In this document: piece by piece, positions 1-64,000 of the stretch
Numbering within the stretch: the first letter of the stretch is position 1
Layout: each line of letters starts with the position of its first letter
DNA from: Blastopirellula marina DSM 3645
Lineage (GTDB): Bacteria; Planctomycetota; Planctomycetia; Pirellulales; Pirellulaceae
NCBI RefSeq assembly: GCF_000153105.1
Contig: NZ_CH672377.1
Span: forward strand, 206,266-270,265
Reading direction: 5' to 3'
DNA: 64,000 nt
Notes under the pieces: model-generated
Seen by the model: the letters and a program-made list of their open reading frames with translations, nothing else
What the model was told of the DNA's origin: nothing
Databases searched by the model: none
Translations under genes and position numbers: made by a program

Positions 1-72
1 CAGTGCTTAGGCGGTTCAAGCGTGTCACGGATGACCTGCAACCGCAACGTGCCGAATAGGATTCAAGAAAAG

Positions 73-324
73 TTATTCACAGGTTCCATCTTGAGGCGGG
101 CCGACTTCCACCGCGACCAGCAGTCGCACGAGATCGGAGATTCGGCATTGATGCCGGGCACAGTGGATCTTGAGCCGCGTGTAAAGATCTTGGTCCATAT
201 CCAGCGTCAGACGCTTGGTCTTCTTGCGGGGCTCAGGCATAGGCTCCGGCGATCGGTTTTCGACCCAATCATCGGCTTGCGGTTTCGCCTGCGGGCGGAC
301 CGCCATTTTAATCTGCTTGCTCAT
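73..324 (-). CDS. Small ribbon-helix-helix-like partner of ParA
   Basis: This is an 83-residue basic protein. Its C-terminal half (KRLTLDMDQDLYTRLKIHC...ISDLVRLLV) has the strand-helix-helix pattern of CopG/Arc-type DNA-binding proteins. Its start overlaps the stop of the parA gene by 4 bases (ATGA), so the two are translationally coupled. In such pairs the small protein usually binds the centromere site and represses the operon, but no binding site was identified here. The N-terminal 35 residues are proline- and arginine-rich and probably disordered. A perfect DnaA-box-like sequence, TTATTCACA, overlaps the stop codon at 75-83. Confidence 0.7.
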   Translation of the reverse strand: MSKQIKMAVRPQAKPQADDWVENRSPEPMPEPRKKTKRLTLDMDQDLYTRLKIHCARHQCRISDLVRLLVAVEVGPPQDGTCE

Positions 325-941
325 GTCAACCTCCTTAGTTCATCCATGAATCGTTCGATCTCCTTCGTCGCCTTCTTGTCGGCTTGATCCAGCACGGTGC
401 TGCCAGTGACGATGCTTTCGGCGAACGCGACCCGCTGCCCGATATCGCTGGAGAGAATCGGGACCTCCAGTTCCGCCAGCGTTGCCCGCACGTCCCGTCC
501 GATCGCCGTATTGGCGATTTTACGATTGATCGCCAACACGCATTTCAGTTCCGGCTTGTAGACTTGAGCTTCCCGGATCAGATCGACCGTTTCCGCCGCC
601 GCCCACACATCCATCGGCGAGGGCTGCAACGGAATAACGACCACATCCGCAGCCAGAATGATCGACCGCGCCAACTCCGCGAGCCGGGGAGGGCCGTCAA
701 TGACCACGTCGTCGTAGTCCGACGCCATCATCTCGATTTCTTTGTGAAGCGTCGCCTTTGCCATCCCGACGACACTGAAATCAGGCGTCTCCCGAAAGTT
801 CGACCAAGCGAGAGCGCTCCCTTGAGGATCGGCGTCAATCAGCAAGACGCGCCGCCCATAGCGAGAAAGGGCAGCCGCCGTATGGATAGAAAGAGTCGTC
901 TTGCCGACGCCTCCTTTTTGGTTCAGAAAAGCGTAAATCAT
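321..941 (-). CDS. parA: ParA family partition ATPase
   Basis: This is a Walker-type partition ATPase of about 206 residues, which drives segregation of plasmids or integrated elements. The deviant Walker A motif KGGVGKTT lies near residue 11. It is followed by LLIDADPQGSALAW (A' motif) and VVIDGPP (Walker B). The short length, with no N-terminal helix-turn-helix, places it with the small plasmid-type ParAs. An ATG 27 bases upstream (968) is also possible, but MIYAFLNQKGG is the typical N-terminus. Neither start has a clear ribosome-binding site. It forms an operon with the ribbon-helix-helix gene downstream and supports a plasmid-like or ICE-like origin for the island. Confidence 0.88.
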   Translation of the reverse strand: MIYAFLNQKGGVGKTTLSIHTAAALSRYGRRVLLIDADPQGSALAWSNFRETPDFSVVGMAKATLHKEIEMMASDYDDVVIDGPPRLAELARSIILAADVVVIPLQPSPMDVWAAAETVDLIREAQVYKPELKCVLAINRKIANTAIGRDVRATLAELEVPILSSDIGQRVAFAESIVTGSTVLDQADKKATKEIERFMDELRRLT

Positions 942-1213
942 CAATGCCGTATCGTCGTGTTGCCGCATTTGCGCGGTTACGACTTGACGGTATCAATCTC
1001 AATGAAATTTCGCAATGATCTAACGAAGGTTATCCACGAAGTTAGACTTCGCATAGCGCCCTTCGTAGGCTTTGGGGGTCTACTCCTTTATTTTTGCAAA
1101 TGAACCGAGAACCGGATACATTCACAGTCTTCGATTTGAGAATGTGGGCGATATTGTTGTGGCCCGTCGAAGTATGGAATTTAAACGCGTATATCGCCAA
1201 GCGAAGAATCGAC

Positions 1214-4174
1214 ATGACCGCGAGGATACTCGAGCTAGACGCCATGGTGCGTTCAATCGAAGTCAACAAAGGATCTCCTCATGCACTTTTTCTTGGTGCA
1301 GGTGCATCGCTGACCTCCGGCGTGCCGTCAGCATGGACATGTGTGCTACGTTGGAAACGCAATATCTTTGAAACCAAAAATCCCGCATTAAAAACTGCAG
1401 TTTCGGAGATTAGTTTGCCGTCTGTGCAATCTCGCATTGACGATTGGTTGATAGCCAACGGGATTTGGCCCGACGATGATGAAGACGATTACAGTTACTT
1501 CATCGAGAAATGCCATCCTATCGAAGAGGACCGTCGAAGATTTTTTCAGAAGTTGATCAAATCTGCGAATCCTCATACGGGATATAAACTATTGGGATTG
1601 CTTGCTGAAGAAGGAGTTATTCGAAGCGTTTGGACGACAAACTTTGATGGGCTTGTCGCGAAAGCCTTACTTTCCAGTTCGACAATGTCTCCCGTAGAAA
1701 TCGGCATTGACTGTCAGGGTCGTATTGATCGACAGGACGACACAAATGAACTCATTTGTGTTTCATTACACGGCGACTATCGCTATGACAAGTTAAAAAA
1801 CACCGAGACTGAGCTTCAACTTCAAGAGGCCACTTTAGAAGCAAAGCTAGTTGAAACACTTAAAAGTCAATCACTTATAGTCTCGGGATACAGCGGCCGA
1901 GATCGCTCAATCATGGCCGCATTCGAGAAGGCAATCCTTAATCAAAAAAGCGGCGGCAACATATATTGGTGCGGCTTCTCAGAAACTCCCCCTAGTGCGG
2001 TCGATGATTTGCTTGCTCGCGCAATTCACGCTGGACGTCAAGCGTATTACATTCCTGACGTGAGCTTTGACGAACTAAACATAAGACTAGCTCATCAATG
2101 CCTAACCGGGGCAAAGGCAATCCAGGCGGATGAAATTATCGGATCGGCAACGCTCGTTTCCACTCCCCTGAAGACCGCTTTCTCGTTAGCCCCTTCTAAG
2201 ACGACGGGACTTATAAGGAGCAATGCATTTGCGCTGACATTGCCGACGGAAGTCTACAGTTTTGCTCTCAAAGAGTGGCCAATTGAGGGGCGTTGGAAAT
2301 GGCTTAGAACTCGATCCTCGAACAATGGATTTAACGCGGTCCCATTTTCCAATGCTGCGCTAGCAATAGGCACGCTAGATCAAATTAAGGATGAATTTGG
2401 CAATGAAATAGATGGTGAAATTCATCGTTCACCAATTACTGATACGGACATGAAGGTAGTTGATGGTGCTGTTTTTTCACTGGTTCAGAAGAGTCTGGTC
2501 CAATCAATTGCATCCCATCGCGGCCTTGATACCAATCACAGAGATCTAGTCTGGGATCCCGTTCAGATTGATAGCGTTCGACAAGGCAACGTGACGTATG
2601 GGATTTATCGCTGTGCACGCATCGAAATCCGATTGATCGATTCAAAAGTGCATATTACGCTGGATCCTACGTATTACGTGCCTGTTCCCGACGGGGACGT
2701 AAGCGACGGTCACCAAGAGGCGCGGAAGTACAAACTCGGCTACCAACATAACGCCGACTATGCCAGAGATCTCGAATACTGGCGCAAGATTCTGATTGGC
2801 GACACTCAAGTCACCGATGCGGTCGAGTTGGACTTTCCCCCCAACACTGCAGCATTCAAGTTTAGGCTAAATTTACGGCCTTCGTACGCAGTGATCAATG
2901 ACGGCAAGGCTCAGGCAATCCCTTTATCCGACAATCACCGAGTATTGATCAAACACTCGGGGAAAGTCTTTCCAGAACCACAACTACTTTTCGCGACGGA
3001 GGCAGGCTGGAACCCTTCGAGTGATACTTTCCCTTTACGAGGACTGGCAAATCATGGTCCTTTTGATGCGGAATCGGTCAAAGCGATGCCACAGAATGAC
3101 ATTCAGCTTTCGATTATCTGCCCAAAGGCCGAAGCACAGATGCTCTCACAATTTCTTTCCACCAGTGATTGTAAAGCGAACGCGAAACGTCCAGGTGAAT
3201 ATGTCGTAGATTTCAAGGGATTTTCTGATGTGTTCCGTTGCAACCTAGTCATTCCAGGGTTGTCCGATCCAAACTGGATCACCTTGCCTGAACTCCGCTC
3301 GAATCAAGAAGCTCTTAACGGATGCCAAGAATTGACATCGAATTTGTGCGCGGCATTGACAACGGCATCAGCCCTGGGACGCTCTGTTGCATTAATCTTG
3401 ACGCCCAATCGCTGGGAGAAATTCCGATCCGCAGAAACCGACGAGCACAACTTTGACGTACATGACGACGTTAAAGCCTTTGCCGTTCGAAAGGGGATTG
3501 CAACTCAGTTCCTAGATCAAGACACTCTCTCGCCTTACGACCAATCACGGATCTGGTGGTGGCTTTCTTTAGCTATTTATACGAAGGCCATGCGAACGCC
3601 TTGGGTACTGAAGTCTCTGGATACAGACTCTGCGTTTGTTGGTCTCGGGTATTCAATTGATCGTGGGTCCGACCGCGACCAGAAGATAGTCCTTGGGTGT
3701 AGTCATATCTACAATGCTCAAGGTCAAGGGCTGCAATTCCGGTTACGGAACATTCAGGATCCACGAATTCGAAGAGATAGAAACCCTTATCTAAACTTTA
3801 ATGAAGCGAGGCAGCTGGGGGAAATGATCAGGCAGCTATTTTGGGAGTCGCACTATCGGCTGCCCAATCGGGTTGTCATTCACAAGCTATTTCCGTTCAC
3901 CTACGAAGAGATCAAAGGAATCAAGGCAGGATTGAGCGGGGTGGCTATGCTTGAGTTGCTCGAAATCAATCATGAACCATCGCTTCGGTTCTTGAGCTCA
4001 AGGTTTCAAAATGGGCAGTTCCAGATCGATGGATACCCGGTAAAACGAGGTACAGCCCTTAAGTTGTCTAGCGATGAGCTACTGCTATGGGTTCATGGTG
4101 CAACATCGGCAGTAAACGACAAAAACACTTATTTTCAAGGAAAGCGTCGCATCCCCACGGCGATCGCACCATAA
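1214..4174 (+). CDS. SIR2-APAZ-PIWI short Argonaute, truncated by an IS
   Basis: This is a fused defence protein with SIR2 NADase, APAZ (N/PAZ-like), MID and inactive PIWI domains in one chain. Numbering from the ATG at 1214, the SIR2 domain holds GAGAS (28-32), TTNFDGL (Asn143), LHGDYRYD (His186) and SGYSGRD (about 224-230). APAZ covers roughly residues 310-650. MID/PIWI follows, with an R-K-rich segment ending in GIATQFLDQDTL and then FVGLGYSIDR, where the usual first catalytic Asp is Gly. Short Argonautes are catalytically dead and use guide RNA to trigger the effector, here NAD depletion. The reading frame ends four codons into an inserted IS (TAA at 4172-4174), losing the last 70 native residues. 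The frame is open from 1094, but the upstream codons look non-native; the start is uncertain. Confidence 0.85.
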   Translation: MTARILELDAMVRSIEVNKGSPHALFLGAGASLTSGVPSAWTCVLRWKRNIFETKNPALKTAVSEISLPSVQSRIDDWLIANGIWPDDDEDDYSYFIEKCHPIEEDRRRFFQKLIKSANPHTGYKLLGLLAEEGVIRSVWTTNFDGLVAKALLSSSTMSPVEIGIDCQGRIDRQDDTNELICVSLHGDYRYDKLKNTETELQLQEATLEAKLVETLKSQSLIVSGYSGRDRSIMAAFEKAILNQKSGGNIYWCGFSETPPSAVDDLLARAIHAGRQAYYIPDVSFDELNIRLAHQCLTGAKAIQADEIIGSATLVSTPLKTAFSLAPSKTTGLIRSNAFALTLPTEVYSFALKEWPIEGRWKWLRTRSSNNGFNAVPFSNAALAIGTLDQIKDEFGNEIDGEIHRSPITDTDMKVVDGAVFSLVQKSLVQSIASHRGLDTNHRDLVWDPVQIDSVRQGNVTYGIYRCARIEIRLIDSKVHITLDPTYYVPVPDGDVSDGHQEARKYKLGYQHNADYARDLEYWRKILIGDTQVTDAVELDFPPNTAAFKFRLNLRPSYAVINDGKAQAIPLSDNHRVLIKHSGKVFPEPQLLFATEAGWNPSSDTFPLRGLANHGPFDAESVKAMPQNDIQLSIICPKAEAQMLSQFLSTSDCKANAKRPGEYVVDFKGFSDVFRCNLVIPGLSDPNWITLPELRSNQEALNGCQELTSNLCAALTTASALGRSVALILTPNRWEKFRSAETDEHNFDVHDDVKAFAVRKGIATQFLDQDTLSPYDQSRIWWWLSLAIYTKAMRTPWVLKSLDTDSAFVGLGYSIDRGSDRDQKIVLGCSHIYNAQGQGLQFRLRNIQDPRIRRDRNPYLNFNEARQLGEMIRQLFWESHYRLPNRVVIHKLFPFTYEEIKGIKAGLSGVAMLELLEINHEPSLRFLSSRFQNGQFQIDGYPVKRGTALKLSSDELLLWVHGATSAVNDKNTYFQGKRRIPTAIAP
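4146..4155. repeat. Target-site duplication, left copy
   Basis: The 10-bp sequence GTCGCATCCC lies directly before the left inverted repeat of the IS and is repeated exactly at 5419-5428 after the right end. It lies in the codons for the Arg-Ile-Pro of the Argonaute. Confidence 0.9.
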
Positions 4175-5418
4175 ATCACGTCCCCAGCAACACTTCCAAC
4201 AAGTAGGCGTCGTTCCTTCCAGCTTTTAGCCGCTTGTTCTTCACGCCCACCTTCGCCGTTTTGTTGTTCTTCAACAAGCTCAGGCTTGTTCTTCTTAGCA
4301 GACTGAAGTTGACGTCGGCGTGGCCTTTGCGGATTCGACTTTGGTCTTCGCCGAACGTTACGTCGAGTTGCCAGTGGAGCGAATTCTCAATGCTCCAGTG
4401 CCCTCGGACCGCTTCGGCGAAGCGTTTGCCGGTGAGATATTTGCTCACGATGTAGTAGCGTACTTCACTCGTCTCTTTGCCGTTTTGCTTGACGATATTG
4501 ATCGTCATTCCGATCGCCTTCAGCTTCGTCCAACGCGAGGCGTACGGAAAATCATCGGCGTCGATTGGACAGAGATAGTAGTAACGCGACTCTTCGCGGC
4601 CATGCCCTTTCTCGTGCGTCTCGTGGCGGTGAACTTTCATTTTCGCAAAGTCGATTTCCATCGCAGCGGCGAAGTGATCGCGAATCGCTTGATGCAGATA
4701 ACGCTGATTCCCTTTAATCGCCAGACAGTAATCACCGCCTGCGTTAACGATCTTGGCGGCGATCTCTTTCTGACAACCCATCGCGTCGATCGTCACCAAA
4801 CAGCCGGAAACCTCGATGATTTCGAGCAATTTCGGAATCGCCGTGATCTCATTACTCTTCGCGTCAGTCGCGACTTGCCCGAGACTCACATGATTGGCGG
4901 TCGCCCAGGCGCTGACCATATGAATCGCGGCCTTGCTGCTGGCGGCGTCAAAGCTGCGCCGCAAAGTTTTGCCGTCGATCGCGATAATCTGCCCATCGGT
5001 AATCTCTTGCAACGAAGTGATCCAGCTAAGCAAACACTTCTCAAATTCAGCCGGCTTCAAAGCGCCGAGAATCGCGTTGAAGCGATCATGCGAAGGAACG
5101 CCGGTGCTCATGTCGAGGAACTGCGAAAGCCACTCTTTCTTGTCTTCGGCCCAGTCAGTGATCGCAACGAAATCATCTGCTCCACCTAGCACCGCACAGA
5201 GCGACATCGTGACGATGTTGACTAGCGGATAAGTTACCTTGCGAGTCCGCGGATCCGTCAGATCGGCGAAGTGTTCTTGAATCGAAGCGCGCGATGAAGA
5301 CGACATGCTGAACAACTCTCGGCAAGACAAACGCTTGGCCGCGATCAAGCAATCACGAAACCGCCAAGACGCACTTGCCGGATTGTCGCAGGTTGCCCAT
5401 CATGGCGCAATCGCCGTG
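4156..5418. mobile_element. ISAs1-family insertion sequence
   Basis: The element is 1,263 bp long and carries one minus-strand transposase. Its left end CACGGCGATCGCACCAT (4156-4172) pairs with the reverse complement of the right end, CACGGCGATTGCGCCAT (5402-5418), matching at 15 of 17 positions. A 10-bp direct repeat flanks both ends, within the 8-10 bp range known for ISAs1 elements. Intact ends, an intact transposase and an identical target duplication suggest a fairly recent insertion. Removing the IS and one repeat copy restores the Argonaute frame exactly. Confidence 0.92.
4176..5306 (-). CDS. ISAs1 family DDE transposase
   Basis: This is a 376-residue transposase with the IS4-superfamily DDE fold. 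The N-terminal HFADLTDPR segment is typical of ISAs1/H-repeat proteins. Visible catalytic candidates are the Asp in IAIDGKTLRRS, the Asp in LVTIDAMGCQ and the Glu in SIENSLHWQLDVTF, in the Y-(2)-R-(3)-E style region. The ATG at 5306 (MSSSSRAS) is preferred because it gives the usual family length; an in-frame TTG at 5348 would add 14 residues. The gene fills the IS and looks full length, so the element may still be active. Confidence 0.92.
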   Translation of the reverse strand: MSSSSRASIQEHFADLTDPRTRKVTYPLVNIVTMSLCAVLGGADDFVAITDWAEDKKEWLSQFLDMSTGVPSHDRFNAILGALKPAEFEKCLLSWITSLQEITDGQIIAIDGKTLRRSFDAASSKAAIHMVSAWATANHVSLGQVATDAKSNEITAIPKLLEIIEVSGCLVTIDAMGCQKEIAAKIVNAGGDYCLAIKGNQRYLHQAIRDHFAAAMEIDFAKMKVHRHETHEKGHGREESRYYYLCPIDADDFPYASRWTKLKAIGMTINIVKQNGKETSEVRYYIVSKYLTGKRFAEAVRGHWSIENSLHWQLDVTFGEDQSRIRKGHADVNFSLLRRTSLSLLKNNKTAKVGVKNKRLKAGRNDAYLLEVLLGT

Positions 5419-5428
5419 GTCGCATCCC
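5419..5428. repeat. Target-site duplication, right copy
   Basis: This is GTCGCATCCC, identical to 4146-4155, and marks the right junction of the IS. Confidence 0.9.
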
Positions 5429-5639
5429 CAGTCCTGTCGTCATCCGTAGGTATGCAGGTACGTCTGATATTGCCATGATCGCCAACGAGATTCTTGGGTT
5501 ATCGAAGATGGACTGGAATTCGGGGGAGCTCTACTCTCGGCTTCCGGCGACCGTCCAATCGTCCAAAACTATCGCTCGGATCGGCCGCCGACTTGCAGCT
5601 GTCGGCCATACGTCATTCGACTATCGCCTCTTTATGTGA
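5429..5639 (+). pseudogene. Severed C-terminus of the short Argonaute
   Basis: After the right target duplication the PIWI frame resumes. Joined across the deleted IS, the codons read K-R-R-I-P then SPVVIRRYAGTSDIAMIANE, then ILGLSKMDWNSGELYSRLPA, then TVQSSKTIARIGRRLAAVGH and TSFDYRLFM, ending at TGA 5637-5639. The P-x-x-I-R-R, L-x-x-x-x-W-N and R-L-P-A-T patterns are typical of the end of PIWI domains, where the C-terminal residues help bind the guide 5' phosphate. The restored protein would be about 1,050 residues from the 1214 start. The piece has no start codon or ribosome-binding site of its own and is not expected to be made. Confidence 0.88.
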
Positions 5640-5731
5640 GTGCCCATATCGCAATGCTCCATAACGCTTTCTCTAAAGGCACTCGGTGACACGGCAAGTC
5701 ACTTTTGGAAATTACGCAATAGGTATTCGTC

Positions 5732-6508
5732 ATGGCAAACGCTCCCAACAGCTGGTTCTCGCAGTGGTTTGATGAGGAGGAATGTATCATTGAAACAGTT
5801 ACCGTGTTGAATGAGTCCGAAAACGGCCGTATCGCTGTATTTGAACAATTTGTTACGGTCGCCGTAGATCACGTAATTGGACTGAAAGTTATCGAGAGTC
5901 TTGGAGGGTTTCCACAATCGACACATGTTCTAAAAAACAGGGTGCCAGCCGGAAAAATTGCCCGGTCTGGGTTTCTTGGAGAGATCCTAGCAACGGAATA
6001 CGTCGACGAAATCACGGAGTTTAATGTTCCGGTCCGCAGGCTACGACACCGAGATACTCGCAATCTTGCCATGCGTGGCGACGATGTGCTTGGCTTTCAC
6101 GTTGAGGAGCCAAACGTAAAAGTAATAAAAGTAGAGGCAAAGAGTCGCGACAGACTTAAAACCGCCACGATATCCGAGGCTCGCAATGGATTGGCGAATC
6201 ACGAAGGACTTCCCAATCCAGAAACGTTGGCTTTCTTGGAATGTCATTTGCGACAGCAGGGCCGGGACGAGGAAGCAGATCCAATCACAAGACTGCAAAA
6301 GCAGTCAATTCATGCTTCCAATATTTGCCACCTCGTGTTCACTGTTTCCGGCAATAGTCCAACGAGCTTTCTCGAAGGCAACAGCACAGCCGTTTGCCAG
6401 GACATCGAGCTACGACTTTGCGGATGTCGACTCAGGCATCATGCAGAATTTGTAAAGTCGGTTTTCGACGCATGCTTACAAAGGGGCGAAGCCGATGGAG
6501 TCGCCTGA
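5732..6508 (+). CDS. hamA: Hachiman defence nuclease HamA (DUF1837)
   Basis: This 258-residue protein matches HamA of the Hachiman antiphage system, a DUF1837 protein with a PD-(D/E)xK-type nuclease core. Visible candidates are Glu84 (GEILATEY), Asp117/118 (RGDDVLGFH) and Glu135-Ala-Lys137 (KVEAKSR), spaced as in this nuclease fold. In the known system HamA is held inactive by the helicase HamB and degrades DNA once HamB senses damaged or invading DNA. The stop overlaps the hamB start by 14 bases. The upstream ribosome-binding site is weak. It starts 92 bases after the end of the broken Argonaute gene, which suggests both entered as neighbouring defence cargo. Confidence 0.82.
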   Translation: MANAPNSWFSQWFDEEECIIETVTVLNESENGRIAVFEQFVTVAVDHVIGLKVIESLGGFPQSTHVLKNRVPAGKIARSGFLGEILATEYVDEITEFNVPVRRLRHRDTRNLAMRGDDVLGFHVEEPNVKVIKVEAKSRDRLKTATISEARNGLANHEGLPNPETLAFLECHLRQQGRDEEADPITRLQKQSIHASNICHLVFTVSGNSPTSFLEGNSTAVCQDIELRLCGCRLRHHAEFVKSVFDACLQRGEADGVA

Positions 6509-9500
6509 AGAATTGACGGAGAAGCTGCGAGAGCTCTGCGAATCAGGAACGCGAGGGAAATTGCTTGCAAGAGGCTTGGCTCGCGGCATGATTTGGGATG
6601 ACGGTGTTCTTCCAGAGGGCAGTCCAAACTTTTCACCAAGCCTGACTAATGACCTTCTAAATCATGGATATCTGGTACTTGGATGCGCCATACGACTGCG
6701 ATCACTTTCATTGCGTGAGGATATCCCTGATACGGACGTTCTAGATAGCTCCTTTCTGACTGCTGCCGAATGTATTGAGGCAGTGGTTCGTTACGGAGAA
6801 AGACGAAACGATCGTGGGTTTCATCTTACTATCGCTGCCGCAGCCTTTCACCTTGCTCATTATGGCGCAAGGTCGTTCTCGCTACTGGCAGAGAATACGC
6901 AATTATTGAATCTAGTTCACAATGAACAAATCTTGGTCGCCTTGATGCAGCGTCGTCTTGATGAGCTTGAACGTCTCTTAATCGACTGGCTAAACGACGA
7001 GAATTTTACGGATGCGGGAATTTCCGCGTCTCTAGAATCTGATGACGATCAAGTCACTGTCGAAAATGCCGCCTATCTCGCAATTACCCGCGTATTCAAC
7101 CAAGCGATAGCAACTTTTGAATTTGCGGTGCGAACAGGAGAAAACCAATTTGCGGCGAATGCAATCGAGATGCTTGATAAATGTGTCAACGCGGCAGATC
7201 GTTTGACACACGTCCCACTCTGGTGGATTTGCGTGCTTGCCCGACATTTAATCGATGATCTTTGGGGACGCAGCCTGCACCAAATACTTCCGCTTGCGCC
7301 AAATGACGATGACAACTGGAACCGCTTGCGAGCAGACTTCATTGAACTGCTCGGTCGACGGAGCATTTCAGAAATTGATCTCTGGCCATCACAAACACTG
7401 GCGGCAAAGCGTGTTATTGACGAATCAGACAGCCTCGTCGTTGCTTTACCAACAAGCAGCGGAAAGACGCGAATTGCCGAATTGTGCATTTTAAAATGCC
7501 TCGCCGGTAAACGGCGTGTAATTTACGTCACTCCATTGCGTGCTCTATCCGCGCAAGTTGAAGGAACATTAGGTCGGTGTTTTAAACCTCTTGGCTTTAC
7601 TGTAACGAGTGTTTACGGAGCAAGCGGCATCGGTGCAAGCGACGTTGACACCATGAGGTCCGCAGACATCGTCGTAGCCACGCCAGAGAAGCTAGACTTT
7701 GCAATTCGCCAGGACCCTGATGCCATTGCGGATGTTGGCCTGATCGTACTCGACGAAGGACACATGATTGGGCTGAGCGAACGCGAAATTCGCTACGAAA
7801 TTCTTGTACAAAGGCTTCTGCGGAGAGCGGACGCGGACAAGCGGCGAATCGTTTGCCTTTCTGCGATTTTCACGGAAGGTGCCGCCTTCGATGCGTTTAC
7901 GCAATGGATTCGATCAGATAACGATGGCAACGCGATTCAGTCAAATTGGCGTCCCACGCGACAAATACCAGCAACACTTCGCTGGACTGATTCACGCGGT
8001 TGGCTTGAATATCGAGTTGCCGGCGAAAAGGTTTTCATTCCACGATTTATTGAAGAAGCATCGCCGAAGCGACCGCGCCGCAACCCTTTTCCACAAAACC
8101 AGGCCGAGCTTGTGGTAGCGGCCATTGAACGTTTTAGTGATGATGGCCACTCTGTTTTACTGTATTGTCCATTGCGTTCATCGGTGGAAACAGCCGCCGA
8201 AACTTTTTTGAAAATGGAAAGTTATGGATATGCAAAGAGCCATCTTCGTACTGAAGCGGCTATTGAGATTAAAAGGGCTCTAAGTATCGGCGAGGAATGG
8301 CTCGGAATAAGTCATGTCGCAATCCGTGCCTTGCGACTTGGCATTGCAGTGCATCATGGGCAACTTCCTCGGCCATTTCTTTCCGAGCTTGAAGACTTGC
8401 TGAAGCGTCAAGTGCTCTCTGTTGCGATTTCTTCGCCGACCCTTGCCCAAGGAGTCGATCTGTCATTCGGTGTCCTTATCTTCAAATCGCTTTGGAGGAG
8501 TGGTGAATTGATTAAGGCGAAAGAATTTGCGAACGTCATAGGAAGAGTAGGCAGAGCGTTTGTTGACATTGATGGGATCTACGTACTTCCAGTACTTGAG
8601 CTTGCCCCTGGAAGGGAGGCAAACAGGCTCGACGAATTCCATCGACTTATACGGCACGCAAAAAGTCGCGAGCTCGAGAGCGGGCTCTATCTTTTGATTT
8701 CTATCTGTCTTTCGAGACTAAAAAGAAAACTCGACTTGGAAGACAATGCACTTAGCGACTATGTCTTAAATCAGCAACAAGCGATCGATACCATGGCTGA
8801 GGGCTCAGATGAGAATGCGGAGCAGATGGAGATTATCCTTGCGGAGTTGGATGCTGGTATTCTGGCACTTGTCGATAATTTGGAGTGCGATGATTCGCAG
8901 ATTGCATCGAAGCTAGACGAGGCACTGAACAATTCGCTTTGGAAACGCCGACTGGCAATTAAAGAGCTAGAAGAACGGCGAAACCAGATAGCAATGCTCC
9001 ACGGAAGAGCATTGCACATTTGGAAAAGAACAAATGTCGCTCAGCGAAAAGGCTTCTACTCAGCAAGTATTGGAACCGAATCAGGCTTGCAAATTGTAGC
9101 TAATCGGTCAGAACTCGAATCGCTGCTGGAATCGGCGACTAAAGCAATTCGAACTGGTGCGGTTGAGCAACTCTCGGATGATTGTTGTAAACTTGCGAAA
9201 ACTCTGTTCCAGTTCTACCCATTTCAGCCATCAATGCCAGCAGATTGGGACGAATCAACATGGACGGCGATCCTTGATGCCTGGATCAAAGGGGCTGCTC
9301 TCCACCGAGTCACGAATTCCGCAGGAATTGCATTTGTGCAGGAAGCCATCATTTATAGGCTCGTGTGGGCCATTGAATCCGTGAGACTCGTCCTGAATAA
9401 TCTTGCTGAAAACACAAAAGATGGCCTAGTTATCAATGATGATCGTACATTCGTTGCGATCTGCTTAACTTATGGCGTTCCCAAAATGTCAGCAGCACGC

Positions 9501-9959
9501 ATGCTCGAATGCGGCATGGAATCTAGGCTGTTGGCAGTTCGCATTGCAAAAGAGCTAAATCTCAACTTCACGAAACGAGACGAATTGATCGACTGGTTAA
9601 TTCAGTACAAGGAAACGGAACCACTGACATTCTCCGAGGAAGAACGCACAGCATGGCAAAGGTTCGTTGATAGAAATGAATACTCTTTTGACCTGTGGTT
9701 GCATAGAAATGACGTATATGAAGTTCGCCTCGGAAGTGGAATCGAAGTTGAACTGGGCAAAAGCATCAGAATAATCCCGAACGAAAATGGTTCGGCGGAA
9801 TTGTACACTCCAGATTTTGAATGGCTCGGTCGTACCAAATCAAATGTTACCGCCGAGCGGTCACTAATCGGGACGACGATCGAACAAGGCAGGGTGATTG
9901 CTAAAACCTTCGGACCACCCAAACGATCGAAGGGCACATCGGCAAGCCACAACAAGTGA
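6495..9959 (+). CDS. hamB: Hachiman helicase HamB
   Basis: This is a 1,154-residue superfamily 2 helicase with Ski2-like order. An N-terminal region of about 300 residues has no recognised motif. Motif I is LPTSSGKTR (about 317-325), motif Ia is VIYVTPLRALSAQ, motif II is LDEGHM (about 420), motif III is LSAIF, and motifs V/VI are SSPTLAQGVDLSFG and NVIGRVGRAF (about 675-685). A long helical C-terminal region follows. HamB surveys DNA and controls the HamA nuclease. The ATG at 6495 lies inside hamA and is preceded by an AAGGGG ribosome-binding site, so the two are coupled. The sequence is visibly more A+T-rich than the chromosomal genes to the right. No frameshift was seen, so the system appears intact. 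Confidence 0.85.
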   Translation: MESPEELTEKLRELCESGTRGKLLARGLARGMIWDDGVLPEGSPNFSPSLTNDLLNHGYLVLGCAIRLRSLSLREDIPDTDVLDSSFLTAAECIEAVVRYGERRNDRGFHLTIAAAAFHLAHYGARSFSLLAENTQLLNLVHNEQILVALMQRRLDELERLLIDWLNDENFTDAGISASLESDDDQVTVENAAYLAITRVFNQAIATFEFAVRTGENQFAANAIEMLDKCVNAADRLTHVPLWWICVLARHLIDDLWGRSLHQILPLAPNDDDNWNRLRADFIELLGRRSISEIDLWPSQTLAAKRVIDESDSLVVALPTSSGKTRIAELCILKCLAGKRRVIYVTPLRALSAQVEGTLGRCFKPLGFTVTSVYGASGIGASDVDTMRSADIVVATPEKLDFAIRQDPDAIADVGLIVLDEGHMIGLSEREIRYEILVQRLLRRADADKRRIVCLSAIFTEGAAFDAFTQWIRSDNDGNAIQSNWRPTRQIPATLRWTDSRGWLEYRVAGEKVFIPRFIEEASPKRPRRNPFPQNQAELVVAAIERFSDDGHSVLLYCPLRSSVETAAETFLKMESYGYAKSHLRTEAAIEIKRALSIGEEWLGISHVAIRALRLGIAVHHGQLPRPFLSELEDLLKRQVLSVAISSPTLAQGVDLSFGVLIFKSLWRSGELIKAKEFANVIGRVGRAFVDIDGIYVLPVLELAPGREANRLDEFHRLIRHAKSRELESGLYLLISICLSRLKRKLDLEDNALSDYVLNQQQAIDTMAEGSDENAEQMEIILAELDAGILALVDNLECDDSQIASKLDEALNNSLWKRRLAIKELEERRNQIAMLHGRALHIWKRTNVAQRKGFYSASIGTESGLQIVANRSELESLLESATKAIRTGAVEQLSDDCCKLAKTLFQFYPFQPSMPADWDESTWTAILDAWIKGAALHRVTNSAGIAFVQEAIIYRLVWAIESVRLVLNNLAENTKDGLVINDDRTFVAICLTYGVPKMSAARMLECGMESRLLAVRIAKELNLNFTKRDELIDWLIQYKETEPLTFSEEERTAWQRFVDRNEYSFDLWLHRNDVYEVRLGSGIEVELGKSIRIIPNENGSAELYTPDFEWLGRTKSNVTAERSLIGTTIEQGRVIAKTFGPPKRSKGTSASHNK

Positions 9960-9974
9960 TGGCCTGTTTCTCGA

Positions 9975-10175
9975 GGCAACTCCCGTTCCAATTGCTATCA
10001 AAGTCTGGTTGAGCGAAATCTGCTGATTCTTCGCGTTTTGCGACGAAACTCGACTTGCCATAGTGGGATGTCTGTGCCCGATGTCATGAGTGACGGCGAT
10101 TGGATCGATAACGCACTCCTTGGTTACCGCCTCAGTGGCGCACGAACGTCTGATGCCGTTGGTGATAAGGGACAC
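9975..10175 (-). pseudogene. C-terminal relic of a second tyrosine integrase
   Basis: On the minus strand, 67 codons align end to end with the C-terminus of the intact integrase at 11509-12510. Relic segments RRSCATEAVTK, DPIAVTHDIGH and HPTMASRVSSQNAKN correspond to RHSFATEALTK, DPISVAHLMGH and DPTMVSRVYSHIARN. The catalytic Tyr is replaced by Ser, there is a one-residue insertion, and the rest of the gene is absent, so it is dead. It begins 16 bases after hamB and probably marks an older integration end. Confidence 0.75.
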
Positions 10176-10484
10176 GCCGACGCCTCTATGATTCGCGGCA
10201 GTTGGCGTTTCATCGCGTCTTTCGTCCAGAAGCGAAAGCGCGCATTGCGGAATGGGACGCTGGCTGGTCGATTCTTCCCCAGGTGGCCGAGTCAGGGTTT
10301 TCTATGCGGGGGGACCCATGTCCATCCCTTTGCGCCACTTTAGGACCTGGTCGACACGAACTGACTTAATTGACCTTACGGTCGAATTGTGCTTTAACGC
10401 TCGTAGGGCAAAGCAGAAACGGCAACGGCAGTCCAATGTCACGTATTTTGGAGATGACTGCCGCCCCTGAGGGATAGAGGCCGC
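10176..10484. other. Gap before ardC
   Basis: These 309 bases contain no convincing gene on either strand. The reading frames that cross them lack ribosome-binding sites and homology-like features. The stretch presumably holds the ardC promoter and decayed integrase sequence, but no promoter could be picked with confidence. Confidence 0.4.
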
Positions 10485-11486
10485 ATGGCGAAGAAGAAAA
10501 AAACTAGCAAGCCGAAGCACGATGTCTATCAGGAAGTGACCGACCGAATTCTTGGCTACCTGGAGCAAGGCGTCGCCCCCTGGCGAAACCCAATCAAACG
10601 CGGCTCCGGCGACGGCTGGCCGAAGAATCTCGACAGCGGCAAGCGTTATCGAGGCATCAACGTCTTTTTGCTTGGCTTGCGATCCTGGGAGAGCGGTTAC
10701 TCTTCCGATTTCTGGCTGACTTTCAACCAGGCGAAGGCCCGCGGAGGTCAGGTTCGTAAAGGGGAGAAGGGATCGCTTGTCACCTTCTTCAAGATGTACG
10801 CGACCAAGGATCAAGAGACTGACCATCCGATCGAGATCCCGATGTTGAAACACTTCATCGCCTTCAATGTCGAGCAGATCGACGGCATTGAAGCCCCCGA
10901 TGCCCCAGCAGAGAACCCGGACGCTACGCCGTTTGAACCGCTTGCTGCAGCCGAACAAATTGTCGCCGGATACGCATCTCGGCCGGCGGTTGAACATGAC
11001 GGCGGGAGCCGGGCGTTCTACCGCCCGCGATCCGACAGCGTTCACCTGCCCAAGCAGGAACGTTTTGACGACCGAGAGAGCTATTACTCGACGCTCTTTC
11101 ACGAACTAACTCATTCTACCGGGCACAGCAACCGCTTGAACCGCGGTCTCGACACTGAGCTAGCGCCGTTCGGTTCGCCCGACTACAGCCGCGAAGAGCT
11201 GGTCGCAGAAATGGGCGCCGCATTTCTCTGCGCCGTGAGCGGGATCAGCCCACCGGCCATCGAGCAATCTGCGTCGTATCTGCAAGGCTGGATCAAGGTC
11301 CTCAAAGGGGACAAACGCTTGGTCGTTGGCGCCGCCAGCGCGGCACAGAAAGCGACCGATTGGATCTTGGGCGAGAAGTTCAACGATGCCAGACCACCGC
11401 CGGAAAACGAGGCTTCAAGCGATCCATCGGTGAATCCTTTGCCGTCGAAGCAGAACAACTCCGCCTCTCAACTTGATTTGTTCTGA
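10485..11486 (+). CDS. ardC: ArdC-like antirestriction / zincin protein
   Basis: This is a 333-residue protein of the ArdC type. The N-terminal domain (about 10-125), with YQEVTDRILGYLEQGVAPWR, matches the single-stranded-DNA-binding domain of ArdC. The C-terminal metallopeptidase-like domain carries the zinc motif HELTHSTGH at about residue 205 and a downstream acidic segment (REELVAEMGAAFL). ArdC proteins bind incoming single-stranded DNA and protect plasmids and ICEs from host restriction after transfer. A GAGG ribosome-binding site precedes the ATG. The last 35 residues are low-complexity and end in SQLDLF. It lies 22 bases from the convergent integrase gene and belongs to the element's backbone rather than to its defence cargo. 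Confidence 0.88.
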   Translation: MAKKKKTSKPKHDVYQEVTDRILGYLEQGVAPWRNPIKRGSGDGWPKNLDSGKRYRGINVFLLGLRSWESGYSSDFWLTFNQAKARGGQVRKGEKGSLVTFFKMYATKDQETDHPIEIPMLKHFIAFNVEQIDGIEAPDAPAENPDATPFEPLAAAEQIVAGYASRPAVEHDGGSRAFYRPRSDSVHLPKQERFDDRESYYSTLFHELTHSTGHSNRLNRGLDTELAPFGSPDYSREELVAEMGAAFLCAVSGISPPAIEQSASYLQGWIKVLKGDKRLVVGAASAAQKATDWILGEKFNDARPPPENEASSDPSVNPLPSKQNNSASQLDLF

Positions 11487-11508
11487 TCTCCCCGCCCATG
11501 TTAGTATT

Positions 11509-12510
11509 TCACGCCCCTTTCTTTCCCACCGCCTTCAAAGCCTGTTGCCGCAGGAACTCCGGATTCCTCGCGATGTGCGAATAGACGCGACTAACCATCG
11601 TCGGATCTTTATGCCCCATCAGATGGGCGACGGAGATCGGATCCACGCCCCCTTTAGTCAGGGCTTCCGTCGCGAAAGAGTGCCGGGCGCCATAGGCGAT
11701 CACACGGAAGCCGACCGTTTTGCTGACGCGGGTCAATTGGCAGATGATCGCATTTTTTGTCCAGGGGAGACCGCGGGTATTGCGAAACAGAATGCCGGAC
11801 GGCCGGTCCTTCGCCAACCGGCGGAGAATGGCCTTCGCCTCGGGGACCAGATAAATCACACGGGCCTCGTGTTCTCCTTTCGATTCGTCCGTCGGGAAGA
11901 TGACGAGATCGTCGTGAAGGTGACGGGCTTCAATGGTTCGGGCTTCCAAGGGACGGCAGCCGGTAAGATAGAGAAAGTCGAGCAATTCGCCCAAAGGTCC
12001 GGGAACATTCTCTCGAATGAGCTTCCATTGCTCCGGGGTATAGAAAACGTCGCGTCGTTTCCGTTTCGGCTTCTTCATCCGCTTGATTGGGTTGCGGTAG
12101 AGATATTCTTGCTCGACCGCCCAGTTCAGCATTCGCTGCACGATACCGACGACATCATTTTGCGTGGTCGTGCCGACGGCCAAGCCTTCGTGCCATTTGG
12201 AAACGTGGTGTACCCGCAGCTGGGAAGGCCGCATTCGCCTGCCGACGCTGTCGATGAACGACTTCAGGTAGCGCTTGTGCAGTCGATAGGTCGCCGGCTT
12301 GCGGTTCGCCTCGCACCAGTCGAGGTAGACTTGGGAAAGCTCATAGAGAGTGGTAAGTTCGTCCTTGACCTGCTCGCGATCGGCCATTAATTCGTGAAAT
12401 TTGGCATGGGCGGCGTCGCGGTTTTTGCCGAGCGAAATCTGCCGGCCGGCGATGCTGCAGTACCAGCTTTTGGTCTGCTTGCGGTAGAAGGGTTTTGGCT
12501 GCCGCGGCAT
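11509..12510 (-). CDS. int: Tyrosine recombinase / integrase
   Basis: This is a 333-residue site-specific recombinase. It has an N-terminal arm-binding segment (SWYCSIAGRQISLGK), a core-binding SAM-like domain (about 60-150) and a catalytic domain. The catalytic residues are Arg in TGCRPLEA, the Arg-His pair in YGARHSFA, His in HLMGHKD and the nucleophile Tyr in SRVYSHI. The start has a GGAGG ribosome-binding site 7 bases upstream. It reads leftward with its 5' end about 100 bases from the tRNA-Val 3' end, as expected of the integrase of an element inserted there. The protein appears intact. Confidence 0.93.
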   Translation of the reverse strand: MPRQPKPFYRKQTKSWYCSIAGRQISLGKNRDAAHAKFHELMADREQVKDELTTLYELSQVYLDWCEANRKPATYRLHKRYLKSFIDSVGRRMRPSQLRVHHVSKWHEGLAVGTTTQNDVVGIVQRMLNWAVEQEYLYRNPIKRMKKPKRKRRDVFYTPEQWKLIRENVPGPLGELLDFLYLTGCRPLEARTIEARHLHDDLVIFPTDESKGEHEARVIYLVPEAKAILRRLAKDRPSGILFRNTRGLPWTKNAIICQLTRVSKTVGFRVIAYGARHSFATEALTKGGVDPISVAHLMGHKDPTMVSRVYSHIARNPEFLRQQALKAVGKKGA

Positions 12511-12605
12511 GAATAGCCTCCGTTTCGTGCATTGAATCGTGCATTGGACGATTTCATGCTTGGAGGCCTAGCGGCGAAAGGCAAGTTTTGCCCGAGAAAA
12601 AAGCG

Positions 12606-12681
<76 letters not shown>

Positions 12682-12827
12682 GCGAAGCCCGAAATAATAG
12701 CGTATGGCAAGAAAGATCGTCAATCGGGCGCCTTTTGACGTTAGGGGGAGGAACCTTTCGCGGGGAAGGCTCGCTATAATCTGGAAATAATTCGCAACTC
12801 CCTCCGTCTTCACTACTTACTAACACC

Positions 12828-13745
12828 TTGATATTCCTACGCATTCTGTTGTTGGCGGCCCATTTGGCAGGCATGAATTTCGCCGCGGCGGGTCCTTTGG
12901 CGGCAATTTGGATCGATTGCCGCGGCGGTAAGCAACGGGATGAGCCGCTGTTTCGCCTGGCTCGCACCGTTACTTGGTGGTCGCTTGCCGCATTTGGGCT
13001 GGCGATGCTGCTGGGCGCCTTGAATGGGCTATTAATCTGGGCAAGCGGAGAACGAGAATTCTTCGCGACATTGCTCCGGTTTTGGGAGACGAAAATCTTC
13101 TTTGGCTGGTGGGAGCTCGCTTTTTATGGGGCCTGCGTCGGCGGCTTTCTGCTGTGGAGATCGTTTCGCCCGTTCGCGACGCGCTGGGAGCGGATTGTTT
13201 CGCGGTTCTTGCTGCTGCTGGCCGGCACCAATTTGCTGTACCACTTTCCGCCGCTGTTCAGCGTGATCCAAATGCTGGCGCGCGAAAATGAGGCCACCGG
13301 GCCAACAATCGATTCGAGCGAGTTTCGCAGTTTGATGGCGACTCCCCAGGTAATCTGGCTCACCGTCCATTTTTTGCTCGCGTCGATATCGGTAACCGGC
13401 ATGCTGACGGCCCGGTTGGCGCTCTGGCGACTGGAAACTAGCGACGCTGATCCGATCGTGGCGCGAGCCTCGTTGACGGCCCTGATTGCGACGCTGTTGC
13501 AATTGCCGATCGGCACGGCGTTTCTGTTGGCGTTGCCGGCCGGCGAGCAACGGAGCTTAATGGGAAGCGATATGCTGGCCACCGGATTGTTCGCCGTCGC
13601 GCTGTTGTCGGCGCTGTGGCTGATGCATGTGCTGGCCAGCGCCGCGTTTTTTCAGCGGACGGCACGCCAAGTGAATCAGGCGTTGGCGACCATGCTGGGC
13701 GTGATCGTACTTATGACGGCGGCGATGTTGACCAGTCGCTTGTAA
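12828..13745 (+). CDS. Polytopic membrane protein, unknown function
   Basis: This is a protein of about 305 residues with around eight hydrophobic membrane segments and no motif I recognise. Recurrent features are an N-terminal LAAHLAGMNFAAAGPLAAIW segment and paired His and Trp residues in membrane helices (NLLYHFPPLF, LTVHFLL, LWLMHVLASAAFF). These could be haem or metal ligands, but that is speculation. The start at 12828 is TTG without a clear ribosome-binding site; an ATG at 12873 inside the first helix is an alternative. It is followed 60 bases later by an aldose epimerase gene. Confidence 0.7.
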   Translation: MIFLRILLLAAHLAGMNFAAAGPLAAIWIDCRGGKQRDEPLFRLARTVTWWSLAAFGLAMLLGALNGLLIWASGEREFFATLLRFWETKIFFGWWELAFYGACVGGFLLWRSFRPFATRWERIVSRFLLLLAGTNLLYHFPPLFSVIQMLARENEATGPTIDSSEFRSLMATPQVIWLTVHFLLASISVTGMLTARLALWRLETSDADPIVARASLTALIATLLQLPIGTAFLLALPAGEQRSLMGSDMLATGLFAVALLSALWLMHVLASAAFFQRTARQVNQALATMLGVIVLMTAAMLTSRL

Positions 13746-13817
13746 GCGCTGCTCTAGGCAGTCCCGTTCTGCTCCGTTTCAATAGAAAAAACGACGCCAC
13801 CTTCTGTGAGAAAAAAC

Positions 13818-14756
13818 ATGTCGATTGAAATCGCCGCCATCCGTGACGCCGAATCTGGCGCAACGGCCGAGATCGCCGCCGGTCTTGGTTTCAACTGCTT
13901 TCGCTTTTCCGTGCCTGACGGCGAGAAGTCGCTCGAAATTCTTTGGGCCGAAGAAGGGTTTGAGACCGGCACTCGCCGTGCTTCGAGCAGCGGCATTCCC
14001 CTGCTCTTTCCTTTTCCGGGCCGCTTGAAAAAAGGGGTCCTCGCTTGGGAAGGGAAAGAGTATCACGTGCCGGAAGGGGATGGCGCCGGCAATGCGATTC
14101 ATGGATTTGCGCATACGCGTCCGTGGCGCATCGTCGCGCAAACCGAAAACAGCGTGACCGGAGAGTTCACCGCTTCGATCGACGATCCCAGCATCCTGGA
14201 AATGTGGCCGGCGGATTTCCAAATCAAAGCGACGTACGCGCTGCACGGCACGACGTTGTCGGCGACGTACGAAGCGACCAATTGCGGCGATGCTCCGTTG
14301 CCGTGCGGGCTGGGCACGCATCCCTACTTTCGCGTTCCCCTGGGAGGCGGCTCGGCCGACGCATGTCAGATTCATGTGCCCTACAGTTGCCAATGGGAGT
14401 TCGCCGACAAGATGGCGACCGGCGCCAAGCTGCCGACCGAGCCGCTGAACGCGCCGTTCTCGGCCACGGCGTTTGATAACGCGTTTGGCGACCTGCAGTG
14501 GGCCGGTGGGACTTGTTTGACTTCGATCGAAGATCCGGAGAGCGGCGTGAAAATCACGCAGAGCTTCTCCGAAGAGTTCATCGGCGTCGTCCTCTACAAC
14601 CCAGGACACCGCGAGGCGTTTTGCATCGAGCCTTACACGCTGATCCCCGATGCGTTTCAGCTGGCGGCCCAGGGCAAAGATGCAGGCCTGCGCGTCCTAG
14701 CGCCAGGCGAGTCCTTCACGGCCAAAGTCGACATCGCTGTGGCGATGACCAAGTGA
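13818..14756 (+). CDS. Aldose 1-epimerase family protein
   Basis: This is a 312-residue beta-sandwich sugar mutarotase of the GalM/YeaD superfamily, converting alpha and beta anomers of hexoses or hexose phosphates. Motifs match the active site: a conserved Arg segment (SSGIPLLFPFPGR), His in NAIHGFAH, His in LGTHPYF and the catalytic Glu in AFCIEPYT near the C-terminus. The ATG at 13818 was chosen; a GTG at 13806 would add four residues. The sugar substrate cannot be read from sequence. Confidence 0.87.
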   Translation: MSIEIAAIRDAESGATAEIAAGLGFNCFRFSVPDGEKSLEILWAEEGFETGTRRASSSGIPLLFPFPGRLKKGVLAWEGKEYHVPEGDGAGNAIHGFAHTRPWRIVAQTENSVTGEFTASIDDPSILEMWPADFQIKATYALHGTTLSATYEATNCGDAPLPCGLGTHPYFRVPLGGGSADACQIHVPYSCQWEFADKMATGAKLPTEPLNAPFSATAFDNAFGDLQWAGGTCLTSIEDPESGVKITQSFSEEFIGVVLYNPGHREAFCIEPYTLIPDAFQLAAQGKDAGLRVLAPGESFTAKVDIAVAMTK

Positions 14757-14839
14757 CCGTTGCGTAGACAGGGCGAACAATTCTCTTCGTCGCCCAAAGC
14801 GCAAGTTTTGAGGTGGCGCAATTTTGCAAACCGACTACG

Positions 14840-14870
14840 TTGGCCCAGATAGCTCCGCTATCTGGGCCAA
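14840..14870. repeat. Palindrome with GATAGC-TCC-GCTATC core
   Basis: A perfect 14-bp stem (14840-14853 with 14857-14870) surrounds a 3-base loop TCC. The same core recurs at 37733-37749 and, inverted, at 42426-42442. Confidence 0.8.
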
Positions 14871-14881
14871 CCAGAAAAATA

Positions 14882-14953
14882 GCGCAAGCGAGGGAATGCG
14901 GTTCGCCACTTCCATCTGTGTTGGTATCGCCAAGCGGATTCCCTCGCTTGCGC
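14882..14953. repeat. Inverted repeat, 19-bp arms
   Basis: The arm GCGCAAGCGAGGGAATGCG (14882-14900) matches the reverse complement of 14935-14953 at 18 of 19 positions, with a 34-base loop. A related short hairpin (CCTCGCAAGCGAGAGG) lies at about 30729-30747. Confidence 0.75.
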
Positions 14954-15034
14954 AGCGGGCTAGTGTTCTGTTGGTTCGAAATATCGCAACTTCAAAACGG
15001 GCTACGAAGAGGAAGCTGTTCGCCGAAGTCACTA

Positions 15035-15066
15035 CAAAAAAAGACCGTGGGGTTAACCACGGTCTT
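15035..15066 (-). terminator. Intrinsic terminator of the cytochrome gene
   Basis: A 10-bp stem AAGACCGTGG / CCACGGTCTT closes a 6-base loop and is followed on the minus strand by a run of seven T. It lies just after the stop of the minus-strand cytochrome gene. Confidence 0.85.
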
Positions 15067-15108
15067 TCGCATTTCACACGCTGAGTTCTGATTGTCTACG
15101 GCAAAAGC

Positions 15109-15510
15109 TTATTCGGCCGCAACCGGCAGCTTGCCCGCTTTGATCAGTTCGCCATAGGTTTCGCCCGACGGCGATTTTTCGCCTTCGACCTTCACGATGG
15201 CGGCGAGGATCACTTCTTTGCCTTTGTCTTTGTCTTCTTTCAACAAGGCGACGATTTCGGCCTTGTCGAGCAGTTTGTCGAGAGCCACGCCGTAAGCGTT
15301 ACGGTCTTTCTTCGACTTGCCTTCGTGACACAAGTTGCACTTCACTTCAGCGACTGCGGCAGCCAGCGACTTTTCGGCATCGGTCTTCGGCTCTTTGACG
15401 TTGTACTGTTCGACAAACACGTCCATGAACGGTTTGATCGCGAACGCTTCATCGGCGGTGACGATTGCGGCGACAGCGCCCAAAATCAGACAAAACAGAA
15501 CTTTCTTCAT
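15109..15510 (-). CDS. Small exported monohaem c-type cytochrome
   Basis: This is a 133-residue protein with a clear signal peptide (MKKVLFCLILGAVAAIV...) and one covalent haem motif, CNLCHEG, near residue 58. The mature part is lysine-rich and helical. Only one CxxCH is present and there is no obvious distal Met motif. It is probably a periplasmic electron carrier or sensor-type protein. Its electron partner cannot be inferred, because no oxidase or reductase gene is nearby. A good ribosome-binding region (GGAGGAG) precedes the ATG and an intrinsic terminator follows, so it is probably a single-gene unit. Confidence 0.8.
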   Translation of the reverse strand: MKKVLFCLILGAVAAIVTADEAFAIKPFMDVFVEQYNVKEPKTDAEKSLAAAVAEVKCNLCHEGKSKKDRNAYGVALDKLLDKAEIVALLKEDKDKGKEVILAAIVKVEGEKSPSGETYGELIKAGKLPVAAE

Positions 15511-15745
15511 CCTTACTCCTCCAAGGGTTTACGCGAGACCCGCCTAGCAGCTAACAGGTTGTACGGCAAACGGTCTTTTTTCGGTGGGATATTGGCAGGG
15601 AGGGCGCGTGTGGAATATGCCGTTGCCATTCTAGTTAAACTGCACGCAAATTCCGTGTCAAGCTACTCCCTCTGCTGATTTCCCTAAGTTTATCCCCTTA
15701 GTTTACGCTGCAAATCATCTAAAGGGCTAAATATTTGCCGGAAGT

Positions 15746-16576
15746 TTACTTCCCATGGTCCAAACGAGGGTCCAACGCGTCACGCAGCCCGTCTCCTAGC
15801 AAATTAAAGCCCAGGATTGTGACAGAGATGGCTAGTCCCGGGGCAATCGCCGGCCAGATGCTGGTCGAGAGGTCATTTTTCGCTTCGGCCAACATTCCCC
15901 CCCATTCCGGGACGGTGGGATCGCCGCTGATTCCTAAAAAAGAAAGTCCGGCGACTTCTAAGATCGCGCTTCCTAGTCCCAGCGTCGCCAACACGACTAG
16001 CGGTCCTACCAACCCCGGTAACAGCGACCAGAAGAAGATGTGCCGCGTTGTCGCGCCGGCGGCGACGGCGGCCGTCACATAGTCTTGCGAACGCAACGTC
16101 AGCGTCGTGGCGCGTATCTGCCGAGCAAAGATCGGAATGTTGATCAGCCCCACCGCGATGATCACCGCCGGCCAGCCGGGCGCTAGCGCCGCCATCACTA
16201 GCAGCGCAATCAAAATCGCCGGAAACGCCAGCACGACGTCGATCGAGCGCATGATCACTTGATCGACGGCGCCAGGAAAATATCCAGCCGCCGCCCCCAA
16301 CGGAACTCCCAGAAAAATCGCCAACACGATCGACAAGCTGCCGGCGGTCAGCGAGAGACGCGATCCGTAGATCACCCAGGTCAGCACGTCTTTCTCGTTG
16401 GTGTCGGTTCCCAACCAATGCGCGGCGCTGGGAGGCGTCAATTTTTGATCGCGCTGGTCGATCGGATACGGAGCGATCAGACTAGCCGTCATCGCGACCA
16501 GGCAAACAAACACGACGACCACGCCGCCGATCAAAGCGCCGCGATTCGACACAAAACGTTTCCAGGATCGGTTCAT
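15746..16576 (-). CDS. Peptide/nickel ABC transporter permease (DppC/OppC type)
   Basis: This 276-residue inner-membrane permease has an N-terminal helix (RGALIGGVVVVFVCLVAM), the OppC_N-type APYPIDQRD segment and a binding-protein-dependent transport domain. The EAA loop is visible around DYVTAAVAAGATTRHIFFWSLLPGLVGP. It pairs with the upstream permease, whose stop lies two bases away, and with the binding protein to import oligopeptides, dipeptides or nickel chelates. No ATPase gene lies beside it. It ends the three-gene operon. Confidence 0.92.
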   Translation of the reverse strand: MNRSWKRFVSNRGALIGGVVVVFVCLVAMTASLIAPYPIDQRDQKLTPPSAAHWLGTDTNEKDVLTWVIYGSRLSLTAGSLSIVLAIFLGVPLGAAAGYFPGAVDQVIMRSIDVVLAFPAILIALLVMAALAPGWPAVIIAVGLINIPIFARQIRATTLTLRSQDYVTAAVAAGATTRHIFFWSLLPGLVGPLVVLATLGLGSAILEVAGLSFLGISGDPTVPEWGGMLAEAKNDLSTSIWPAIAPGLAISVTILGFNLLGDGLRDALDPRLDHGK

Positions 16577-16578
16577 CG

Positions 16579-17574
16579 TTACGACTGCGTCCGGATACGA
16601 GGATCAAGCCATAAGTACGCGATGTCCAACAACAGATTCGCCGTCACAAACATCGCCGCAATCACCAGCGCGCCCCCCTGCACGACGGCGTAGTCTTGCT
16701 CACGCACCGCCGTCACCAGATAGCGCCCCATGCCGGGCCAATTGAAAACGGTCTCGGTTAAAACGGCGCCGGAGAGGAGCATGCCAACCTGGAAGCCTGC
16801 GATGTTGACGATCGGCACCGAAGCGTTTGGCAGCGCGTGACGCCACACGATCCGCCATAGTGTTGCGCCTTTCGCTTTCGCGGTTCGCAAATAGTCGGAC
16901 GATAAGACCTCGAGCATGCTGCTGCGGGTAATTCGCGAAATCACGGCGGCAGGAATGGTCGCCAGCGCGACTGCCGGCAGCAGCAGATGCCGCACCGCAT
17001 CAAGCGCCAGCGCAAACCGTCCCGTAAAGATCGCTTCGCACAAGAAGAAGTCGGTATGAAACTGGGAGATCATCGTCGGCGCAACGCGGCCGCTGGTCGG
17101 CATGCTGGTAAAGATGGTCATCAAGCAGATCCCCAAAAAGAAGACCGGCACGCTGACGCCGAGCAGCGCAAACGTCATCGCCGCGTAATCGGGCCAACTG
17201 CCGCGCCACAGCGCCGATGCGACGCCGGCGCAGATCCCCAGGGGAACCGCTAACAAGATCGCCGCGATCGACAATTCCAACGTGGCCGGAATCGTTTCGG
17301 TCAGGCGCTCGGCGACCTGATCACCATGAAAAAACGACACGCCCAGATCGCCGCGCAGCAGTTCGCCCGGTAAATCGATCAATTGCGCCAAGATCGGGCG
17401 ATCCCAACCTTGATGGGCCATTTCGGCGGTAACGCGCGCTGGCACGCTATGTTGTCCGAATCGCGCCAGCGCCGGATTGCCTGGCAATAGCCGAATCGCA
17501 ACGAAGATCAGCACGACGGCGACCGCGACGGTCGCCAGCGACTGCAACATACGAACGAATAAGAAACTCCACAC
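16579..17574 (-). CDS. Peptide/nickel ABC transporter permease (DppB/OppB type)
   Basis: This 331-residue permease begins with the typical first helix LATVAVAVVLIFVAIRLLPGNPA, followed by a periplasmic loop. The permease domain contains the EAA-like segment DYLRTAKAKGATLWRIVWRHALPNA. It ends WLDPRIRTQS, as most DppB proteins end near a DPR motif. It is the middle gene of the operon, 19 bases after the binding-protein gene and two bases before the second permease. Confidence 0.93.
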   Translation of the reverse strand: MWSFLFVRMLQSLATVAVAVVLIFVAIRLLPGNPALARFGQHSVPARVTAEMAHQGWDRPILAQLIDLPGELLRGDLGVSFFHGDQVAERLTETIPATLELSIAAILLAVPLGICAGVASALWRGSWPDYAAMTFALLGVSVPVFFLGICLMTIFTSMPTSGRVAPTMISQFHTDFFLCEAIFTGRFALALDAVRHLLLPAVALATIPAAVISRITRSSMLEVLSSDYLRTAKAKGATLWRIVWRHALPNASVPIVNIAGFQVGMLLSGAVLTETVFNWPGMGRYLVTAVREQDYAVVQGGALVIAAMFVTANLLLDIAYLWLDPRIRTQS

Positions 17575-17593
17575 GGCGACTTCGGCCCTTCGT

Positions 17594-19153
17594 CTACTTG
17601 GCCAACTTCGAAAGTCGCAAACGGTTCAGCGACGAGGGATGCAGCAAATAGCCAGAGACCGCATCGCTTTGCACGTTGCGTACCGACGTATGAACAAGCG
17701 GAACCAACGGCGCGTCCGCAAAAATTTGTTCTTGCGCTGCACGATATAATTCGGCGCGCGTCTCCTGGTTCATTTCGACTTTCGCTTGGGCCAGTAAGTC
17801 GTGAACTTTTTGGTTGCGGTAACGGCTCATGTTGTTGCCGCCGACATCGTTGATATTGTCGAGATCGAGCAGCGTATAGAGAAAGTTGTCGGGATCCGGC
17901 ATGTCGGCCGTCCAACCGGCCAGCCCCAACTGATGCTCGCCGCGCGTCATACGGCGGAAGTGCTGCGAATTTTCGTTCGTGACGATCTCGGTTTCGATCC
18001 CTACTTTGGCGAGCGAGTCTTTGATAAAGATCGCCGTTTGTCGCGGCTGCTGCATGTAAGGACGAGGATCGGTCATTACAAACAGTTGCAAGCGAATCGG
18101 CGTCGGCACGCCGTCCGCCGCCGCTGCGGCCAGCAGTTGTTTCGCCTTCTCGGGATCGTACTCGCGATCCGTCAGATCAGTATGACTTCCCCATAACGTT
18201 GGCGGCACCAACGTGACCGCTTTCGTCGCATGTCCCGAATAAGCCGACTTGATCAATTGGTCGCGATCGATCGCGCACCAGATCGCTTCGCGAATGCGCT
18301 GATCGTCGAGCGGCGCTTTGTCGTTGTTCATCGTCAGATAGCCGGTATTCATCCCCGCCTTTTCCTGCACGATCACATGGGGATTTTTGGCGAGCGAATC
18401 GATCTCGGCCGGGGGCAAATTGTCGGCGATGTCGATCTCGCCGCGGAGCAACTGTTTGACCCGCACCGCACTTTCGCCGACCGGCAAAAAGATCACGCCG
18501 TCAATCTCGGGCCGGCCGCGCCAATGATCGTCAAATGAGAGCAGCGTCAACTGTTGATTGACGTTCCAAGAGTCAAACTGAAACGGGCCTGTACCGACCG
18601 GATGCTTCCAGAACTCTCCTTCGTACTTTTTGACGGCTGTCGGACTGACGATGCTCGCTGGAAACATCGCCATCGTCGTCAGAAACGCCGCGAAGGGACG
18701 CTTCAGACGAACTTTGACCGTCAGCGGATCGACCGCCGTGACCGACTCGATCGCTTCAAAGCTTTGGACATACGGAATCACCTGATCAAAGACGAACGGG
18801 TGCATCGGAACCGTCAATCGCTCAAGCGAAAAGAGCACCGCGTCCGCATCCAGCGGCGTACCGTCATGGAACGTCACCCCCTTGCGCAAGTGAAACGTCC
18901 ACTCGAGCCCATCGTCGCTGGTCGACCAAGACTCGGCCAGGCTCGGGACAAGTTCGAGCGTCTCATCATCATAGGTGACGAGCGTATCGTAGATGTTGCA
19001 CATCACGGTGACCGATTCGCCGATGTCGGTATGGATGGGGTCCAACCGATCGGCGTCGTCGCCGCGCCCGTAAATCAAGATATTGCTCGGCACGGCAGGG
19101 CCGCCGCATCCGAGGAAAGTAGAGACGATCAGACAGAAGAGAAGCGAGCGCAT
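17594..19153 (-). CDS. Peptide-binding lipoprotein of ABC transporter (family 5)
   Basis: This 519-residue solute-binding protein belongs to the SBP_bac_5 family. The N-terminus has a lipoprotein signal with lipobox FLGCGG, so the mature protein should be anchored at Cys16. Family signatures include LVPSLAESWSTSDDGLEWTFHLRKGV and HPVGTGPFQFDSW. It would bind peptides or a metal chelate in the periplasm and deliver them to the two permeases encoded downstream. The ligand cannot be read from sequence. Confidence 0.92.
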   Translation of the reverse strand: MRSLLFCLIVSTFLGCGGPAVPSNILIYGRGDDADRLDPIHTDIGESVTVMCNIYDTLVTYDDETLELVPSLAESWSTSDDGLEWTFHLRKGVTFHDGTPLDADAVLFSLERLTVPMHPFVFDQVIPYVQSFEAIESVTAVDPLTVKVRLKRPFAAFLTTMAMFPASIVSPTAVKKYEGEFWKHPVGTGPFQFDSWNVNQQLTLLSFDDHWRGRPEIDGVIFLPVGESAVRVKQLLRGEIDIADNLPPAEIDSLAKNPHVIVQEKAGMNTGYLTMNNDKAPLDDQRIREAIWCAIDRDQLIKSAYSGHATKAVTLVPPTLWGSHTDLTDREYDPEKAKQLLAAAAADGVPTPIRLQLFVMTDPRPYMQQPRQTAIFIKDSLAKVGIETEIVTNENSQHFRRMTRGEHQLGLAGWTADMPDPDNFLYTLLDLDNINDVGGNNMSRYRNQKVHDLLAQAKVEMNQETRAELYRAAQEQIFADAPLVPLVHTSVRNVQSDAVSGYLLHPSSLNRLRLSKLAK

Positions 19154-19238
19154 ACGTTCTTTCGATTAACTGCGTTCGGGGCTGGGGACCGTATTCTAGC
19201 GCCAAACGCGCCATGGTCACAAGCCGCGCAGAGGAGAA

Positions 19239-21893
19239 TTACGGGAGTTCGCCGGTAGAAACGCCAACGTTTGTTGTCGCGGACGCGTCAGGCGGAAATT
19301 TTGGAAGTTTCGCAAAGTCGGCGCCGGCGATTTCGGCGCCTGCTTTTTTGTCATAGGCGTAATTCGCGTCCGCTTCCGCGTTCAAGCGATAGTCGCTTAG
19401 TCGACGCTGCGAATAGGGGGGCAATTGATCAAGCGGTTGCGCCCAAGCGACCGGATCACGCTTCCCAAATTTATCTCCCTCGACTGCGGCGCCCCACATT
19501 TCGGCGTGCAGCGCTTCGATCTCCAAACGGGTCTTCTTCTCCCAGAAAATCTGCCGCAGACTGCTGGTCAAATCGTAAAAGTTGTTGTCCCCTTTGAATC
19601 GCACCGCATTGAGATCGGTCAGCCGGGCGCTGGGAGCATGATCATATTGCAGCAACATCGCTTCGCTGGGCGACCAGCGGACGATGCAATCGGTTAGGGT
19701 CGCCTCTAAGTCGCGTTGTTCGGGAAATTCGGCCGAACTCTCCAAGCGGAACAGGCCTTTGGCCGCGGCGGCCGTCACACGGTTCAAGCGGACGTCGATC
19801 AGATCGGTCGACGCTTTCGTCGAACCTTGCGCGTCGAGCAGCACGCCTGAAACCGCCAGCAAGCCGTTTTGCCAATCGAACTTGAATTGCGCCGCCTGAT
19901 CAAGATGCACGACGTCTGTCTCTCCCCGAATCACCGTATCGACCAGCGAGATCGACGGGGGACGAAACATCATCACGTCCGTTGTAACGGCCGGCGTCAT
20001 CGCGATTGTGACCGGTCGGCGAAATACCGAGGGCAAAACGGCCATGTTGGCCGGAGCAACCACGGTAAACGTACAACGATTGGTTTTGATCGCGCCGCCT
20101 GTCTCGAGCAAAAACAGACAGCCTGGATCGACCGATGCGTCGGTCGTCTCTAGTCGAAACGCGATGCCGTCAAACAGCGCCTGGACGCGTCCGATTCGAA
20201 TCATGTTGCGATACATCGACATCGCATTGATCGCGATCGTCATTTCGGGGGCAAAGCCGATCGCCGCACGGAGCGTGATCTTATCGGTTTCCATATCCCC
20301 TTCCAGCAGCAACGGCGCGTCCATTTTGACGGGGCCATTGAAACGCAATTCGATCGTATCGATACGACTGTCAAGCTTCGCCTTGGTGACGGCGTCATAA
20401 ATCAGACTAGCGCTCGCTGTGTTGACGATCTTTACATTCGGCATTTCCACCGTCGCCGGCGGCAAGATCATCGGCGCAACGGGAGATTCCAGCGGATTCG
20501 AGCCCCGCCCAGGCGGAGTCGTCGCCGAGTCGGGCATTGCTCCTGACCGAACTGGGTCAGCAATAATCGGAAGCACGCGATCATTGCGATTGACGGCGGC
20601 CGGATCATTGCTGGGGGGACTATTGAGCGTACGACGTCCGCTGTGGTCTTGAAAAGTGAGTTCCGGCAACAAGTTGTTGCTGCTACGCGCCGACCAGACC
20701 GCGTCCATCACAAAAAAGATGGCGATAAACGCCAGGATCGGTGCGATCCAGGGAAAATGACGTTCGACGATCGTCGGGGGTTGAACGTCGGCAGCGATCG
20801 TCATTCCCCCGCCGTGCTGCAGATGGATTCCCAGGTCTTCGCAAAACAACAACATCTCGGCGATAAACTCGGCCGGCGTTTGATAACGATCCTGCGGGTT
20901 CTTGGCGGTCAATCCACTCAGCAGCACCATGGTCTCATCGGGCAGATCGTCACGCAGTTCGCGAGGATCAAGCGGTTCGTCACTGCTGTGGCTGAGCAAC
21001 TTCTGCAGGACCGTCCCTTCCGGAAACGGCGGTCTGCCGGTCAACATGTAATAGAGAGTGCAGCCGAGCGAATAGAGATCGCTGCGCACGTCGGCCAAGC
21101 GCGGATCCCGCGCCTGCTCTGGCGAAATATAGTCAAACGTGCCGAGCGTGACTCCACTCGCGGTCAAATCACCATCGCCGGCGTCGACTTGATGCAAGCG
21201 GGCCAGTCCCATATCGACGAGCTTCGCCAGGCCGCCGGAACTGACCAGAATGTTGGAAGGTTTGATGTCGCGATGAACGATGTCTCGCTCCGAAGCATGA
21301 TGCAACGCTTCGGCGATTTGCAGCGTATAGTCGAGCGCCTGCTCGACCGGCAAGGGACCGTCGCGATCGACCAGATCACGAATGTTGTGCCCTTCGATGT
21401 ACTCGAAGACGATGTAGTTCCACTCGTTGTCGGTACCGACGAAGTAAACGCGGGCAATGTTCGGATGATCGAGCCGAGCAGCGCTTTGGGCCTCGTTGCG
21501 AAAACGGCGCACCGTTTCTTCGCTGCCGTTGTTTTCGCGCGATAAGACCTTGATCGCGACTTCGCGTCCTAGCAGCGTATCAAAACCGCGGAAGACGGCG
21601 CCCATGCCGCCGGCGCCGATGAACTCGCGCAGTTCGAAGTGCCCAAGCGTTTGCCCAACCAGGTCGCTGCGGAGCCAAGCACTGTTGATCGGGCGAATCG
21701 TGGAACCGCCGTTGCGTTCGGCACGGTCCCGCGCCGAGATGACGGTCGCCTGCTCTTCGGTCGTCATCAACATCTCAGGCGCGGCGGTCGACGGCAAATC
21801 GCGCGCAGAAGCCGCCTTCGTCTCGCGCTTGGCGGAAGCGCTAGACAAGGACGAATCATGCGTCACATCAGCGTCGGGCGAATGAGAATCCAC
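19239..21893 (-). CDS. Membrane Ser/Thr protein kinase
   Basis: This 884-residue protein has a PknB-type kinase domain (about residues 85-350). It shows the glycine loop GAGGMGAVFRG, Lys115 (VAIKVL), the catalytic loop HRDIKPSNIL (Asp209), and D227-M-G instead of DFG. The activation segment ends in the SPEQARD motif. One membrane helix lies near 378-398 (WIAPILAFIAIFFVMDAVW). The remaining 480 residues should be outside the cytoplasm; they are strand-rich with regular hydrophobic spacing, which may be a beta-helix, and I recognise no named domain. It starts at GTG with GAGG upstream. Such kinases are numerous in planctomycetes; the signal and substrates are unknown. Confidence 0.9.
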   Translation of the reverse strand: MDSHSPDADVTHDSSLSSASAKRETKAASARDLPSTAAPEMLMTTEEQATVISARDRAERNGGSTIRPINSAWLRSDLVGQTLGHFELREFIGAGGMGAVFRGFDTLLGREVAIKVLSRENNGSEETVRRFRNEAQSAARLDHPNIARVYFVGTDNEWNYIVFEYIEGHNIRDLVDRDGPLPVEQALDYTLQIAEALHHASERDIVHRDIKPSNILVSSGGLAKLVDMGLARLHQVDAGDGDLTASGVTLGTFDYISPEQARDPRLADVRSDLYSLGCTLYYMLTGRPPFPEGTVLQKLLSHSSDEPLDPRELRDDLPDETMVLLSGLTAKNPQDRYQTPAEFIAEMLLFCEDLGIHLQHGGGMTIAADVQPPTIVERHFPWIAPILAFIAIFFVMDAVWSARSSNNLLPELTFQDHSGRRTLNSPPSNDPAAVNRNDRVLPIIADPVRSGAMPDSATTPPGRGSNPLESPVAPMILPPATVEMPNVKIVNTASASLIYDAVTKAKLDSRIDTIELRFNGPVKMDAPLLLEGDMETDKITLRAAIGFAPEMTIAINAMSMYRNMIRIGRVQALFDGIAFRLETTDASVDPGCLFLLETGGAIKTNRCTFTVVAPANMAVLPSVFRRPVTIAMTPAVTTDVMMFRPPSISLVDTVIRGETDVVHLDQAAQFKFDWQNGLLAVSGVLLDAQGSTKASTDLIDVRLNRVTAAAAKGLFRLESSAEFPEQRDLEATLTDCIVRWSPSEAMLLQYDHAPSARLTDLNAVRFKGDNNFYDLTSSLRQIFWEKKTRLEIEALHAEMWGAAVEGDKFGKRDPVAWAQPLDQLPPYSQRRLSDYRLNAEADANYAYDKKAGAEIAGADFAKLPKFPPDASATTNVGVSTGELP

Positions 21894-22127
21894 GACCGCG
21901 ATTACCTCGCAGGAGTCAGAGAGGATTTAATGGATGAGCAAAAACATGTCGCCAACGAAAAGACAAACCGACATGCTTCCTTTAGCTGATTCTAGACACG
22001 GCGTCGCAATCGTCAACTGAATGTCTCGTGTGCTAATGACTTACGAAGATCTCTGGGGCCCCAGTAGCGACCATGCTAATTGCGCCGATCATACCGCTCC
22101 CGCTGCCGTCAAGCCATCGCTGAAGCG

Positions 22128-23255
22128 TTACGCCATGTCGCCGGCGTGGATCTGACAGTAGCTCTCATAACGGCGAACGTCGAGGAATCCGTCGGCGACA
22201 GCCCCTTTAACGCCGCACCCCTCTTCGTGCGTGTGCGAACAGTCGGGAAAACGGCACCCCGTAATAAAAGGACGCAGATCGCGAAAATATCCGGCGACTT
22301 CTTCCGGAATCACGTCCCATAGCTGAAACTGCCGAATCCCCGGCGTATCGACCACATGCCCCCCGGCCGCCAGCGGAACCAAGCTAGAAGTCGTCGTCGT
22401 ATGGCGCCCTTTATCGGTCGTTTCGCTGACGTGACCAACTCGCAGGTTCAAACCCGGCTCGATCGCGTTCAAGATGGTCGATTTGCCGACGCCGCTTTGG
22501 CCCGAGAGAACGCTCGCGCGATCACGGACGGCGGCCCGCAAGCGCTCAACGCCGATTCCCTCGGTCGCGGACAACAGAATGACCTGATAGCCCATCTGAC
22601 CATAGACGCCGACCAGCGGCTGCAAATCGGCGGGATCGATCAGGTCGACTTTGTTAATGCAGATGACCGGCGTGATGCCTGCTTTTTCGGCGGTGACCAA
22701 ATAGCGGTCAATCAAGTTCGGCTTCAGATAGGGTTCGGCGGCGCTGGCGACAATCAACAGTTGATCGACGTTAGCCACAATCACATGCTGCCGACGTTTG
22801 CTGGCTCGGCAGAGGATCCCGTAGCGCGGTTCGATGCTCTCGATGATGCCTTCATGATTGTCGGCGGGTCGAAACCAGACGCGATCTCCGGCGGCGACCA
22901 CATGCCGCTGATCGGTCGAGAGCGTTTTTAACAGACGCCGCGTGGCGCACTGATACATCTGACCGCTCGCCATTTCGACTTCGCTGACCAGACCGCGCAC
23001 GCGCAACACGCGCCCCTGCAGACATTCCGATTGATCGACGTCGATATGCAGTTCGCCATCTTCGCCTTCGGCGGCGCCGTGGACCGTTCGCTTGCGGGTC
23101 AGGTCTCCCTTGCCGCTCAGACGTTCGGCCGAAGCGAGCTTGTCATGATTGATCTCGTCTTTGGCGAATTGACGAGTTAAATCGGCGTCGCGAACGCGCG
23201 AGGAGCGGTTCTTGCGAAATTCGGTGCGAAACTTTTTGGAACTGCGCTTCGCCAT
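22128..23255 (-). CDS. rsgA: Ribosome-dependent GTPase RsgA
   Basis: This is the 375-residue circularly permuted GTPase that checks maturation of the 30S subunit. An N-terminal basic extension precedes the OB-fold. G-motifs appear in permuted order: NKVD (G4), GQSGVGKST (G1), a T-rich switch (KGRHTTTTS, G2) and DTPGIRQ (G3). The C-terminal zinc site is C-x5-C...H-x5-C in GCRFPDCSHTHEEGC. The first 60 residues are longer and more basic than in many homologues. It lies 12 bases after ftsH and is probably in the same operon. Confidence 0.95.
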   Translation of the reverse strand: MAKRSSKKFRTEFRKNRSSRVRDADLTRQFAKDEINHDKLASAERLSGKGDLTRKRTVHGAAEGEDGELHIDVDQSECLQGRVLRVRGLVSEVEMASGQMYQCATRRLLKTLSTDQRHVVAAGDRVWFRPADNHEGIIESIEPRYGILCRASKRRQHVIVANVDQLLIVASAAEPYLKPNLIDRYLVTAEKAGITPVICINKVDLIDPADLQPLVGVYGQMGYQVILLSATEGIGVERLRAAVRDRASVLSGQSGVGKSTILNAIEPGLNLRVGHVSETTDKGRHTTTTSSLVPLAAGGHVVDTPGIRQFQLWDVIPEEVAGYFRDLRPFITGCRFPDCSHTHEEGCGVKGAVADGFLDVRRYESYCQIHAGDMA

Positions 23256-23267
23256 AGGATATTGCGA

Positions 23268-25310
23268 CTACGCCTCTTCCGATTTCGCGCGCGGAGGAGC
23301 TTCGACGCCAGGCATCCCGTTACTCGCTTCGTACGGGATCTCTTCGAGCTCCGCCGTCTTGCGCAACGCATGGACCGACGGACCGATCAGCGCGGTGATC
23401 TCTACGTCTGACAACTCTTCTTTATCGCACAACTCTTTCGTCAGGCTTTCGAGCTTGTCTCGATTCTTCAGCAAGACGTCGTAAGCGCGCTTCGCCGCGT
23501 CATGCAAAATGCGGGCAATTTCTTCGTCGATCACCTGCATCGTGTGTTCGCTGAATAGCCGAGACTCGTGCATTTCGCGTCCCAGGAACGGATCTTCGCC
23601 TGACATCTTGTAGCTGACCGGTCCGATCCGCTCGCTCATGCCCCACTGAGTCACCATCCGGCGAACCATTTTCGTGGCTCGTTCCAGGTCGTTCTCGGCG
23701 CCGGCGCTCAGCTCTTCGTAGGCGATCTTCTCGGCGGCGCGGCCACCCAGGATAAACGCCAATTTGTCAAACAGTTCGCTCTCACTAACGTTCATCCGCT
23801 CTTCTTCAGGCACCGTTTGCGTGACGCCGAGCGCACGACCACGCGGAATCACCGTGACCTTGTGCAGCCGATCGACCCCCGGCAGCAGCCAGGCTAACAG
23901 CGCGTGGCCCGCTTCGTGATAAGCGGTCTTCTCCTTTTCTCGCGCGACCAGCGTCTCTTCGCGACGAGCGCCCATCAAGATTTTGTCGCGAGCGTATTCA
24001 AAGTCGATCATGTGGACTTCCGTCTTGTCTTGACGGGTCGCCCAGAGCGCCGCTTCGTTGATCAGGTTACGGATGTCAGCGCCGGTCAGACCGACCGAAC
24101 CGGCCGCCAAACGCTCCATCGAAACGTCATCGGACAGCGGCACGTTTTTCACATGTACTTTGAAGATTTCCAGGCGCCCCTTCAAACTGGGGCGATCGAC
24201 CGTGATATGCCGATCAAAGCGGCCTGGTCGCAGCAAAGCGGGATCGAGCACGTCAGGCCGGTTGGTCGCCGCGACGACGATTACCGTTTCGCCCTGCGTG
24301 AACCCGTCCATCTCGCTCAAAATTTGGTTGAGCGTTTGCTCGCGCTCGTCATGACCGCCGCCAAGTCCGGCGCCGCGTTGACGCCCGACGGCGTCAATTT
24401 CGTCAATGAAGACGATGGACGGCGCGTTGTCTTTGGCCGTTTTGAACAAGTCACGGACGCGACTAGCGCCGACGCCGACAAACATCTGAATAAATTCGGA
24501 TCCGCTCACCGAGTAAAACGGCACTCCCGCTTCGCCGGCGATCGCGCGAGCCAAGAGAGTTTTGCCGGTGCCGGGAGGCCCGATCAGCAGCACCCCTTTG
24601 GGGACCTGACCGCCGAGACGTTGGAATTTTTCAGGCTTCCGCAAAAAGTCGACGATCTCTTGCAGATCGCTTTTGACCCCTTCCAGTCCGGCGACGTCGT
24701 TAAACGTCACAGCGCGGCGGTTGGCTTCGTACTTCTTGGCCGGGCTCTTGCTAAAGCCTGACAGAAAACCGCCTCCCATGATCTGATCGCGGCTACGGCG
24801 GAAGCTGTTCCAGATCAGCAACAACACGACCAGCGGCAACAGGGCGAATAGCACGCCCAAGATGACCATGCTGTGGTTTTGTTCTTTGTAGGCGAACTCG
24901 ACGCCGTTCTCGGTCAGCAGCGTGGTCGCTTCGGCCGCGGCGGCGTCTCCGGCGCGGATGTTCACCCGAAATTTCGACGGCAGCTCGATTGGGTTGTTGT
25001 TTTTATCCTTTTTCTCAACAATCTTGCCGTCGGCGCCCTCTTCGCGCGCATGAACCGTGCGAATGAATTCGCCGGTGATTTGCGCTTCATCAATCAAGAC
25101 ATCTTTGACGTTATGATCTTTGACTTGCTCTTCGAATTTCGAGTACGAGATGAGCCCGCGGTTGGAGCCTCCAGGAGACGCCAACAGCATCACGACCAGC
25201 ACCGCGAGTAGCAGCATCACCAAAAAGATGCTGAACTGGGGGCGGAAGCCGCTTGGTGCGGGCTCGTTTTTCGGATTCTCTTGATTCGGATCGTTTGGCT
25301 GTTCCGCCAT
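23268..25310 (-). CDS. ftsH: ATP-dependent zinc metalloprotease FtsH
   Basis: This 680-residue membrane AAA+ protease degrades misfolded membrane proteins and regulators. It has an N-terminal transmembrane helix ([18 protein letters not shown]) and a periplasmic FtsH_ext domain, here enlarged by a charged insert ([16 protein letters not shown]). A second helix precedes the AAA domain, which carries GPPGTGKT, the pore motif region and [13 protein letters not shown]. The protease domain has HEAGH. The ATG at 25310 (MAEQPNDPN) is preferred to one 54 bases upstream because it gives the usual N-terminus. It leads the ftsH-rsgA pair. Confidence 0.96.
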
Positions 25311-25447
25311 CCATATTCCCTTACAGGGACCAACTATTGATTTGAAACGCGGCAGGATCGACACGCAGGATACGGCGCAAATCGCCGCAAAACCATAAGT
25401 ATTCTTACCTTTTGCATATCAAGTTGCCCACCCCTGAGGCTTTGAAC

Positions 25448-25924
25448 ATGGCGACTTCGCAGCCGCAAAACCCGCAAACTACGCCTGTTCGACGCAAAGC
25501 GGCGGTCGCCGTAATCGTGCGTCAGCGGCGACTCTTGGTGATTCGTCGATCCGAGAAAGTGGTCGCGCCCGGCAAACTTTGCTTTCCCGGTGGCGGCATC
25601 TTAGCGGACGAGTCCGAGCGTGACGCAGTAATTCGAGAAATCCAGGAAGAAATTGGGGTCGCCTGCGTACCGTTGCAAAAAATCTGGCATAGCCAGACAT
25701 CTTGGGGCACCGAAGTCGCTTGGTGGGAGACGGCAATCGATGCGGCGGCTTCCTTGACGCTCGACGCGGAAGAAGTCGCCGAAGCCGTCTGGCTACACCC
25801 TACCGAGCTGCACGCCCGCGCCGATCTGTTGCCGAGTAACTACGAATTTCTGTCGGCCTGGAAAGCGGCAAAATTCGCCATCGGCGGATTTAGCGACCCG
25901 TTTGCCCCGCATGGCGGCGATTGA
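25448..25924 (+). CDS. Nudix hydrolase
   Basis: This 158-residue protein has a full Nudix box, GGGILADESERDAVIREIQEEIG, split here as GGGILADESERD plus AVIREIQEEIG, which binds the divalent metal and cleaves a nucleoside diphosphate-X bond. RRKAAVAVIVRQRRLLVIRR upstream is the usual first strand pair. The ATG at 25448 has a GAGG ribosome-binding site 8 bases upstream, better than the TTG at 25412. Its last 35 bases overlap the convergent gene on the other strand. The substrate is unknown; the short MutT-like layout suggests a nucleotide or coenzyme. Confidence 0.88.
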   Translation: MATSQPQNPQTTPVRRKAAVAVIVRQRRLLVIRRSEKVVAPGKLCFPGGGILADESERDAVIREIQEEIGVACVPLQKIWHSQTSWGTEVAWWETAIDAAASLTLDAEEVAEAVWLHPTELHARADLLPSNYEFLSAWKAAKFAIGGFSDPFAPHGGD

Positions 25925-26978
25925 AGATCTCGGGATCAAACGGATCTCGTGACTGATAACCGCCGCTTTGCCCAGCAGCAGCCGGAGCAGGCGTATTAGG
26001 CGTTCGCCGAATGTTGCTCGGCAGAGAACTCGGAACCGCATTGGACGAGGGGCCCGGCGTCATCCGTGACGACGGAATCGGCGTCAGCGTCTCCTGAAAT
26101 CCGACTTGCTGCACATCGTTCTTAAGCGGTCGCACTTCGCCGCGCGGTTGAACGCTGATCGCCCATGCTCGCAAGGCTGCGAGTTGTCGCGGCCACGCGT
26201 TCGTTTTCGTGTTGATTTTGTTGCCGTGCGTGTCGTACAGTACTTCCAATAGGGGGATCGTGCCGTTTTTGAGCTGGGCGACATCGTAGGTCGCCTTCAT
26301 ATTTCGGAGAGTCAAACGACGCGGCATCAGCCCGTGCCCGCTCTGAATCAATTGAAAATCGGAAACGGTTGAAGCCGAACCATGGCACTGCGACGTGGAA
26401 CAGGCGTTTAGCAAGATCGGCTGGATGATGGTCGCAAACTGCCCCACCGCTTGGGGGTGAAACTTTTTGGTGAATTCTTCTAATTCCTTGTCGGAGATCA
26501 CGGCGGGTCCGGCCTCAACTGGAGAGTCTTCGTTGGCCGAAGTCAACGCGATATCGGGTTGCTGGACCAGCGAATCGAGTCGCCGACGCGACATTTGCCC
26601 CATCGCGTTTTCTGGATCCGAGCGTTCGACCCACCGCAAATGGTGGTCAGCTTCCGAAAAAAGTTCGGATCGCATGCACCATTCGGCGATCTCTAAGCGT
26701 CCGGCGATCGTATCCAACGATACTTGTCCACAGCGGTACTCGTGCGCTTCGGCCAAGTTCGTGCAGCGATACTGCACTTGCTTGGAGGAGACGCGAATCA
26801 CCGCATCCTCGTTGATCGCAACCACATACGCATCGCCAGACACGGTAATCGCGCCTGCGAGCGTATTGCCGTTTTTCAGCAACAACACGCCATGCGTGGG
26901 GCCGATCCACCCTTCCTGGCAAAGAGCGGGGGAAACGGTCGCCAACGACAACAACAAGATGGTCAGTATGCGTTTCAT
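25890..26978 (-). CDS. Exported planctomycete protein with CX4CH motif
   Basis: This is a 362-residue protein with a signal peptide (MKRILTILLLSLATVSPALC). An N-terminal SH3-like stretch (GVLLLKNGNTLAGAITVSGDAYVV) comes first. A helical part follows. Then comes a segment around residue 195 with CSTSQCHG, like the haem site of planctomycete cytochrome-like domains but with four residues between the cysteines. The C-terminal 70 residues are Pro/Ser-rich and probably disordered. I do not know its function. It overlaps the end of the convergent Nudix gene by 35 bases. Confidence 0.75.
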   Translation of the reverse strand: MKRILTILLLSLATVSPALCQEGWIGPTHGVLLLKNGNTLAGAITVSGDAYVVAINEDAVIRVSSKQVQYRCTNLAEAHEYRCGQVSLDTIAGRLEIAEWCMRSELFSEADHHLRWVERSDPENAMGQMSRRRLDSLVQQPDIALTSANEDSPVEAGPAVISDKELEEFTKKFHPQAVGQFATIIQPILLNACSTSQCHGSASTVSDFQLIQSGHGLMPRRLTLRNMKATYDVAQLKNGTIPLLEVLYDTHGNKINTKTNAWPRQLAALRAWAISVQPRGEVRPLKNDVQQVGFQETLTPIPSSRMTPGPSSNAVPSSLPSNIRRTPNTPAPAAAGQSGGYQSRDPFDPEIFNRRHAGQTGR

Positions 26979-27185
26979 GGGGGTCGAAGGCTATCGATCC
27001 GCTTGAGACGCGTCAATCGCAATTTGCAGCAGCGGCAAAATGCCGTTTGTGAAGAGAATTTCACTAAAATCCGCACAACCCGTTACATGTCAACAACTTC
27101 CGGCTTTATTCGACTACTAGCAAAACCACGTCGCCGTAACTATATTGGAGCTTTCGTCACTTCAAGCTGGCATGAGTGCAGCGAA

Positions 27186-27467
27186 ATGGATGGCAACTGG
27201 GTACGGCACGAGACCATTTTCGTGGGTCGCGTACAGGGAGTCGGTTTTCGCGCGACGGCGCAAAATATTGCTCGCCGCTATCCGGTCGTTGGATTCGTCC
27301 AGAATCTGGCGGATGGATCGGTGCAATTGGTGATCGAAGGCGATCCCGAAACATGCCGCCAGGTGGTGTATCACATCGCCGACCAGATGGAAGATTTTAT
27401 TGCTGAACGAAAAATGCTCTCGAGTGACGCTACCGGTGAGTTTGCTTCGTTCGATATTCGTGACTGA
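27186..27467 (+). CDS. Acylphosphatase
   Basis: This 93-residue protein hydrolyses acyl phosphates. The family signature is complete: VGRVQGVGFRATAQ with the phosphate-binding Arg, and GFVQNLADGSVQLVIEG with the catalytic Asn. The start ATG at 27186 gives the usual length; upstream codons in the same frame are not family-like. It lies 51 bases before an ABC-2 permease gene on the same strand. Confidence 0.9.
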   Translation: MDGNWVRHETIFVGRVQGVGFRATAQNIARRYPVVGFVQNLADGSVQLVIEGDPETCRQVVYHIADQMEDFIAERKMLSSDATGEFASFDIRD

Positions 27468-27518
27468 CATTCGCTTATCCCGTTTTCTCCTCCTCCGCTC
27501 AGGACGATACGACGCGCT

Positions 27519-29078
27519 ATGACGCCACTTCTCGCTTTCTTCCACATGTCGTCAAAGAACTTCGGTCACTGGGTCACTTCGCTGTGGCTGTTTGGCATAG
27601 GCGTTATCCTGGGCGGCCTGGTCGTCTTTGTCGCCTGGTCCGTGGTCAAGGCGCTCGCCCCGAAGTATGCCGACCGCTGCGTTGAAGCGCTGCGGGGTTC
27701 AATCTTGTTTCCGATCACGATGGTGATGTTGATCTGGGCGGCGATCGGCGTTTTTGGAACCTTTGCGGTCCAGGAACCAACCGCGATCCTCAACTCACTC
27801 CGTCGACTTCCGTACGCCGGCGCGACCGATCACAAAATTGAGATCCCGGCAACGTCCGAACTGAACGCCGATGGCACGGTTCCGACCGTGGACCTCAACA
27901 TCCAAGTCGATTCCGACGAACTCTCGAAACTCGAAATCGACGCGACTGGACGCTTTGACTTGGTCGCGCGCATTGTCGGCGAGCCGGAAGACGTTGCAAC
28001 CTACACCATCCGAGAAGCTTCGGTCTGGCAATGGACGCGCGGCGACAAAGCGTTTCTCTCGCGCAAACTACCGCCGGGACAAATGGTCGAGTTCTTTGCT
28101 CGCAATGACACCGAAACCCCGATCGAAGGGGTCATGACGGTCACGATCGAGCCGGAGCATGTGGAAGCAGTCTCGATCTTTTCGACCGCACTGATCGTCG
28201 CGACGCTCTACTTTGTCTACTTTGGCTACTCGATGTTCTTCCCGAAGACGGTCGCAATTTCTGAGGCGACCGCAACGTCCGAAATCTCCCAACTCCTGTT
28301 CATGCTGTGCGCCGTCATCGGCTGCTTGTTCATGATCATCGCGATTTACCTGCCGTATCAGACCTTTGGCGAAGACATCAAGGTCCTCAAACATACCGGC
28401 CTCCAGGTGATGCTGATCTTGGGGATGATCGTCGCGATTTGGGCCTCCAGTACGTCGATCTCGGACGAAATCGAAGGCAAGACGGCGCTGACGCTCCTCT
28501 CGAAGCCGGTCAGCCGTCGCCAATTCATCATCGGCAAGTTCCTGGGCATCGTCGGCGTGGTCGCGGTGCTGTTTGTGATGGTCACCCTCTTCTTCCTGCC
28601 GGCCGTCGCCAGCAAGCCGATGTTCGACTCACGCGAAGGCGCCACCTTCGAGTACGAACGCTTTGGCGAAAAGGGGATCAGCTGGCAACTGCTGCACGAA
28701 GAAACGGTCGACGTCGTTCCCGGCATCGTGCTGGTCTTTCTCGAAACCGTCGTCTTGGCGTCGGTCAGCGTCGCGATCTCGACGCGCCTGCCGATGATCG
28801 CCAACTTTATGATCACCTTTGGCGTCTATGCAATGGGTCACCTTACCCCGGCGATCATGCAAGTTTCGGCCCAAGGGTTTGAACCGGTGAAGTTTGTCGC
28901 CAGTTTGTTGGCGACCGTCTTGCCGGTGCTAGAGAACTTTGAGATTTACGGCGCCATCTCTGCAGGCCGCGAGGTCCCGATGGAGTACATAGCGCTATCC
29001 GCACTCTTTGCGATGCTCTACAGCTTGATGGCGATGTTCTTGGCGCTAATTTTGTTTGAAGACCGCGACCTGGCGTAA
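27519..29078 (+). CDS. ABC-2 type membrane permease
   Basis: This 519-residue protein has about eight membrane segments in two groups, separated by an extracytoplasmic domain (about 95-225) rich in beta-strand-like sequence. The motif SSTSISDEIEGKTALTLLSKPVSRRQFIIGKF is the typical cytoplasmic elbow of NosY/ABC-2 permeases (IEGKTALTLLSKPVSR). Such permeases need an ATP-binding partner, but none lies in the flanking genes. The transported substrate is unknown. A strong terminator follows. Confidence 0.87.
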   Translation: MTPLLAFFHMSSKNFGHWVTSLWLFGIGVILGGLVVFVAWSVVKALAPKYADRCVEALRGSILFPITMVMLIWAAIGVFGTFAVQEPTAILNSLRRLPYAGATDHKIEIPATSELNADGTVPTVDLNIQVDSDELSKLEIDATGRFDLVARIVGEPEDVATYTIREASVWQWTRGDKAFLSRKLPPGQMVEFFARNDTETPIEGVMTVTIEPEHVEAVSIFSTALIVATLYFVYFGYSMFFPKTVAISEATATSEISQLLFMLCAVIGCLFMIIAIYLPYQTFGEDIKVLKHTGLQVMLILGMIVAIWASSTSISDEIEGKTALTLLSKPVSRRQFIIGKFLGIVGVVAVLFVMVTLFFLPAVASKPMFDSREGATFEYERFGEKGISWQLLHEETVDVVPGIVLVFLETVVLASVSVAISTRLPMIANFMITFGVYAMGHLTPAIMQVSAQGFEPVKFVASLLATVLPVLENFEIYGAISAGREVPMEYIALSALFAMLYSLMAMFLALILFEDRDLA

Positions 29079-29103
29079 GACCGGCGGATGAAAGTTCACT
29101 GCC

Positions 29104-29148
29104 AAAAAAAAAATGCGACGCTGCCCAACAGCGTCGCATTTTTTTTTT
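29104..29148. terminator. Bidirectional intrinsic terminator
   Basis: An 11-bp G/C-rich stem, ATGCGACGCTG with CAGCGTCGCAT, is flanked by an A run on the left and a T run on the right. It can end both the ABC-2 permease gene and any leftward transcript. Confidence 0.92.
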
Positions 29149-29228
29149 GCGCCGCGCTACTCTTCGCCTCGCAGAACAATGCCAGCCAAGATCACGCTGA
29201 ACAGTTTCGCAACGGGATCAAGCTGGGG

Positions 29229-30584
29229 CTATTTCCGCCATGGAACGTTCCCGGCCGCTTGGATCTGACGACGCAGCGCGTTGGCCATTTCGCGGTAGAT
29301 TTTGGGGGCCTTCTGAACCAGGTTGTTTTGCTCCTGGGGATCTTCACGAAGGTTGTAAAGTTCGAGCGGGCTGTAAGGATCATTTTGCATCAACTTCCAG
29401 TCGCCGCGCACCAGCGCCTGATAATCTTTGCCGCCGTACCGCAAACCACCTTCGCGACGGACAAAGTACAGATCACGGGGCCGAGCATGGAAAGCCGGCT
29501 TTCCCTCCAGAATCGGCAATAGACTCACCGCGTCGAGTTGATCACTCGGATGGCGGCCGGCTAGTTCAAGGAACGTCGGAAAGACGTCGAAATTTAAGCC
29601 GGCGTAGTCGCTGTACGAGCCTGCTTTCACCTGGGCGGGCCAGCGGACGAAGAACGGAACCTTGAGGCCGCCGTCATAGTGGCTTTGCTTGCCGTCGCGC
29701 CAAGGGTCGTTGTTTTGGGCATGCGGCAAACTGCCGCCGTTGTCACTGCAGAAGACGACCACGGTGTTCTCGGCCAGTCCAGCGTCGTCAAGCGTTTTCA
29801 AAACGCGGCCGACCGCGTCGTCCAGGTGCTGCACGAAGGCGACGTTCGCGGCCCGCTTTTCATCAAGATGCGGTTGTTCCTGTTTCACCTTGGCCAGCCA
29901 ATCGGCAGGCGGCTGAATCGGAAAGTGGGGCGCATTATAGGCCAGGTACAGAAAGAACGGCTCGTCAGCGCCCGCTTGTTGCTGGAGATACTCTTGCGCC
30001 CAGGTCGTGAACAGGTCCGTCGCATGCCCTTTCGGCTCGATCGGCTGATCGTTCAACCGCATATAGTTGACGCCGTGCCGCAGGTGGGTCGTGTAGCTGT
30101 CCATCATGTCTCCCAGGAAACCATGGAAGTGATCGAAGCCGCGTTGGTTGGGCGTATTGGGAGACTCCAAACCGAGGTGCCACTTACCGACGATCGCGGT
30201 GCGATAGCCGGCCTGCTTCAACTCGGTGGCCAATGTCGGAACCGACGGCGCGAGATAACCCCACGAGTTCTCAGGCTGCGTACGAATCACGCCAGGCACG
30301 CCCACTCGGTCAGGATACCGACCGGTGAGCAGCGCGGCCCGCGATGGTGAGCAAACCGTGCAGTTGGCCCGCATGCTAGTGAAGGTCATTCCCTGCGCGG
30401 CCAAGCGATCAAAGTGGGGAGTAGCCACGTCCGATTTGTGATAGGTCGAAACGTCGCCGTAGCCCAGATCGTCGGCAAAAATAATCAGAAAGTTAGGGCG
30501 AGCGTCAGCCGCGTTCACGGCGGGGACCAAAGTCAACAATGTCAGCGCGGCGGACAAGACGTAGCGGAAGAGAGGCAAGTTCAT
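29229..30584 (-). CDS. Secreted sulfatase (arylsulfatase A type)
   Basis: This 451-residue enzyme hydrolyses sulfate esters, probably of sulfated polysaccharides, as is typical of marine planctomycetes. A signal peptide of about 25 residues is followed by NFLIIFADDLGYGDVS (metal-binding Asp pair). The formylglycine motif is CSPSRAALLTGR, whose first Cys is modified by the maturation enzyme. KWHLG and CSDNGG are further active-site segments. All key residues are present. No polysaccharide lyase or sulfatase-maturing enzyme is adjacent, and the substrate cannot be inferred. Confidence 0.93.
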   Translation of the reverse strand: MNLPLFRYVLSAALTLLTLVPAVNAADARPNFLIIFADDLGYGDVSTYHKSDVATPHFDRLAAQGMTFTSMRANCTVCSPSRAALLTGRYPDRVGVPGVIRTQPENSWGYLAPSVPTLATELKQAGYRTAIVGKWHLGLESPNTPNQRGFDHFHGFLGDMMDSYTTHLRHGVNYMRLNDQPIEPKGHATDLFTTWAQEYLQQQAGADEPFFLYLAYNAPHFPIQPPADWLAKVKQEQPHLDEKRAANVAFVQHLDDAVGRVLKTLDDAGLAENTVVVFCSDNGGSLPHAQNNDPWRDGKQSHYDGGLKVPFFVRWPAQVKAGSYSDYAGLNFDVFPTFLELAGRHPSDQLDAVSLLPILEGKPAFHARPRDLYFVRREGGLRYGGKDYQALVRGDWKLMQNDPYSPLELYNLREDPQEQNNLVQKAPKIYREMANALRRQIQAAGNVPWRK

Positions 30585-30786
30585 AGCGACGGCTCGATAA
30601 TGAGGATTGGCAAGTTGGGGAGCACGCTGCGCAACCGCACAGCCGGGGGCTGCTTAGCTTAACAGGACCGCGCCCCGGCTCGCTACTTTTTCGCCGGGAA
30701 TCACCAGCAGGCCAAGAAACGCGAAAGCCCCTCGCAAGCGAGAGGCTTCGTCTAGTATCAGCTGCGCAAGCGGGATCGTCGCGCGA

Positions 30787-31866
30787 CTACGCCGCTTCTC
30801 GTTTTTGCGGCGCCAAACCTGGCATCGGCGTGAATTGCGGTCCGCGTACCGAGCGTTGAGCTTCGTGCCAGACGTGACGTTGCACGCTTTTGGCGACCAT
30901 GTTGGCGACGATGACCGCTTCGCGTCCTGCGGCGCCGTCAACCCGCGGCTTTTCGCCCGTTTGCATCGCATGCACAAAATCGGCCTGTTCGTCGGCGATC
31001 GCATTGGTCGCCGGCAATTCGACTTCTTCCAGGGGCAGAAGCGACTCGAACAAGTGCTGGCGAATATGGTCCTTCTCGGCCTGCGGCAACGCGTGAACGT
31101 CTAAGTCGCCTGCGGCTAGGCGCGCGTCAGGCTTGATCGACTGCAACTTACGGCTGCCCATATCGATCTGCACAAAGCCGCCGGCATGGAAGACCTTCAT
31201 CTCACGACGCGGCGCAAAGCTGCTGCGCGATGCGGTCAGATTGGCGACACAACCGTTCTCGAAGGTCAAACGGGCCTGCACCATATCTTCGTGTGGTCCA
31301 AAGATGGTCGCGCCGATCGCGTCGACTTCGACCACATGGCTGCCGGCGAGCGACAGCACCAGGTCGATGTCGTGAATCATCAGGTCGAGCGTGACGCCGA
31401 TATCGACCGAACGGAACGAGTAGCCGCTGGTTCGCGACGCTTCGATATACCGCGGACGATCAATCAGCTGGCTCGCCGCAACGAATGCGGGATTGAATCG
31501 TTCGACATGTCCCACTTGCAGGACGCGACCATACGTTTTGGCGAGCGCCAACAAGCGATCGGCGTCCTCAATCGACAAAGTGATCGGCTTTTCGATCAGC
31601 AGATCGACTCCGCTGGCAAGCAGATCGGCTGCGACTTCATAGTGATATTGCGTCGGCGTCGCGATGATCGCAGCGTCAAACTGACCGGCGATTTCGTGAT
31701 GGGACGCGTAAGCGGCGACTCCATTCTCGGCGGCGGAAGCTTCTCGCGCCGCGGCGATCGGATCGACGATCGCGACCAGCTCGAGCCCGGCGGTTTGCTT
31801 GGCCAGACGAGCATGAATTTTTCCGAGGTGACCGGCGCCGATGACGGCGAGACGACGATGCAGCAT
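30787..31866 (-). CDS. Gfo/Idh/MocA family oxidoreductase
   Basis: This 359-residue NAD(P)-dependent oxidoreductase has the Rossmann motif AVIGAGHLGKIHARLA, the catalytic-site EKPI motif (LLIEKPITLS) and the VGHVERFNPAF segment seen in sugar-nucleotide dehydrogenases such as the UDP-GlcNAc 3-dehydrogenase group. The second domain is a mixed alpha/beta fold. It lies 73 bases after lpxC on the same strand, so a role in lipid A sugar modification is reasonable. That is inference: the partner aminotransferase is not in this window. Confidence 0.88.
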   Translation of the reverse strand: MLHRRLAVIGAGHLGKIHARLAKQTAGLELVAIVDPIAAAREASAAENGVAAYASHHEIAGQFDAAIIATPTQYHYEVAADLLASGVDLLIEKPITLSIEDADRLLALAKTYGRVLQVGHVERFNPAFVAASQLIDRPRYIEASRTSGYSFRSVDIGVTLDLMIHDIDLVLSLAGSHVVEVDAIGATIFGPHEDMVQARLTFENGCVANLTASRSSFAPRREMKVFHAGGFVQIDMGSRKLQSIKPDARLAAGDLDVHALPQAEKDHIRQHLFESLLPLEEVELPATNAIADEQADFVHAMQTGEKPRVDGAAGREAVIVANMVAKSVQRHVWHEAQRSVRGPQFTPMPGLAPQKREAA

Positions 31867-31939
31867 GGCGGAATCCTTTCCAGCCTGATTGCTCGTCGCC
31901 GATCTAGAATGCAGCGACGATCGTACCTTGAAAATATAA

Positions 31940-32839
31940 CTAGGCCGAACGTCGCAGGCCCAGTTGAACTTGATTTTCGAGCAGCAATTGCTTGACCAAC
32001 TCGGCGTTCAAGCGATGACCGCTGCGATAAGCGATAACCGAACCGGCGATATCACAGCCGGCGAGCGCAAAGTCGCCAATTAGATCAAGCGTCTTGTGAC
32101 GCACGCATTCGTCGTCAAAACGGAGCTCGTTCTCGATCGGACCTTCCGGCCCAAAGACCACAAGGTCTTGAAAACCAACTTGCTTGCATAGGCCTTGCGA
32201 GCGCAACCACTCGGCTTCGCTTTCCAGCACAAAAGTGCGAGCCGATGACAATTCGTGCTCAAAAAACTTAGGCGTCAGCGAGCCGGTAAGCGTTTCGCGA
32301 CCGATTGGGCTATTAAAACCGTAGTCGAGTCGATATTTGAAATCGAGCTGCAACTTGTTGCTAGGCCGAGCTTCGACCCAAGCTTCGTCATCGCCGACAC
32401 GCACGATGTCAGAAATCACCAATAACTTACGAACCTCGTCTTGCTGGACGATTCCGGCCTGGCGAATCGCTTCGACATAGGCGGCGGAAGAACCGTCGAG
32501 CCCCGGCATCTCGGGCGAAACGACTGCGACTTCGCAGTTGTCGACCTGCATGCCGGAAAGAGCGGCCAACACATGCTCGACCATTTCGACCGAGGCTCCA
32601 CCCACCGTCAGATTGGTGCGCCGCGGCACTTCGATCCGATTGCTGACCAGCGCCGGTACGCGCGGCCGACTGGGCAGGTCTTCGCGAACGAAGGTGATGC
32701 CGGCGTCAATCGGAGCCGGCCGAAATTCGACGCGGTTCGATTTGCCTGACCAGTAGCCAATACCTTCGACCGAGACGCTCGATGCGAGAGTTCGTTGGAA
32801 ACGATACTCGCCGTCGTAACGCAGCAACTGTTTCTTCAT
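31940..32839 (-). CDS. lpxC: UDP-3-O-acyl-GlcNAc deacetylase LpxC
   Basis: This 299-residue zinc deacetylase carries out the first committed step of lipid A synthesis. Zinc ligands are seen in MVEHVLAAL and HKTLDLIGD (H-x-x-x-D), with a catalytic His in YRSGH. The substrate-binding PGLDGSSAAYVEAI segment is also typical. The ATG at 32839 is chosen over a TTG 39 bases upstream. Its presence supports a Gram-negative type outer membrane. It sits between the Skp/OmpH gene (87 bases upstream) and the Gfo/Idh gene, probably one operon. Confidence 0.95.
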   Translation of the reverse strand: MKKQLLRYDGEYRFQRTLASSVSVEGIGYWSGKSNRVEFRPAPIDAGITFVREDLPSRPRVPALVSNRIEVPRRTNLTVGGASVEMVEHVLAALSGMQVDNCEVAVVSPEMPGLDGSSAAYVEAIRQAGIVQQDEVRKLLVISDIVRVGDDEAWVEARPSNKLQLDFKYRLDYGFNSPIGRETLTGSLTPKFFEHELSSARTFVLESEAEWLRSQGLCKQVGFQDLVVFGPEGPIENELRFDDECVRHKTLDLIGDFALAGCDIAGSVIAYRSGHRLNAELVKQLLLENQVQLGLRRSA

Positions 32840-32926
32840 GGATGCCGAATGCGCAAATGGGTGTGCTGCAAATATCAAGCGGCGGTAGGCGCAACTGCCT
32901 CCGCCGCGATTACGACAAAGTCGTGA

Positions 32927-33538
32927 CTAGCGAGGAATCAGACCATTTTGCGGGCGAGCCGTCGCCGGAACGCCAGCGTTCAGCAAAGCAAGCACGTCTT
33001 GGGTGATGTCGATCCGGTTTTGATAGATGACCGGACGATTGATGCCTTCCAACACCGATTGACGGTTGTCGGCTTCGATCTCGGTGCTGTTGTAACGCAA
33101 GACCAACGCGATGTTGTTACGTTCAGCGAACGCAGCGACGGTACGTTTGACTTGATCGTAGACGTTGAAGTAGATGCGGGCTTCTTTTTCCATGAAGTCC
33201 TTCTTCTGCAGCGTCATTTTGACTTGCAGTTCCGACTGCTGACGAGCCACTTCTTCTTCTTTGACTTTGTAGTCGGGCGAGCCTGGCTTGTATTGCGAGC
33301 TGAGCTCTTGAATCATCTTGGTGATTCGGTCGCGTTCGGCGCCGATCGTCTTTTCAGCGGCTTCCACTTCAACTTTGAAGTCTTCCATTTGCCGTTTGAA
33401 AAGGGCGTGACCCTTAAAAACCATGGGAATGTCGATCACGGCGACATTGGTGCCCGACTGGGCGTTCGCCGCTTCCGCGACGAAGTTGACGAAGATCGCG
33501 GTGACCAAAATCGCGGTCAAAGAAAACAGTCGCTTCAC
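32927..33538 (-). CDS. OmpH/Skp family periplasmic chaperone
   Basis: This 203-residue protein starts at GTG (33538) with AAGGAG 8 bases upstream, which removes 73 spurious N-terminal codons of the longer open frame. A signal peptide (VKRLFSLTAILVTAIFVNF...) is followed by NVAVIDIPMVFKGH and a long charged coiled-coil region (about 65-140). This is the OmpH/Skp pattern, in which two helical arms hold unfolded outer-membrane proteins. Linkage to lpxC is usual in Gram-negative envelope clusters. Confidence 0.88.
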   Translation of the reverse strand: MKRLFSLTAILVTAIFVNFVAEAANAQSGTNVAVIDIPMVFKGHALFKRQMEDFKVEVEAAEKTIGAERDRITKMIQELSSQYKPGSPDYKVKEEEVARQQSELQVKMTLQKKDFMEKEARIYFNVYDQVKRTVAAFAERNNIALVLRYNSTEIEADNRQSVLEGINRPVIYQNRIDITQDVLALLNAGVPATARPQNGLIPR

Positions 33539-33791
33539 TTTCAGCACTCCTTGCTGTGTTTGAATTGGTCGTCCTGACCCCGCGGGCGATTTTCGCCGTA
33601 ATACGTCGGCTTTACGGGCAGCGCGACGGATGCGGATGCTGTCAAACGAGCGGCATTCTGCCTGGAAATTGCAAACGGGTAAAGTCCAATATTCCGCACT
33701 TCCGTAATGCTGCGGAAACTCCCGAACCGATACGACTCGGCCTTCTCGATGGTTCACACAATTCGAGAAGATTTCATCGCCAACTTGGTTC

Positions 33792-35813
33792 TTATCGGGG
33801 CGCAGCCAAGGTTACCGTAAGCGTAATTTCCATTCCATCCCGCATAATCGTCACCTTCGCTTTTTCGCCTGCTTTGAAGCCTCGCAGCGCGCCATCAAAA
33901 TCTTCGAGCCCCGCGATCTTACTGTCGCCTAATTGGACGATGATGTCGCCGGCTTTCAGCCCTGCTTTGTCAGCGGGGCTTTCGGGCGAAACTCCTTGCA
34001 GCGCATAACCTTTGCCCACCACACTGAAGTCGGGAATGCTGCCAAAATAGGGGCGTGAACCCGTTCGCCGCTCGGTCGATTCAGGAGCGATCGCCACATA
34101 CTCCGGCGGCGCCGGCATTGCATCGATTGCTAGCGCCGCATCCGCCAGCATGCTGGCGATTCGCCGAATTCCAGCAATGTCCAATTTTTCGACGTCGTCG
34201 CTCGGGCGGTGATAGTCGTCATGCGTGCCGGTAAAGAAATGCATCACCGGGATTTCTTTGGCGTAGAACGACGCGTGATCGCTAGGCCCGTAGCCGCCGG
34301 GATCTTTGGTGACGACAAATTGATAATCCCCGTTCAACTGGTCGATCAGCGCTTCAAATTCTTTCGCCGTGCCGCTGCCGCTGATGATCAGCTTTTCATC
34401 TTTCAGACGGCCAACCATGTCCATGTTGAGCATCGCGACCGTCTTTTCCAGGCTGAAGACCGGATGCTTGACGTAGTAGGCGCTGCCCAGCAGCCCTCGT
34501 TCTTCGCCGGTGAACCCAATAAAGACGATCGTCCGCTGCGGCTTCTCGTCGCTTCCCACAATTCGCCGCGCCGCTTCTAACAGTGCGACGGCGCCAGAAG
34601 CGTTGTCATCGGCGCCGTTATGGATTTCGTGCGTCCAAGGCGCCAGACTTCCTTCTCCTCCGTAGCCAATGTGGTCGTAATGAGCGCCAATCAAAATGAT
34701 TTCGTCGGCCAAGGGACCTTCGCCGTGCAGTACGCCGATCACGTTGCTGACTTCCGCTTGCTCGCGGATCACTTCGGTCTCGCCGATCGCTTTCCACCCG
34801 GTTACGGCGACGCTTTGCGGTTTTTGCGTCATGTTGATGCTGGCTTCCAATTCGGCCAGCGACTTATCCAGGGCCTGCTGCACAACCGGGTCGATCGCGC
34901 TGCGCAGCGCGAAATAGACCGGCAATTCGGGATGACTTGCGTCACTGCCGGCGCCGAGGAACGGAAGCACTTCATCGGTTCCATCCTTTAATTTCTCGCC
35001 GCTCTCGGCGATGGTTTTCGCCAGATCGGTCAGCTTGTCACGCAGTTCGGTTTTCTGTTCGTCCGCCGCGTCGGCGTCGAGTGCGGAGAATTCGGCCTGC
35101 GTCTTGGCGATATCGGAGACCGCCGTATTCCAAACATTCTGTTGATCTTCGCGGCGCGATTCTAGTTCGTCGAGATTGTTGACCATAATCACGGCGGCGG
35201 CGCCATGTTGATAGGCGTTGGAGATCTTGCGGCTAAAGGTCGCATGCCGCGTCGGATGAGGACCGCCAAAGGCGCTATGCGGATTGTGGGGATCTCCCTG
35301 CGGCTCTTTCCGCAGCATCAAGACCGCTTTCCCTTTGACGTCCGTGTCGGCGTAGTCGTCATACAGCAAGTCAGGCGCGGTGATTCCGTAACCGACAAAG
35401 ACGATCGGCAAATCAAACTTGCCGCTGCCGCCAGCCGCCAACGGATTGAACTGCTTCCCCAACTCCAGCGGCGCCGCTTCCTTTTGATCGGGGCCGACCA
35501 GTTTCAGCAAGTTTTGGTCGGCTGGCCCCAATTTGGCGTCGGTGACGACTGTGAAGGATTGAAACGGCTTTCCGCCGACCGCCGTCGTATCGAGCCCGAT
35601 CGACTTCATCTGCTCGGCCATAAACTGCGCCGCTTTGGTCAAACCGGCGGTGCCGACTCCGCGTCCTTCCAGCTCGTCCGATGCGAGAAAACCGACATTC
35701 TCTCGGATCCGCGTGTCGGCGGCTTTTGCGGCCGACTCTTTTTCCGCCATCAGAGGGGCGGCCAGCAGCGGGCAAATGACCACCGTGACCCAAAACGTGC
35801 TTGTGATTCGCAT
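33792..35813 (-). CDS. Secreted M28 family aminopeptidase with PA and PDZ domains
   Basis: This 673-residue protein has a signal peptide (MRITSTFWVTVVICPLLA). An N-terminal M28 segment holds a PA-like insertion (VGYGITAPDLLYDDYADTDV). The zinc peptidase core follows, with GAHYDHIG, GADDNASG, TGEERGLLGS, NMDMVGR and DHASFY, covering the usual two-zinc ligands. A C-terminal PDZ domain ends the protein (GYALQGVSPESPADKAGLKAGD). It would release N-terminal amino acids in the periplasm or outside the cell. The ATG at 35813 is chosen so the signal peptide is N-terminal. It is the first gene of the leftward envelope block. Confidence 0.92.
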   Translation of the reverse strand: MRITSTFWVTVVICPLLAAPLMAEKESAAKAADTRIRENVGFLASDELEGRGVGTAGLTKAAQFMAEQMKSIGLDTTAVGGKPFQSFTVVTDAKLGPADQNLLKLVGPDQKEAAPLELGKQFNPLAAGGSGKFDLPIVFVGYGITAPDLLYDDYADTDVKGKAVLMLRKEPQGDPHNPHSAFGGPHPTRHATFSRKISNAYQHGAAAVIMVNNLDELESRREDQQNVWNTAVSDIAKTQAEFSALDADAADEQKTELRDKLTDLAKTIAESGEKLKDGTDEVLPFLGAGSDASHPELPVYFALRSAIDPVVQQALDKSLAELEASINMTQKPQSVAVTGWKAIGETEVIREQAEVSNVIGVLHGEGPLADEIILIGAHYDHIGYGGEGSLAPWTHEIHNGADDNASGAVALLEAARRIVGSDEKPQRTIVFIGFTGEERGLLGSAYYVKHPVFSLEKTVAMLNMDMVGRLKDEKLIISGSGTAKEFEALIDQLNGDYQFVVTKDPGGYGPSDHASFYAKEIPVMHFFTGTHDDYHRPSDDVEKLDIAGIRRIASMLADAALAIDAMPAPPEYVAIAPESTERRTGSRPYFGSIPDFSVVGKGYALQGVSPESPADKAGLKAGDIIVQLGDSKIAGLEDFDGALRGFKAGEKAKVTIMRDGMEITLTVTLAAPR

Positions 35814-36009
35814 ATTCAGCGGTATCCCAGTAATCCGGAGATAGTTCATGTAACTTTTTTGCAGTACAGTCGATTCTTTTCTAGCGGAGACCGCCGGTCA
35901 ACCATTGCCGTCGCCGCTCCATTTCCCCTGCTGTCAAGCGTGATTGCTACTTCCCACACTGACCCGATAAAATAAAGACTACTTCGATTCGCCAGCATGG
36001 GAGCTAAAC

Positions 36010-37713
36010 GTGCCGTCCCTTTTCGTCATTCAGGGCAACGATCAAGGAAGACGTTTCGAGCTGAACGACCCGGTCGTCACTCTCGGTCGTGACCGGACCA
36101 ATACGATCCAAGTGCATGATACCGAGATTTCGCGTCGACATGCCGAAATTCGTCTCGATGGTCAGCGCTATGAGCTGGTCGATCTGGAAAGCTCCAACGG
36201 CTGCTTTGTCAACAACGAGGCGATCCAGCGCGCCTTTTTGACCAGCGGTGACCGCGTCCAACTTGGCCGCACGCTGATGATCTTTACGCATGCCGAAACG
36301 GCCAGTGACACTCGGGCGACCCACGCGGGCCCGCAGGTTCGCCAGGAAAATTCGACCGACGGCTCACGCATCATTCGCACGGTCCATCACAGCGAGGGAA
36401 GCCAAATTTTCATGCTCCCCGGCGGCGACGTCGAATCGGGCGATTGGTTTCATGCGGCCCGGGCCAATTTGCAGTTGATGTATCACACCGCGCTCGCGGT
36501 CAGTCGTACGCTCGATATTGATCAGTTGCTCGACTACATCATGGGACTGGTCTTCGACTGGATCGACGCCGATCGGGGATGCGTGATGCTGCTGGACGAA
36601 GAATCGCTTCACTTCACGCCGAAGGCGCGCCGGTTTCGACCAGGCCGCGCCGGCGCCGACGAAGCGATCGTGATCAGCCGGACGATTCTCGATTTTGTCC
36701 TCGAAAAGCGGGAAGGCGTGCTGACCACCAACGCCAGTGACGATGAACGCTGGGATCCCGCCGGCAGCATCATCACGCAAGGCGTTCGCGAGGCGATCTG
36801 CGTTCCGATGCAAGGACGCTACGGCATTGTCGGCGCGATCTATCTCGATACGTTCACCGCGCCCGGCGACATCGGCGGGCCGCAGCGAAAACGCCGCTTT
36901 AATGACGATCATCTGAAACTGATGGTCGCCGTCGCTCATCAAGCGGCGCTCGCCGTAGAAGACACGAACTATTATTCGGCCGTCGTGCAGTCCGAGCGAC
37001 TCGCCGCCGTTGGTCATGCGGTCGCGGCGATTTCGCACCATGTGAAAAACATCCTGCAAGGAATCCGCGGCGGCAGCTATCTAGTCGAAGAAGGAATCAA
37101 AGGGACCGACGTCAATTTGATCGAAAAAGGTTGGGGGATCGTTGAGCGGAACCAGGATCGGATTTCGACCTTGGTGATGGACATGCTTTCGTACAGCAAA
37201 GAACGAGAGCCTGACCTGACCGCTTCGGACGTGAATGACACGGTCGGCGACGTTGTCGAACTCATGCAGTCTCGCGCGGCCGAACAGAGCGTTCAACTCC
37301 TCTATTTCCCGCTCCCGACCGAAATGCAGTTGATGTTTGACGCCGAAGGACTGCATCGCGCCGTGCTAAACGTCGTCTCCAACGCGATCGACGCCTGCCT
37401 GTCGGCCGACGAGCCCAAAGTGGAAGTTTCGATCGTCCTGGACGAGTCGGCGCAGCGCCTGAACATCGATGTTGTCGACAATGGGTGCGGTATTCCGGCC
37501 GAGAAGATCGAGTCGATCTTCACCGCATTCGAATCGTCCAAAGGAAATCGGGGCACCGGACTCGGCCTGCCGGTCAGCCAAAAAATCTTGCGTGAACACG
37601 GCGGCGATATCGTCGTTCACAGCCAGGAAGGGGTCGGCAGTCGCTTTACCCTCTATTTTCCGGTGCATGTCGCCGCCGCGTCGATGCTCGATCGCCCGAC
37701 GCAATCGGAATAG
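36010..37713 (+). CDS. FHA-GAF sensor histidine kinase
   Basis: This 567-residue cytosolic protein has an FHA domain (about 5-95; GRDRTNTIQV, SRRHAEI, SSNGCFVN) that binds phosphothreonine. A GAF domain (about 150-315) and a histidine kinase core follow. The phospho-acceptor is His in AAISHHVKNILQGI. The ATPase has N, G1, F and G2 boxes (VVSNAIDACL, VDNGCGIP, FESSKGNRGTGLGLPVS). GTG start with GGGAG 6 bases upstream. No response regulator is adjacent. The FHA domain could couple the many Ser/Thr kinases of planctomycetes to two-component signalling. Confidence 0.92.
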   Translation: MPSLFVIQGNDQGRRFELNDPVVTLGRDRTNTIQVHDTEISRRHAEIRLDGQRYELVDLESSNGCFVNNEAIQRAFLTSGDRVQLGRTLMIFTHAETASDTRATHAGPQVRQENSTDGSRIIRTVHHSEGSQIFMLPGGDVESGDWFHAARANLQLMYHTALAVSRTLDIDQLLDYIMGLVFDWIDADRGCVMLLDEESLHFTPKARRFRPGRAGADEAIVISRTILDFVLEKREGVLTTNASDDERWDPAGSIITQGVREAICVPMQGRYGIVGAIYLDTFTAPGDIGGPQRKRRFNDDHLKLMVAVAHQAALAVEDTNYYSAVVQSERLAAVGHAVAAISHHVKNILQGIRGGSYLVEEGIKGTDVNLIEKGWGIVERNQDRISTLVMDMLSYSKEREPDLTASDVNDTVGDVVELMQSRAAEQSVQLLYFPLPTEMQLMFDAEGLHRAVLNVVSNAIDACLSADEPKVEVSIVLDESAQRLNIDVVDNGCGIPAEKIESIFTAFESSKGNRGTGLGLPVSQKILREHGGDIVVHSQEGVGSRFTLYFPVHVAAASMLDRPTQSE

Positions 37714-37732
37714 CGCGGCGCCGGGTTGACCG

Positions 37733-37749
37733 CGATAGCTCCGCTATCG
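37733..37749. repeat. Short palindrome CGATAGC-TCC-GCTATCG
   Basis: A 7-bp stem with the loop TCC lies just after the kinase stop. It shares its core with 14840-14870 and 42426-42442. Confidence 0.65.
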
Positions 37750-37914
37750 GGGCGGCGGAGACGCAAGCGGACTCAGTTCTCCGTTGGAAGCGAGCAGGCG
37801 TAGGGAAATGTCAAACGGCCACCAAGCCGCCGCATGAACTCCGACTGCGGATTAAGTCCGCTTACCAACGATGTCGGCCCTGATAGGCAAGCTGGCCAAC
37901 CGTGAACAGCCTGA

Positions 37915-38568
37915 CTACCCTTTGTACCCGGCCGGTTTGCCGACAAACGGATTCTCGGCGATTTCTTCGGCAATGGTCGTTTCTGGTCCATGTCCTGGGT
38001 AGACGATGAATTCGCCAGGCAGCGTAAACAGTTTGTCATGAATCGCGTCGCGCAGTGCGCCGAAATCGCCGTCAAAGAAGTCGGTCCGGCCGATACTGCC
38101 GGCGAATAGCACGTCGCCGCCGAGCACCACTTGGGCGTCGTGGATCACAAACACGACATGGCCGCTCGAATGCCCGGGAGCGTCACGAACTTCGAGCTGG
38201 ATCCCGGCTAGGTCCAAAACGGCGCCCTCGTCCACCAATTGATCGGCGGGGGGGCTGATCAAAGCGACCCCAAACGCCGCCGAAAGATTTTTCTGCGGAT
38301 CGGTCAGCTTATCGGCGTCACCGCGGCCAATAATCAGCGGCGCAGCGGGATAACTCTTTTTCAGCGCGGCATTTCCGGCGATATGGTCACTATGCCCGTG
38401 CGTATTCAAAATGGCGATCGGCGTCAGGCCGTGCTCCGACAAGAAGTCGAGAATTTTCTCTGGTTCCAGACCAGGATCGACGACCAGACAGTCGGTCGCG
38501 CCGCTTTGGCGGACGATGTAGGTATTTTCGTCAAACGGCATGCTGATGATAGCGTCGATATCAAGCAC
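37915..38568 (-). CDS. Metallo-beta-lactamase fold hydrolase
   Basis: This 217-residue hydrolase resembles glyoxalase II-like enzymes. The metal motif THGHSDHIAG (H-x-H-x-D-H) and further ligands in DAPGHSSGH, GGDVLF and VYPGHGPET are all present. It would hydrolyse a thioester or related substrate using two metal ions in the cytosol. It lacks the C-terminal helical domain of true glyoxalase II, so the substrate is open. Confidence 0.9.
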   Translation of the reverse strand: MLDIDAIISMPFDENTYIVRQSGATDCLVVDPGLEPEKILDFLSEHGLTPIAILNTHGHSDHIAGNAALKKSYPAAPLIIGRGDADKLTDPQKNLSAAFGVALISPPADQLVDEGAVLDLAGIQLEVRDAPGHSSGHVVFVIHDAQVVLGGDVLFAGSIGRTDFFDGDFGALRDAIHDKLFTLPGEFIVYPGHGPETTIAEEIAENPFVGKPAGYKG

Positions 38569-38679
38569 CAGGTTTCACTCTCCACAAATTTGGGCAGTTC
38601 AGGTAGAATTTTGCGGCTGGACCGGTTAAACGTGGATTTGGGTAAACCTTACCGGTTCGCACTGTTATTGTAATTTTTC

Positions 38680-38770
38680 CGCCCGGGCAGGGCGATAAGA
38701 CCGAGCAGCCAGCATTTTACGGCTGATCTCGGCGAACCAATGCCCCGGTCGTTACGAATCATACGTATTC
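38680..38770 (+). promoter_or_regulatory. Structured leader before the DUF1571 gene
   Basis: The 258-base gap before the DUF1571 gene contains nested complementary segments. CCGAGCAGCC and GGCTGATCTCGG form an imperfect hairpin, and CCGGGCA pairs with TGCCCCGG around it. The arrangement could be an RNA leader, but it matches no riboswitch I know and could be chance in G+C-rich sequence. Confidence 0.25.
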
Positions 38771-38827
38771 GAGTCCACTCGCGACGCACGGAAGCCGCGT
38801 GACGCAGAAAAATCAGGGAGAAAGAAG

Positions 38828-39712
38828 ATGGCCGAGCCTACCATATCGCGACGCCGCCTGTTGTTGGCCGCTCCGGCGCTGACGCTGGGCGCCGCCTCTT
38901 TGCTTCGCGGCGAAGAAGGCCGCAACAATCTGAAGGAACCGGTTTACCGAGTTTCTAACAATCCAAACGCGAGCCAGCCAGTCGCCGCTCAGCATCCGCT
39001 GGCGCCGGCCATGGAGATCGCCAAACGGGGTCTGGCGCAGATCGACCAAAACGTGCGCGACTACGAATGCACGCTCGTCAAACGAGAACAGATCAACGGC
39101 AAAGTGCTCGATCCAGAGTACATGTACACCAAGATCCGCAACGAACAAGTCGACGCCAACGGCAACGTCATTGCCCCGTTTAGCGTTTACATGAAGTTTG
39201 TCGCACCGGCCAACGTCAAGGGCCGTGAGGTGATCTACGTCAAAGGTCGCAACAACGGCAACCTGATCGCGCACGAAGGGGGCAACCTCCTGAAGTTCGT
39301 GACCGTGCCGCTCGACCCGAACGGCATGATGGCGATGCGCAACAACCGCTATCCCATCACCGAAATCGGCATCCGCAACTTGATCGTTCGCCTGATCGAA
39401 GTCGCCGAAGAAGACATGAAGTACGGTGAATGCGAAGTGAAGTTCTACCAAGGCGCCAAGATCAACGATCGCATCTGCACCGCGATCGAAGTGATCCACC
39501 CGACGCCGCGGTCCAACTTCCGCTTCCACAAAGCCCACATCTTCATCGACGATCAACTGCAAGTGCCGATTCGCTACGCCGCTTGGGATTGGCCCAAACA
39601 GCCAGGCGCCGAGCCGATGCTATTTGAAGAATACACCTACAGCAACATGAAGCTGAACAACGGCTACACCGACGCCGACTTCGATACGAACAACAAGTCG
39701 TACGCGTTCTAG
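38828..39712 (+). CDS. Exported DUF1571 family protein
   Basis: This 294-residue protein has an SRRRLLLAAPALTLGAASLL N-terminus, which looks like a twin-arginine or Sec signal. The mature domain matches DUF1571, found mainly in planctomycetes: YECTLVKREQINGKVLDPEY and a strand-rich C-terminus ending in LFEEYTYSNMKLN. The fold resembles lipoprotein-carrier-like beta sheets, but the function is unknown. A GGGAG-type ribosome-binding site precedes the ATG and an intrinsic terminator follows, so it is probably transcribed alone. Confidence 0.82.
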   Translation: MAEPTISRRRLLLAAPALTLGAASLLRGEEGRNNLKEPVYRVSNNPNASQPVAAQHPLAPAMEIAKRGLAQIDQNVRDYECTLVKREQINGKVLDPEYMYTKIRNEQVDANGNVIAPFSVYMKFVAPANVKGREVIYVKGRNNGNLIAHEGGNLLKFVTVPLDPNGMMAMRNNRYPITEIGIRNLIVRLIEVAEEDMKYGECEVKFYQGAKINDRICTAIEVIHPTPRSNFRFHKAHIFIDDQLQVPIRYAAWDWPKQPGAEPMLFEEYTYSNMKLNNGYTDADFDTNNKSYAF

Positions 39713-39740
39713 TCGGACGGGTGCTGCTGCAAGAAAAGTG

Positions 39741-39773
39741 AAAAGGCGATCTCCATGGAGGTCGCCTTTTTTT
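39741..39773 (+). terminator. Intrinsic terminator after DUF1571 gene
   Basis: The stem AAAAGGCGA / TCGCCTTTT with an inner hairpin CTCCATGGAG is followed by a T run. Confidence 0.88.
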
Positions 39774-39813
39774 GTGCGCGATCCGATTAAAAAATGGGGT
39801 CAGGTCCCACCCT

Positions 39814-41214
39814 TTAATCCTGCGGCAATCGCAGCTGCATTCCCGGCTTCATCTGATCGGGATAGTCGCCGATCACATCGCGGTTCAAACGGAACAGCTC
39901 ACCCCAGCGAGCGGCGTCGCCCAAAGTTTGGCGAGCGATCGTCGCCAGGTCATCGCCGGGTTTCACTTGATAGGTGCTGGGCGCCGATGCGACTGGCGGC
40001 GTTGATTTGACCAGCGGTTGGGCTGATGTTTGCGCCCGGTCCGACAACGGCTGTGGCGACTGCGTCGGGACGATGCGCTGGCCGGGAATGAAACTGCCGC
40101 TGGAGATGATCTGCTGGACCCAACTGGGATCAGCTTCTTTCGTGACCCCTTTTTCCGTATCGGTCGCGACTTCGATCGTCGGGGGCAACCGCTGCGGAGT
40201 TTCTTTTTCGGCAGGCGAGATTTTGGTCGTGCTGGCGTTTTGGGCCGGTACATAGTTCGACGGCGTCGATGCGCTGGCGGTCGACGCAAACGCACGATTC
40301 AAGCGCGGCTGCGGTTTTGACGCGACCGCGATCGGCTTCTGCGGCTCGATCCCAGCATCGGTCGCTTGCCACGACGGCCGAGTTGCAAGCTTGGCCCGAT
40401 TAAGCGGCTCAGCGACCGGTGACGGCGTCGGCGGTTTCGTTTCGACCACCGGGGCCGGTTTGATCGGTCTCGCTTGCGACGGGGTCTCCACCGGCTTCGC
40501 GGAAGTCTTCTCGCCGACGATGCGAAGCGACGCGCCTGAATCCGTCGACTGCGGGGGAGCTTCGGCAATTTGCACCGGCTCTGGCCTCTTCGGCTGGCTC
40601 GGCTTCGGCTCACTGGTCGCCGGCGTTTCGACCGGCGCCGTGCTGCCGGAAAAGCGAGACGCGATCGCGCCAATCGCCGTAGAGACCATCGACGCTGCTG
40701 GTTTCGGCGCTGCTTCGGCCGCAACTTCCGCAGGCTCTGGCTGCGCTTCTGCGGCCGGCGGTGCGGCCGGCGAGAAGCGACTCGAAAATCGTCCCAGCGG
40801 CGGCGCTGCTTCAACCGGCGTGGTATCAACCAGCTCCGCTGTTGGTTCCGGTTCGTCTTTCACGGCGACGGCGGTGGAGACCTGTTCGGCGACGGCAGTC
40901 GCTTCGCCGTTCGTCAACGGGATCGCAAAGCGCGAAGGGAACGGCACGCCGCGCGAAACGGCGACCGGCTCTTGATAAACAGCCGTGCTCGTCGGCTCAC
41001 TCGGCAAGGAAATGACGGGCGCTGTCGAGTCATCGCTGGCGGCCAGCGCCGATGGCGCCGAGATCGCGGCGGCAGGAACGGTTGGCGCCGGGCTCGGATT
41101 GCTCGAGACTTGCGCAAGCATCCACATCCGCTTGACAGCGGCATAGGTCAGCACCGCGGCTAGACAGCCGACGATCGCAAATCCGATCCGAGCTTCCTTG
41201 CGCACCTTATTCAC
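39814..41214 (-). CDS. Membrane-anchored protein with C-terminal LysM domain
   Basis: This 466-residue protein begins with one hydrophobic helix (IGFAIVGCLAAVLTYAAV). About 340 residues rich in Ala, Pro, Glu and Ser follow, probably disordered. The last 55 residues form a LysM domain (STYQVKPGDDLATIARQTLG ... DQMKPGMQLRLP), which binds N-acetylglucosamine polymers. Peptidoglycan binding is the likely role, with the long linker spanning the periplasm. No catalytic domain is present. Confidence 0.85.
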   Translation of the reverse strand: MNKVRKEARIGFAIVGCLAAVLTYAAVKRMWMLAQVSSNPSPAPTVPAAAISAPSALAASDDSTAPVISLPSEPTSTAVYQEPVAVSRGVPFPSRFAIPLTNGEATAVAEQVSTAVAVKDEPEPTAELVDTTPVEAAPPLGRFSSRFSPAAPPAAEAQPEPAEVAAEAAPKPAASMVSTAIGAIASRFSGSTAPVETPATSEPKPSQPKRPEPVQIAEAPPQSTDSGASLRIVGEKTSAKPVETPSQARPIKPAPVVETKPPTPSPVAEPLNRAKLATRPSWQATDAGIEPQKPIAVASKPQPRLNRAFASTASASTPSNYVPAQNASTTKISPAEKETPQRLPPTIEVATDTEKGVTKEADPSWVQQIISSGSFIPGQRIVPTQSPQPLSDRAQTSAQPLVKSTPPVASAPSTYQVKPGDDLATIARQTLGDAARWGELFRLNRDVIGDYPDQMKPGMQLRLPQD

Positions 41215-41296
41215 TCCTTGCGACCACCTCCTTTTACGGTCGGCAGTCGACGCTAGCGTGAGCCGCGTCCTGGCTCAAGCCCAATTCCTCGCATGC

Positions 41297-42175
41297 TTAC
41301 ACACGTCGAGCAACGCGCAGCTTGGCGCTGCGGCTGCGAGGATTCCGCATGATCTCCTCTTCACTAGGAATTATCGGCTTTTTGGTCATCGGTTCGAGTC
41401 GTTCATCTTCACGAAACGCTTCTTTTACTCGACGATCTTCCAAAGAATGGAAGCTGATGACAGCGATTTTGCCGCCTGGGCGGATGAAATCGGGCGCTGA
41501 CTTCAAAATGCTCTCCAGCGAACTGAGCTCTCGATTCACCGCAATTCGCAGCGCTTGAAAGGTTCGCGTCGCCGGATGGATCCGTTCACGCGCTCCGCGG
41601 CCCGGGTAACAGCTCGTGACCAGCTCGGCCAAATCGCTTGCTAGCAAGAACGGTTTTTCTTTTCGCCGCAGGCAAACTTTTTTGGCGATCCGGCGACTCA
41701 GACGCTCTTCGCCGTTTTGATAGATCACGTCGGCGAGATCTTTTTCGGAGAGCAGATTCACCAGATCGGCGGCGGTGTCCCCTTCGGTTTCGTCAAAGCG
41801 CAGATCGAGCGGCCCGTCGGAATCAAAACTGAATCCACGATTACGATCGGCCAACTGATCGCTCGAAAGCCCTAGGTCCAACAGCAGCCCGTCGATCAGA
41901 TCGATCTCGAGGTCCTGAAGCACGCTAGGAAGCTCACAGAAGTTACGCTGCGTGACTTTGATCGGTAGGCCGCGTAACGACTGTTCGGCTCGCTCAATCG
42001 CCGCCAGGTCGCGATCACAGGCAATCACCAACCCTTCGTCCCCCACGCGCTCGGCCAACTGCCGCGTATGTCCTCCGCCGCCCAACGTGCCATCGGCGAA
42101 GGTTTGCCCCGGTTGGGGATCGAGATACTCGATCGTCTCGGCGGGAAGTACAGAAACGTGAACGGTCGAAGTCAT
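41297..42175 (-). CDS. rsmH: 16S rRNA (cytosine-1402-N4)-methyltransferase RsmH
   Basis: This 292-residue SAM-dependent enzyme N4-methylates C1402 in the ribosomal P site. N-terminal VHVSVLPAETIEYLDPQPGQ and DGTLGGGGHTRQL (SAM loop) are diagnostic. LLLDLGLSSDQL and the C-terminal ISFHSLEDRRVKEAF are further family signatures. It is not next to ftsL, ftsI or mur genes as in many bacteria, in line with the loss of the canonical division cluster in planctomycetes. Confidence 0.95.
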   Translation of the reverse strand: MTSTVHVSVLPAETIEYLDPQPGQTFADGTLGGGGHTRQLAERVGDEGLVIACDRDLAAIERAEQSLRGLPIKVTQRNFCELPSVLQDLEIDLIDGLLLDLGLSSDQLADRNRGFSFDSDGPLDLRFDETEGDTAADLVNLLSEKDLADVIYQNGEERLSRRIAKKVCLRRKEKPFLLASDLAELVTSCYPGRGARERIHPATRTFQALRIAVNRELSSLESILKSAPDFIRPGGKIAVISFHSLEDRRVKEAFREDERLEPMTKKPIIPSEEEIMRNPRSRSAKLRVARRV

Positions 42176-42316
42176 GTGCGGCGAAGTCAGAAATAGCGAA
42201 AACGGCGGAAAACGCAGGCAATTTGCCCATGCGTCAGCTTACCGCATCACCGCTCTGAACACATGACCCTCTCCTTTTAGTATCCGCAGCGCAAGCCGGA
42301 ATGCATGTCGACATTA

Positions 42317-42403
42317 GCCGCACGGCGTTAGCCGCGGTTTCTGGCAAGAACTTATTGTTGACGCAAATCTGGAGACAAGAAACCGCGGCTAACGCCGTGC
42401 CGC
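42317..42403. repeat. Inverted repeat with 28-bp arms
   Basis: The left arm (42317-42344, core CACGGCGTTAGCCGCGGTTT) matches the reverse complement of the right arm (42376-42403) at 26 of 28 positions, with a 31-base spacer. No gene lies within it. Confidence 0.85.
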
Positions 42404-42425
42404 TGATTTTGGGAGAGCGCCGCTC

Positions 42426-42442
42426 CGATAGCGAAGCTATCG
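42426..42442. repeat. Short palindrome CGATAGC-GAA-GCTATCG
   Basis: A 7-bp stem with a 3-base loop, the same core as at 14840-14870 and 37733-37749 with a different loop. Confidence 0.65.
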
Positions 42443-42469
42443 CGGCCCACCATCGAGCGGAGAATTCGC

Positions 42470-42526
42470 CCAAGAAAGAAAAAACCTCGCCGCAGGCGCA
42501 TCCATGCGCCCGGCATCGGCGAGGTT
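42470..42526 (-). terminator. Strong minus-strand intrinsic terminator
   Basis: A perfect 10-bp outer stem AACCTCGCCG / CGGCGAGGTT (42483-42492 with 42517-42526) encloses an inner GCGCAT/ATGCGC hairpin. On the minus strand it is followed by TTTTTTCTTTCTT. It lies about 270 bases past the stop of the glycosyltransferase gene. Confidence 0.88.
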
Positions 42527-42650
42527 GGCGAAGACGGCCGCTGCACTTGCCGCTTCGCCAGCAGTTCGCCAGACCGGGAGAATCCTTCCCCCCAACAAGA
42601 CGAACGGACGGACGTTCAATCAGCGTCGCCCAATGACGACTTGCCTAAAG
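42470..42650 (-). ncRNA. Possible small RNA ending at the terminator
   Basis: The minus-strand sequence before the terminator can fold. TGGCGAA pairs with TTCGCCA, with an inner CTGC/GCAG pairing. A TTGACC box lies upstream near 42672, with a poor -10 candidate. The length, about 170-180 bases, would suit a regulatory RNA such as 6S, but I could not match it to a known family. It could instead be the 3' untranslated region of the glycosyltransferase mRNA. Confidence 0.25.
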
Positions 42651-42794
42651 GTAAGAATCGTTACGAACGGGTCAACCTGCGTTTTCCGCAAGCACGACCG
42701 CTAGCATCGCGTGATAGCACGCTTAAAGAATGACGCTGATGGGCGCTACGTCACGGGAGAAATCTTGGAGAAAATTTCCAACACGCTGCGGGGG

Positions 42795-43955
42795 TCACGC
42801 TAGCATGCCGGTCTGCGATTTCGCCGCGCAGCGATAGATCTTCGCGTGTCGGCGGACCATCTTGTCGAGCGTAAAGTGCGCTTCGATTCGCGCCCGGTTC
42901 GCTTCGCCTAGCTCGACGCGCAAGGTCGCATCCGCTGCTAGCACGCTGACGCGACTGACGAACTCGGCGGCGTCGCCGATCGGCGACAACTGCGTCTCTT
43001 CGTGCGGTCCCAATAACTGGGCGACCCCTTCCACGTCGGTCGCAACGACCGGCAACCGCGCCGCCATCGCTTCGATCATCGCATTCGGCATTCCTTCCCA
43101 GCGCGACGAGAGCAAAAAGAGATCGGCGTCGGTCAGCAGTTGCGGCACGTCGGCGCGGCGCCCCAAAAATTGAACCCGATCGACCAGATGCAGCTGGCGC
43201 GCCTGTTCTTTCAACGCCGACTCTTGCGGGCCGGCTCCGACGATTTGCAGTTCCCAGTCGTCGGCTTGCAGCAGCGAATCGCGCAGCGCGTTCAGCAACC
43301 AGTCAAAGCCCTTCTGCGCATCCAGCCGCCCGACGGCGATCATCCGCTTGCGCCCATCGATCTGCTTCATCCCAACATCCTGGATCGTCTGTTCGTCAAA
43401 ATCGGCCAGGTCGATTCCGTTGGGAGTCACCAGCGTGTTGACCTGCAAAACTGTCTGGGCGAATTCTTTGAGTCGGCGGCTAACCGCGAGCGTTAAATCT
43501 GCTTTTTTTGCATAGTAGCTTTGCAGCCAGCGCCGCCAAGAACCTTGCTCGACAACGCGGAGCCCGTGGATGAGTTTCGCTTTCCTCCGGTTCCCCATCG
43601 CCATGCTGGCGGCGATATTGGCATGAAAGAGAAAGCTGTGGACCACATGCGGCTTCAAGATTTGCAGCGCACCGGCTAAGCGGCGAACCGCGATCGGAAG
43701 CCGCCATTTCGAGTCGCACCGGAGAAACAACACGTCGATCCCCTGCTCTTCCAGCTGCCGAACCAGCACGTCGCGGCCCGGCGCTGGACGGGATGCGAGC
43801 GAAATCACCGTCACGCGAAACTCGGACCGATCCAGCCGACAGGCCAAATTGGCCAGACTGCGCTCGGCGCCACCAACTTCGAGTTCCGTAATCACAAGCG
43901 CCACTCGAATCAGTCCCGATGAGTGGGTTGAAGATTTTGCAGGCGTCACTGTCAC
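42795..43955 (-). CDS. GT4 family glycosyltransferase
   Basis: This 386-residue retaining glycosyltransferase has the GT-B fold. The N-terminal half has LVITELEVGGAERSLANLA (acceptor-side glycine loop). The C-terminal half has MIAVGRLDAQKGFDWLLNAL and the nucleotide-sugar-binding EGMPNAMIEAMAARLPVVAT. It probably adds a sugar to an envelope lipid or polysaccharide, but donor and acceptor are unknown. It stands alone; the divergent queA gene starts 104 bases away. Confidence 0.9.
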   Translation of the reverse strand: MTVTPAKSSTHSSGLIRVALVITELEVGGAERSLANLACRLDRSEFRVTVISLASRPAPGRDVLVRQLEEQGIDVLFLRCDSKWRLPIAVRRLAGALQILKPHVVHSFLFHANIAASMAMGNRRKAKLIHGLRVVEQGSWRRWLQSYYAKKADLTLAVSRRLKEFAQTVLQVNTLVTPNGIDLADFDEQTIQDVGMKQIDGRKRMIAVGRLDAQKGFDWLLNALRDSLLQADDWELQIVGAGPQESALKEQARQLHLVDRVQFLGRRADVPQLLTDADLFLLSSRWEGMPNAMIEAMAARLPVVATDVEGVAQLLGPHEETQLSPIGDAAEFVSRVSVLAADATLRVELGEANRARIEAHFTLDKMVRRHAKIYRCAAKSQTGMLA

Positions 43956-44059
43956 TCTTCTGGCGGCCTCGGGTAGAAAAAAAACAACGCTTGCCTACGA
44001 TATTGAAAATGCGTCGCATGCGAACTGTTCGACGCTCATGCCTTTAAAGCCCACGCCTT

Positions 44060-45106
44060 ATGACCAGCATCGAACAATACGACTATAGACTACCGAAAGA
44101 ATTGATCGCGCAAGAGCCTTTAGAGAAAAGAGCGGATGCGCGGCTTTTGGTGGTGGATCGCAAATCGGGCCAGATCGAGCATCGCTATATCCGCGATTTG
44201 CCCGAAATTTTGCAGCCTACGGATCATTTGGTGCTGAATAACACCAAAGTCGTCCCTGCACGGCTGGTCGGCCGGCGCACACTGACCGGCGGACGCTGGC
44301 AAGGGCTGTACCTAGAGTCTGACATCAACGGGCATTGGCTCGTCTTGGCCAAAACACGCGGCAAGATCGCCGCCGGCGAGATGGTGACGCTCGAAAACCG
44401 CGAGACCAAAGAGGATATCTCGCTACGACTAGTTGCGAGTCTAGGCGTCGGAATGTGGGCGGTCGAACCCGAATCAAGCGAGTCGACGCTAGAAATTTTG
44501 GAACGAGTCGGACGCGTTCCCCTGCCGCACTACATTCGCGAAGGGGAAATGATGCCGGACGACTGGAAACGGTATCAAACTGTTTTCGCCGAACAGCCCG
44601 GCGCCGTCGCCGCTCCGACCGCAGGTCTTCACTTTTCGACCGAGCTGCTGAAAAAGCTGACCAACAACGATTTGCTGGTCGACTACGTGACGCTGCATGT
44701 CGGCATCGGGACGTTCCGACCTGTTTCGGTCGATCAGCTCGATGAGCATGTCATGCACAAAGAATGGGGCGAAATCCGCGAAGAAGCGGTCGAGCGCATC
44801 CTCGAAACCAAGGCCGCTGGCGGCCGCAACATCGCCGTCGGTACGACCGTAGCGCGGGTGATGGAAACAGCGGCCCGCTCCGGCGAACTACAGCCGTGGC
44901 GCGGTCAAACCGATCTCTTCATTCGTCCCCCGTTCGAGTTCCATGCGGTCGACGCACTGCTGACCAATTTTCACCTCCCCAAATCAACGCTGCTGATCTT
45001 GGTGCGGACCTTTGGGGGAGAAGAGCTAATGCGCGAAGCCTACGCCGAAGCGATTCGCGAAGAGTACCGCTTCTACAGCTACGGCGACGCAATGTTGATC
45101 TTGTAG
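44060..45106 (+). CDS. queA: tRNA ribosyltransferase-isomerase QueA
   Basis: This 348-residue enzyme transfers the ribosyl part of SAM to 7-aminomethyl-7-deazaguanine in tRNA, giving epoxyqueuosine. Diagnostic segments are YDYRLPKELIAQEPLEKR at the start, LNNTKVVPARL, GAVAAPTAGLHFS, LHVGIGTFRPV and FHLPKSTLLILV. Length and motifs are normal. No other queuosine genes are adjacent and no preQ1 riboswitch was seen upstream. Confidence 0.97.
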   Translation: MTSIEQYDYRLPKELIAQEPLEKRADARLLVVDRKSGQIEHRYIRDLPEILQPTDHLVLNNTKVVPARLVGRRTLTGGRWQGLYLESDINGHWLVLAKTRGKIAAGEMVTLENRETKEDISLRLVASLGVGMWAVEPESSESTLEILERVGRVPLPHYIREGEMMPDDWKRYQTVFAEQPGAVAAPTAGLHFSTELLKKLTNNDLLVDYVTLHVGIGTFRPVSVDQLDEHVMHKEWGEIREEAVERILETKAAGGRNIAVGTTVARVMETAARSGELQPWRGQTDLFIRPPFEFHAVDALLTNFHLPKSTLLILVRTFGGEELMREAYAEAIREEYRFYSYGDAMLIL

Positions 45107-45253
45107 CCGCCCTGCTGAATCCACGCGTGCTGAACATCCTTGGGTTTTGCCTGGCCGCAATGGGAACAGTCGCCGGGTCGAAGTCGCGTCTGAAAACGCG
45201 TATACTCTGCTAGCAGTCCGAGACGTCGTTCCACTCAATCGAAAGGAGTCGCC

Positions 45254-45874
45254 ATGAGCATCGCCCAGGTCGAACATATTCTGGTTGTTCCCACCGCCGA
45301 ATTCCGCAATCTGGGCTATTTTCAGGGCTTCTCTCCCGACGCTCCACGCTATCTCAAGCATCTGCTGCAGCCGGCCCTGATCAGCTTCCGTCCGCGTCCC
45401 GAGATGGAAGAAGATCCCAGCTTCAAGCAGTTGATCCCCTACGTCATTTTTGAGTACGTCGACGCCGATGGCGAAGCATGGGTCTTTCAGTACGTCCGCG
45501 GCAAAGGGCAAGGCGAAAGCCGTTTGCATAGCAAACGGAGCGTCGGAGTCGGCGGGCACATCTCGAGCGAAGACGCCGCCGAGCATCTCTCGGGCAATCC
45601 GTACGAAGAAGGGATGCGCCGCGAACTGGACGAAGAAGTCGAGATCGGCTGCGAGTACGAGATCGAATGCGTCGGCCTGATCAACGACGACCAAAACCCA
45701 GTCGGCCAGGTTCACCTGGGCGTCGTCCATCGCTGCCGCGTCGTGCAGCCGGCGGTTCGCCCCCGCGAAAGCGAAATCATCGAAGCCGGTTTCGTTCCGG
45801 TTTCGCAGCTGCTGGAAGAGCTCGATCGCTGCGAAACCTGGTCGAGCATTTGCCTCCAGGCGCTCTACGGTTAG
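45254..45874 (+). CDS. Nudix-like phosphoesterase family protein
   Basis: This 206-residue protein has a Nudix-type core. GVGGHIS opens the box and EEGMRRELDEEVEIG carries the RE-x2-EE metal-binding segment. About ten residues (SEDAAEHLSGN) are inserted between the two halves compared with the classic 23-residue box. This form is usually annotated as a phosphoesterase. The substrate is unknown. GAAAGGAG precedes the ATG. It is followed by the cysteine desulfurase gene. Confidence 0.78.
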   Translation: MSIAQVEHILVVPTAEFRNLGYFQGFSPDAPRYLKHLLQPALISFRPRPEMEEDPSFKQLIPYVIFEYVDADGEAWVFQYVRGKGQGESRLHSKRSVGVGGHISSEDAAEHLSGNPYEEGMRRELDEEVEIGCEYEIECVGLINDDQNPVGQVHLGVVHRCRVVQPAVRPRESEIIEAGFVPVSQLLEELDRCETWSSICLQALYG

Positions 45875-45898
45875 CATAAAGCGGATGACCTGTCCGCT

Positions 45899-47107
45899 TT
45901 GCTGGCGAATCCTACTTTGACCGCTCGACCGATCTATCTCGACAATCACGCTACGACGCGCGTCGACCCGCGCGTTCTCGCGGCGATGACCCCGTACTTT
46001 CTCGAAGAATACGGCAACGCCGGCAGCGTGGGACATTTGTTTGGTGAAGCGGCCCGCGACGCAGTCGAGCAGGCGCGCACTTCGATCGCCACCGCGGTCG
46101 GCGCCGAAGCGAACGAAATCGTCTTCACCAGCGGCGCAACCGAAAGCAACAATCTGGCGATTCGCGGCGTCTTGCAACAACGTCGCCGCCGCGGCGACCA
46201 TGTCGTCAGCGTAACGACCGAACACAAAGCGGTGCTCGATCCGTTGGCCAAATGGGCGCGCAAGGGATTCGACGTCACACTCCTCTCGCCGCAGCAGCAA
46301 GGCGCCGATCACGCCGGCCAGATCGACCCGCAGCAAGTCGCCGATGCGCTGCGCGACGACACCGCGCTCGTCACCATCATGGCCGCCAACAACGAGATCG
46401 GCGTCCTCCAGCCCCTCGCCGAGATCGGCCGCATCTGCCGCGAGCGCGGCGTCCCGTTTCACTGTGACGCGACTCAGTCGGTCGGAAAGATCCCGCTCGA
46501 CTTCGACGCGCTCGGCGTCGACTTGGCCAGCTTCACCGCCCACAAGTTCTATGGCCCCAAAGGCTGTGGAGCGCTTTACGTACGCCGGAGCGGAAAACGA
46601 ATCCGACTAGAACCGCAAATCGACGGCGGGGGCCAAGAACGCGGAGTTCGCAGCGGAACGCTAAATGTCCCCGGCATCATCGGCATGACCAGCGCCTTGC
46701 AACTTTGTTTGGCCGAAATCACGACCGAAATTCCCCGGCAAGCGGCGCTCCGCGATCAACTGCTGGTCGGGCTGCAAACGGCGATCGAGGGGGTGACCCT
46801 CAACGGCCCGCTCTGCACGCCGCCGCTGCGACTTGCCGGCAATTTGAACGTTTCGCTGGCCGGCGTCGACGGCGAAGCGCTGATGATGAACGTCCGCGAG
46901 ATCGCCGTATCTTCTGGCAGCGCCTGCACTTCGGCCAATCCAGAACCAAGCCATGTGCTGCAGGCGATCGGCCTGTCCGAGGACGCAACGCGGAGCAGTT
47001 TGCGATTTGGTCTTGGCCGATTTAACACCGCTGACGATATTGAGTTTGCCGTGACCCACGTTGCGGCGGCAGTGACGCGGCTGCGGAAAATGGTCAAACC
47101 GACCTGA
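45899..47107 (+). CDS. iscS: Cysteine desulfurase (IscS/NifS family)
   Basis: This enzyme of about 402 residues takes sulfur from cysteine for Fe-S clusters and thiolated cofactors. PIYLDNHATTRVDPRVLAAM is the typical N-terminus. The PLP Lys lies in SFTAHKFYGPKGCG and the persulfide Cys in SSGSACTSANPEPSHVL. TTEHKAVLDP and the ATQSVGKIPLD segment are also conserved. No good ATG start exists: TTG at 45899 or at 45917 are candidates. It lies 133 bases before the A-type carrier gene, so sulfur donor and cluster carrier are linked. Confidence 0.93.
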   Translation: MLANPTLTARPIYLDNHATTRVDPRVLAAMTPYFLEEYGNAGSVGHLFGEAARDAVEQARTSIATAVGAEANEIVFTSGATESNNLAIRGVLQQRRRRGDHVVSVTTEHKAVLDPLAKWARKGFDVTLLSPQQQGADHAGQIDPQQVADALRDDTALVTIMAANNEIGVLQPLAEIGRICRERGVPFHCDATQSVGKIPLDFDALGVDLASFTAHKFYGPKGCGALYVRRSGKRIRLEPQIDGGGQERGVRSGTLNVPGIIGMTSALQLCLAEITTEIPRQAALRDQLLVGLQTAIEGVTLNGPLCTPPLRLAGNLNVSLAGVDGEALMMNVREIAVSSGSACTSANPEPSHVLQAIGLSEDATRSSLRFGLGRFNTADDIEFAVTHVAAAVTRLRKMVKPT

Positions 47108-47240
47108 TTTGCCGTAAAACAGGCCGGATCAGGCAGCGAATACGGGCGCCGGACTTTCTTTTTGGCGGCGTTTCGTATAATTTAGACATCACAATATGTG
47201 AAAAGTTATTTCCCCAAAACAGTTTGAGGAGCAGATATCG

Positions 47241-47573
47241 ATGGCGGTTGAAATTACCGAAAATGCGGCCAACGAAGTCAAACGCATCATCACCGATCAA
47301 AAGCATGATCCGGGCACTATGCTCCGTTTGGGCATCGCCGGAGGCGGCTGCAGCGGATTCTCGTACAGCATTACGCTGTCGCAAGAATTCGATGATGAAA
47401 AAGACAACAAGTACGACTTCCACGGTCTCCCGGTCGTCGTCGACAAGAAGAGCCTCCTGTATTTGGACGGCACCACCGTCGACTTCTACACCGGCGTCGA
47501 TCGCCATGGGTTCACGTTCAACAACCCGAACGCGGTCAAAACCTGCGGTTGCGGCAGCTCGTTCCAAGCGTAG
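47241..47573 (+). CDS. A-type Fe-S cluster carrier (IscA/ErpA)
   Basis: This 110-residue protein carries Fe-S clusters to target enzymes. The three cluster Cys are present, one in GIAGGGCSGFSY and two in CGCGSSFQA at the C-terminus. TFNNPNAVKTCGCGSSF is diagnostic. GGAG lies 9-12 bases before the ATG. A terminator follows directly. Whether it acts as IscA, ErpA or SufA cannot be decided from sequence. Confidence 0.95.
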   Translation: MAVEITENAANEVKRIITDQKHDPGTMLRLGIAGGGCSGFSYSITLSQEFDDEKDNKYDFHGLPVVVDKKSLLYLDGTTVDFYTGVDRHGFTFNNPNAVKTCGCGSSFQA

Positions 47574-47601
47574 TTTGCTCGCTTCAAGCCAAATCAAGAG
47601 A

Positions 47602-47629
47602 AGCCGTGACGCTCGTCGCGGCTTTTTTT
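47602..47629 (+). terminator. Intrinsic terminator after the Fe-S carrier gene
   Basis: The stem AGCCGTGACG / CGTCGCGGCT with a short loop is followed by a run of eight T. Confidence 0.88.
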
Positions 47630-47683
47630 TGTGCGCTGCGGTATAAATGGAACAGAGTCGAAAACCTCCAACGAAATTGCCCC

Positions 47684-48046
47684 ATGACCACCACGCAAAC
47701 CGACGAATCGAAATCGGCCATCGCCTGGTACGAATTGTCCCTGCTTCTTTTGCTGGTCTGTGGCAGTCTATTAACGCTGGGATGCGCCGCCCAAAGCAAT
47801 GACGACCCGCTAACCACGGACGAGCAGACCGAGCGCGCAGAATCCAAATTGGACATCGCCGCCATCGCTTTGGAGGAAGTAGAGCGACGCACCGGCATTC
47901 CCCGAGCTCAGCTAATCACGGATGTCGAACGGGAAGACTATGGCTGGTCGGTGTTGATCATCCCCAAACAGGATACTCCCGGCGGATTTTGCACCGTCAC
48001 GATCGATCAAAATGGCGCGGTGACCGGATTCTATGGGGGCGCGTGA
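47684..48046 (+). CDS. Small lipoprotein, unknown function
   Basis: This 120-residue protein starts at the ATG at 47684, after the terminator; the frame is open further upstream only by chance. A hydrophobic signal (YELSLLLLLVCGSLLTLGC) ends in the lipobox LTLGCAA. The mature part has a helix (AIALEEVERRTGIPRAQL) and a strand pair (YGWSVLIIPKQ...FCTVTIDQNGAVTGFYGG). This pattern resembles PepSY/gas-vesicle-protein-O-like alpha-beta domains. No function can be named. Confidence 0.72.
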   Translation: MTTTQTDESKSAIAWYELSLLLLLVCGSLLTLGCAAQSNDDPLTTDEQTERAESKLDIAAIALEEVERRTGIPRAQLITDVEREDYGWSVLIIPKQDTPGGFCTVTIDQNGAVTGFYGGA

Positions 48047-48128
48047 CTCGCACTATAAAAATCGAGCGGCGTCTCTCTAGTCCCGCAACTTGGCCCGCAC
48101 ATCCATCCGCACAAACCCCAACAGATTT

Positions 48129-49106
48129 TTACCACTTCCACCCATTTAACTCATTCGCATTCACAACATTCGCCGCCGGCCACCGAGCCTCATACAAATC
48201 CAGAATGTTCTGGGCCGCCATCGTCGACATGTCCAACAGCGATTGCTCATCCAGTCCGGCCATGTGGGCGGTGAAGTAGATGTTGTCGACATCAAGCAGC
48301 GGGTTCTCTTTGTCGATCGGTTCTTGTTCAAACACGTCGAGCGCCGCGCCCCGCAGTTTGCCCCCCTTCATCGCGGCGGCGAGTTCCGGTTCGTTGACCA
48401 ATCCGCCGCGCGATGTGTTGATCAGCAGCGCGTCGTCTTTCATCAGCGCCAGCGACTGTGCGTTGATGATTCGCTCGGTCTCCGGCGTGCAGGGAGCGTG
48501 CAGGCTCACCACATCGCTGCGGCGCCAAATTTCGTCGAGCGCCACCCGTTCGACTTCACTTGGCCCGCCCGCCGGTGCGATCGGATCGTAGGCGATGACC
48601 TGCATGCCGAGCAAAACCGCAGCCTTCGCGACCTCTTTCCCAATCACGCCGTAGCCGATGATTCCTAGCGTCTTGCCGTAGGCTCGGGGACCGGCGGTGC
48701 GATCCCAGTCGCCAGCGCGGACCTGCTTGTTTTGCGAGATCACGTTGCGATAGATCGCCAAGATCATGCCGATCGTATGTTCGACAACCGATTGGTGCAG
48801 CGTGCCCGGCGTGCGGCAGACGGCAATGTTTTGCTCGGTCGCGGCGGGAACGTTGACCGAGTCATAACCGACGCCGACACGCGAAACGACACGCACTTGC
48901 GTCCGGCTTAGCACTTCGGCCGTGTAAGGCTCGGTGCTGCAGATCACTCCTGCGGCTCCATCCAGTGCTGCGACCAAATGGTCCGGTTCCCACAGCGACT
49001 TTGACAAGTCGGCGAAGCGGACCTCAAATCCAGCCGCTGTCAGCAACTCGTAATAGGGCCAACTGGTCGCTAAAAAATGAGACGCGGTCACGACGATCGT
49101 AGGCAT
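48129..49106 (-). CDS. D-2-hydroxyacid dehydrogenase (SerA-like)
   Basis: This 325-residue NAD-dependent dehydrogenase has SRVGVGYDSVNVPAA and the Rossmann motif GIIGYGVIGKEVA. The catalytic Arg lies in INTSRGGLVNE, the Glu in FEQEPI and the His in FTAHMAGLDEQS. It resembles 3-phosphoglycerate dehydrogenase without the C-terminal ACT domain. It may therefore act on another 2-hydroxyacid, or be the short SerA form. It is transcribed alone, divergent from cobL. Confidence 0.88.
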   Translation of the reverse strand: MPTIVVTASHFLATSWPYYELLTAAGFEVRFADLSKSLWEPDHLVAALDGAAGVICSTEPYTAEVLSRTQVRVVSRVGVGYDSVNVPAATEQNIAVCRTPGTLHQSVVEHTIGMILAIYRNVISQNKQVRAGDWDRTAGPRAYGKTLGIIGYGVIGKEVAKAAVLLGMQVIAYDPIAPAGGPSEVERVALDEIWRRSDVVSLHAPCTPETERIINAQSLALMKDDALLINTSRGGLVNEPELAAAMKGGKLRGAALDVFEQEPIDKENPLLDVDNIYFTAHMAGLDEQSLLDMSTMAAQNILDLYEARWPAANVVNANELNGWKW

Positions 49107-49278
49107 AACGGGCAGGCTCGGGGGACGAGGAGATGCATGGAAGGAGAAAATGTCAGCAAAACTCAGGTTCTAACGCCAAAGGTTCCCCCGATCAATCCTT
49201 TGCGCCAGCTTTCCGCATCGCGGCGGATCTCTTAAAATCGGAGGATTCTATTGCATCCCCAAGCGACGTGAGGGCGGC

Positions 49279-50532
49279 GTGAACTCAGCGGCCAAGATTC
49301 ATATTATCGGCATCGGCGACGATGGTTTTGACGGACTCACCGCTCAGGCGACCCAGCGCATCGGCGCGGCCGACCTGATCATTGGCAATCCCCAAGCACT
49401 GACCTACGTCGATTCGGTACAGGCCGAAAAACTGCCGGTCGGCGCCGACTTAAACGCAATCGTCGAGCGGGTCAAAGCCTCTTCCGGCAAGAATATTGTC
49501 GTGTTGACCAGCGGCGATCCGTTGTTCTACGGCGTCGCTCGCTACTTGTGCGACGTGATCGGCAAAGAACATTTTGAAGTCCTGCCGCACGTCAGCAGCA
49601 TGCAGTTGGCCTTTGCGCGGGTGAAAGAAAGCTGGGACGAAGCGTACTTGGCCAACTTGGCGACGCAGTCGCTAGAACGGGTCGTGCAAAATGCTCGGCT
49701 TGCAGAGAAGGTTGGGCTGTTCACCACCGACGAGCACACGCCGGCCGCGGTGGCGAAAGCGCTGCTCGCGCTCAAGCTCGATTATTTCTCGGCCTATGTC
49801 TGCGAAAACCTGGGATCCCCCAACGAACGGGTCACCCAAGGCGAACTGGCCGAAATCGCCGAGCAGCAATTTGGCCTGCTGAACGTCATGATCCTGGTTC
49901 GCAAGCCCGGCGTCCCTGATCGACCGATCGCACTGGTCGGCAAGCGACTCTTCGGCAACCCAGACGAAGTCTTCCTGCAATCCAAGCCAAAGCGAGGCCT
50001 GCTCACTTCGGCCGAGACGCGCTCGATCGCACTTTCGCAATTGGATCTCGGGCCGACCAGCATTGTTTGGGATGTCGGCGCCGGCAGCGGATCGGTTTCG
50101 ATTGAAGCGGCGATGATCGCCGCCGAAGGCGCGGTATACGCGATCGAAATGGATCCAGAAGATCACGGCCTGATCAAGTCGAACGCCGACACGTTTGGGG
50201 TCACTAATCTGACGCCGATCTTGGGTAAAGCGCCGGAAGCGTGGGAAGATATCCCCGATCCTGACTGCATCTTCATCGGCGGCGCGGGTCGCCATGTTCG
50301 CGGCATCATCGAACCGGCCTTTGCGCGTCTGAAACCCGGCGGGCGGATCGTGCTGAACATCGGCAGCATCGAGAACCTGCACGAAGTGCATGAGCTGCTG
50401 CAACGCTTGGCCGGCGAAGCCCGCGCGACGATGATCAATATTGCTCACAGCACCTACCAGTTGGAACGTCATCGGTTCGAGTCGCTCAATCCGACCTTCC
50501 TGATCACCGCGATCAAACCGGTGAAGTCGTAA
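49279..50532 (+). CDS. cobL: Precorrin-6Y C5,15-methyltransferase (CobL / CbiET fusion)
   Basis: This 417-residue fusion acts in the cobalamin corrin ring pathway. The N-terminal half is a CbiE-type tetrapyrrole methylase (IHIIGIGDDGFDGLTAQA, LTSGDPLFYG). The C-terminal half is a CbiT-type SAM methyltransferase that also decarboxylates (WDVGAGSGSVSIEAA, IFIGGAGRHVRGI). GTG start. No other cob gene and no cobalamin riboswitch were seen nearby, so the pathway genes are scattered. A PIG-L deacetylase gene follows 55 bases later. Confidence 0.93.
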   Translation: MNSAAKIHIIGIGDDGFDGLTAQATQRIGAADLIIGNPQALTYVDSVQAEKLPVGADLNAIVERVKASSGKNIVVLTSGDPLFYGVARYLCDVIGKEHFEVLPHVSSMQLAFARVKESWDEAYLANLATQSLERVVQNARLAEKVGLFTTDEHTPAAVAKALLALKLDYFSAYVCENLGSPNERVTQGELAEIAEQQFGLLNVMILVRKPGVPDRPIALVGKRLFGNPDEVFLQSKPKRGLLTSAETRSIALSQLDLGPTSIVWDVGAGSGSVSIEAAMIAAEGAVYAIEMDPEDHGLIKSNADTFGVTNLTPILGKAPEAWEDIPDPDCIFIGGAGRHVRGIIEPAFARLKPGGRIVLNIGSIENLHEVHELLQRLAGEARATMINIAHSTYQLERHRFESLNPTFLITAIKPVKS

Positions 50533-50587
50533 CAACCGACTTCGCCCCTTCGACGCCCGTTGAATTGACTTCAGGAGCCGCAACCGC

Positions 50588-51325
50588 GTGACCAACCTTG
50601 ACGACTATCCGCAGCTAGACGTGATCGCCGTCGGCGCTCATCCCGATGATGTCGAGATCGCCTGCGGGGGAACGCTGGCCAAGTTATGCCAACAAGGTTA
50701 CAAAGTCGGCATTATCGACCTGACCGATGGCGAGCCGACTCCCCGTTCGCCGGGTCCAGAGGTTCGTCTGGCCGAAGCGCAAGCCGCCGCCAACGTGCTG
50801 GGCGTCGACGTGCGGGTCACGCTGGAGCTGCCCAATCGCCGCTTGTTCGATTGCTTTGAATCGCGCGTCGCGCTGGCGAAAGAGTTCCGTAAGTATCGCC
50901 CCCATGTCGTGCTTGGATTTGGCGGCAAGACGCCGCTCGCTTCGCCCGACCATTGGCAAGCGATGCAGATCACCGACGCGGCGACGTTTTACTCGCGTCT
51001 GACCAAGTGGGACGACCACTTCGACGGCCTGCCGGTCCATACGATCGCCAAGCAGCTTTACTACCGGCTGGTCTTCGAGCCGATGGAACATCCCGAAGCG
51101 CCCGGCTCGTTTGTCGTCGACATCAGCGACACGCTCGAGACCAAAATCTCCAGCGTCCGCTGCTACGCAACGCAGTTTCCGCCCGAGAAAGACTACGTCT
51201 TCGACCGCGTCCGCGGCGCGGCGTCCTTCATCGGCTCGCAAGCCGGGTTTGTCAGCGGCGAGTTGTTTCACACGACGCGGATGATTGGGACCAAGGACAT
51301 GGTGAAGTTCCTGTTTCCAGAGTAG
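50588..51325 (+). CDS. PIG-L (LmbE) family deacetylase
   Basis: This 245-residue zinc deacetylase carries the metal motif [13 protein letters not shown] (H-x-x-D-D) and the later [14 protein letters not shown] with the third zinc His. It most resembles the bacillithiol BshB1 group of N-acetylglucosaminyl-malate deacetylases, including the [11 protein letters not shown] segment. Without bshA or bshC nearby, its sugar substrate remains open. GTG start with AGGAG upstream. Confidence 0.88.
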
Positions 51326-51407
51326 TTGGACGTCGGGTCGACTGTGCGGGCCAGGCCACGCAATGAAAATCGTGCGAGCCTCGAACAGCTGGTCTGCGAA
51401 GCGGCCC

Positions 51408-52268
51408 CTACAAGTTGGAGATCGCCGCCGGCTGGACTTCTTCCGCAGGCGCCGTCGGCATCGCCTGCTTGCTGACGATCACGTCGGACGCAAAGACGCA
51501 GCGATCAGGTTTGGCGCCGGCGACGGTGTAGAGATGCCCTTTGGCGGTCAGTTCGTCGCCGAGCGAGGTGAACCCCAACTCTTTCGTCATCAGATGTGCG
51601 ATCGCGTCGCTGGTGAGGGTGAAGGTTAACTTGCGGAGCGATCCGTTGAGCGTGGTCACGACCAAGGTCTTCCCGTGCAAGCTCTTCACCACCGCGGTGA
51701 TGTTTTGGCGATGGCCTGGCTCCACTTCCGGCGGCGCAAAATCGCCGGGAGCGCTCATCACGTCGATCGCATCAAGCGGCTCGGCGCCATGCCCATGGGA
51801 GTCGACCTGGCCGAGAAAGCGAACCAACATGCCGGACTTCAACCAAGCGGCCGGCACATCGCCGGTCACGTCGACGCGTGAAACGCCGGCCGGATGCGTC
51901 ACAATCATGTCAATCTTGCCGTCGGCCTGTTGCAGCAGCACGCTGCTCTTGCCGACTTGAACCACGCGACCGCTGACCGATACCTCAGGCAACGTGTCGA
52001 TGTTCAGCTTGTTCTTCTCGACCGGAACGGTGACCGACTTGTTGGTCCCCAGACATGCGCCCAAGTTGTGGAGGTTTTCATACTTCAACTCCATCTTGGC
52101 CGAGCGATAGAAGACCGGCCAATGCAACGTTCCATCGGCCGCGACCGGCGGAGTGTCATCCATTGGTTTGGCGTAGGGGTTGTAAGGCCCAAGTTGCGCA
52201 AAAACCGGTCGGGGAAGACTACAAAAACAGGCCGCTGCGCACAGCAGCGCAAGACAGGAACGAAGCAT
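51408..52268 (-). CDS. Exported protein, unknown function
   Basis: This 286-residue protein has a signal peptide (MLRSCLALLCAAACFCSL...VFAQ). The mature protein is strand-rich, with two OB/SH3-like segments (VSGRVVQVGKSSVLLQQADG and ITAVVKSLHGKTLVVTTLNG). I recognise no family. The ATG at 52268 is chosen over one 81 bases upstream, which would bury the signal peptide. It is divergent from the isochorismatase-ThuA gene. Confidence 0.75.
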   Translation of the reverse strand: MLRSCLALLCAAACFCSLPRPVFAQLGPYNPYAKPMDDTPPVAADGTLHWPVFYRSAKMELKYENLHNLGACLGTNKSVTVPVEKNKLNIDTLPEVSVSGRVVQVGKSSVLLQQADGKIDMIVTHPAGVSRVDVTGDVPAAWLKSGMLVRFLGQVDSHGHGAEPLDAIDVMSAPGDFAPPEVEPGHRQNITAVVKSLHGKTLVVTTLNGSLRKLTFTLTSDAIAHLMTKELGFTSLGDELTAKGHLYTVAGAKPDRCVFASDVIVSKQAMPTAPAEEVQPAAISNL

Positions 52269-52512
52269 GATGGGGTGGCGCCTGGGGGGGGGCTGGATGC
52301 AATTCTCGGTGGGCAAGTGCAACGACAAATCCCAGTAAACACCACGCACGGTTACACGTAAATAAACGTGAATGTCTTTTAATCTTGCGCCGTTTCGCCG
52401 TGGTACAAATCAAAGCTATCGCCCGATACCACGAAATATTTCCCCTCGGCCTCGACTTCGGCTACATTGGATCGGGTCCCGCCTCCCCCCTCTCCCGCTT
52501 TGGATACAACGT

Positions 52513-54171
52513 ATGATCTTGCCCATCAAACGTCTTGCTGGCTCTTTGTTCGCGCTCTCGCTGTTCACCCTGTCACTGCTAGTCGCTCCGCTGCTCGGCG
52601 GCGATCTGCAGATGAAACTTCGCTCTCAACAAGAGACGAAGCCCGATAGCGGCCTCTATCACCCACAGACGCATGATGAGCGGTGGAAACCGGAGCAGAC
52701 GGCGATCATCGTCTGCGACATGTGGGACCTGCACACTTGTCAGAACGCGGTGCTGCGTGGTCAAGAGTTCGCGCCGCGGCTGAACGATCTACTGAAGCAA
52801 GCCCGCGACCAAGGCGTGACCATCATTCACGCTCCCAGCGGTTGCATGGCGAACTACGCCGAGCATCCAGCTCGCCTGCGGGCCGAGCAAACGCCGAAAG
52901 CGGGCGATATTCCTGCCGACATCAACCAGTGGTGTCATCAGATTCCGGCGGAAGAAAACGGAGTCTATCCCGTTGATCAAGCCGACGGCGGCAACGATGA
53001 CGACGCCCAACAGCGCGCCGCGTGGAAAGCCAGCTTAACCGCCCAAAAGCGAAATCCGGCGCGACCTTGGATCAAGCAAACCGACCTGCTGCCGATCGAT
53101 CCGGCTCGCGACTACATCAGCGACCAGGGAGACGAAGTCTGGAGCATCCTCGCCGCTCGCAACATCGACAACGTCATCCTGACCGGCGTGCATACCAACA
53201 TGTGCGTCCTCGGTCGCCCGTTCGGCTTGCGACAGCTCGCGAAGAACGGCAAGAACGTCGTCTTGATGCGTGACCTGACCGACACGATGTACAACCCAGC
53301 CTCATGGCCGTACGTCAATCACTTTACCGGCACCGACCTGATCGTTTCGCATATCGAAAAGCATGTCTGTCCGACCGTCTCCAGCAACCAAATCCTGGGA
53401 GGCGAAGAGTTCGCCTTCGCCGCAGACACGCGACCGCACGTGGTCATGGTGATGGCCGAAGGGGAATACGAAACGGCCCAAACTCTGCCGCAATTTGGGG
53501 GCGACTTTCTCGGGCGAGACTTTCGCGTCAGCTATCTCTACGGCAGCGAGACCGATCCCAACGATATCCCTGGCTTAGAAAAAGCGTTGGCCACGGCCGA
53601 CGTGCTGCTAATCAGCGTGCGCCGCCGCGCCTTGCCGCCCGAACAGATGGAAGCGCTGAAAAAGTATGTCGCCGCCGGCAAACCGATGGTCGGCATTCGC
53701 ACGGCGAGTCATGCATTTGGACTGCGCGGCAAACAGCCCCCGGCCGGGACCAAAACTTGGGAAGAGTTTGACCAGGAAGTCTGGGGCGGCAACTACAGCA
53801 ACCATTACGCCAATAATCTGAAATCGACGATCGAAACGGTCGAAGCCAACCAGAAGCATCCGATCTTGCGCGGCGTCTCACGCGAGCCGTTCACCCAAAA
53901 CGGTTCCCTCTATCAAGCTGCTCCGCTGGCCGCCGGCGCTACGACGCTGTTGACCGGAACCGTCGCCGGGAAACCGGCCGAACCGGTCGCGTGGACTTTC
54001 CGTCGCGCGGATGGGGGCTGGTCGTTCTACACGTCGCTCGGGCACAAAGTCGAATTCCAGCAACGCGCGTTCCAGCGTCTGCTGCTCAACAGCATCTACT
54101 GGGCGGCTGGACTCGAAGTGCCGGCTCATTTTGATCTGAACAAACCGACGCCGCCGCAGCGGAAAAGCTAA
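52513..54171 (+). CDS. Exported isochorismatase-like and ThuA-like fusion
   Basis: This 552-residue protein has a signal peptide (MILPIKRLAGSLFALSLFTL) and two domains. Residues about 45-285 form a cysteine hydrolase domain of the isochorismatase superfamily, with Asp in TAIIVCDMWDLH and the nucleophile Cys in GVHTNMCVLGRPFG. Residues about 300-545 form a ThuA-like (class I amidotransferase-like) domain, with GEYETAQTLPQF, VGIRTASHAFG and a C-terminal GHKVEFQQRAFQRLLLNSIYWAAG. ThuA-like proteins act on sugars and are common in planctomycetes. The fusion suggests a secreted hydrolase, with substrate unknown. The GNAT gene follows 14 bases later. Confidence 0.85.
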   Translation: MILPIKRLAGSLFALSLFTLSLLVAPLLGGDLQMKLRSQQETKPDSGLYHPQTHDERWKPEQTAIIVCDMWDLHTCQNAVLRGQEFAPRLNDLLKQARDQGVTIIHAPSGCMANYAEHPARLRAEQTPKAGDIPADINQWCHQIPAEENGVYPVDQADGGNDDDAQQRAAWKASLTAQKRNPARPWIKQTDLLPIDPARDYISDQGDEVWSILAARNIDNVILTGVHTNMCVLGRPFGLRQLAKNGKNVVLMRDLTDTMYNPASWPYVNHFTGTDLIVSHIEKHVCPTVSSNQILGGEEFAFAADTRPHVVMVMAEGEYETAQTLPQFGGDFLGRDFRVSYLYGSETDPNDIPGLEKALATADVLLISVRRRALPPEQMEALKKYVAAGKPMVGIRTASHAFGLRGKQPPAGTKTWEEFDQEVWGGNYSNHYANNLKSTIETVEANQKHPILRGVSREPFTQNGSLYQAAPLAAGATTLLTGTVAGKPAEPVAWTFRRADGGWSFYTSLGHKVEFQQRAFQRLLLNSIYWAAGLEVPAHFDLNKPTPPQRKS

Positions 54172-54185
54172 CAGGCGCCTTCCGT

Positions 54186-54707
54186 ATGCAACTGGTCCCC
54201 TGCTCTCTTGAGAAACATGGGTCGGCGATCCTGGCGATCTTCAATCATGAGATCGCCAACTCCTCGTCGTTGTACGAATACGTCCCGCGAACCGCGGCGA
54301 CGATCGAAACCTGGTTCGCCCACAAAGCCGCCGGCGATTGGCCCGTGATCGGCGCCGAAGCGGACGATGGCCGCTTGATGGGGTTCGCGACGATGGGCCC
54401 CTTTCGCCCGCAGCCGGGCTACAAGTACACGGCCGAACATTCGATCTACATCCAGCAAGACTTCCGCGGCCAAGGCCTCGGCGGCGTCCTGCTGCAAGAG
54501 ATGATCGCCCAAGCAACCGCGAAAGATCTCCACTGCCTGATCGGCGTCATCGATCAGGCGAACCAGGCCAGCGTCGCGCTGCATCTTAAGCATGGGTTTG
54601 TCTTGGCCGGCGTGATGCGCGAAGCGGGGTTCAAGTTCGGCGGTTGGTTGGACGCCGGCTACTATCAACTGGTGCTGCCGACTCCGCAGACGCCGGTGGA
54701 TGGGTGA
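54186..54707 (+). CDS. GNAT N-acetyltransferase (phosphinothricin type)
   Basis: This 173-residue acetyltransferase has the PAT/YwnH pattern: FNHEIANSSSLYEYVPRT at the N-terminus, the acetyl-CoA loop QDFRGQGLGGVLLQEMI and LKHGFVLAGVMREAGFKFGGWLD near the end. These enzymes acetylate phosphinothricin, methionine sulfoximine or related amino acids; the natural substrate here is unknown. It lies 14 bases after the isochorismatase-ThuA gene and is probably co-transcribed. Confidence 0.87.
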   Translation: MQLVPCSLEKHGSAILAIFNHEIANSSSLYEYVPRTAATIETWFAHKAAGDWPVIGAEADDGRLMGFATMGPFRPQPGYKYTAEHSIYIQQDFRGQGLGGVLLQEMIAQATAKDLHCLIGVIDQANQASVALHLKHGFVLAGVMREAGFKFGGWLDAGYYQLVLPTPQTPVDG

Positions 54708-55060
54708 GGCCTCTTTCGGGAATAACGGCGGCAGGCGTCACGCCCAGAGTCGATCGCAAAGCAAAGCTGGGGGGGTCACGTCTCGTGTTGCTCTATCACG
54801 CCTATCACTGCTCGTTCTGAGCGTGCGACCTTGGCGAATGACCCCACGCTGGAACGCTCCCGCCCAACGTACAAAACTTGGGGTACTTTCGCCGCACACG
54901 GTACCAAGAGACTGCCTGAAGCCAGTCGGAGCCGGAGGAACAGGGGTTTGAAACGCCGCCCCCCCGTCGATTAAAAGTTCGATTGCAAAAGGCCGGGTAA
55001 ATTGTAAAATAAAAAATCTATTCCTAACCCCCCTGATTTTACTGAATAGGACCTTCTGTC
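54708..55060. other. Gap before the DUF1559 gene
   Basis: No gene was found in these 353 bases. The last 100 bases turn A+T-rich and presumably hold the promoter of the DUF1559 gene. No repeat or structured RNA was recognised. Confidence 0.4.
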
Positions 55061-55960
55061 ATGAAACGCAATCGCTACTGCTTGGCAGCTGGATTTACCC
55101 TGGTTGAGCTATTAGTTGTAATTGCGATTATCGGCGTGTTAATCGCACTTTTGCTTCCTGCAGTTCAGCAGGCTCGCGAGGCCGCACGCCGTTCTCAGTG
55201 CACGAACAATCTCAAACAGATTGGCTTGGCGATGCACAACTACCATGATGTGCAAAATGCCTTTCCCCCAGGCTTTAACAACAAGCTGGGCTGGAGTTGG
55301 GGAGCAGCCATCTTGCCCTTTATCGAACAAACCAACGTCTTTGAGGCATTGGACAAGACCAGTAACAGGACCGATTTCGATGACGCGGCCATTCTGGCGG
55401 CTGCTCGCACCGTCATTTCTGGTTTTCGTTGCCCTTCCGATTCTGCTCCGGATCTCAATGACAAAGCGGCCCCACTCTATGGACCAGGAAGCGGTCGCAC
55501 CAAGACCCAGGATCTCGCACTGAGCAATTACATCGGGTCGATGGGCAATGATGGTGGAGCCACTGCGACGAACACGAAGGGGAATGGAGTTTTGTGGCCC
55601 GGAAGCAACGTAAAGCTTCGTGACATTCTCGATGGGACCAGCAATACGATTATGGTGGGGGAACGCGACTATTTCTTTCATCGCGGGTCAAACTGGGCCG
55701 CCTCGACGGATTCCTCCGGCGGAAGCACCAATCGCCATTACACGCTCAGCAGCACCGATACGACATACGGCTTGATCAACGGAACGAACAGCAACTGTTT
55801 TGGCAGCCTTCACCCCGGTGGAACGATGTTCGTCTTCTGCGACGCTTCGGTTCATTTTATCCCGGAAACCATTGACGCTACGAACGATACCGGGGCAGAT
55901 ATGAGCACTTACCAGCGTCTGGGCAATAGCCAAGACGGCTTGGCGATTGGAGCCTATTAA
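55061..55960 (+). CDS. DUF1559 pseudopilin-like protein
   Basis: This 299-residue protein belongs to the large planctomycete DUF1559 family. The N-terminus has a type IV prepilin cleavage and helix region (GFTLVELLVVIAIIGVLIAL followed by LPAVQQAREAARRSQCTNNL). The C-terminus carries the H-X9-DG-like motif HPGGTMFVFCDASVHFI. Prepilin peptidase would cleave before the Phe. The globular part is probably surface-exposed or part of a pseudopilus. No pilus assembly genes are adjacent. AGGA precedes the ATG. A lipoprotein gene follows after five bases. Confidence 0.93.
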   Translation: MKRNRYCLAAGFTLVELLVVIAIIGVLIALLLPAVQQAREAARRSQCTNNLKQIGLAMHNYHDVQNAFPPGFNNKLGWSWGAAILPFIEQTNVFEALDKTSNRTDFDDAAILAAARTVISGFRCPSDSAPDLNDKAAPLYGPGSGRTKTQDLALSNYIGSMGNDGGATATNTKGNGVLWPGSNVKLRDILDGTSNTIMVGERDYFFHRGSNWAASTDSSGGSTNRHYTLSSTDTTYGLINGTNSNCFGSLHPGGTMFVFCDASVHFIPETIDATNDTGADMSTYQRLGNSQDGLAIGAY

Positions 55961-55965
55961 GGAAC

Positions 55966-56400
55966 ATGAAAACTCCAACCTATAACGATCGATCGCCGCT
56001 GCGCCGTCAGCCGACCGCCAGCACGCTTTCATGCCTGATGCTTGGCTGCCTTCTCGCCAGCATCGGTTGCGGCGGCCCAAAATATGGGGCAATGCCCGTA
56101 GAAGGGACTGTCACACTCAACGGCGCCCCGCTGCCTAACGCTCGGGTCATGCTCTTTCCCAAGGCGGGAAGACCAGCCGCAGGCATTACTGACGACGCTG
56201 GTCACTACGTATTGGCATATACCGTTTCGGTGACGGGAACGCCACCAGGAACATATCGTGTGGAAATCAGCACGGCGTACGAGACCCCAGAACTAGCGAA
56301 CAAGCTAGAAAAAGTGCCGTCGAAATACAATAAAGAGACCGAGCTTTCGGTCGATGTTGTCGACGGTAACAATGTGTTTGATTTCGAGTTAACGGATTAA
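55966..56400 (+). CDS. Lipoprotein with carboxypeptidase-regulatory-like domain
   Basis: This 144-residue protein has a lipobox (ASIGCGG) after a hydrophobic segment. The mature part is a transthyretin-like beta-sandwich: MPVEGTVTLNGAPLPNARVM, AAGITDDAGHYVLAY and PPGTYRVEIST. Such small domains regularly follow DUF1559 genes in planctomycetes and are thought to sit at the cell surface. It shares an operon with the DUF1559 gene, five bases upstream. The N-terminal 20 residues before the hydrophobic region are longer than in a usual lipoprotein signal. Confidence 0.82.
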   Translation: MKTPTYNDRSPLRRQPTASTLSCLMLGCLLASIGCGGPKYGAMPVEGTVTLNGAPLPNARVMLFPKAGRPAAGITDDAGHYVLAYTVSVTGTPPGTYRVEISTAYETPELANKLEKVPSKYNKETELSVDVVDGNNVFDFELTD

Positions 56401-56799
56401 CGCCGAGTGGCGCTCCACGCCGTTCACGCTTTTACTTCAACTCGAACTGTTTCACTTCTCAAAGTCACAACTTTATCGGTGCTGCGCTCTCCGGCGGCCG
56501 TAAGGTTTTGGGCGTTTTTTCCTGGATTTGCTGCGGCTTTCCTGATTGGTCTTGTAGGCGATCAGCGCTGGAGCGAGATCGTCTATCAGCGCGGGCATTC
56601 GTCGCACTTCTTCCTGGCGACGAATGCCGTCGAAATATTAATTTTATGCGCGTCGCGGGCCCTCCAGCCCGTATCTTCTCTTTGGACTAGATCGCTCCTC
56701 TTCATCTGCCGAGAATAACTTCACCGCTCGTGAAGATTTTCGCCAGCGCTGCAGCGCCTGCGCCGCACTCGAAATGCCGCCCCCCTAGGAGCCACTTCC
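56401..56799. other. Gap with one strong hairpin
   Basis: No gene is supported in these 399 bases. Besides the hairpin at 56594-56628, the stretch appears to be plain intergenic DNA leading to the transporter gene. Confidence 0.45.
56594..56628. terminator. 12-bp hairpin, terminator-like
   Basis: A perfect 12-bp stem GGCATTCGTCGC / GCGACGAATGCC with an 11-base loop is followed by A+T-rich sequence rather than a clean T run. It lies 190 bases after the lipoprotein stop. It may be a terminator or another small palindromic repeat. Confidence 0.5.
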
Positions 56800-58284
56800 A
56801 TGACAGCGTCGCGCGACGCCCCGTTGGAACCTGTCGGCAAGACGGTCCAGCAATATATCGACGAAGCGCCTGTCTGGTCAGACGGCACCGCAACGACCTC
56901 GACGCCGCTAACGCCGATGCAATGGCGCATCTGGTGGCTCGCCGCGGCGGGGAAGTTTTTTGAAGGGCTGGTCGTCTTCATGACCGGCGTCGCTCTGCCG
57001 CTGTTGGCGGCCGAATTTTCGCTCGGCCCTGCCGCTCATGGGATTGTCGGCGCTGCGAGTCTGCTCGGCATTTTGATGGGGGCGACGGCGCTGGGGGGTC
57101 TTGCGGATCGGTTCGGCCGCAAGCCGATGTTCATCGTCGAAATGGCGATCTTCACCGCGTTCCTGGTCGCGGTCACCTTCAGCCCCAATTTTCCCTTCCT
57201 GGTCGTTTGTCTGTTTGGTCTCGGCGCGGCGCTCGGCTGCGATTATCCGACGGCCCATCTGATCATTTCCGAAAGCATGCCCAGCAATGCGCGCGGCAAG
57301 TTTGTCTTGGGCGCCTTCGGCTTTCAAGCGGCCGGCGCACTTTTTGGCGCCGGCATCGGCTTTTTGATTCTCTACGAAAATCCAAGCATCGGCGCATGGC
57401 GCTGGATGTACGCGACCGCGATCATTCCCGCGGTGCTGGTCACGCTGGTCCGATTGACCATCACCGAGAGCGCCCATTGGCTTGTCGCTTGCGGCAAGTA
57501 CGAAGCCGCCGAGCGAGAAACGCTCCGCCTTTTGCAGCGGCAGCCAACCTATCCCCAACAGGTTGCGCTCGATCGAGCCGAAGAAATAGCCGAGGCCGAG
57601 CAAGCCGAAAGCCGCCGCGGCTATCGCGAACTCTGGTCAAGCAAGAACCGCCGCGCCACGATCCTCGCCTCGGTCCCCTGGTTCCTGCAAGACCTGGGCA
57701 CCTACGGCATCGGCATTTTCACCCCCACCATCCTGGCCGCCGCTGTGGGCCACCAGAAAGAGCACGCGACCGCGGTCGCCGACATCGTGCAAAACGACAT
57801 GCTCGCCGCCAAAGGCGCCGTCATCATCGACCTGCTGCTCATTTTTGGCATCCTGGGCGCGGTGCTGTTGGCGGACCGCGTTGGTCGGATCAAGCTGCAA
57901 GTCTTCGGCTTTATCGGCTGCGCGATCGGCCTGTTTTTGGCCTCGCTCTCGGTCGACTTCGCCGATCCGGCCAAGCTCTATTTCATCTTCGCAGGCTTCA
58001 TGCTCTTCAGCTTTATGACCAACCTCGGCCCGAACGCCCAAACGTATCTCATCGCCGGCGAAGTCTTCCCCATCAACATCCGCGGCAAAGGCGCCGGCGT
58101 CGCCGCGTCGTTCGCCAAAATTGGCGCCGTCTTAACCGCGTTCCTCTTCCCGATCTTGCTCGCCGACATCGGCGTGCGCTACCTCCTCTATGTCCTGGTA
58201 GTCACCTCGCTAATCGGCGCCGCCGTGACATGGATCTACCGAATCGAAACCTCCGGCGTGAACCTAGAAGAGATCGGGAAGTAA
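56800..58284 (+). CDS. MFS transporter
   Basis: This 494-residue membrane protein has 12 predicted helices after a cytosolic N-terminus of about 45 residues. The motif GGLADRFGRKPMFI between helices 2 and 3 is the major facilitator signature. The long central loop (RETLRLLQRQPTY...) and the motifs suggest the sugar porter or metabolite:H+ symporter subfamily. An AGGAG ribosome-binding site lies 8 bases before the ATG. The substrate is unknown. The fructose-bisphosphatase gene follows 272 bases later. Confidence 0.92.
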   Translation: MTASRDAPLEPVGKTVQQYIDEAPVWSDGTATTSTPLTPMQWRIWWLAAAGKFFEGLVVFMTGVALPLLAAEFSLGPAAHGIVGAASLLGILMGATALGGLADRFGRKPMFIVEMAIFTAFLVAVTFSPNFPFLVVCLFGLGAALGCDYPTAHLIISESMPSNARGKFVLGAFGFQAAGALFGAGIGFLILYENPSIGAWRWMYATAIIPAVLVTLVRLTITESAHWLVACGKYEAAERETLRLLQRQPTYPQQVALDRAEEIAEAEQAESRRGYRELWSSKNRRATILASVPWFLQDLGTYGIGIFTPTILAAAVGHQKEHATAVADIVQNDMLAAKGAVIIDLLLIFGILGAVLLADRVGRIKLQVFGFIGCAIGLFLASLSVDFADPAKLYFIFAGFMLFSFMTNLGPNAQTYLIAGEVFPINIRGKGAGVAASFAKIGAVLTAFLFPILLADIGVRYLLYVLVVTSLIGAAVTWIYRIETSGVNLEEIGK

Positions 58285-58556
58285 CAGGGATACTCCTCGC
58301 TTCGTAACCCGAAGCGTGAGCTTTGAAGTTGCGTTTTTTCGAGCCAAGTGAATTGCAACAAACGCAACCTCAATACCCGCGCATTGGTCAGCGCAGAGAC
58401 GCCAACCGGTCGCGCATACGCCCCAGTCGCCAGCGGATGGTTAAGATTTCGGCCGCAAAGCTGTTTTTGGCATACTGATTGCGTTATTCTAAAAGCAGTC
58501 AATTTTGGCTTTAATTCGCCCAAATTTTGGGCAGCGCGCACCCTCAAGGAAGACCG

Positions 58557-59564
58557 ATGATCACAACGGTTCAGCAGCACATCCTGCAAGAACAACGCCG
58601 TTTCCCTCACGCGTCGGGCGAGTTCTCGTGGCTCCTCTCGGCGATCACGCTCTCGACCAAGATGATCGGCGCCAAAGTTCGCTCGGCCGGTTTGACCGAC
58701 ATCGTCGGCGCCGCCGGAGACGTCAACGTCCAAGGCGAAGTCCAGCAAAAGCTGGACGTCTATGCGAATGAAGTGCTGCTCCACTGTCTCAGCACGCGGG
58801 CCAGCGTCGGCGTATTAGCGTCCGAAGAAAACGAGCATCCAAAAATCGTCGGCCACTGCAGCGACGGCGCCAAATACGCGGTTGTCTTCGATCCGCTCGA
58901 CGGCTCGTCCAATATCGATGTCAACGTCAGCGTCGGCACGACCTTCTCAATCATGCGTCGCCCAGAAGGCGCGACTTGCGATGAGCCGGAGCGTTGGTTG
59001 CTGCAACCCGGCACCAAGCAAGTCGCCGCCGGGTATGTCGTTTACGGCTCGTCGACGATGCTGGTCTATAGCGTCGGTTTCGGCGTGCACGGCTTTACGC
59101 TTGATCCGTCGATCGGCGCCTTCGTTTTAAGCCATCCGAATATTAAGATGCCGAAACAGGGAAAATATTATTCGGTCAACGAAGCGTACGCCGCGAGCTT
59201 CCCGCCGGGCTACGCCGACTATCTTCAACTGCTTCGCGACGGCGAACTTAGCTACCCCTACAGTTCGCGCTACATCGGCTCGATGGTCTCCGACTTCCAC
59301 CGCACCATGCTCAAAGGAGGCGTCTTCCTCTACCCGCCCACGGCCGAAAATCCCGAAGGCAAACTCCGCATCCTCTACGAAGCGTTCCCGATCGCGTTCC
59401 TCTGCGAACAAGCCGGCGGCAAAGCGTCCGACGGAACGGGCCGCCTGCTAGAAATCGAACCAACCAGCATCCACCAGCGCACGCCGATGGTCGTCGGCAG
59501 CCAGGTCGAGATGGAGAAGTTTGAAGCAATGGTCGCGAGTGGAGAAATCTCGGCTTTGGTGTAA
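58557..59564 (+). CDS. fbp: Fructose-1,6-bisphosphatase class I
   Basis: This 335-residue gluconeogenic enzyme removes the C1 phosphate of fructose 1,6-bisphosphate. Metal and substrate motifs are clear: ASEENE, FDPLDGSSNIDVNVSVGTTFSI (in part FDPLDGSSNID), and LRILYEAFPIAFLCEQAGGKASDG near the end. The ATG at 58557 (MITTVQQHIL) is chosen because the ten upstream codons are not family-like. A short palindrome GCCCAAATTTTGGGC lies just upstream, near 58519. Confidence 0.95.
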   Translation: MITTVQQHILQEQRRFPHASGEFSWLLSAITLSTKMIGAKVRSAGLTDIVGAAGDVNVQGEVQQKLDVYANEVLLHCLSTRASVGVLASEENEHPKIVGHCSDGAKYAVVFDPLDGSSNIDVNVSVGTTFSIMRRPEGATCDEPERWLLQPGTKQVAAGYVVYGSSTMLVYSVGFGVHGFTLDPSIGAFVLSHPNIKMPKQGKYYSVNEAYAASFPPGYADYLQLLRDGELSYPYSSRYIGSMVSDFHRTMLKGGVFLYPPTAENPEGKLRILYEAFPIAFLCEQAGGKASDGTGRLLEIEPTSIHQRTPMVVGSQVEMEKFEAMVASGEISALV

Positions 59565-59577
59565 AGAACTCGGGTGG

Positions 59578-59603
59578 CATGGCCACGGCCTTGCGTGGCC
59601 ATG
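59578..59603 (+). repeat. REP-like palindrome, copy 1
   Basis: A 10-bp stem CATGGCCACG / CGTGGCCATG surrounds the loop GCCTTG. The following AATGCGGTCGGCA also matches copy 4 in inverted order. Confidence 0.85.
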
Positions 59604-59703
59604 AATGCGGTCGGCAATAAATGGCTGCAGCAATCGATTTATGCTTCTTTTAAACATGAAGCTTGGATCGTTCGCATAACCCACCGAACTTCGAGCGGCG
59701 CGG

Positions 59704-60645
59704 CTATTTCATCGCCGCAGCCCGAGCTTCCGGCGCCAACCGCTTGAGGGCCGGCGTCATCTCGGCATATTTCAATTCGGCGGCGTCCCAATCCACGTCA
59801 CCGAAAACGGGAAGCGCCTTGCGTGCATCTTGATTGTGCAGCGCCATCGGGGCGAACATCATATGCAGCATGTCGGTCATTTTTTTTAACAAGTTCCCCT
59901 CGCTCGCTTCTTTTTGACTCAGCAGCGGCAACGTATCGGGAAACTCAATCTCTGCGGGAAACGTTAACAGCAGCTCATTGACAGGCTCATTAACGGCCAC
60001 CACTTGGATCTCGATAAACTGTTTATCCTCTGACGAATCTCGCATGATCATCGTTTTCAATGGATAGTCGGACGTCGTATCAAAACCACAAACGAGAAAG
60101 GACTTCCCTGTCTCGGAATCCGCCCTCAATTCCCACGTGTTCTCTCCGATTTCGGTCCACTGAGGGTTCTGACAGTTCTTCAAGAAAGACGCACAGTCGA
60201 ACTTCACAAGCTCTTTCGACGCATCCCTTTTTTTCCCAAACGTCAAACCATATCCAATGGTGAAACGTTTCTTCTGTTCGTCAATCGCTAGTTGCAAACT
60301 GGGCCAAGATCCGTCCTCCCTGATACCACGCTGACCGATGATGTCGTAGAGGAACGCTTCGCCGCGACTAAAAATACCGATCGGGACGTCGCCGACTGGA
60401 TCAATGATCACGGCGCCGACTGCGTCAGGCCCTTGCTTTCGATCCCAAGCGACATGAGAACAAAACGAAAACGGACCCAACTGCGATATCGAATAAATGA
60501 CTTCGCAACTCTGAACGTCCTCGTTGTTCGTGGAAAGAACCGGCATCCTCGCCAGCAGATCGTCCAGCTTCGGCGGCTCCGCGGCCCAGACAGTCGCAGC
60601 ACAACATAGCCAGACGCATAATCCCAGAACAAGACGAACGGACAT
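59704..60645 (-). CDS. Exported protein, unknown function
   Basis: This 313-residue protein has a signal peptide (MSVRLVLGLCVWLCCAATVWA). The ATG at 60645 has AAGGAG 6 bases upstream and is better than the TTG at 60651. The mature part has alternating strand-like segments (VIYSISQLGPFSFCSHVAWD, GKSFLVCGFDTTSDYPLKTM) resembling LolA-like outer-membrane lipoprotein-sorting folds, but no family is certain. It lies between inverted REP copies 1 and 2. Confidence 0.75.
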   Translation of the reverse strand: MSVRLVLGLCVWLCCAATVWAAEPPKLDDLLARMPVLSTNNEDVQSCEVIYSISQLGPFSFCSHVAWDRKQGPDAVGAVIIDPVGDVPIGIFSRGEAFLYDIIGQRGIREDGSWPSLQLAIDEQKKRFTIGYGLTFGKKRDASKELVKFDCASFLKNCQNPQWTEIGENTWELRADSETGKSFLVCGFDTTSDYPLKTMIMRDSSEDKQFIEIQVVAVNEPVNELLLTFPAEIEFPDTLPLLSQKEASEGNLLKKMTDMLHMMFAPMALHNQDARKALPVFGDVDWDAAELKYAEMTPALKRLAPEARAAAMK

Positions 60646-60770
60646 CGGCAACTCCTTTCGCGACGATACGGAAGAGCGCTCAGTTTACCCCACAGAGGTG
60701 ATCGCTGGAAATAGAATCTGCTGCAGGGTGATCAGCTCGGGCGCCATCAAGCGGAACACCCGCGCAAATT

Positions 60771-60796
60771 CATGGCCGCGCAAGGCCGTGGCTATG
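60771..60796 (-). repeat. REP-like palindrome, copy 2
   Basis: This is CATGGCCGCG-CAAGGC-CGTGGCTATG, in inverted orientation to copies 1 and 3, with two stem changes. It lies 24 bases before the RAYT gene. Confidence 0.82.
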
Positions 60797-60820
60797 GCGC
60801 CCGAGTTTTTAGGGTCGTAA

Positions 60821-61474
60821 ATGCGACAGGAAATTGTTGCAAGCATGGATCTCACCCGAGATACTGCATGCATGGAAACTCCCCATCGCAAAACAATCCG
60901 ACACTTCGATCACACAAGAGAGGCCCACTTTCTCACGTTTTCCTGCTTTCGCCGTTTGCCGCTGCTTAGCCGACCCAGAACTTGTCAGTACTTGATTGAC
61001 GCGATCGAAATCAGTCGCGAGAAGAACGGTTTCGATCTGTGGGCCTATGTCATCATGCCAGAGCATGTTCATCTGATCATTCTGCCGCATGCCCACTCGA
61101 AGATCGCCGCAATTCTATCCACGATCAAACAATCGGTCGCGAAGCGGGCCCTATTCTGGCTCCAGCAAAACGCTCCCCAGTTTTTGTCCCAGATCGAAGA
61201 TGTCCAGCCCAACGGCAAGCGAAGTCATCGCTTCTGGCAACGCGGCCCGGGATATGATCGCAATCTGCGGTCGACTCGCGACGTTCATGAAAAAATGCGG
61301 TACGTCCACGAGAATCCTGTCCGCCGCAGTCTCGTCCTTCGTGCAATCGACTGGCCATGGTCGAGTTGTGCGGCGTGGGAATCAGGAGCGGACGGGCCGA
61401 TCCAGTTGAATCGGGAAAGTGTGCCAACTTTGACAAACCTGGATGACGTGACGACTTCTGGTCTGTGGCGATAA
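60821..61474 (+). CDS. REP-associated tyrosine transposase (RAYT)
   Basis: This is a protein of about 217 residues of the Y1/IS200-like HUH transposase family. The HUH motif is PEHVHLIILP, and the nucleophile Tyr lies in MRYVHENPVRRSLV. HFLTFSCFRRLPLL at the start and the C-terminal WPWSSCAAW are RAYT signatures. These single-copy transposases are linked to REP palindromes, which they recognise and probably spread. Here the gene is bracketed by inverted REP copies 2 and 3. An ATG at 60821 has AGGG upstream; 60845 or 60872 are alternatives. Confidence 0.93.
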   Translation: MRQEIVASMDLTRDTACMETPHRKTIRHFDHTREAHFLTFSCFRRLPLLSRPRTCQYLIDAIEISREKNGFDLWAYVIMPEHVHLIILPHAHSKIAAILSTIKQSVAKRALFWLQQNAPQFLSQIEDVQPNGKRSHRFWQRGPGYDRNLRSTRDVHEKMRYVHENPVRRSLVLRAIDWPWSSCAAWESGADGPIQLNRESVPTLTNLDDVTTSGLWR

Positions 61475-61509
61475 GAAAGACACCACGCACATTTATTAAC
61501 CTTGGGCGC

Positions 61510-61535
61510 CATGGCCACGGCCTTGCGTGGCCATG
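61510..61535 (+). repeat. REP-like palindrome, copy 3
   Basis: This is the same 26-base palindrome as copy 1, CATGGCCACG-GCCTTG-CGTGGCCATG, 35 bases after the RAYT stop. Confidence 0.85.
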
Positions 61536-61635
61536 ATTGGGCGCGAGTGTTCCGTTTGATTACGGACCTTATTGAAGAAGTTGGAATGGAATCGTCCTGA
61601 ACAGGTCACTCCTCTGTGCAAATGCCGACCGCATT

Positions 61636-61661
61636 CATGGCCACGCAAGGCCGTGGCCATG
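61636..61661 (-). repeat. REP-like palindrome, copy 4
   Basis: This is an inverted copy of the 26-base palindrome. With TGCCGACCGCATT before it, it mirrors the extended sequence of copy 1. Confidence 0.85.
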
Positions 61662-61690
61662 GTGCCCGTTACCGGAAGTTTGAACGACTT

Positions 61691-62674
61691 CTACCGCGCC
61701 GGGCGCAACTGACGCAGCATGTTCTGCGTACGCTCTAGATCGGCTGGCAGCGGTGCGATGAACTCGCGGATCTCGCCGTCATCGGGATGCGCGATCGCGA
61801 TGCGATGGGCGTGCAGCGCGGTGCGGTTTAGTAAGACGGTGCGATCGTCGTCGTGTTGCAGTTCGCCTAGTGATAAGAAGCGGCGACTGCCGTAGAGCGG
61901 GTCGCAGAGGACCGGGTGACCAGCGTGCATCAGGTGAACGCGGATTTGATGGGTGCGGCCAGTTTTCGGCAGCGCCTTGATCGCGGCGAAACCTTGGTAG
62001 CGTTCCAGCACTTCGTAGAAGGTCTGGGCGTCTTTCCCTTCGTCATCGCCGCGGCGAATCGCCATCCGCTCACGAATTTTCGGGTGCGGGCCAACCGGTT
62101 CGTTAATCAGGTCGCGATCACGGTCGGGCGCTCCGATCACCATCGCGAAATATTCTTTTTCGGTCAGGCGATCTTGGAACTGCGTTTTGAGAAACTCATG
62201 CGCCGCGTCATCTTTGGCGATCACGATCACGCCGCTGGTATCACGGTCTAACCGATGCACGATGCCGGGGCGCGTCGGTCCGCCGATGGTGCTGAGCTGC
62301 GGGAATTGACCTTTCAGCCCTTCGGTCAGCGTTCCCTTCCAGTGCCCTTTGGCCGGATGGGTAATCATGCCGGCCGGCTTGTTAATGACCGCAATCCGGT
62401 CATCCTGGTAGATAATGTCGAGATGGACGTTCACCCCGATCTGCTCGTCGGAATAAGCGGCGATCGGTTTGACGATCAGCTGCTCTCCGGCGCTCAGCTT
62501 GTGGGCCGGTTTGCAAGGTTCGCCGTCGATGGTCACCAGTCCGGCGTCGATCGCTTTGCGGATTTGACCGCGGCTGACGCCTTCAAGCATCAACGCGATG
62601 AACTGGTCGACGCGTCGCCCTGCTTGCTCGGCGTTGATGACGGTTTCGTGCGTCGTTTGGTCAGGATCGGACAT
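61691..62674 (-). CDS. RluD family rRNA pseudouridine synthase
   Basis: This 327-residue enzyme has an N-terminal S4 RNA-binding domain (RRVDQFIALMLEGVSRGQIR) and the synthase core. The catalytic Asp lies in GIVHRLDRDTSGVIV. VINKPAGMITHPAKG and KTGRTHQIRVHLMHAGHPVL are further RluA/RluD-family signatures. It probably modifies 23S rRNA positions around 1911-1917, though closely related paralogues have other targets. It lies 11 bases after the TPR-like gene and is probably co-transcribed with it. Confidence 0.94.
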   Translation of the reverse strand: MSDPDQTTHETVINAEQAGRRVDQFIALMLEGVSRGQIRKAIDAGLVTIDGEPCKPAHKLSAGEQLIVKPIAAYSDEQIGVNVHLDIIYQDDRIAVINKPAGMITHPAKGHWKGTLTEGLKGQFPQLSTIGGPTRPGIVHRLDRDTSGVIVIAKDDAAHEFLKTQFQDRLTEKEYFAMVIGAPDRDRDLINEPVGPHPKIRERMAIRRGDDEGKDAQTFYEVLERYQGFAAIKALPKTGRTHQIRVHLMHAGHPVLCDPLYGSRRFLSLGELQHDDDRTVLLNRTALHAHRIAIAHPDDGEIREFIAPLPADLERTQNMLRQLRPAR

Positions 62675-62685
62675 TCGGTCTGCGA

Positions 62686-63768
62686 CTATTCGCCTGACTC
62701 AGCGGCGGGCGCTTCTTCTTTGGCCGGTTCAGCGGCGGCGGGCTCGGTCGCTTCCGGAGCTTCGGCGGCCGGCTTTGCTTCCGACTTCGCTGGAGCTTCC
62801 TTGGCCGGCTCGGCCTTGGGGGCTTCGGCAGCCGGTTTGTCTTCGGCAGCAGGCGCGGCTGGTTTCTCGGCGGCCGACTTTTCTTCGGCGGTCGGCGGAG
62901 CGCTCGGCGCCGATGATTCGGCTGGCGCGTCAGTCGCCGGAGTTTCTGGCTGCGGCATCAGATCTCCTTCGCCCGGCTGCGGCAGTCCCGAAGAAGGCAG
63001 CAAGTTGATCGACGAGTCCATCCCGCCGGCGTCCCCAGGTCGGGTCAGCGCGTCGCGCGACGGCAAGCTCAGGTTCGGATCACTCGGCAAGTCTTGGTTG
63101 AAGATGCCGGAAGTCGGCGACGCCTTGGGAGCAAAATCTTGCTCACGGTACCAGGTATAGAACTGTTCGACGTTTTTGTCTTGGAGCGTTTCCAGACGCT
63201 CGGCCGCCCATTCGCCAAACGGCGAGTCGGGCCATTGGGTCGAAAGCTTCTCGTAAGTCGAGATCGCGGTTTTCAGGCTTTCGTCGGTCGCAATTACTTC
63301 GCTCGACTGACCGATGCCCCACAGGGCGCGTTGTTTCAGTTCAGGCACGTTCGCCGATTTTTCGGCGTTCTGGAACGCTTTAATCGATCGCTCCAGGTCG
63401 AGCTTGGCGTCGTCAGGCTGCGTGAAATTCTTTTCCAACCCTTGGCGATACAGATCATAGCCCAGGAACAGCTCGGCCCAAGCGCCGGCCGGACGTCCCT
63501 GATAGGCGCTGCCGACGGCTTCCAGAGCCGGCGTCATTTTGCCATCCTGCTGCGACATCATCGCCGAAGCGGTGAACAGCTCTCCCCAACCGCTGGCCCG
63601 GGCAATCTTGCTCTGCCACTGGAACCACATCACCGCCAGGACCGCGACGACCACGGCAATCGCGACGCCGGCCAGGATCTTGGCCTGCGGCCCCATCTGC
63701 TCCATCCCCTTTTCGAGAACTTGCTCCAGCTCGTTTTTCTGAAGTTCGTGGCGGCGTTCGCTTTTCAT
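62686..63768 (-). CDS. Membrane protein with TPR-like region and acidic tail
   Basis: This 360-residue protein has a short cytosolic N-terminus, one membrane helix (ILAGVAIAVVVAVLAVMWF) and a helical domain (about 60-210) with tetratricopeptide-like spacing. That resembles YfgM-type ancillary proteins. The last 110 residues are Ala/Pro/Glu/Lys-rich low-complexity and probably disordered in the periplasm. The function is unknown; a scaffold or chaperone role is inference. It is upstream of the pseudouridine synthase. Confidence 0.8.
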   Translation of the reverse strand: MKSERRHELQKNELEQVLEKGMEQMGPQAKILAGVAIAVVVAVLAVMWFQWQSKIARASGWGELFTASAMMSQQDGKMTPALEAVGSAYQGRPAGAWAELFLGYDLYRQGLEKNFTQPDDAKLDLERSIKAFQNAEKSANVPELKQRALWGIGQSSEVIATDESLKTAISTYEKLSTQWPDSPFGEWAAERLETLQDKNVEQFYTWYREQDFAPKASPTSGIFNQDLPSDPNLSLPSRDALTRPGDAGGMDSSINLLPSSGLPQPGEGDLMPQPETPATDAPAESSAPSAPPTAEEKSAAEKPAAPAAEDKPAAEAPKAEPAKEAPAKSEAKPAAEAPEATEPAAAEPAKEEAPAAESGE

Positions 63769-64000
63769 GACGAAGTTGCAGGGGTCTGGGGGCCAAAGGA
63801 AGGTGGAAGGCTACTTAACAGTAACCGACGCTTAGATTTAGAGTCCAAACCGTGAATATAGAAGCGCTGCGCAAGCGGCGTCAAGACCGAGTCGCCGGCG
63901 GCGCCAACGTGAAAGCGTCGCCTGAAGCTCGCAGTTCGCCTGGGTTCGCAGAGTTTTCGACCCTAAAACCACCGTCGCCAACCCAGACACTAGCCCGCGG

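Follow-up and report, generated by a model that had tools for sequence, protein, structure and literature searches.

Very probably, the gene that begins near the left edge of the window (the whole 64,000-nucleotide stretch of Blastopirellula marina DSM 3645 DNA analysed here) is an S1A-type Argonaute gene on a 54-kb element that has been cut by an insertion sequence (IS) and ends 69 codons short, the insertion being likely recent and the product likely non-functional. As judged from its sequence, the interrupted gene is predicted to encode SIR2, APAZ, MID and PIWI regions in one chain, as in the SPARSA-type clade S1A. Short pAgos as a class are described in the literature as having a PIWI domain without the DEDX catalytic tetrad, and the original SPARSA discovery papers reportedly appeared in Nat Microbiol in 2022.

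A single-chain Argonaute gene and the IS that splits it

The gene and the inserted element comprise the following features.

1214..4155, + strand: 5' part of the predicted fused SIR2-APAZ-MID-PIWI gene, spanning codons 1-980 plus two bases of codon 981 (PDLC02384; PDB phmmer to GsSPARSA 8in8_B and 8in8_C)
1214..2113, + strand: SIR2 NADase domain, about residues 1-300 (Pfam SIR2_2)
1640-1642 and 1769-1771, + strand: SIR2 catalytic N143 and H186 (homologue alignment)
2207..2902, + strand: APAZ region, about residues 332-563
2942..4156, + strand: MID and truncated PIWI, residues 577-981 (8in8 comparison, model fit, homologue alignment)
3461, 3473 and 3506, + strand: 5'-phosphate pocket H750, K754 and Q765 (homologue alignment)
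4146..4155, + strand: left copy of the 10-bp target-site duplication (TSD), GTCGCATCCC
4156..5418, - strand: ISAs1-family IS of 1263 bp, ends CACGGCGAT(C/T)GC(A/G)CCAT inverted (genomic copies; NF033564)
4172..4174, + strand: IS-supplied TAA that terminates the 986-residue truncated product
4176..5348, - strand: ISAs1 transposase, 390 codons, open (NF033564 1-314/314, 414 bits)
5419..5428, + strand: right copy of the target-site duplication, GTCGCATCCC
5430..5639, + strand: orphaned PIWI C-terminus, residues 982-1050, with TGA at 5637-5639 (PDLC02384 962-1030/1030; 8in8_C 405-473, E 3.8e-9)

By arithmetic, window positions 1214-4155 and 5419-5639 add up to a complete gene of 1050 codons, and the reading frame is open from the ATG at 1214 through the TAA at 4172-4174. 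The PADLOC model PDLC02384 ('pAgo', 1030 positions) matches the open reading frame at 1214 over model positions 3-964 (1124 bits) and, the pieces being searched separately, the downstream frame 5430-5636 over positions 962-1030 (100.7 bits). Together with Pfam SIR2_2 and PDB phmmer matches, this bears out the single-chain SIR2-APAZ-PIWI protein proposed by the first-pass annotation, whose '70-codon' tail surviving in frame corresponds to 69 residues and the stop; 63 of these 69 residues are identical in P0001, an intact relative of 77% identity. The features of S1A were found one by one: the SIR2 Asn/His dyad (Pfam SIR2_2, N143 and H186), APAZ followed by MID-PIWI in one chain (PDLC02384 match) and a placement among fused sequences in the tree, where the five nearest rows are fused and a 9-row clade has a support of 100/100, the rows carrying no S1A labels. 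A working S1A gene runs uninterrupted to the conserved C-terminus; here the IS (4156-5418) and the TAA at 4172 interrupt the frame, so the gene is classified as a broken S1A member and not as a working system.

In the comparison with solved SPARSA complexes suggested by the first-pass annotation, the predicted structure superposes on the SIR2-APAZ and pAgo chains in tandem. Both parts align by sequence and predicted fold with Geobacter sulfurreducens SPARSA (8in8, 8jkz, 8y7z), which, in contrast, consists of two chains and shares about 26% identity over MID-PIWI and about 20% over SIR2-APAZ in structural alignments. With S1A (APAZ group Ia; Ryazansky 2018) the gene shares the single-chain domain order, a similar length and the catalytic and pocket residues. 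It differs in its interruption by an IS, in its location on an integrated mobile element and in its neighbouring Hachiman system. The fused architecture is not exceptional, fused SIR2-APAZ-pAgo proteins being a named clade, S1A (PMC11156904). The novelty is therefore smaller than first stated, and the gene is a broken member of an already known kind. The homologue search scored the 7995 candidates with the most words in common and gave 1755 homologues at E <= 1e-10; of the 120 listed, 119 are 1005-1075 residues long. That most such systems are two separate proteins is only mildly true, since a 2018 survey counts 150 proteins in the two-protein group Ib and 117 in APAZ group Ia, the fused type, of which 31 lack MID-PIWI (PMC6299218).

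The IS boundaries at 4156-5418 were set by comparison with the other genomic copies, and the 10-bp duplication at 4146-4155 and 5419-5428 is exact on both sides, as first described. ISAs1-family elements typically duplicate about 8-10 bp of target. The transposase, which runs antisense to the Argonaute gene, clears the curated NF033564 cut-off (414 bits against 70) over the full model with its frame open, in keeping with an IS judged apparently intact, and 15 of the first 17 bases of the IS ends are inverted-identical. By transposase model, inverted ends and 10-bp target duplication the IS belongs to the ISAs1 family, from which no difference was found. The genome (G000) contains eight near-identical copies, seven identical letter for letter and one with two mismatches, so the insertion into the Argonaute gene is likely recent. 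Seven of the eight copies have an exact 10-bp TSD and the eighth has one displaced by one base; no common motif was found by eye among the eight target sites. The truncated product is native-identical over its first 981 residues, its last five being IS-derived.

An 8-copy repeat of 1.26 kb is of a type prone to misassembly and might have been misjoined within the gene. This explanation is disfavoured and extremely improbable, as both flanks belong to the same gene, adjoin in profile coordinates and carry a matching 10-bp TSD, in a genome where only one copy of the gene was found. A further alternative is a reversible switch, in which precise loss of the IS in some cells restores the gene and a costly suicide system is kept mostly off. 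Such a switch could draw on IS copies that are identical and keep the transposase frame open, on a 10-bp direct repeat able to recombine and on a gene in which inspection of open reading frames and profiles found no other lesion. It is nonetheless very unlikely, given that the literature matches listed offered no evidence of ISAs1 excision and that a genome-wide search found no second, uninterrupted copy of the gene. Nor was a SPARSA gene split by an IS reported among the matches listed (titles and abstract openings on defence systems, insertion sequences, interruption and Argonaute).

Predicted consequences of losing the PIWI C-terminus

The 69-residue tail beyond the breakpoint is present in 55 of the 57 homologues aligned out of the 120 listed; one has 68 residues and the remaining one, P0073, has a divergent 30-residue end. 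A natural early stop, the outcome set beforehand as a refutation, is rejected because none of the 57 ends at the breakpoint. Among the 63 left out of the alignment is P0097, of 824 residues, which ends earlier still, inside PIWI. The lost tail is the best conserved of the four segments compared. N143 and H186 are invariant in all 57 homologues, and the catalytic and pocket residues are the same across them.

The visible SIR2 catalytic residues are kept, as had been noted: N143 and H186, the counterparts of GsSir2 N142 and H186 (PMC10781750), are present in the truncated product along with the MID pocket H750/K754/Q765. According to the structural model, the product is predicted to be without one strand of the PIWI core and two helices, and the conserved C-terminus is missing as well. 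By analogy with the related SPARTA complex, where this C-terminal end helps hold the guide-bound metal, guide and target sensing should fail for want of these parts, and the SIR2 NADase would hence not be released.

The first-pass annotation had expected guide loading to be disabled through loss of the 5'-phosphate contact. This is plausible, but the MID pocket residues checked are intact and the papers disagree on the pocket: one study concludes that SIR2-APAZ/Ago activation does not need the guide 5' phosphate (PMC10474274), and another describes no effect of H166A and Q181A and a considerable drop upon mutation of K170 (PMC10781750). Since the 5' phosphate is reported dispensable, a missing C-terminal metal ligand would not by itself prove inactivity; the predicted loss of a core PIWI strand and two helices would be the better argument. 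The truncated protein still reached a pLDDT of 83.2 and a pTM of 0.75 in AlphaFold2, so that a folded, partly active remnant is conceivable.

Whether the truncated NADase is silent or deregulated had been left open. Silence is most likely: the insertion leaves the lid region of SIR2 as it was, runaway NAD hydrolysis is expected to be lethal, and lid replacement was required to restore activity to a SIR2-domain-only protein (PMC10474274). Truncation could instead free SIR2 from a PIWI clamp and leave a deregulated or partly active NADase, with a leaky loss of NAD or an altered trigger. The intact dyad would allow this, SIR2 packs chiefly on PIWI in GsSPARSA (PMC10781750) and the SIR2 domain turns mobile upon activation (PMC10474274). 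The latter study also reports that deletion of the sensor loop almost abolished activity, which with the lid requirement speaks against deregulation, and a strain would not be expected to survive with a strongly and constitutively active NADase; deregulation is thus unlikely. The truncated product resembles the 31 of 117 group Ia proteins without MID-PIWI (PMC6299218), SIR2-APAZ proteins without a full PIWI that perhaps reflect independent loss; here, in contrast, only the last 69 residues are lost and the causal IS is visible.

The mobile element and its Hachiman genes

The Argonaute gene is cargo of a 54-kb element integrated at tRNA-Val, whose features in the window are as follows.

321..968, - strand: ParA partition ATPase of the mobile element (NF041546, 266 bits)
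5732..6508, + strand: HamA of Hachiman (PDLC00159, 197 bits; Pfam HamA)
6495..9959, + strand: HamB helicase of Hachiman (PDLC00174 2-1142/1163, 1243 bits)
10485..11486, + strand: ArdC-type antirestriction protein (Pfam ArdcN, MPTase-PolyVal)
11509..12510, - strand: tyrosine integrase of the element (Pfam Phage_integrase)
12606..12649, no strand: 44-bp attachment repeat, the tRNA-Val 3' end (second exact copy at G000 C1:164737-164780)
12607..12681, - strand: tRNA-Val(tac), the integration target (ARAGORN)

The element spans 54,178 bp between the attachment repeats. Its integrase at a tRNA flanked by such repeats, together with a TrwC relaxase (229.6 bits) and a T4SS-DNA_transf coupling protein (187.4 bits), both in L132, identify it as an integrative and conjugative or mobilizable element. 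HamA starts 92 bp after the Argonaute stop and is adjacent to HamB, the arrangement of Hachiman; both genes are near full-length by profile and lie directly downstream. Hachiman is a separate defence system from the Argonaute. Through a polar effect the IS insertion may lower HamAB expression. A promoter and terminator scan was not above shuffled sequences (2 found against 5.4 expected, and 7 against 6.2).

A conserved HamAB-Argonaute operon is not proposed: when 85 loci (79 from genome contigs) were searched for HamA and HamB of the window, the order recurred only at L085. Two loci (L111, L123) have weak helicase matches without HamA. HamB matches at E <= 1e-60 occur in 2 of 392 and 2 of 369 genomes, and HamB relatives lie on 58 plasmid records, none being found in viral contigs. 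The Argonaute protein itself matches 66 plasmid records, three of them over at least 80% of its length and all three below 60% identity, and viral contigs hold seven loci with relatives, five near full length.

Broken Argonaute genes in other genomes

No relative came up when genomes were scanned with the single protein. A scan with the alignment yielded 79 loci from the best 80 of 134 hits, a score ranking that favours intact genes, and 72 of these loci are intact single open reading frames. Of the other seven, four run off the contig (L084, L112, L113, L117), where a contig-end IS is possible, L085 and L118 carry small frameshifts, and L121 is interrupted by an internal stop. Fused genes number five in 392 Planctomycetota genomes (three intact; the window's and that of G238 broken), one in 360 genomes of the G394 class (G394 itself) and three, all intact, in 394 genomes of the G393 order (G393 included), samples too few for a rate of broken fused genes.

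Matches to the PIWI tail (E <= 1e-3) occur in 21 of the 392 genomes, of which 10 belong to the same class as the window, a count that would miss pAgos too distant from the fused profile. Junctions were examined in G000, G181 and G315, and in each of the three a transposase adjoins the cut; the remaining 18 genomes were judged by open-frame lengths. The PIWI gene of G181 is cut by IS256 and that of G315 probably by IS1380, both elsewhere in PIWI than the window gene, giving three IS-cut genes (G315 probable) in the 10 same-class genomes with a PIWI-tail match. A further locus, L131, retains only residues 976-1050, and some 400 bp upstream of it lie fragments of degenerate IS3-family transposase; in the DNA between, only a 72-bp IS3 match was recognised. 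The window and L131 breakpoints give a hint of a hotspot. It is decidedly unlikely that they reflect a general pattern in which IS repeatedly cut the PIWI sensors of short Argonautes in this class and spare the effector (ISAs1 here, IS256 in G181), favour the conserved GKRRIP codons (window, L131) and impose a reversible off-state that ends when the IS leaves or the element moves on.

Overall, nature has here truncated a single-chain short Argonaute cleanly. The locus documents how a mobile element can lose abortive-infection cargo through ordinary transposition and yet keep, next to it, a second defence system whose sequence is intact; the same kind of damage affects Argonaute genes in related genomes. 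The truncation asks whether the last 69 residues serve guide binding, NADase restraint or both. Were the truncated protein active, current views of how SPARSA is activated would have to be revised; were the insertion reversible, the gene would be a switchable suicide defence.

A fused Argonaute gene cut by an insertion sequence

The window (Blastopirellula marina genome G000, C1:206266-270265) carries an Argonaute gene in two pieces, separated by an insertion sequence (IS) and followed by a Hachiman system:

1214-4172, + strand: Argonaute 5' open reading frame, ATG to TAA, 986 residues
4146-4155 and 5419-5428: target duplication GTCGCATCCC, from copy comparison
4156-5418, 1263 bp: ISAs1-family IS, transposase antisense to the gene, limits set by other genomic copies
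5430-5636, + strand: Argonaute tail frame, PDLC02384 positions 962-1030, 100.7 bits
5732-9959: Hachiman pair HamA and HamB, directly downstream of the Argonaute gene, from profiles

The 5' piece and the tail were searched separately, never as a joined sequence. The 986-residue product matches positions 3-964 of the PADLOC pAgo model PDLC02384 (1030 positions) with 1124 bits, and the presence of this model in two pieces around an IS with a 10-bp duplication bears out the IS-split SIR2-APAZ-PIWI Argonaute described in the first-pass annotation. SIR2_2 is the sole domain recognised by Pfam in the frame. In a sequence search of solved structures, the SIR2 end matched 8in8_B and the MID-PIWI part 8in8_C, both from the G. 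sulfurreducens SPARSA, the tail corresponding to 8in8_C 405-473. The SIR2 catalytic residues N143 and H186 (GsSir2 N142 and H186) are kept in the truncated product, as had been proposed, and the pocket residues H750, K754 and Q765 (GsAgo H166, K170 and Q181) are also retained. The GC content of the gene is 47.8%, compared with 58.2% in the part of the window beyond 13 kb.

The transposase belongs to the ISAs1 family (NF033564, 414 bits). Eight near-identical copies of the IS were found in the genome, seven letter-identical (including that of the window) and one with two mismatches; exact 10-bp duplications flank seven of the eight, and at L002 the repeat is shifted by one base. L009, a ninth copy of equal length, is 85% identical and has no duplication. 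The identity of the copies suggests a recent spread. Because at least two other copies (L004, L005) sit between long open frames, the IS probably breaks further genes as well. A fragment 43% identical to its transposase lies about 100 bp past an intact fused Argonaute gene at another locus (L116:3702-3950).

Relatives and predicted effect of the truncation

The window protein is of the same fused type as clade S1A (PMC11156904) and group Ia, described as 117 proteins of which 31 lack MID-PIWI (PMC6299218); single-chain APAZ-Agos are also mentioned in PMC10954474 and PMC10810196. In a MID-PIWI tree of 61 rows (58 different), the window piece groups with its homologues P0001 and P0002 inside a nine-row fused clade supported at 100/100. 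The tree, rooted at the midpoint only, places six divergent fused rows (of which two are identical) on long branches, away from the main fused group and beside the seven split rows. One planctomycete MAG (G397; L046, L149, L151) contains fused and two-gene SPARSA-type loci together.

In SPARSA, binding of guide RNA and target DNA shifts a PIWI sensor loop and releases the SIR2 NADase (PMC10474274; PMC10781750). In SPARTA, Asn468 and putatively the last residue, Ile507, bind a metal at the 5' end of the guide (PMC11156904; PMC10474274); judged by length, the counterparts of both would fall within the lost segment. The earlier interpretation is partly supported: it stands as regards an IS-cut gene, whereas the literature is split on its proposal that guide loading fails through the 5' phosphate: one paper concluded that SIR2-APAZ/Ago does not need this phosphate (PMC10474274), and another reported H166A and Q181A to be without effect, while mutating K170 caused a considerable decrease (PMC10781750). 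Because of this conflict, the predicted loss of function is better attributed to the PIWI strand and helices missing from the truncated product. The activity of a SIR2-only protein was restored by replacement of the SIR2 lid (PMC10474274), which favours a truncated product that would be silent, its lid being untouched.

Hachiman genes and the integrative element

HamA starts 92 bp beyond the Argonaute stop and HamB comes next, each matching its profile over nearly the full length; the pair possibly shares one transcript with the broken gene. The same order, fused Argonaute, HamA, HamB, occurs in a gammaproteobacterial MAG (L085:1624-8926), where the Argonaute gene is frameshifted within a T run. 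An exact 44-bp repeat of the tRNA-Val end (window 12606-12649 and C1:164737-164780) bounds an integrative element of 54,178 bp encoding an integrase, ParA, ArdC, a TrwC relaxase and a coupling protein. A degraded second tyrosine integrase fragment (9864-10175) shares 51% identity across 61 residues with the integrase at 11509-12510. Just inside the left attachment repeat lies a 4544-codon frame, Calx-beta/Rhs-repeat-like by eye (L138:6351-19985, G000 C1).

Other broken Argonaute genes

PIWI-tail matches (E <= 1e-3) were obtained in 21 of 392 Planctomycetota genomes. The window's class accounts for 10 of the 21, and three of the ten (G000, G181 and probably G315) are IS-cut; loss of Argonaute genes by transposition thus recurs. 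The G181 case is a two-gene system:

L153:6804-9667 (G181 C1): split short pAgo gene, effector gene intact

Its REase-APAZ gene is intact (PDLC02398 2-424/429) and its pAgo pieces (PDLC02376 1-285 and 273-455 of 455) are separated by an IS256-family transposase (335.7 bits), the element having an 8-bp target duplication CATTTAGA and inverted ends that agree at 18 of 26 bases. In G315 (L034:1498-3157), a pAgo tail (PDLC02377 315-457/457) directly adjoins a transposase of the IS1380 family, and the contig ends within this transposase; no second half of the pAgo was found.

An IMG/VR contig (L131:1038-1268) carries an orphan PIWI tail (residues 976-1050 only) that begins at GKRRIP, within a few codons of the breakpoint in the window, with degenerate pieces of an IS3-family transposase nearby. 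In G238 (L133, C1:4905000-4924000), a fused gene lacks SIR2 residues 1-178; relative to a related Gimesia locus (L069; 93.9% over 2644 bp), a deletion of about 1.0 kb spans the gene start. Another IMG/VR contig (L130:6004-7293) has a 429-residue frame matching fused-protein residues 2-428 only. Two further fused genes have lesions between APAZ and MID, an internal stop near match residue 717 (L121) and a frameshift near residue 600 (L118), which could be real or MAG errors.

Preferential loss of Argonaute genes to IS is not claimed, the numbers being too small and the sampling tied to one profile. Overall, the window gene is a member of a known clade that was probably inactivated, and recently so as judged by IS identity. 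It is a useful natural truncation, and its class has several Argonaute genes cut by an IS.
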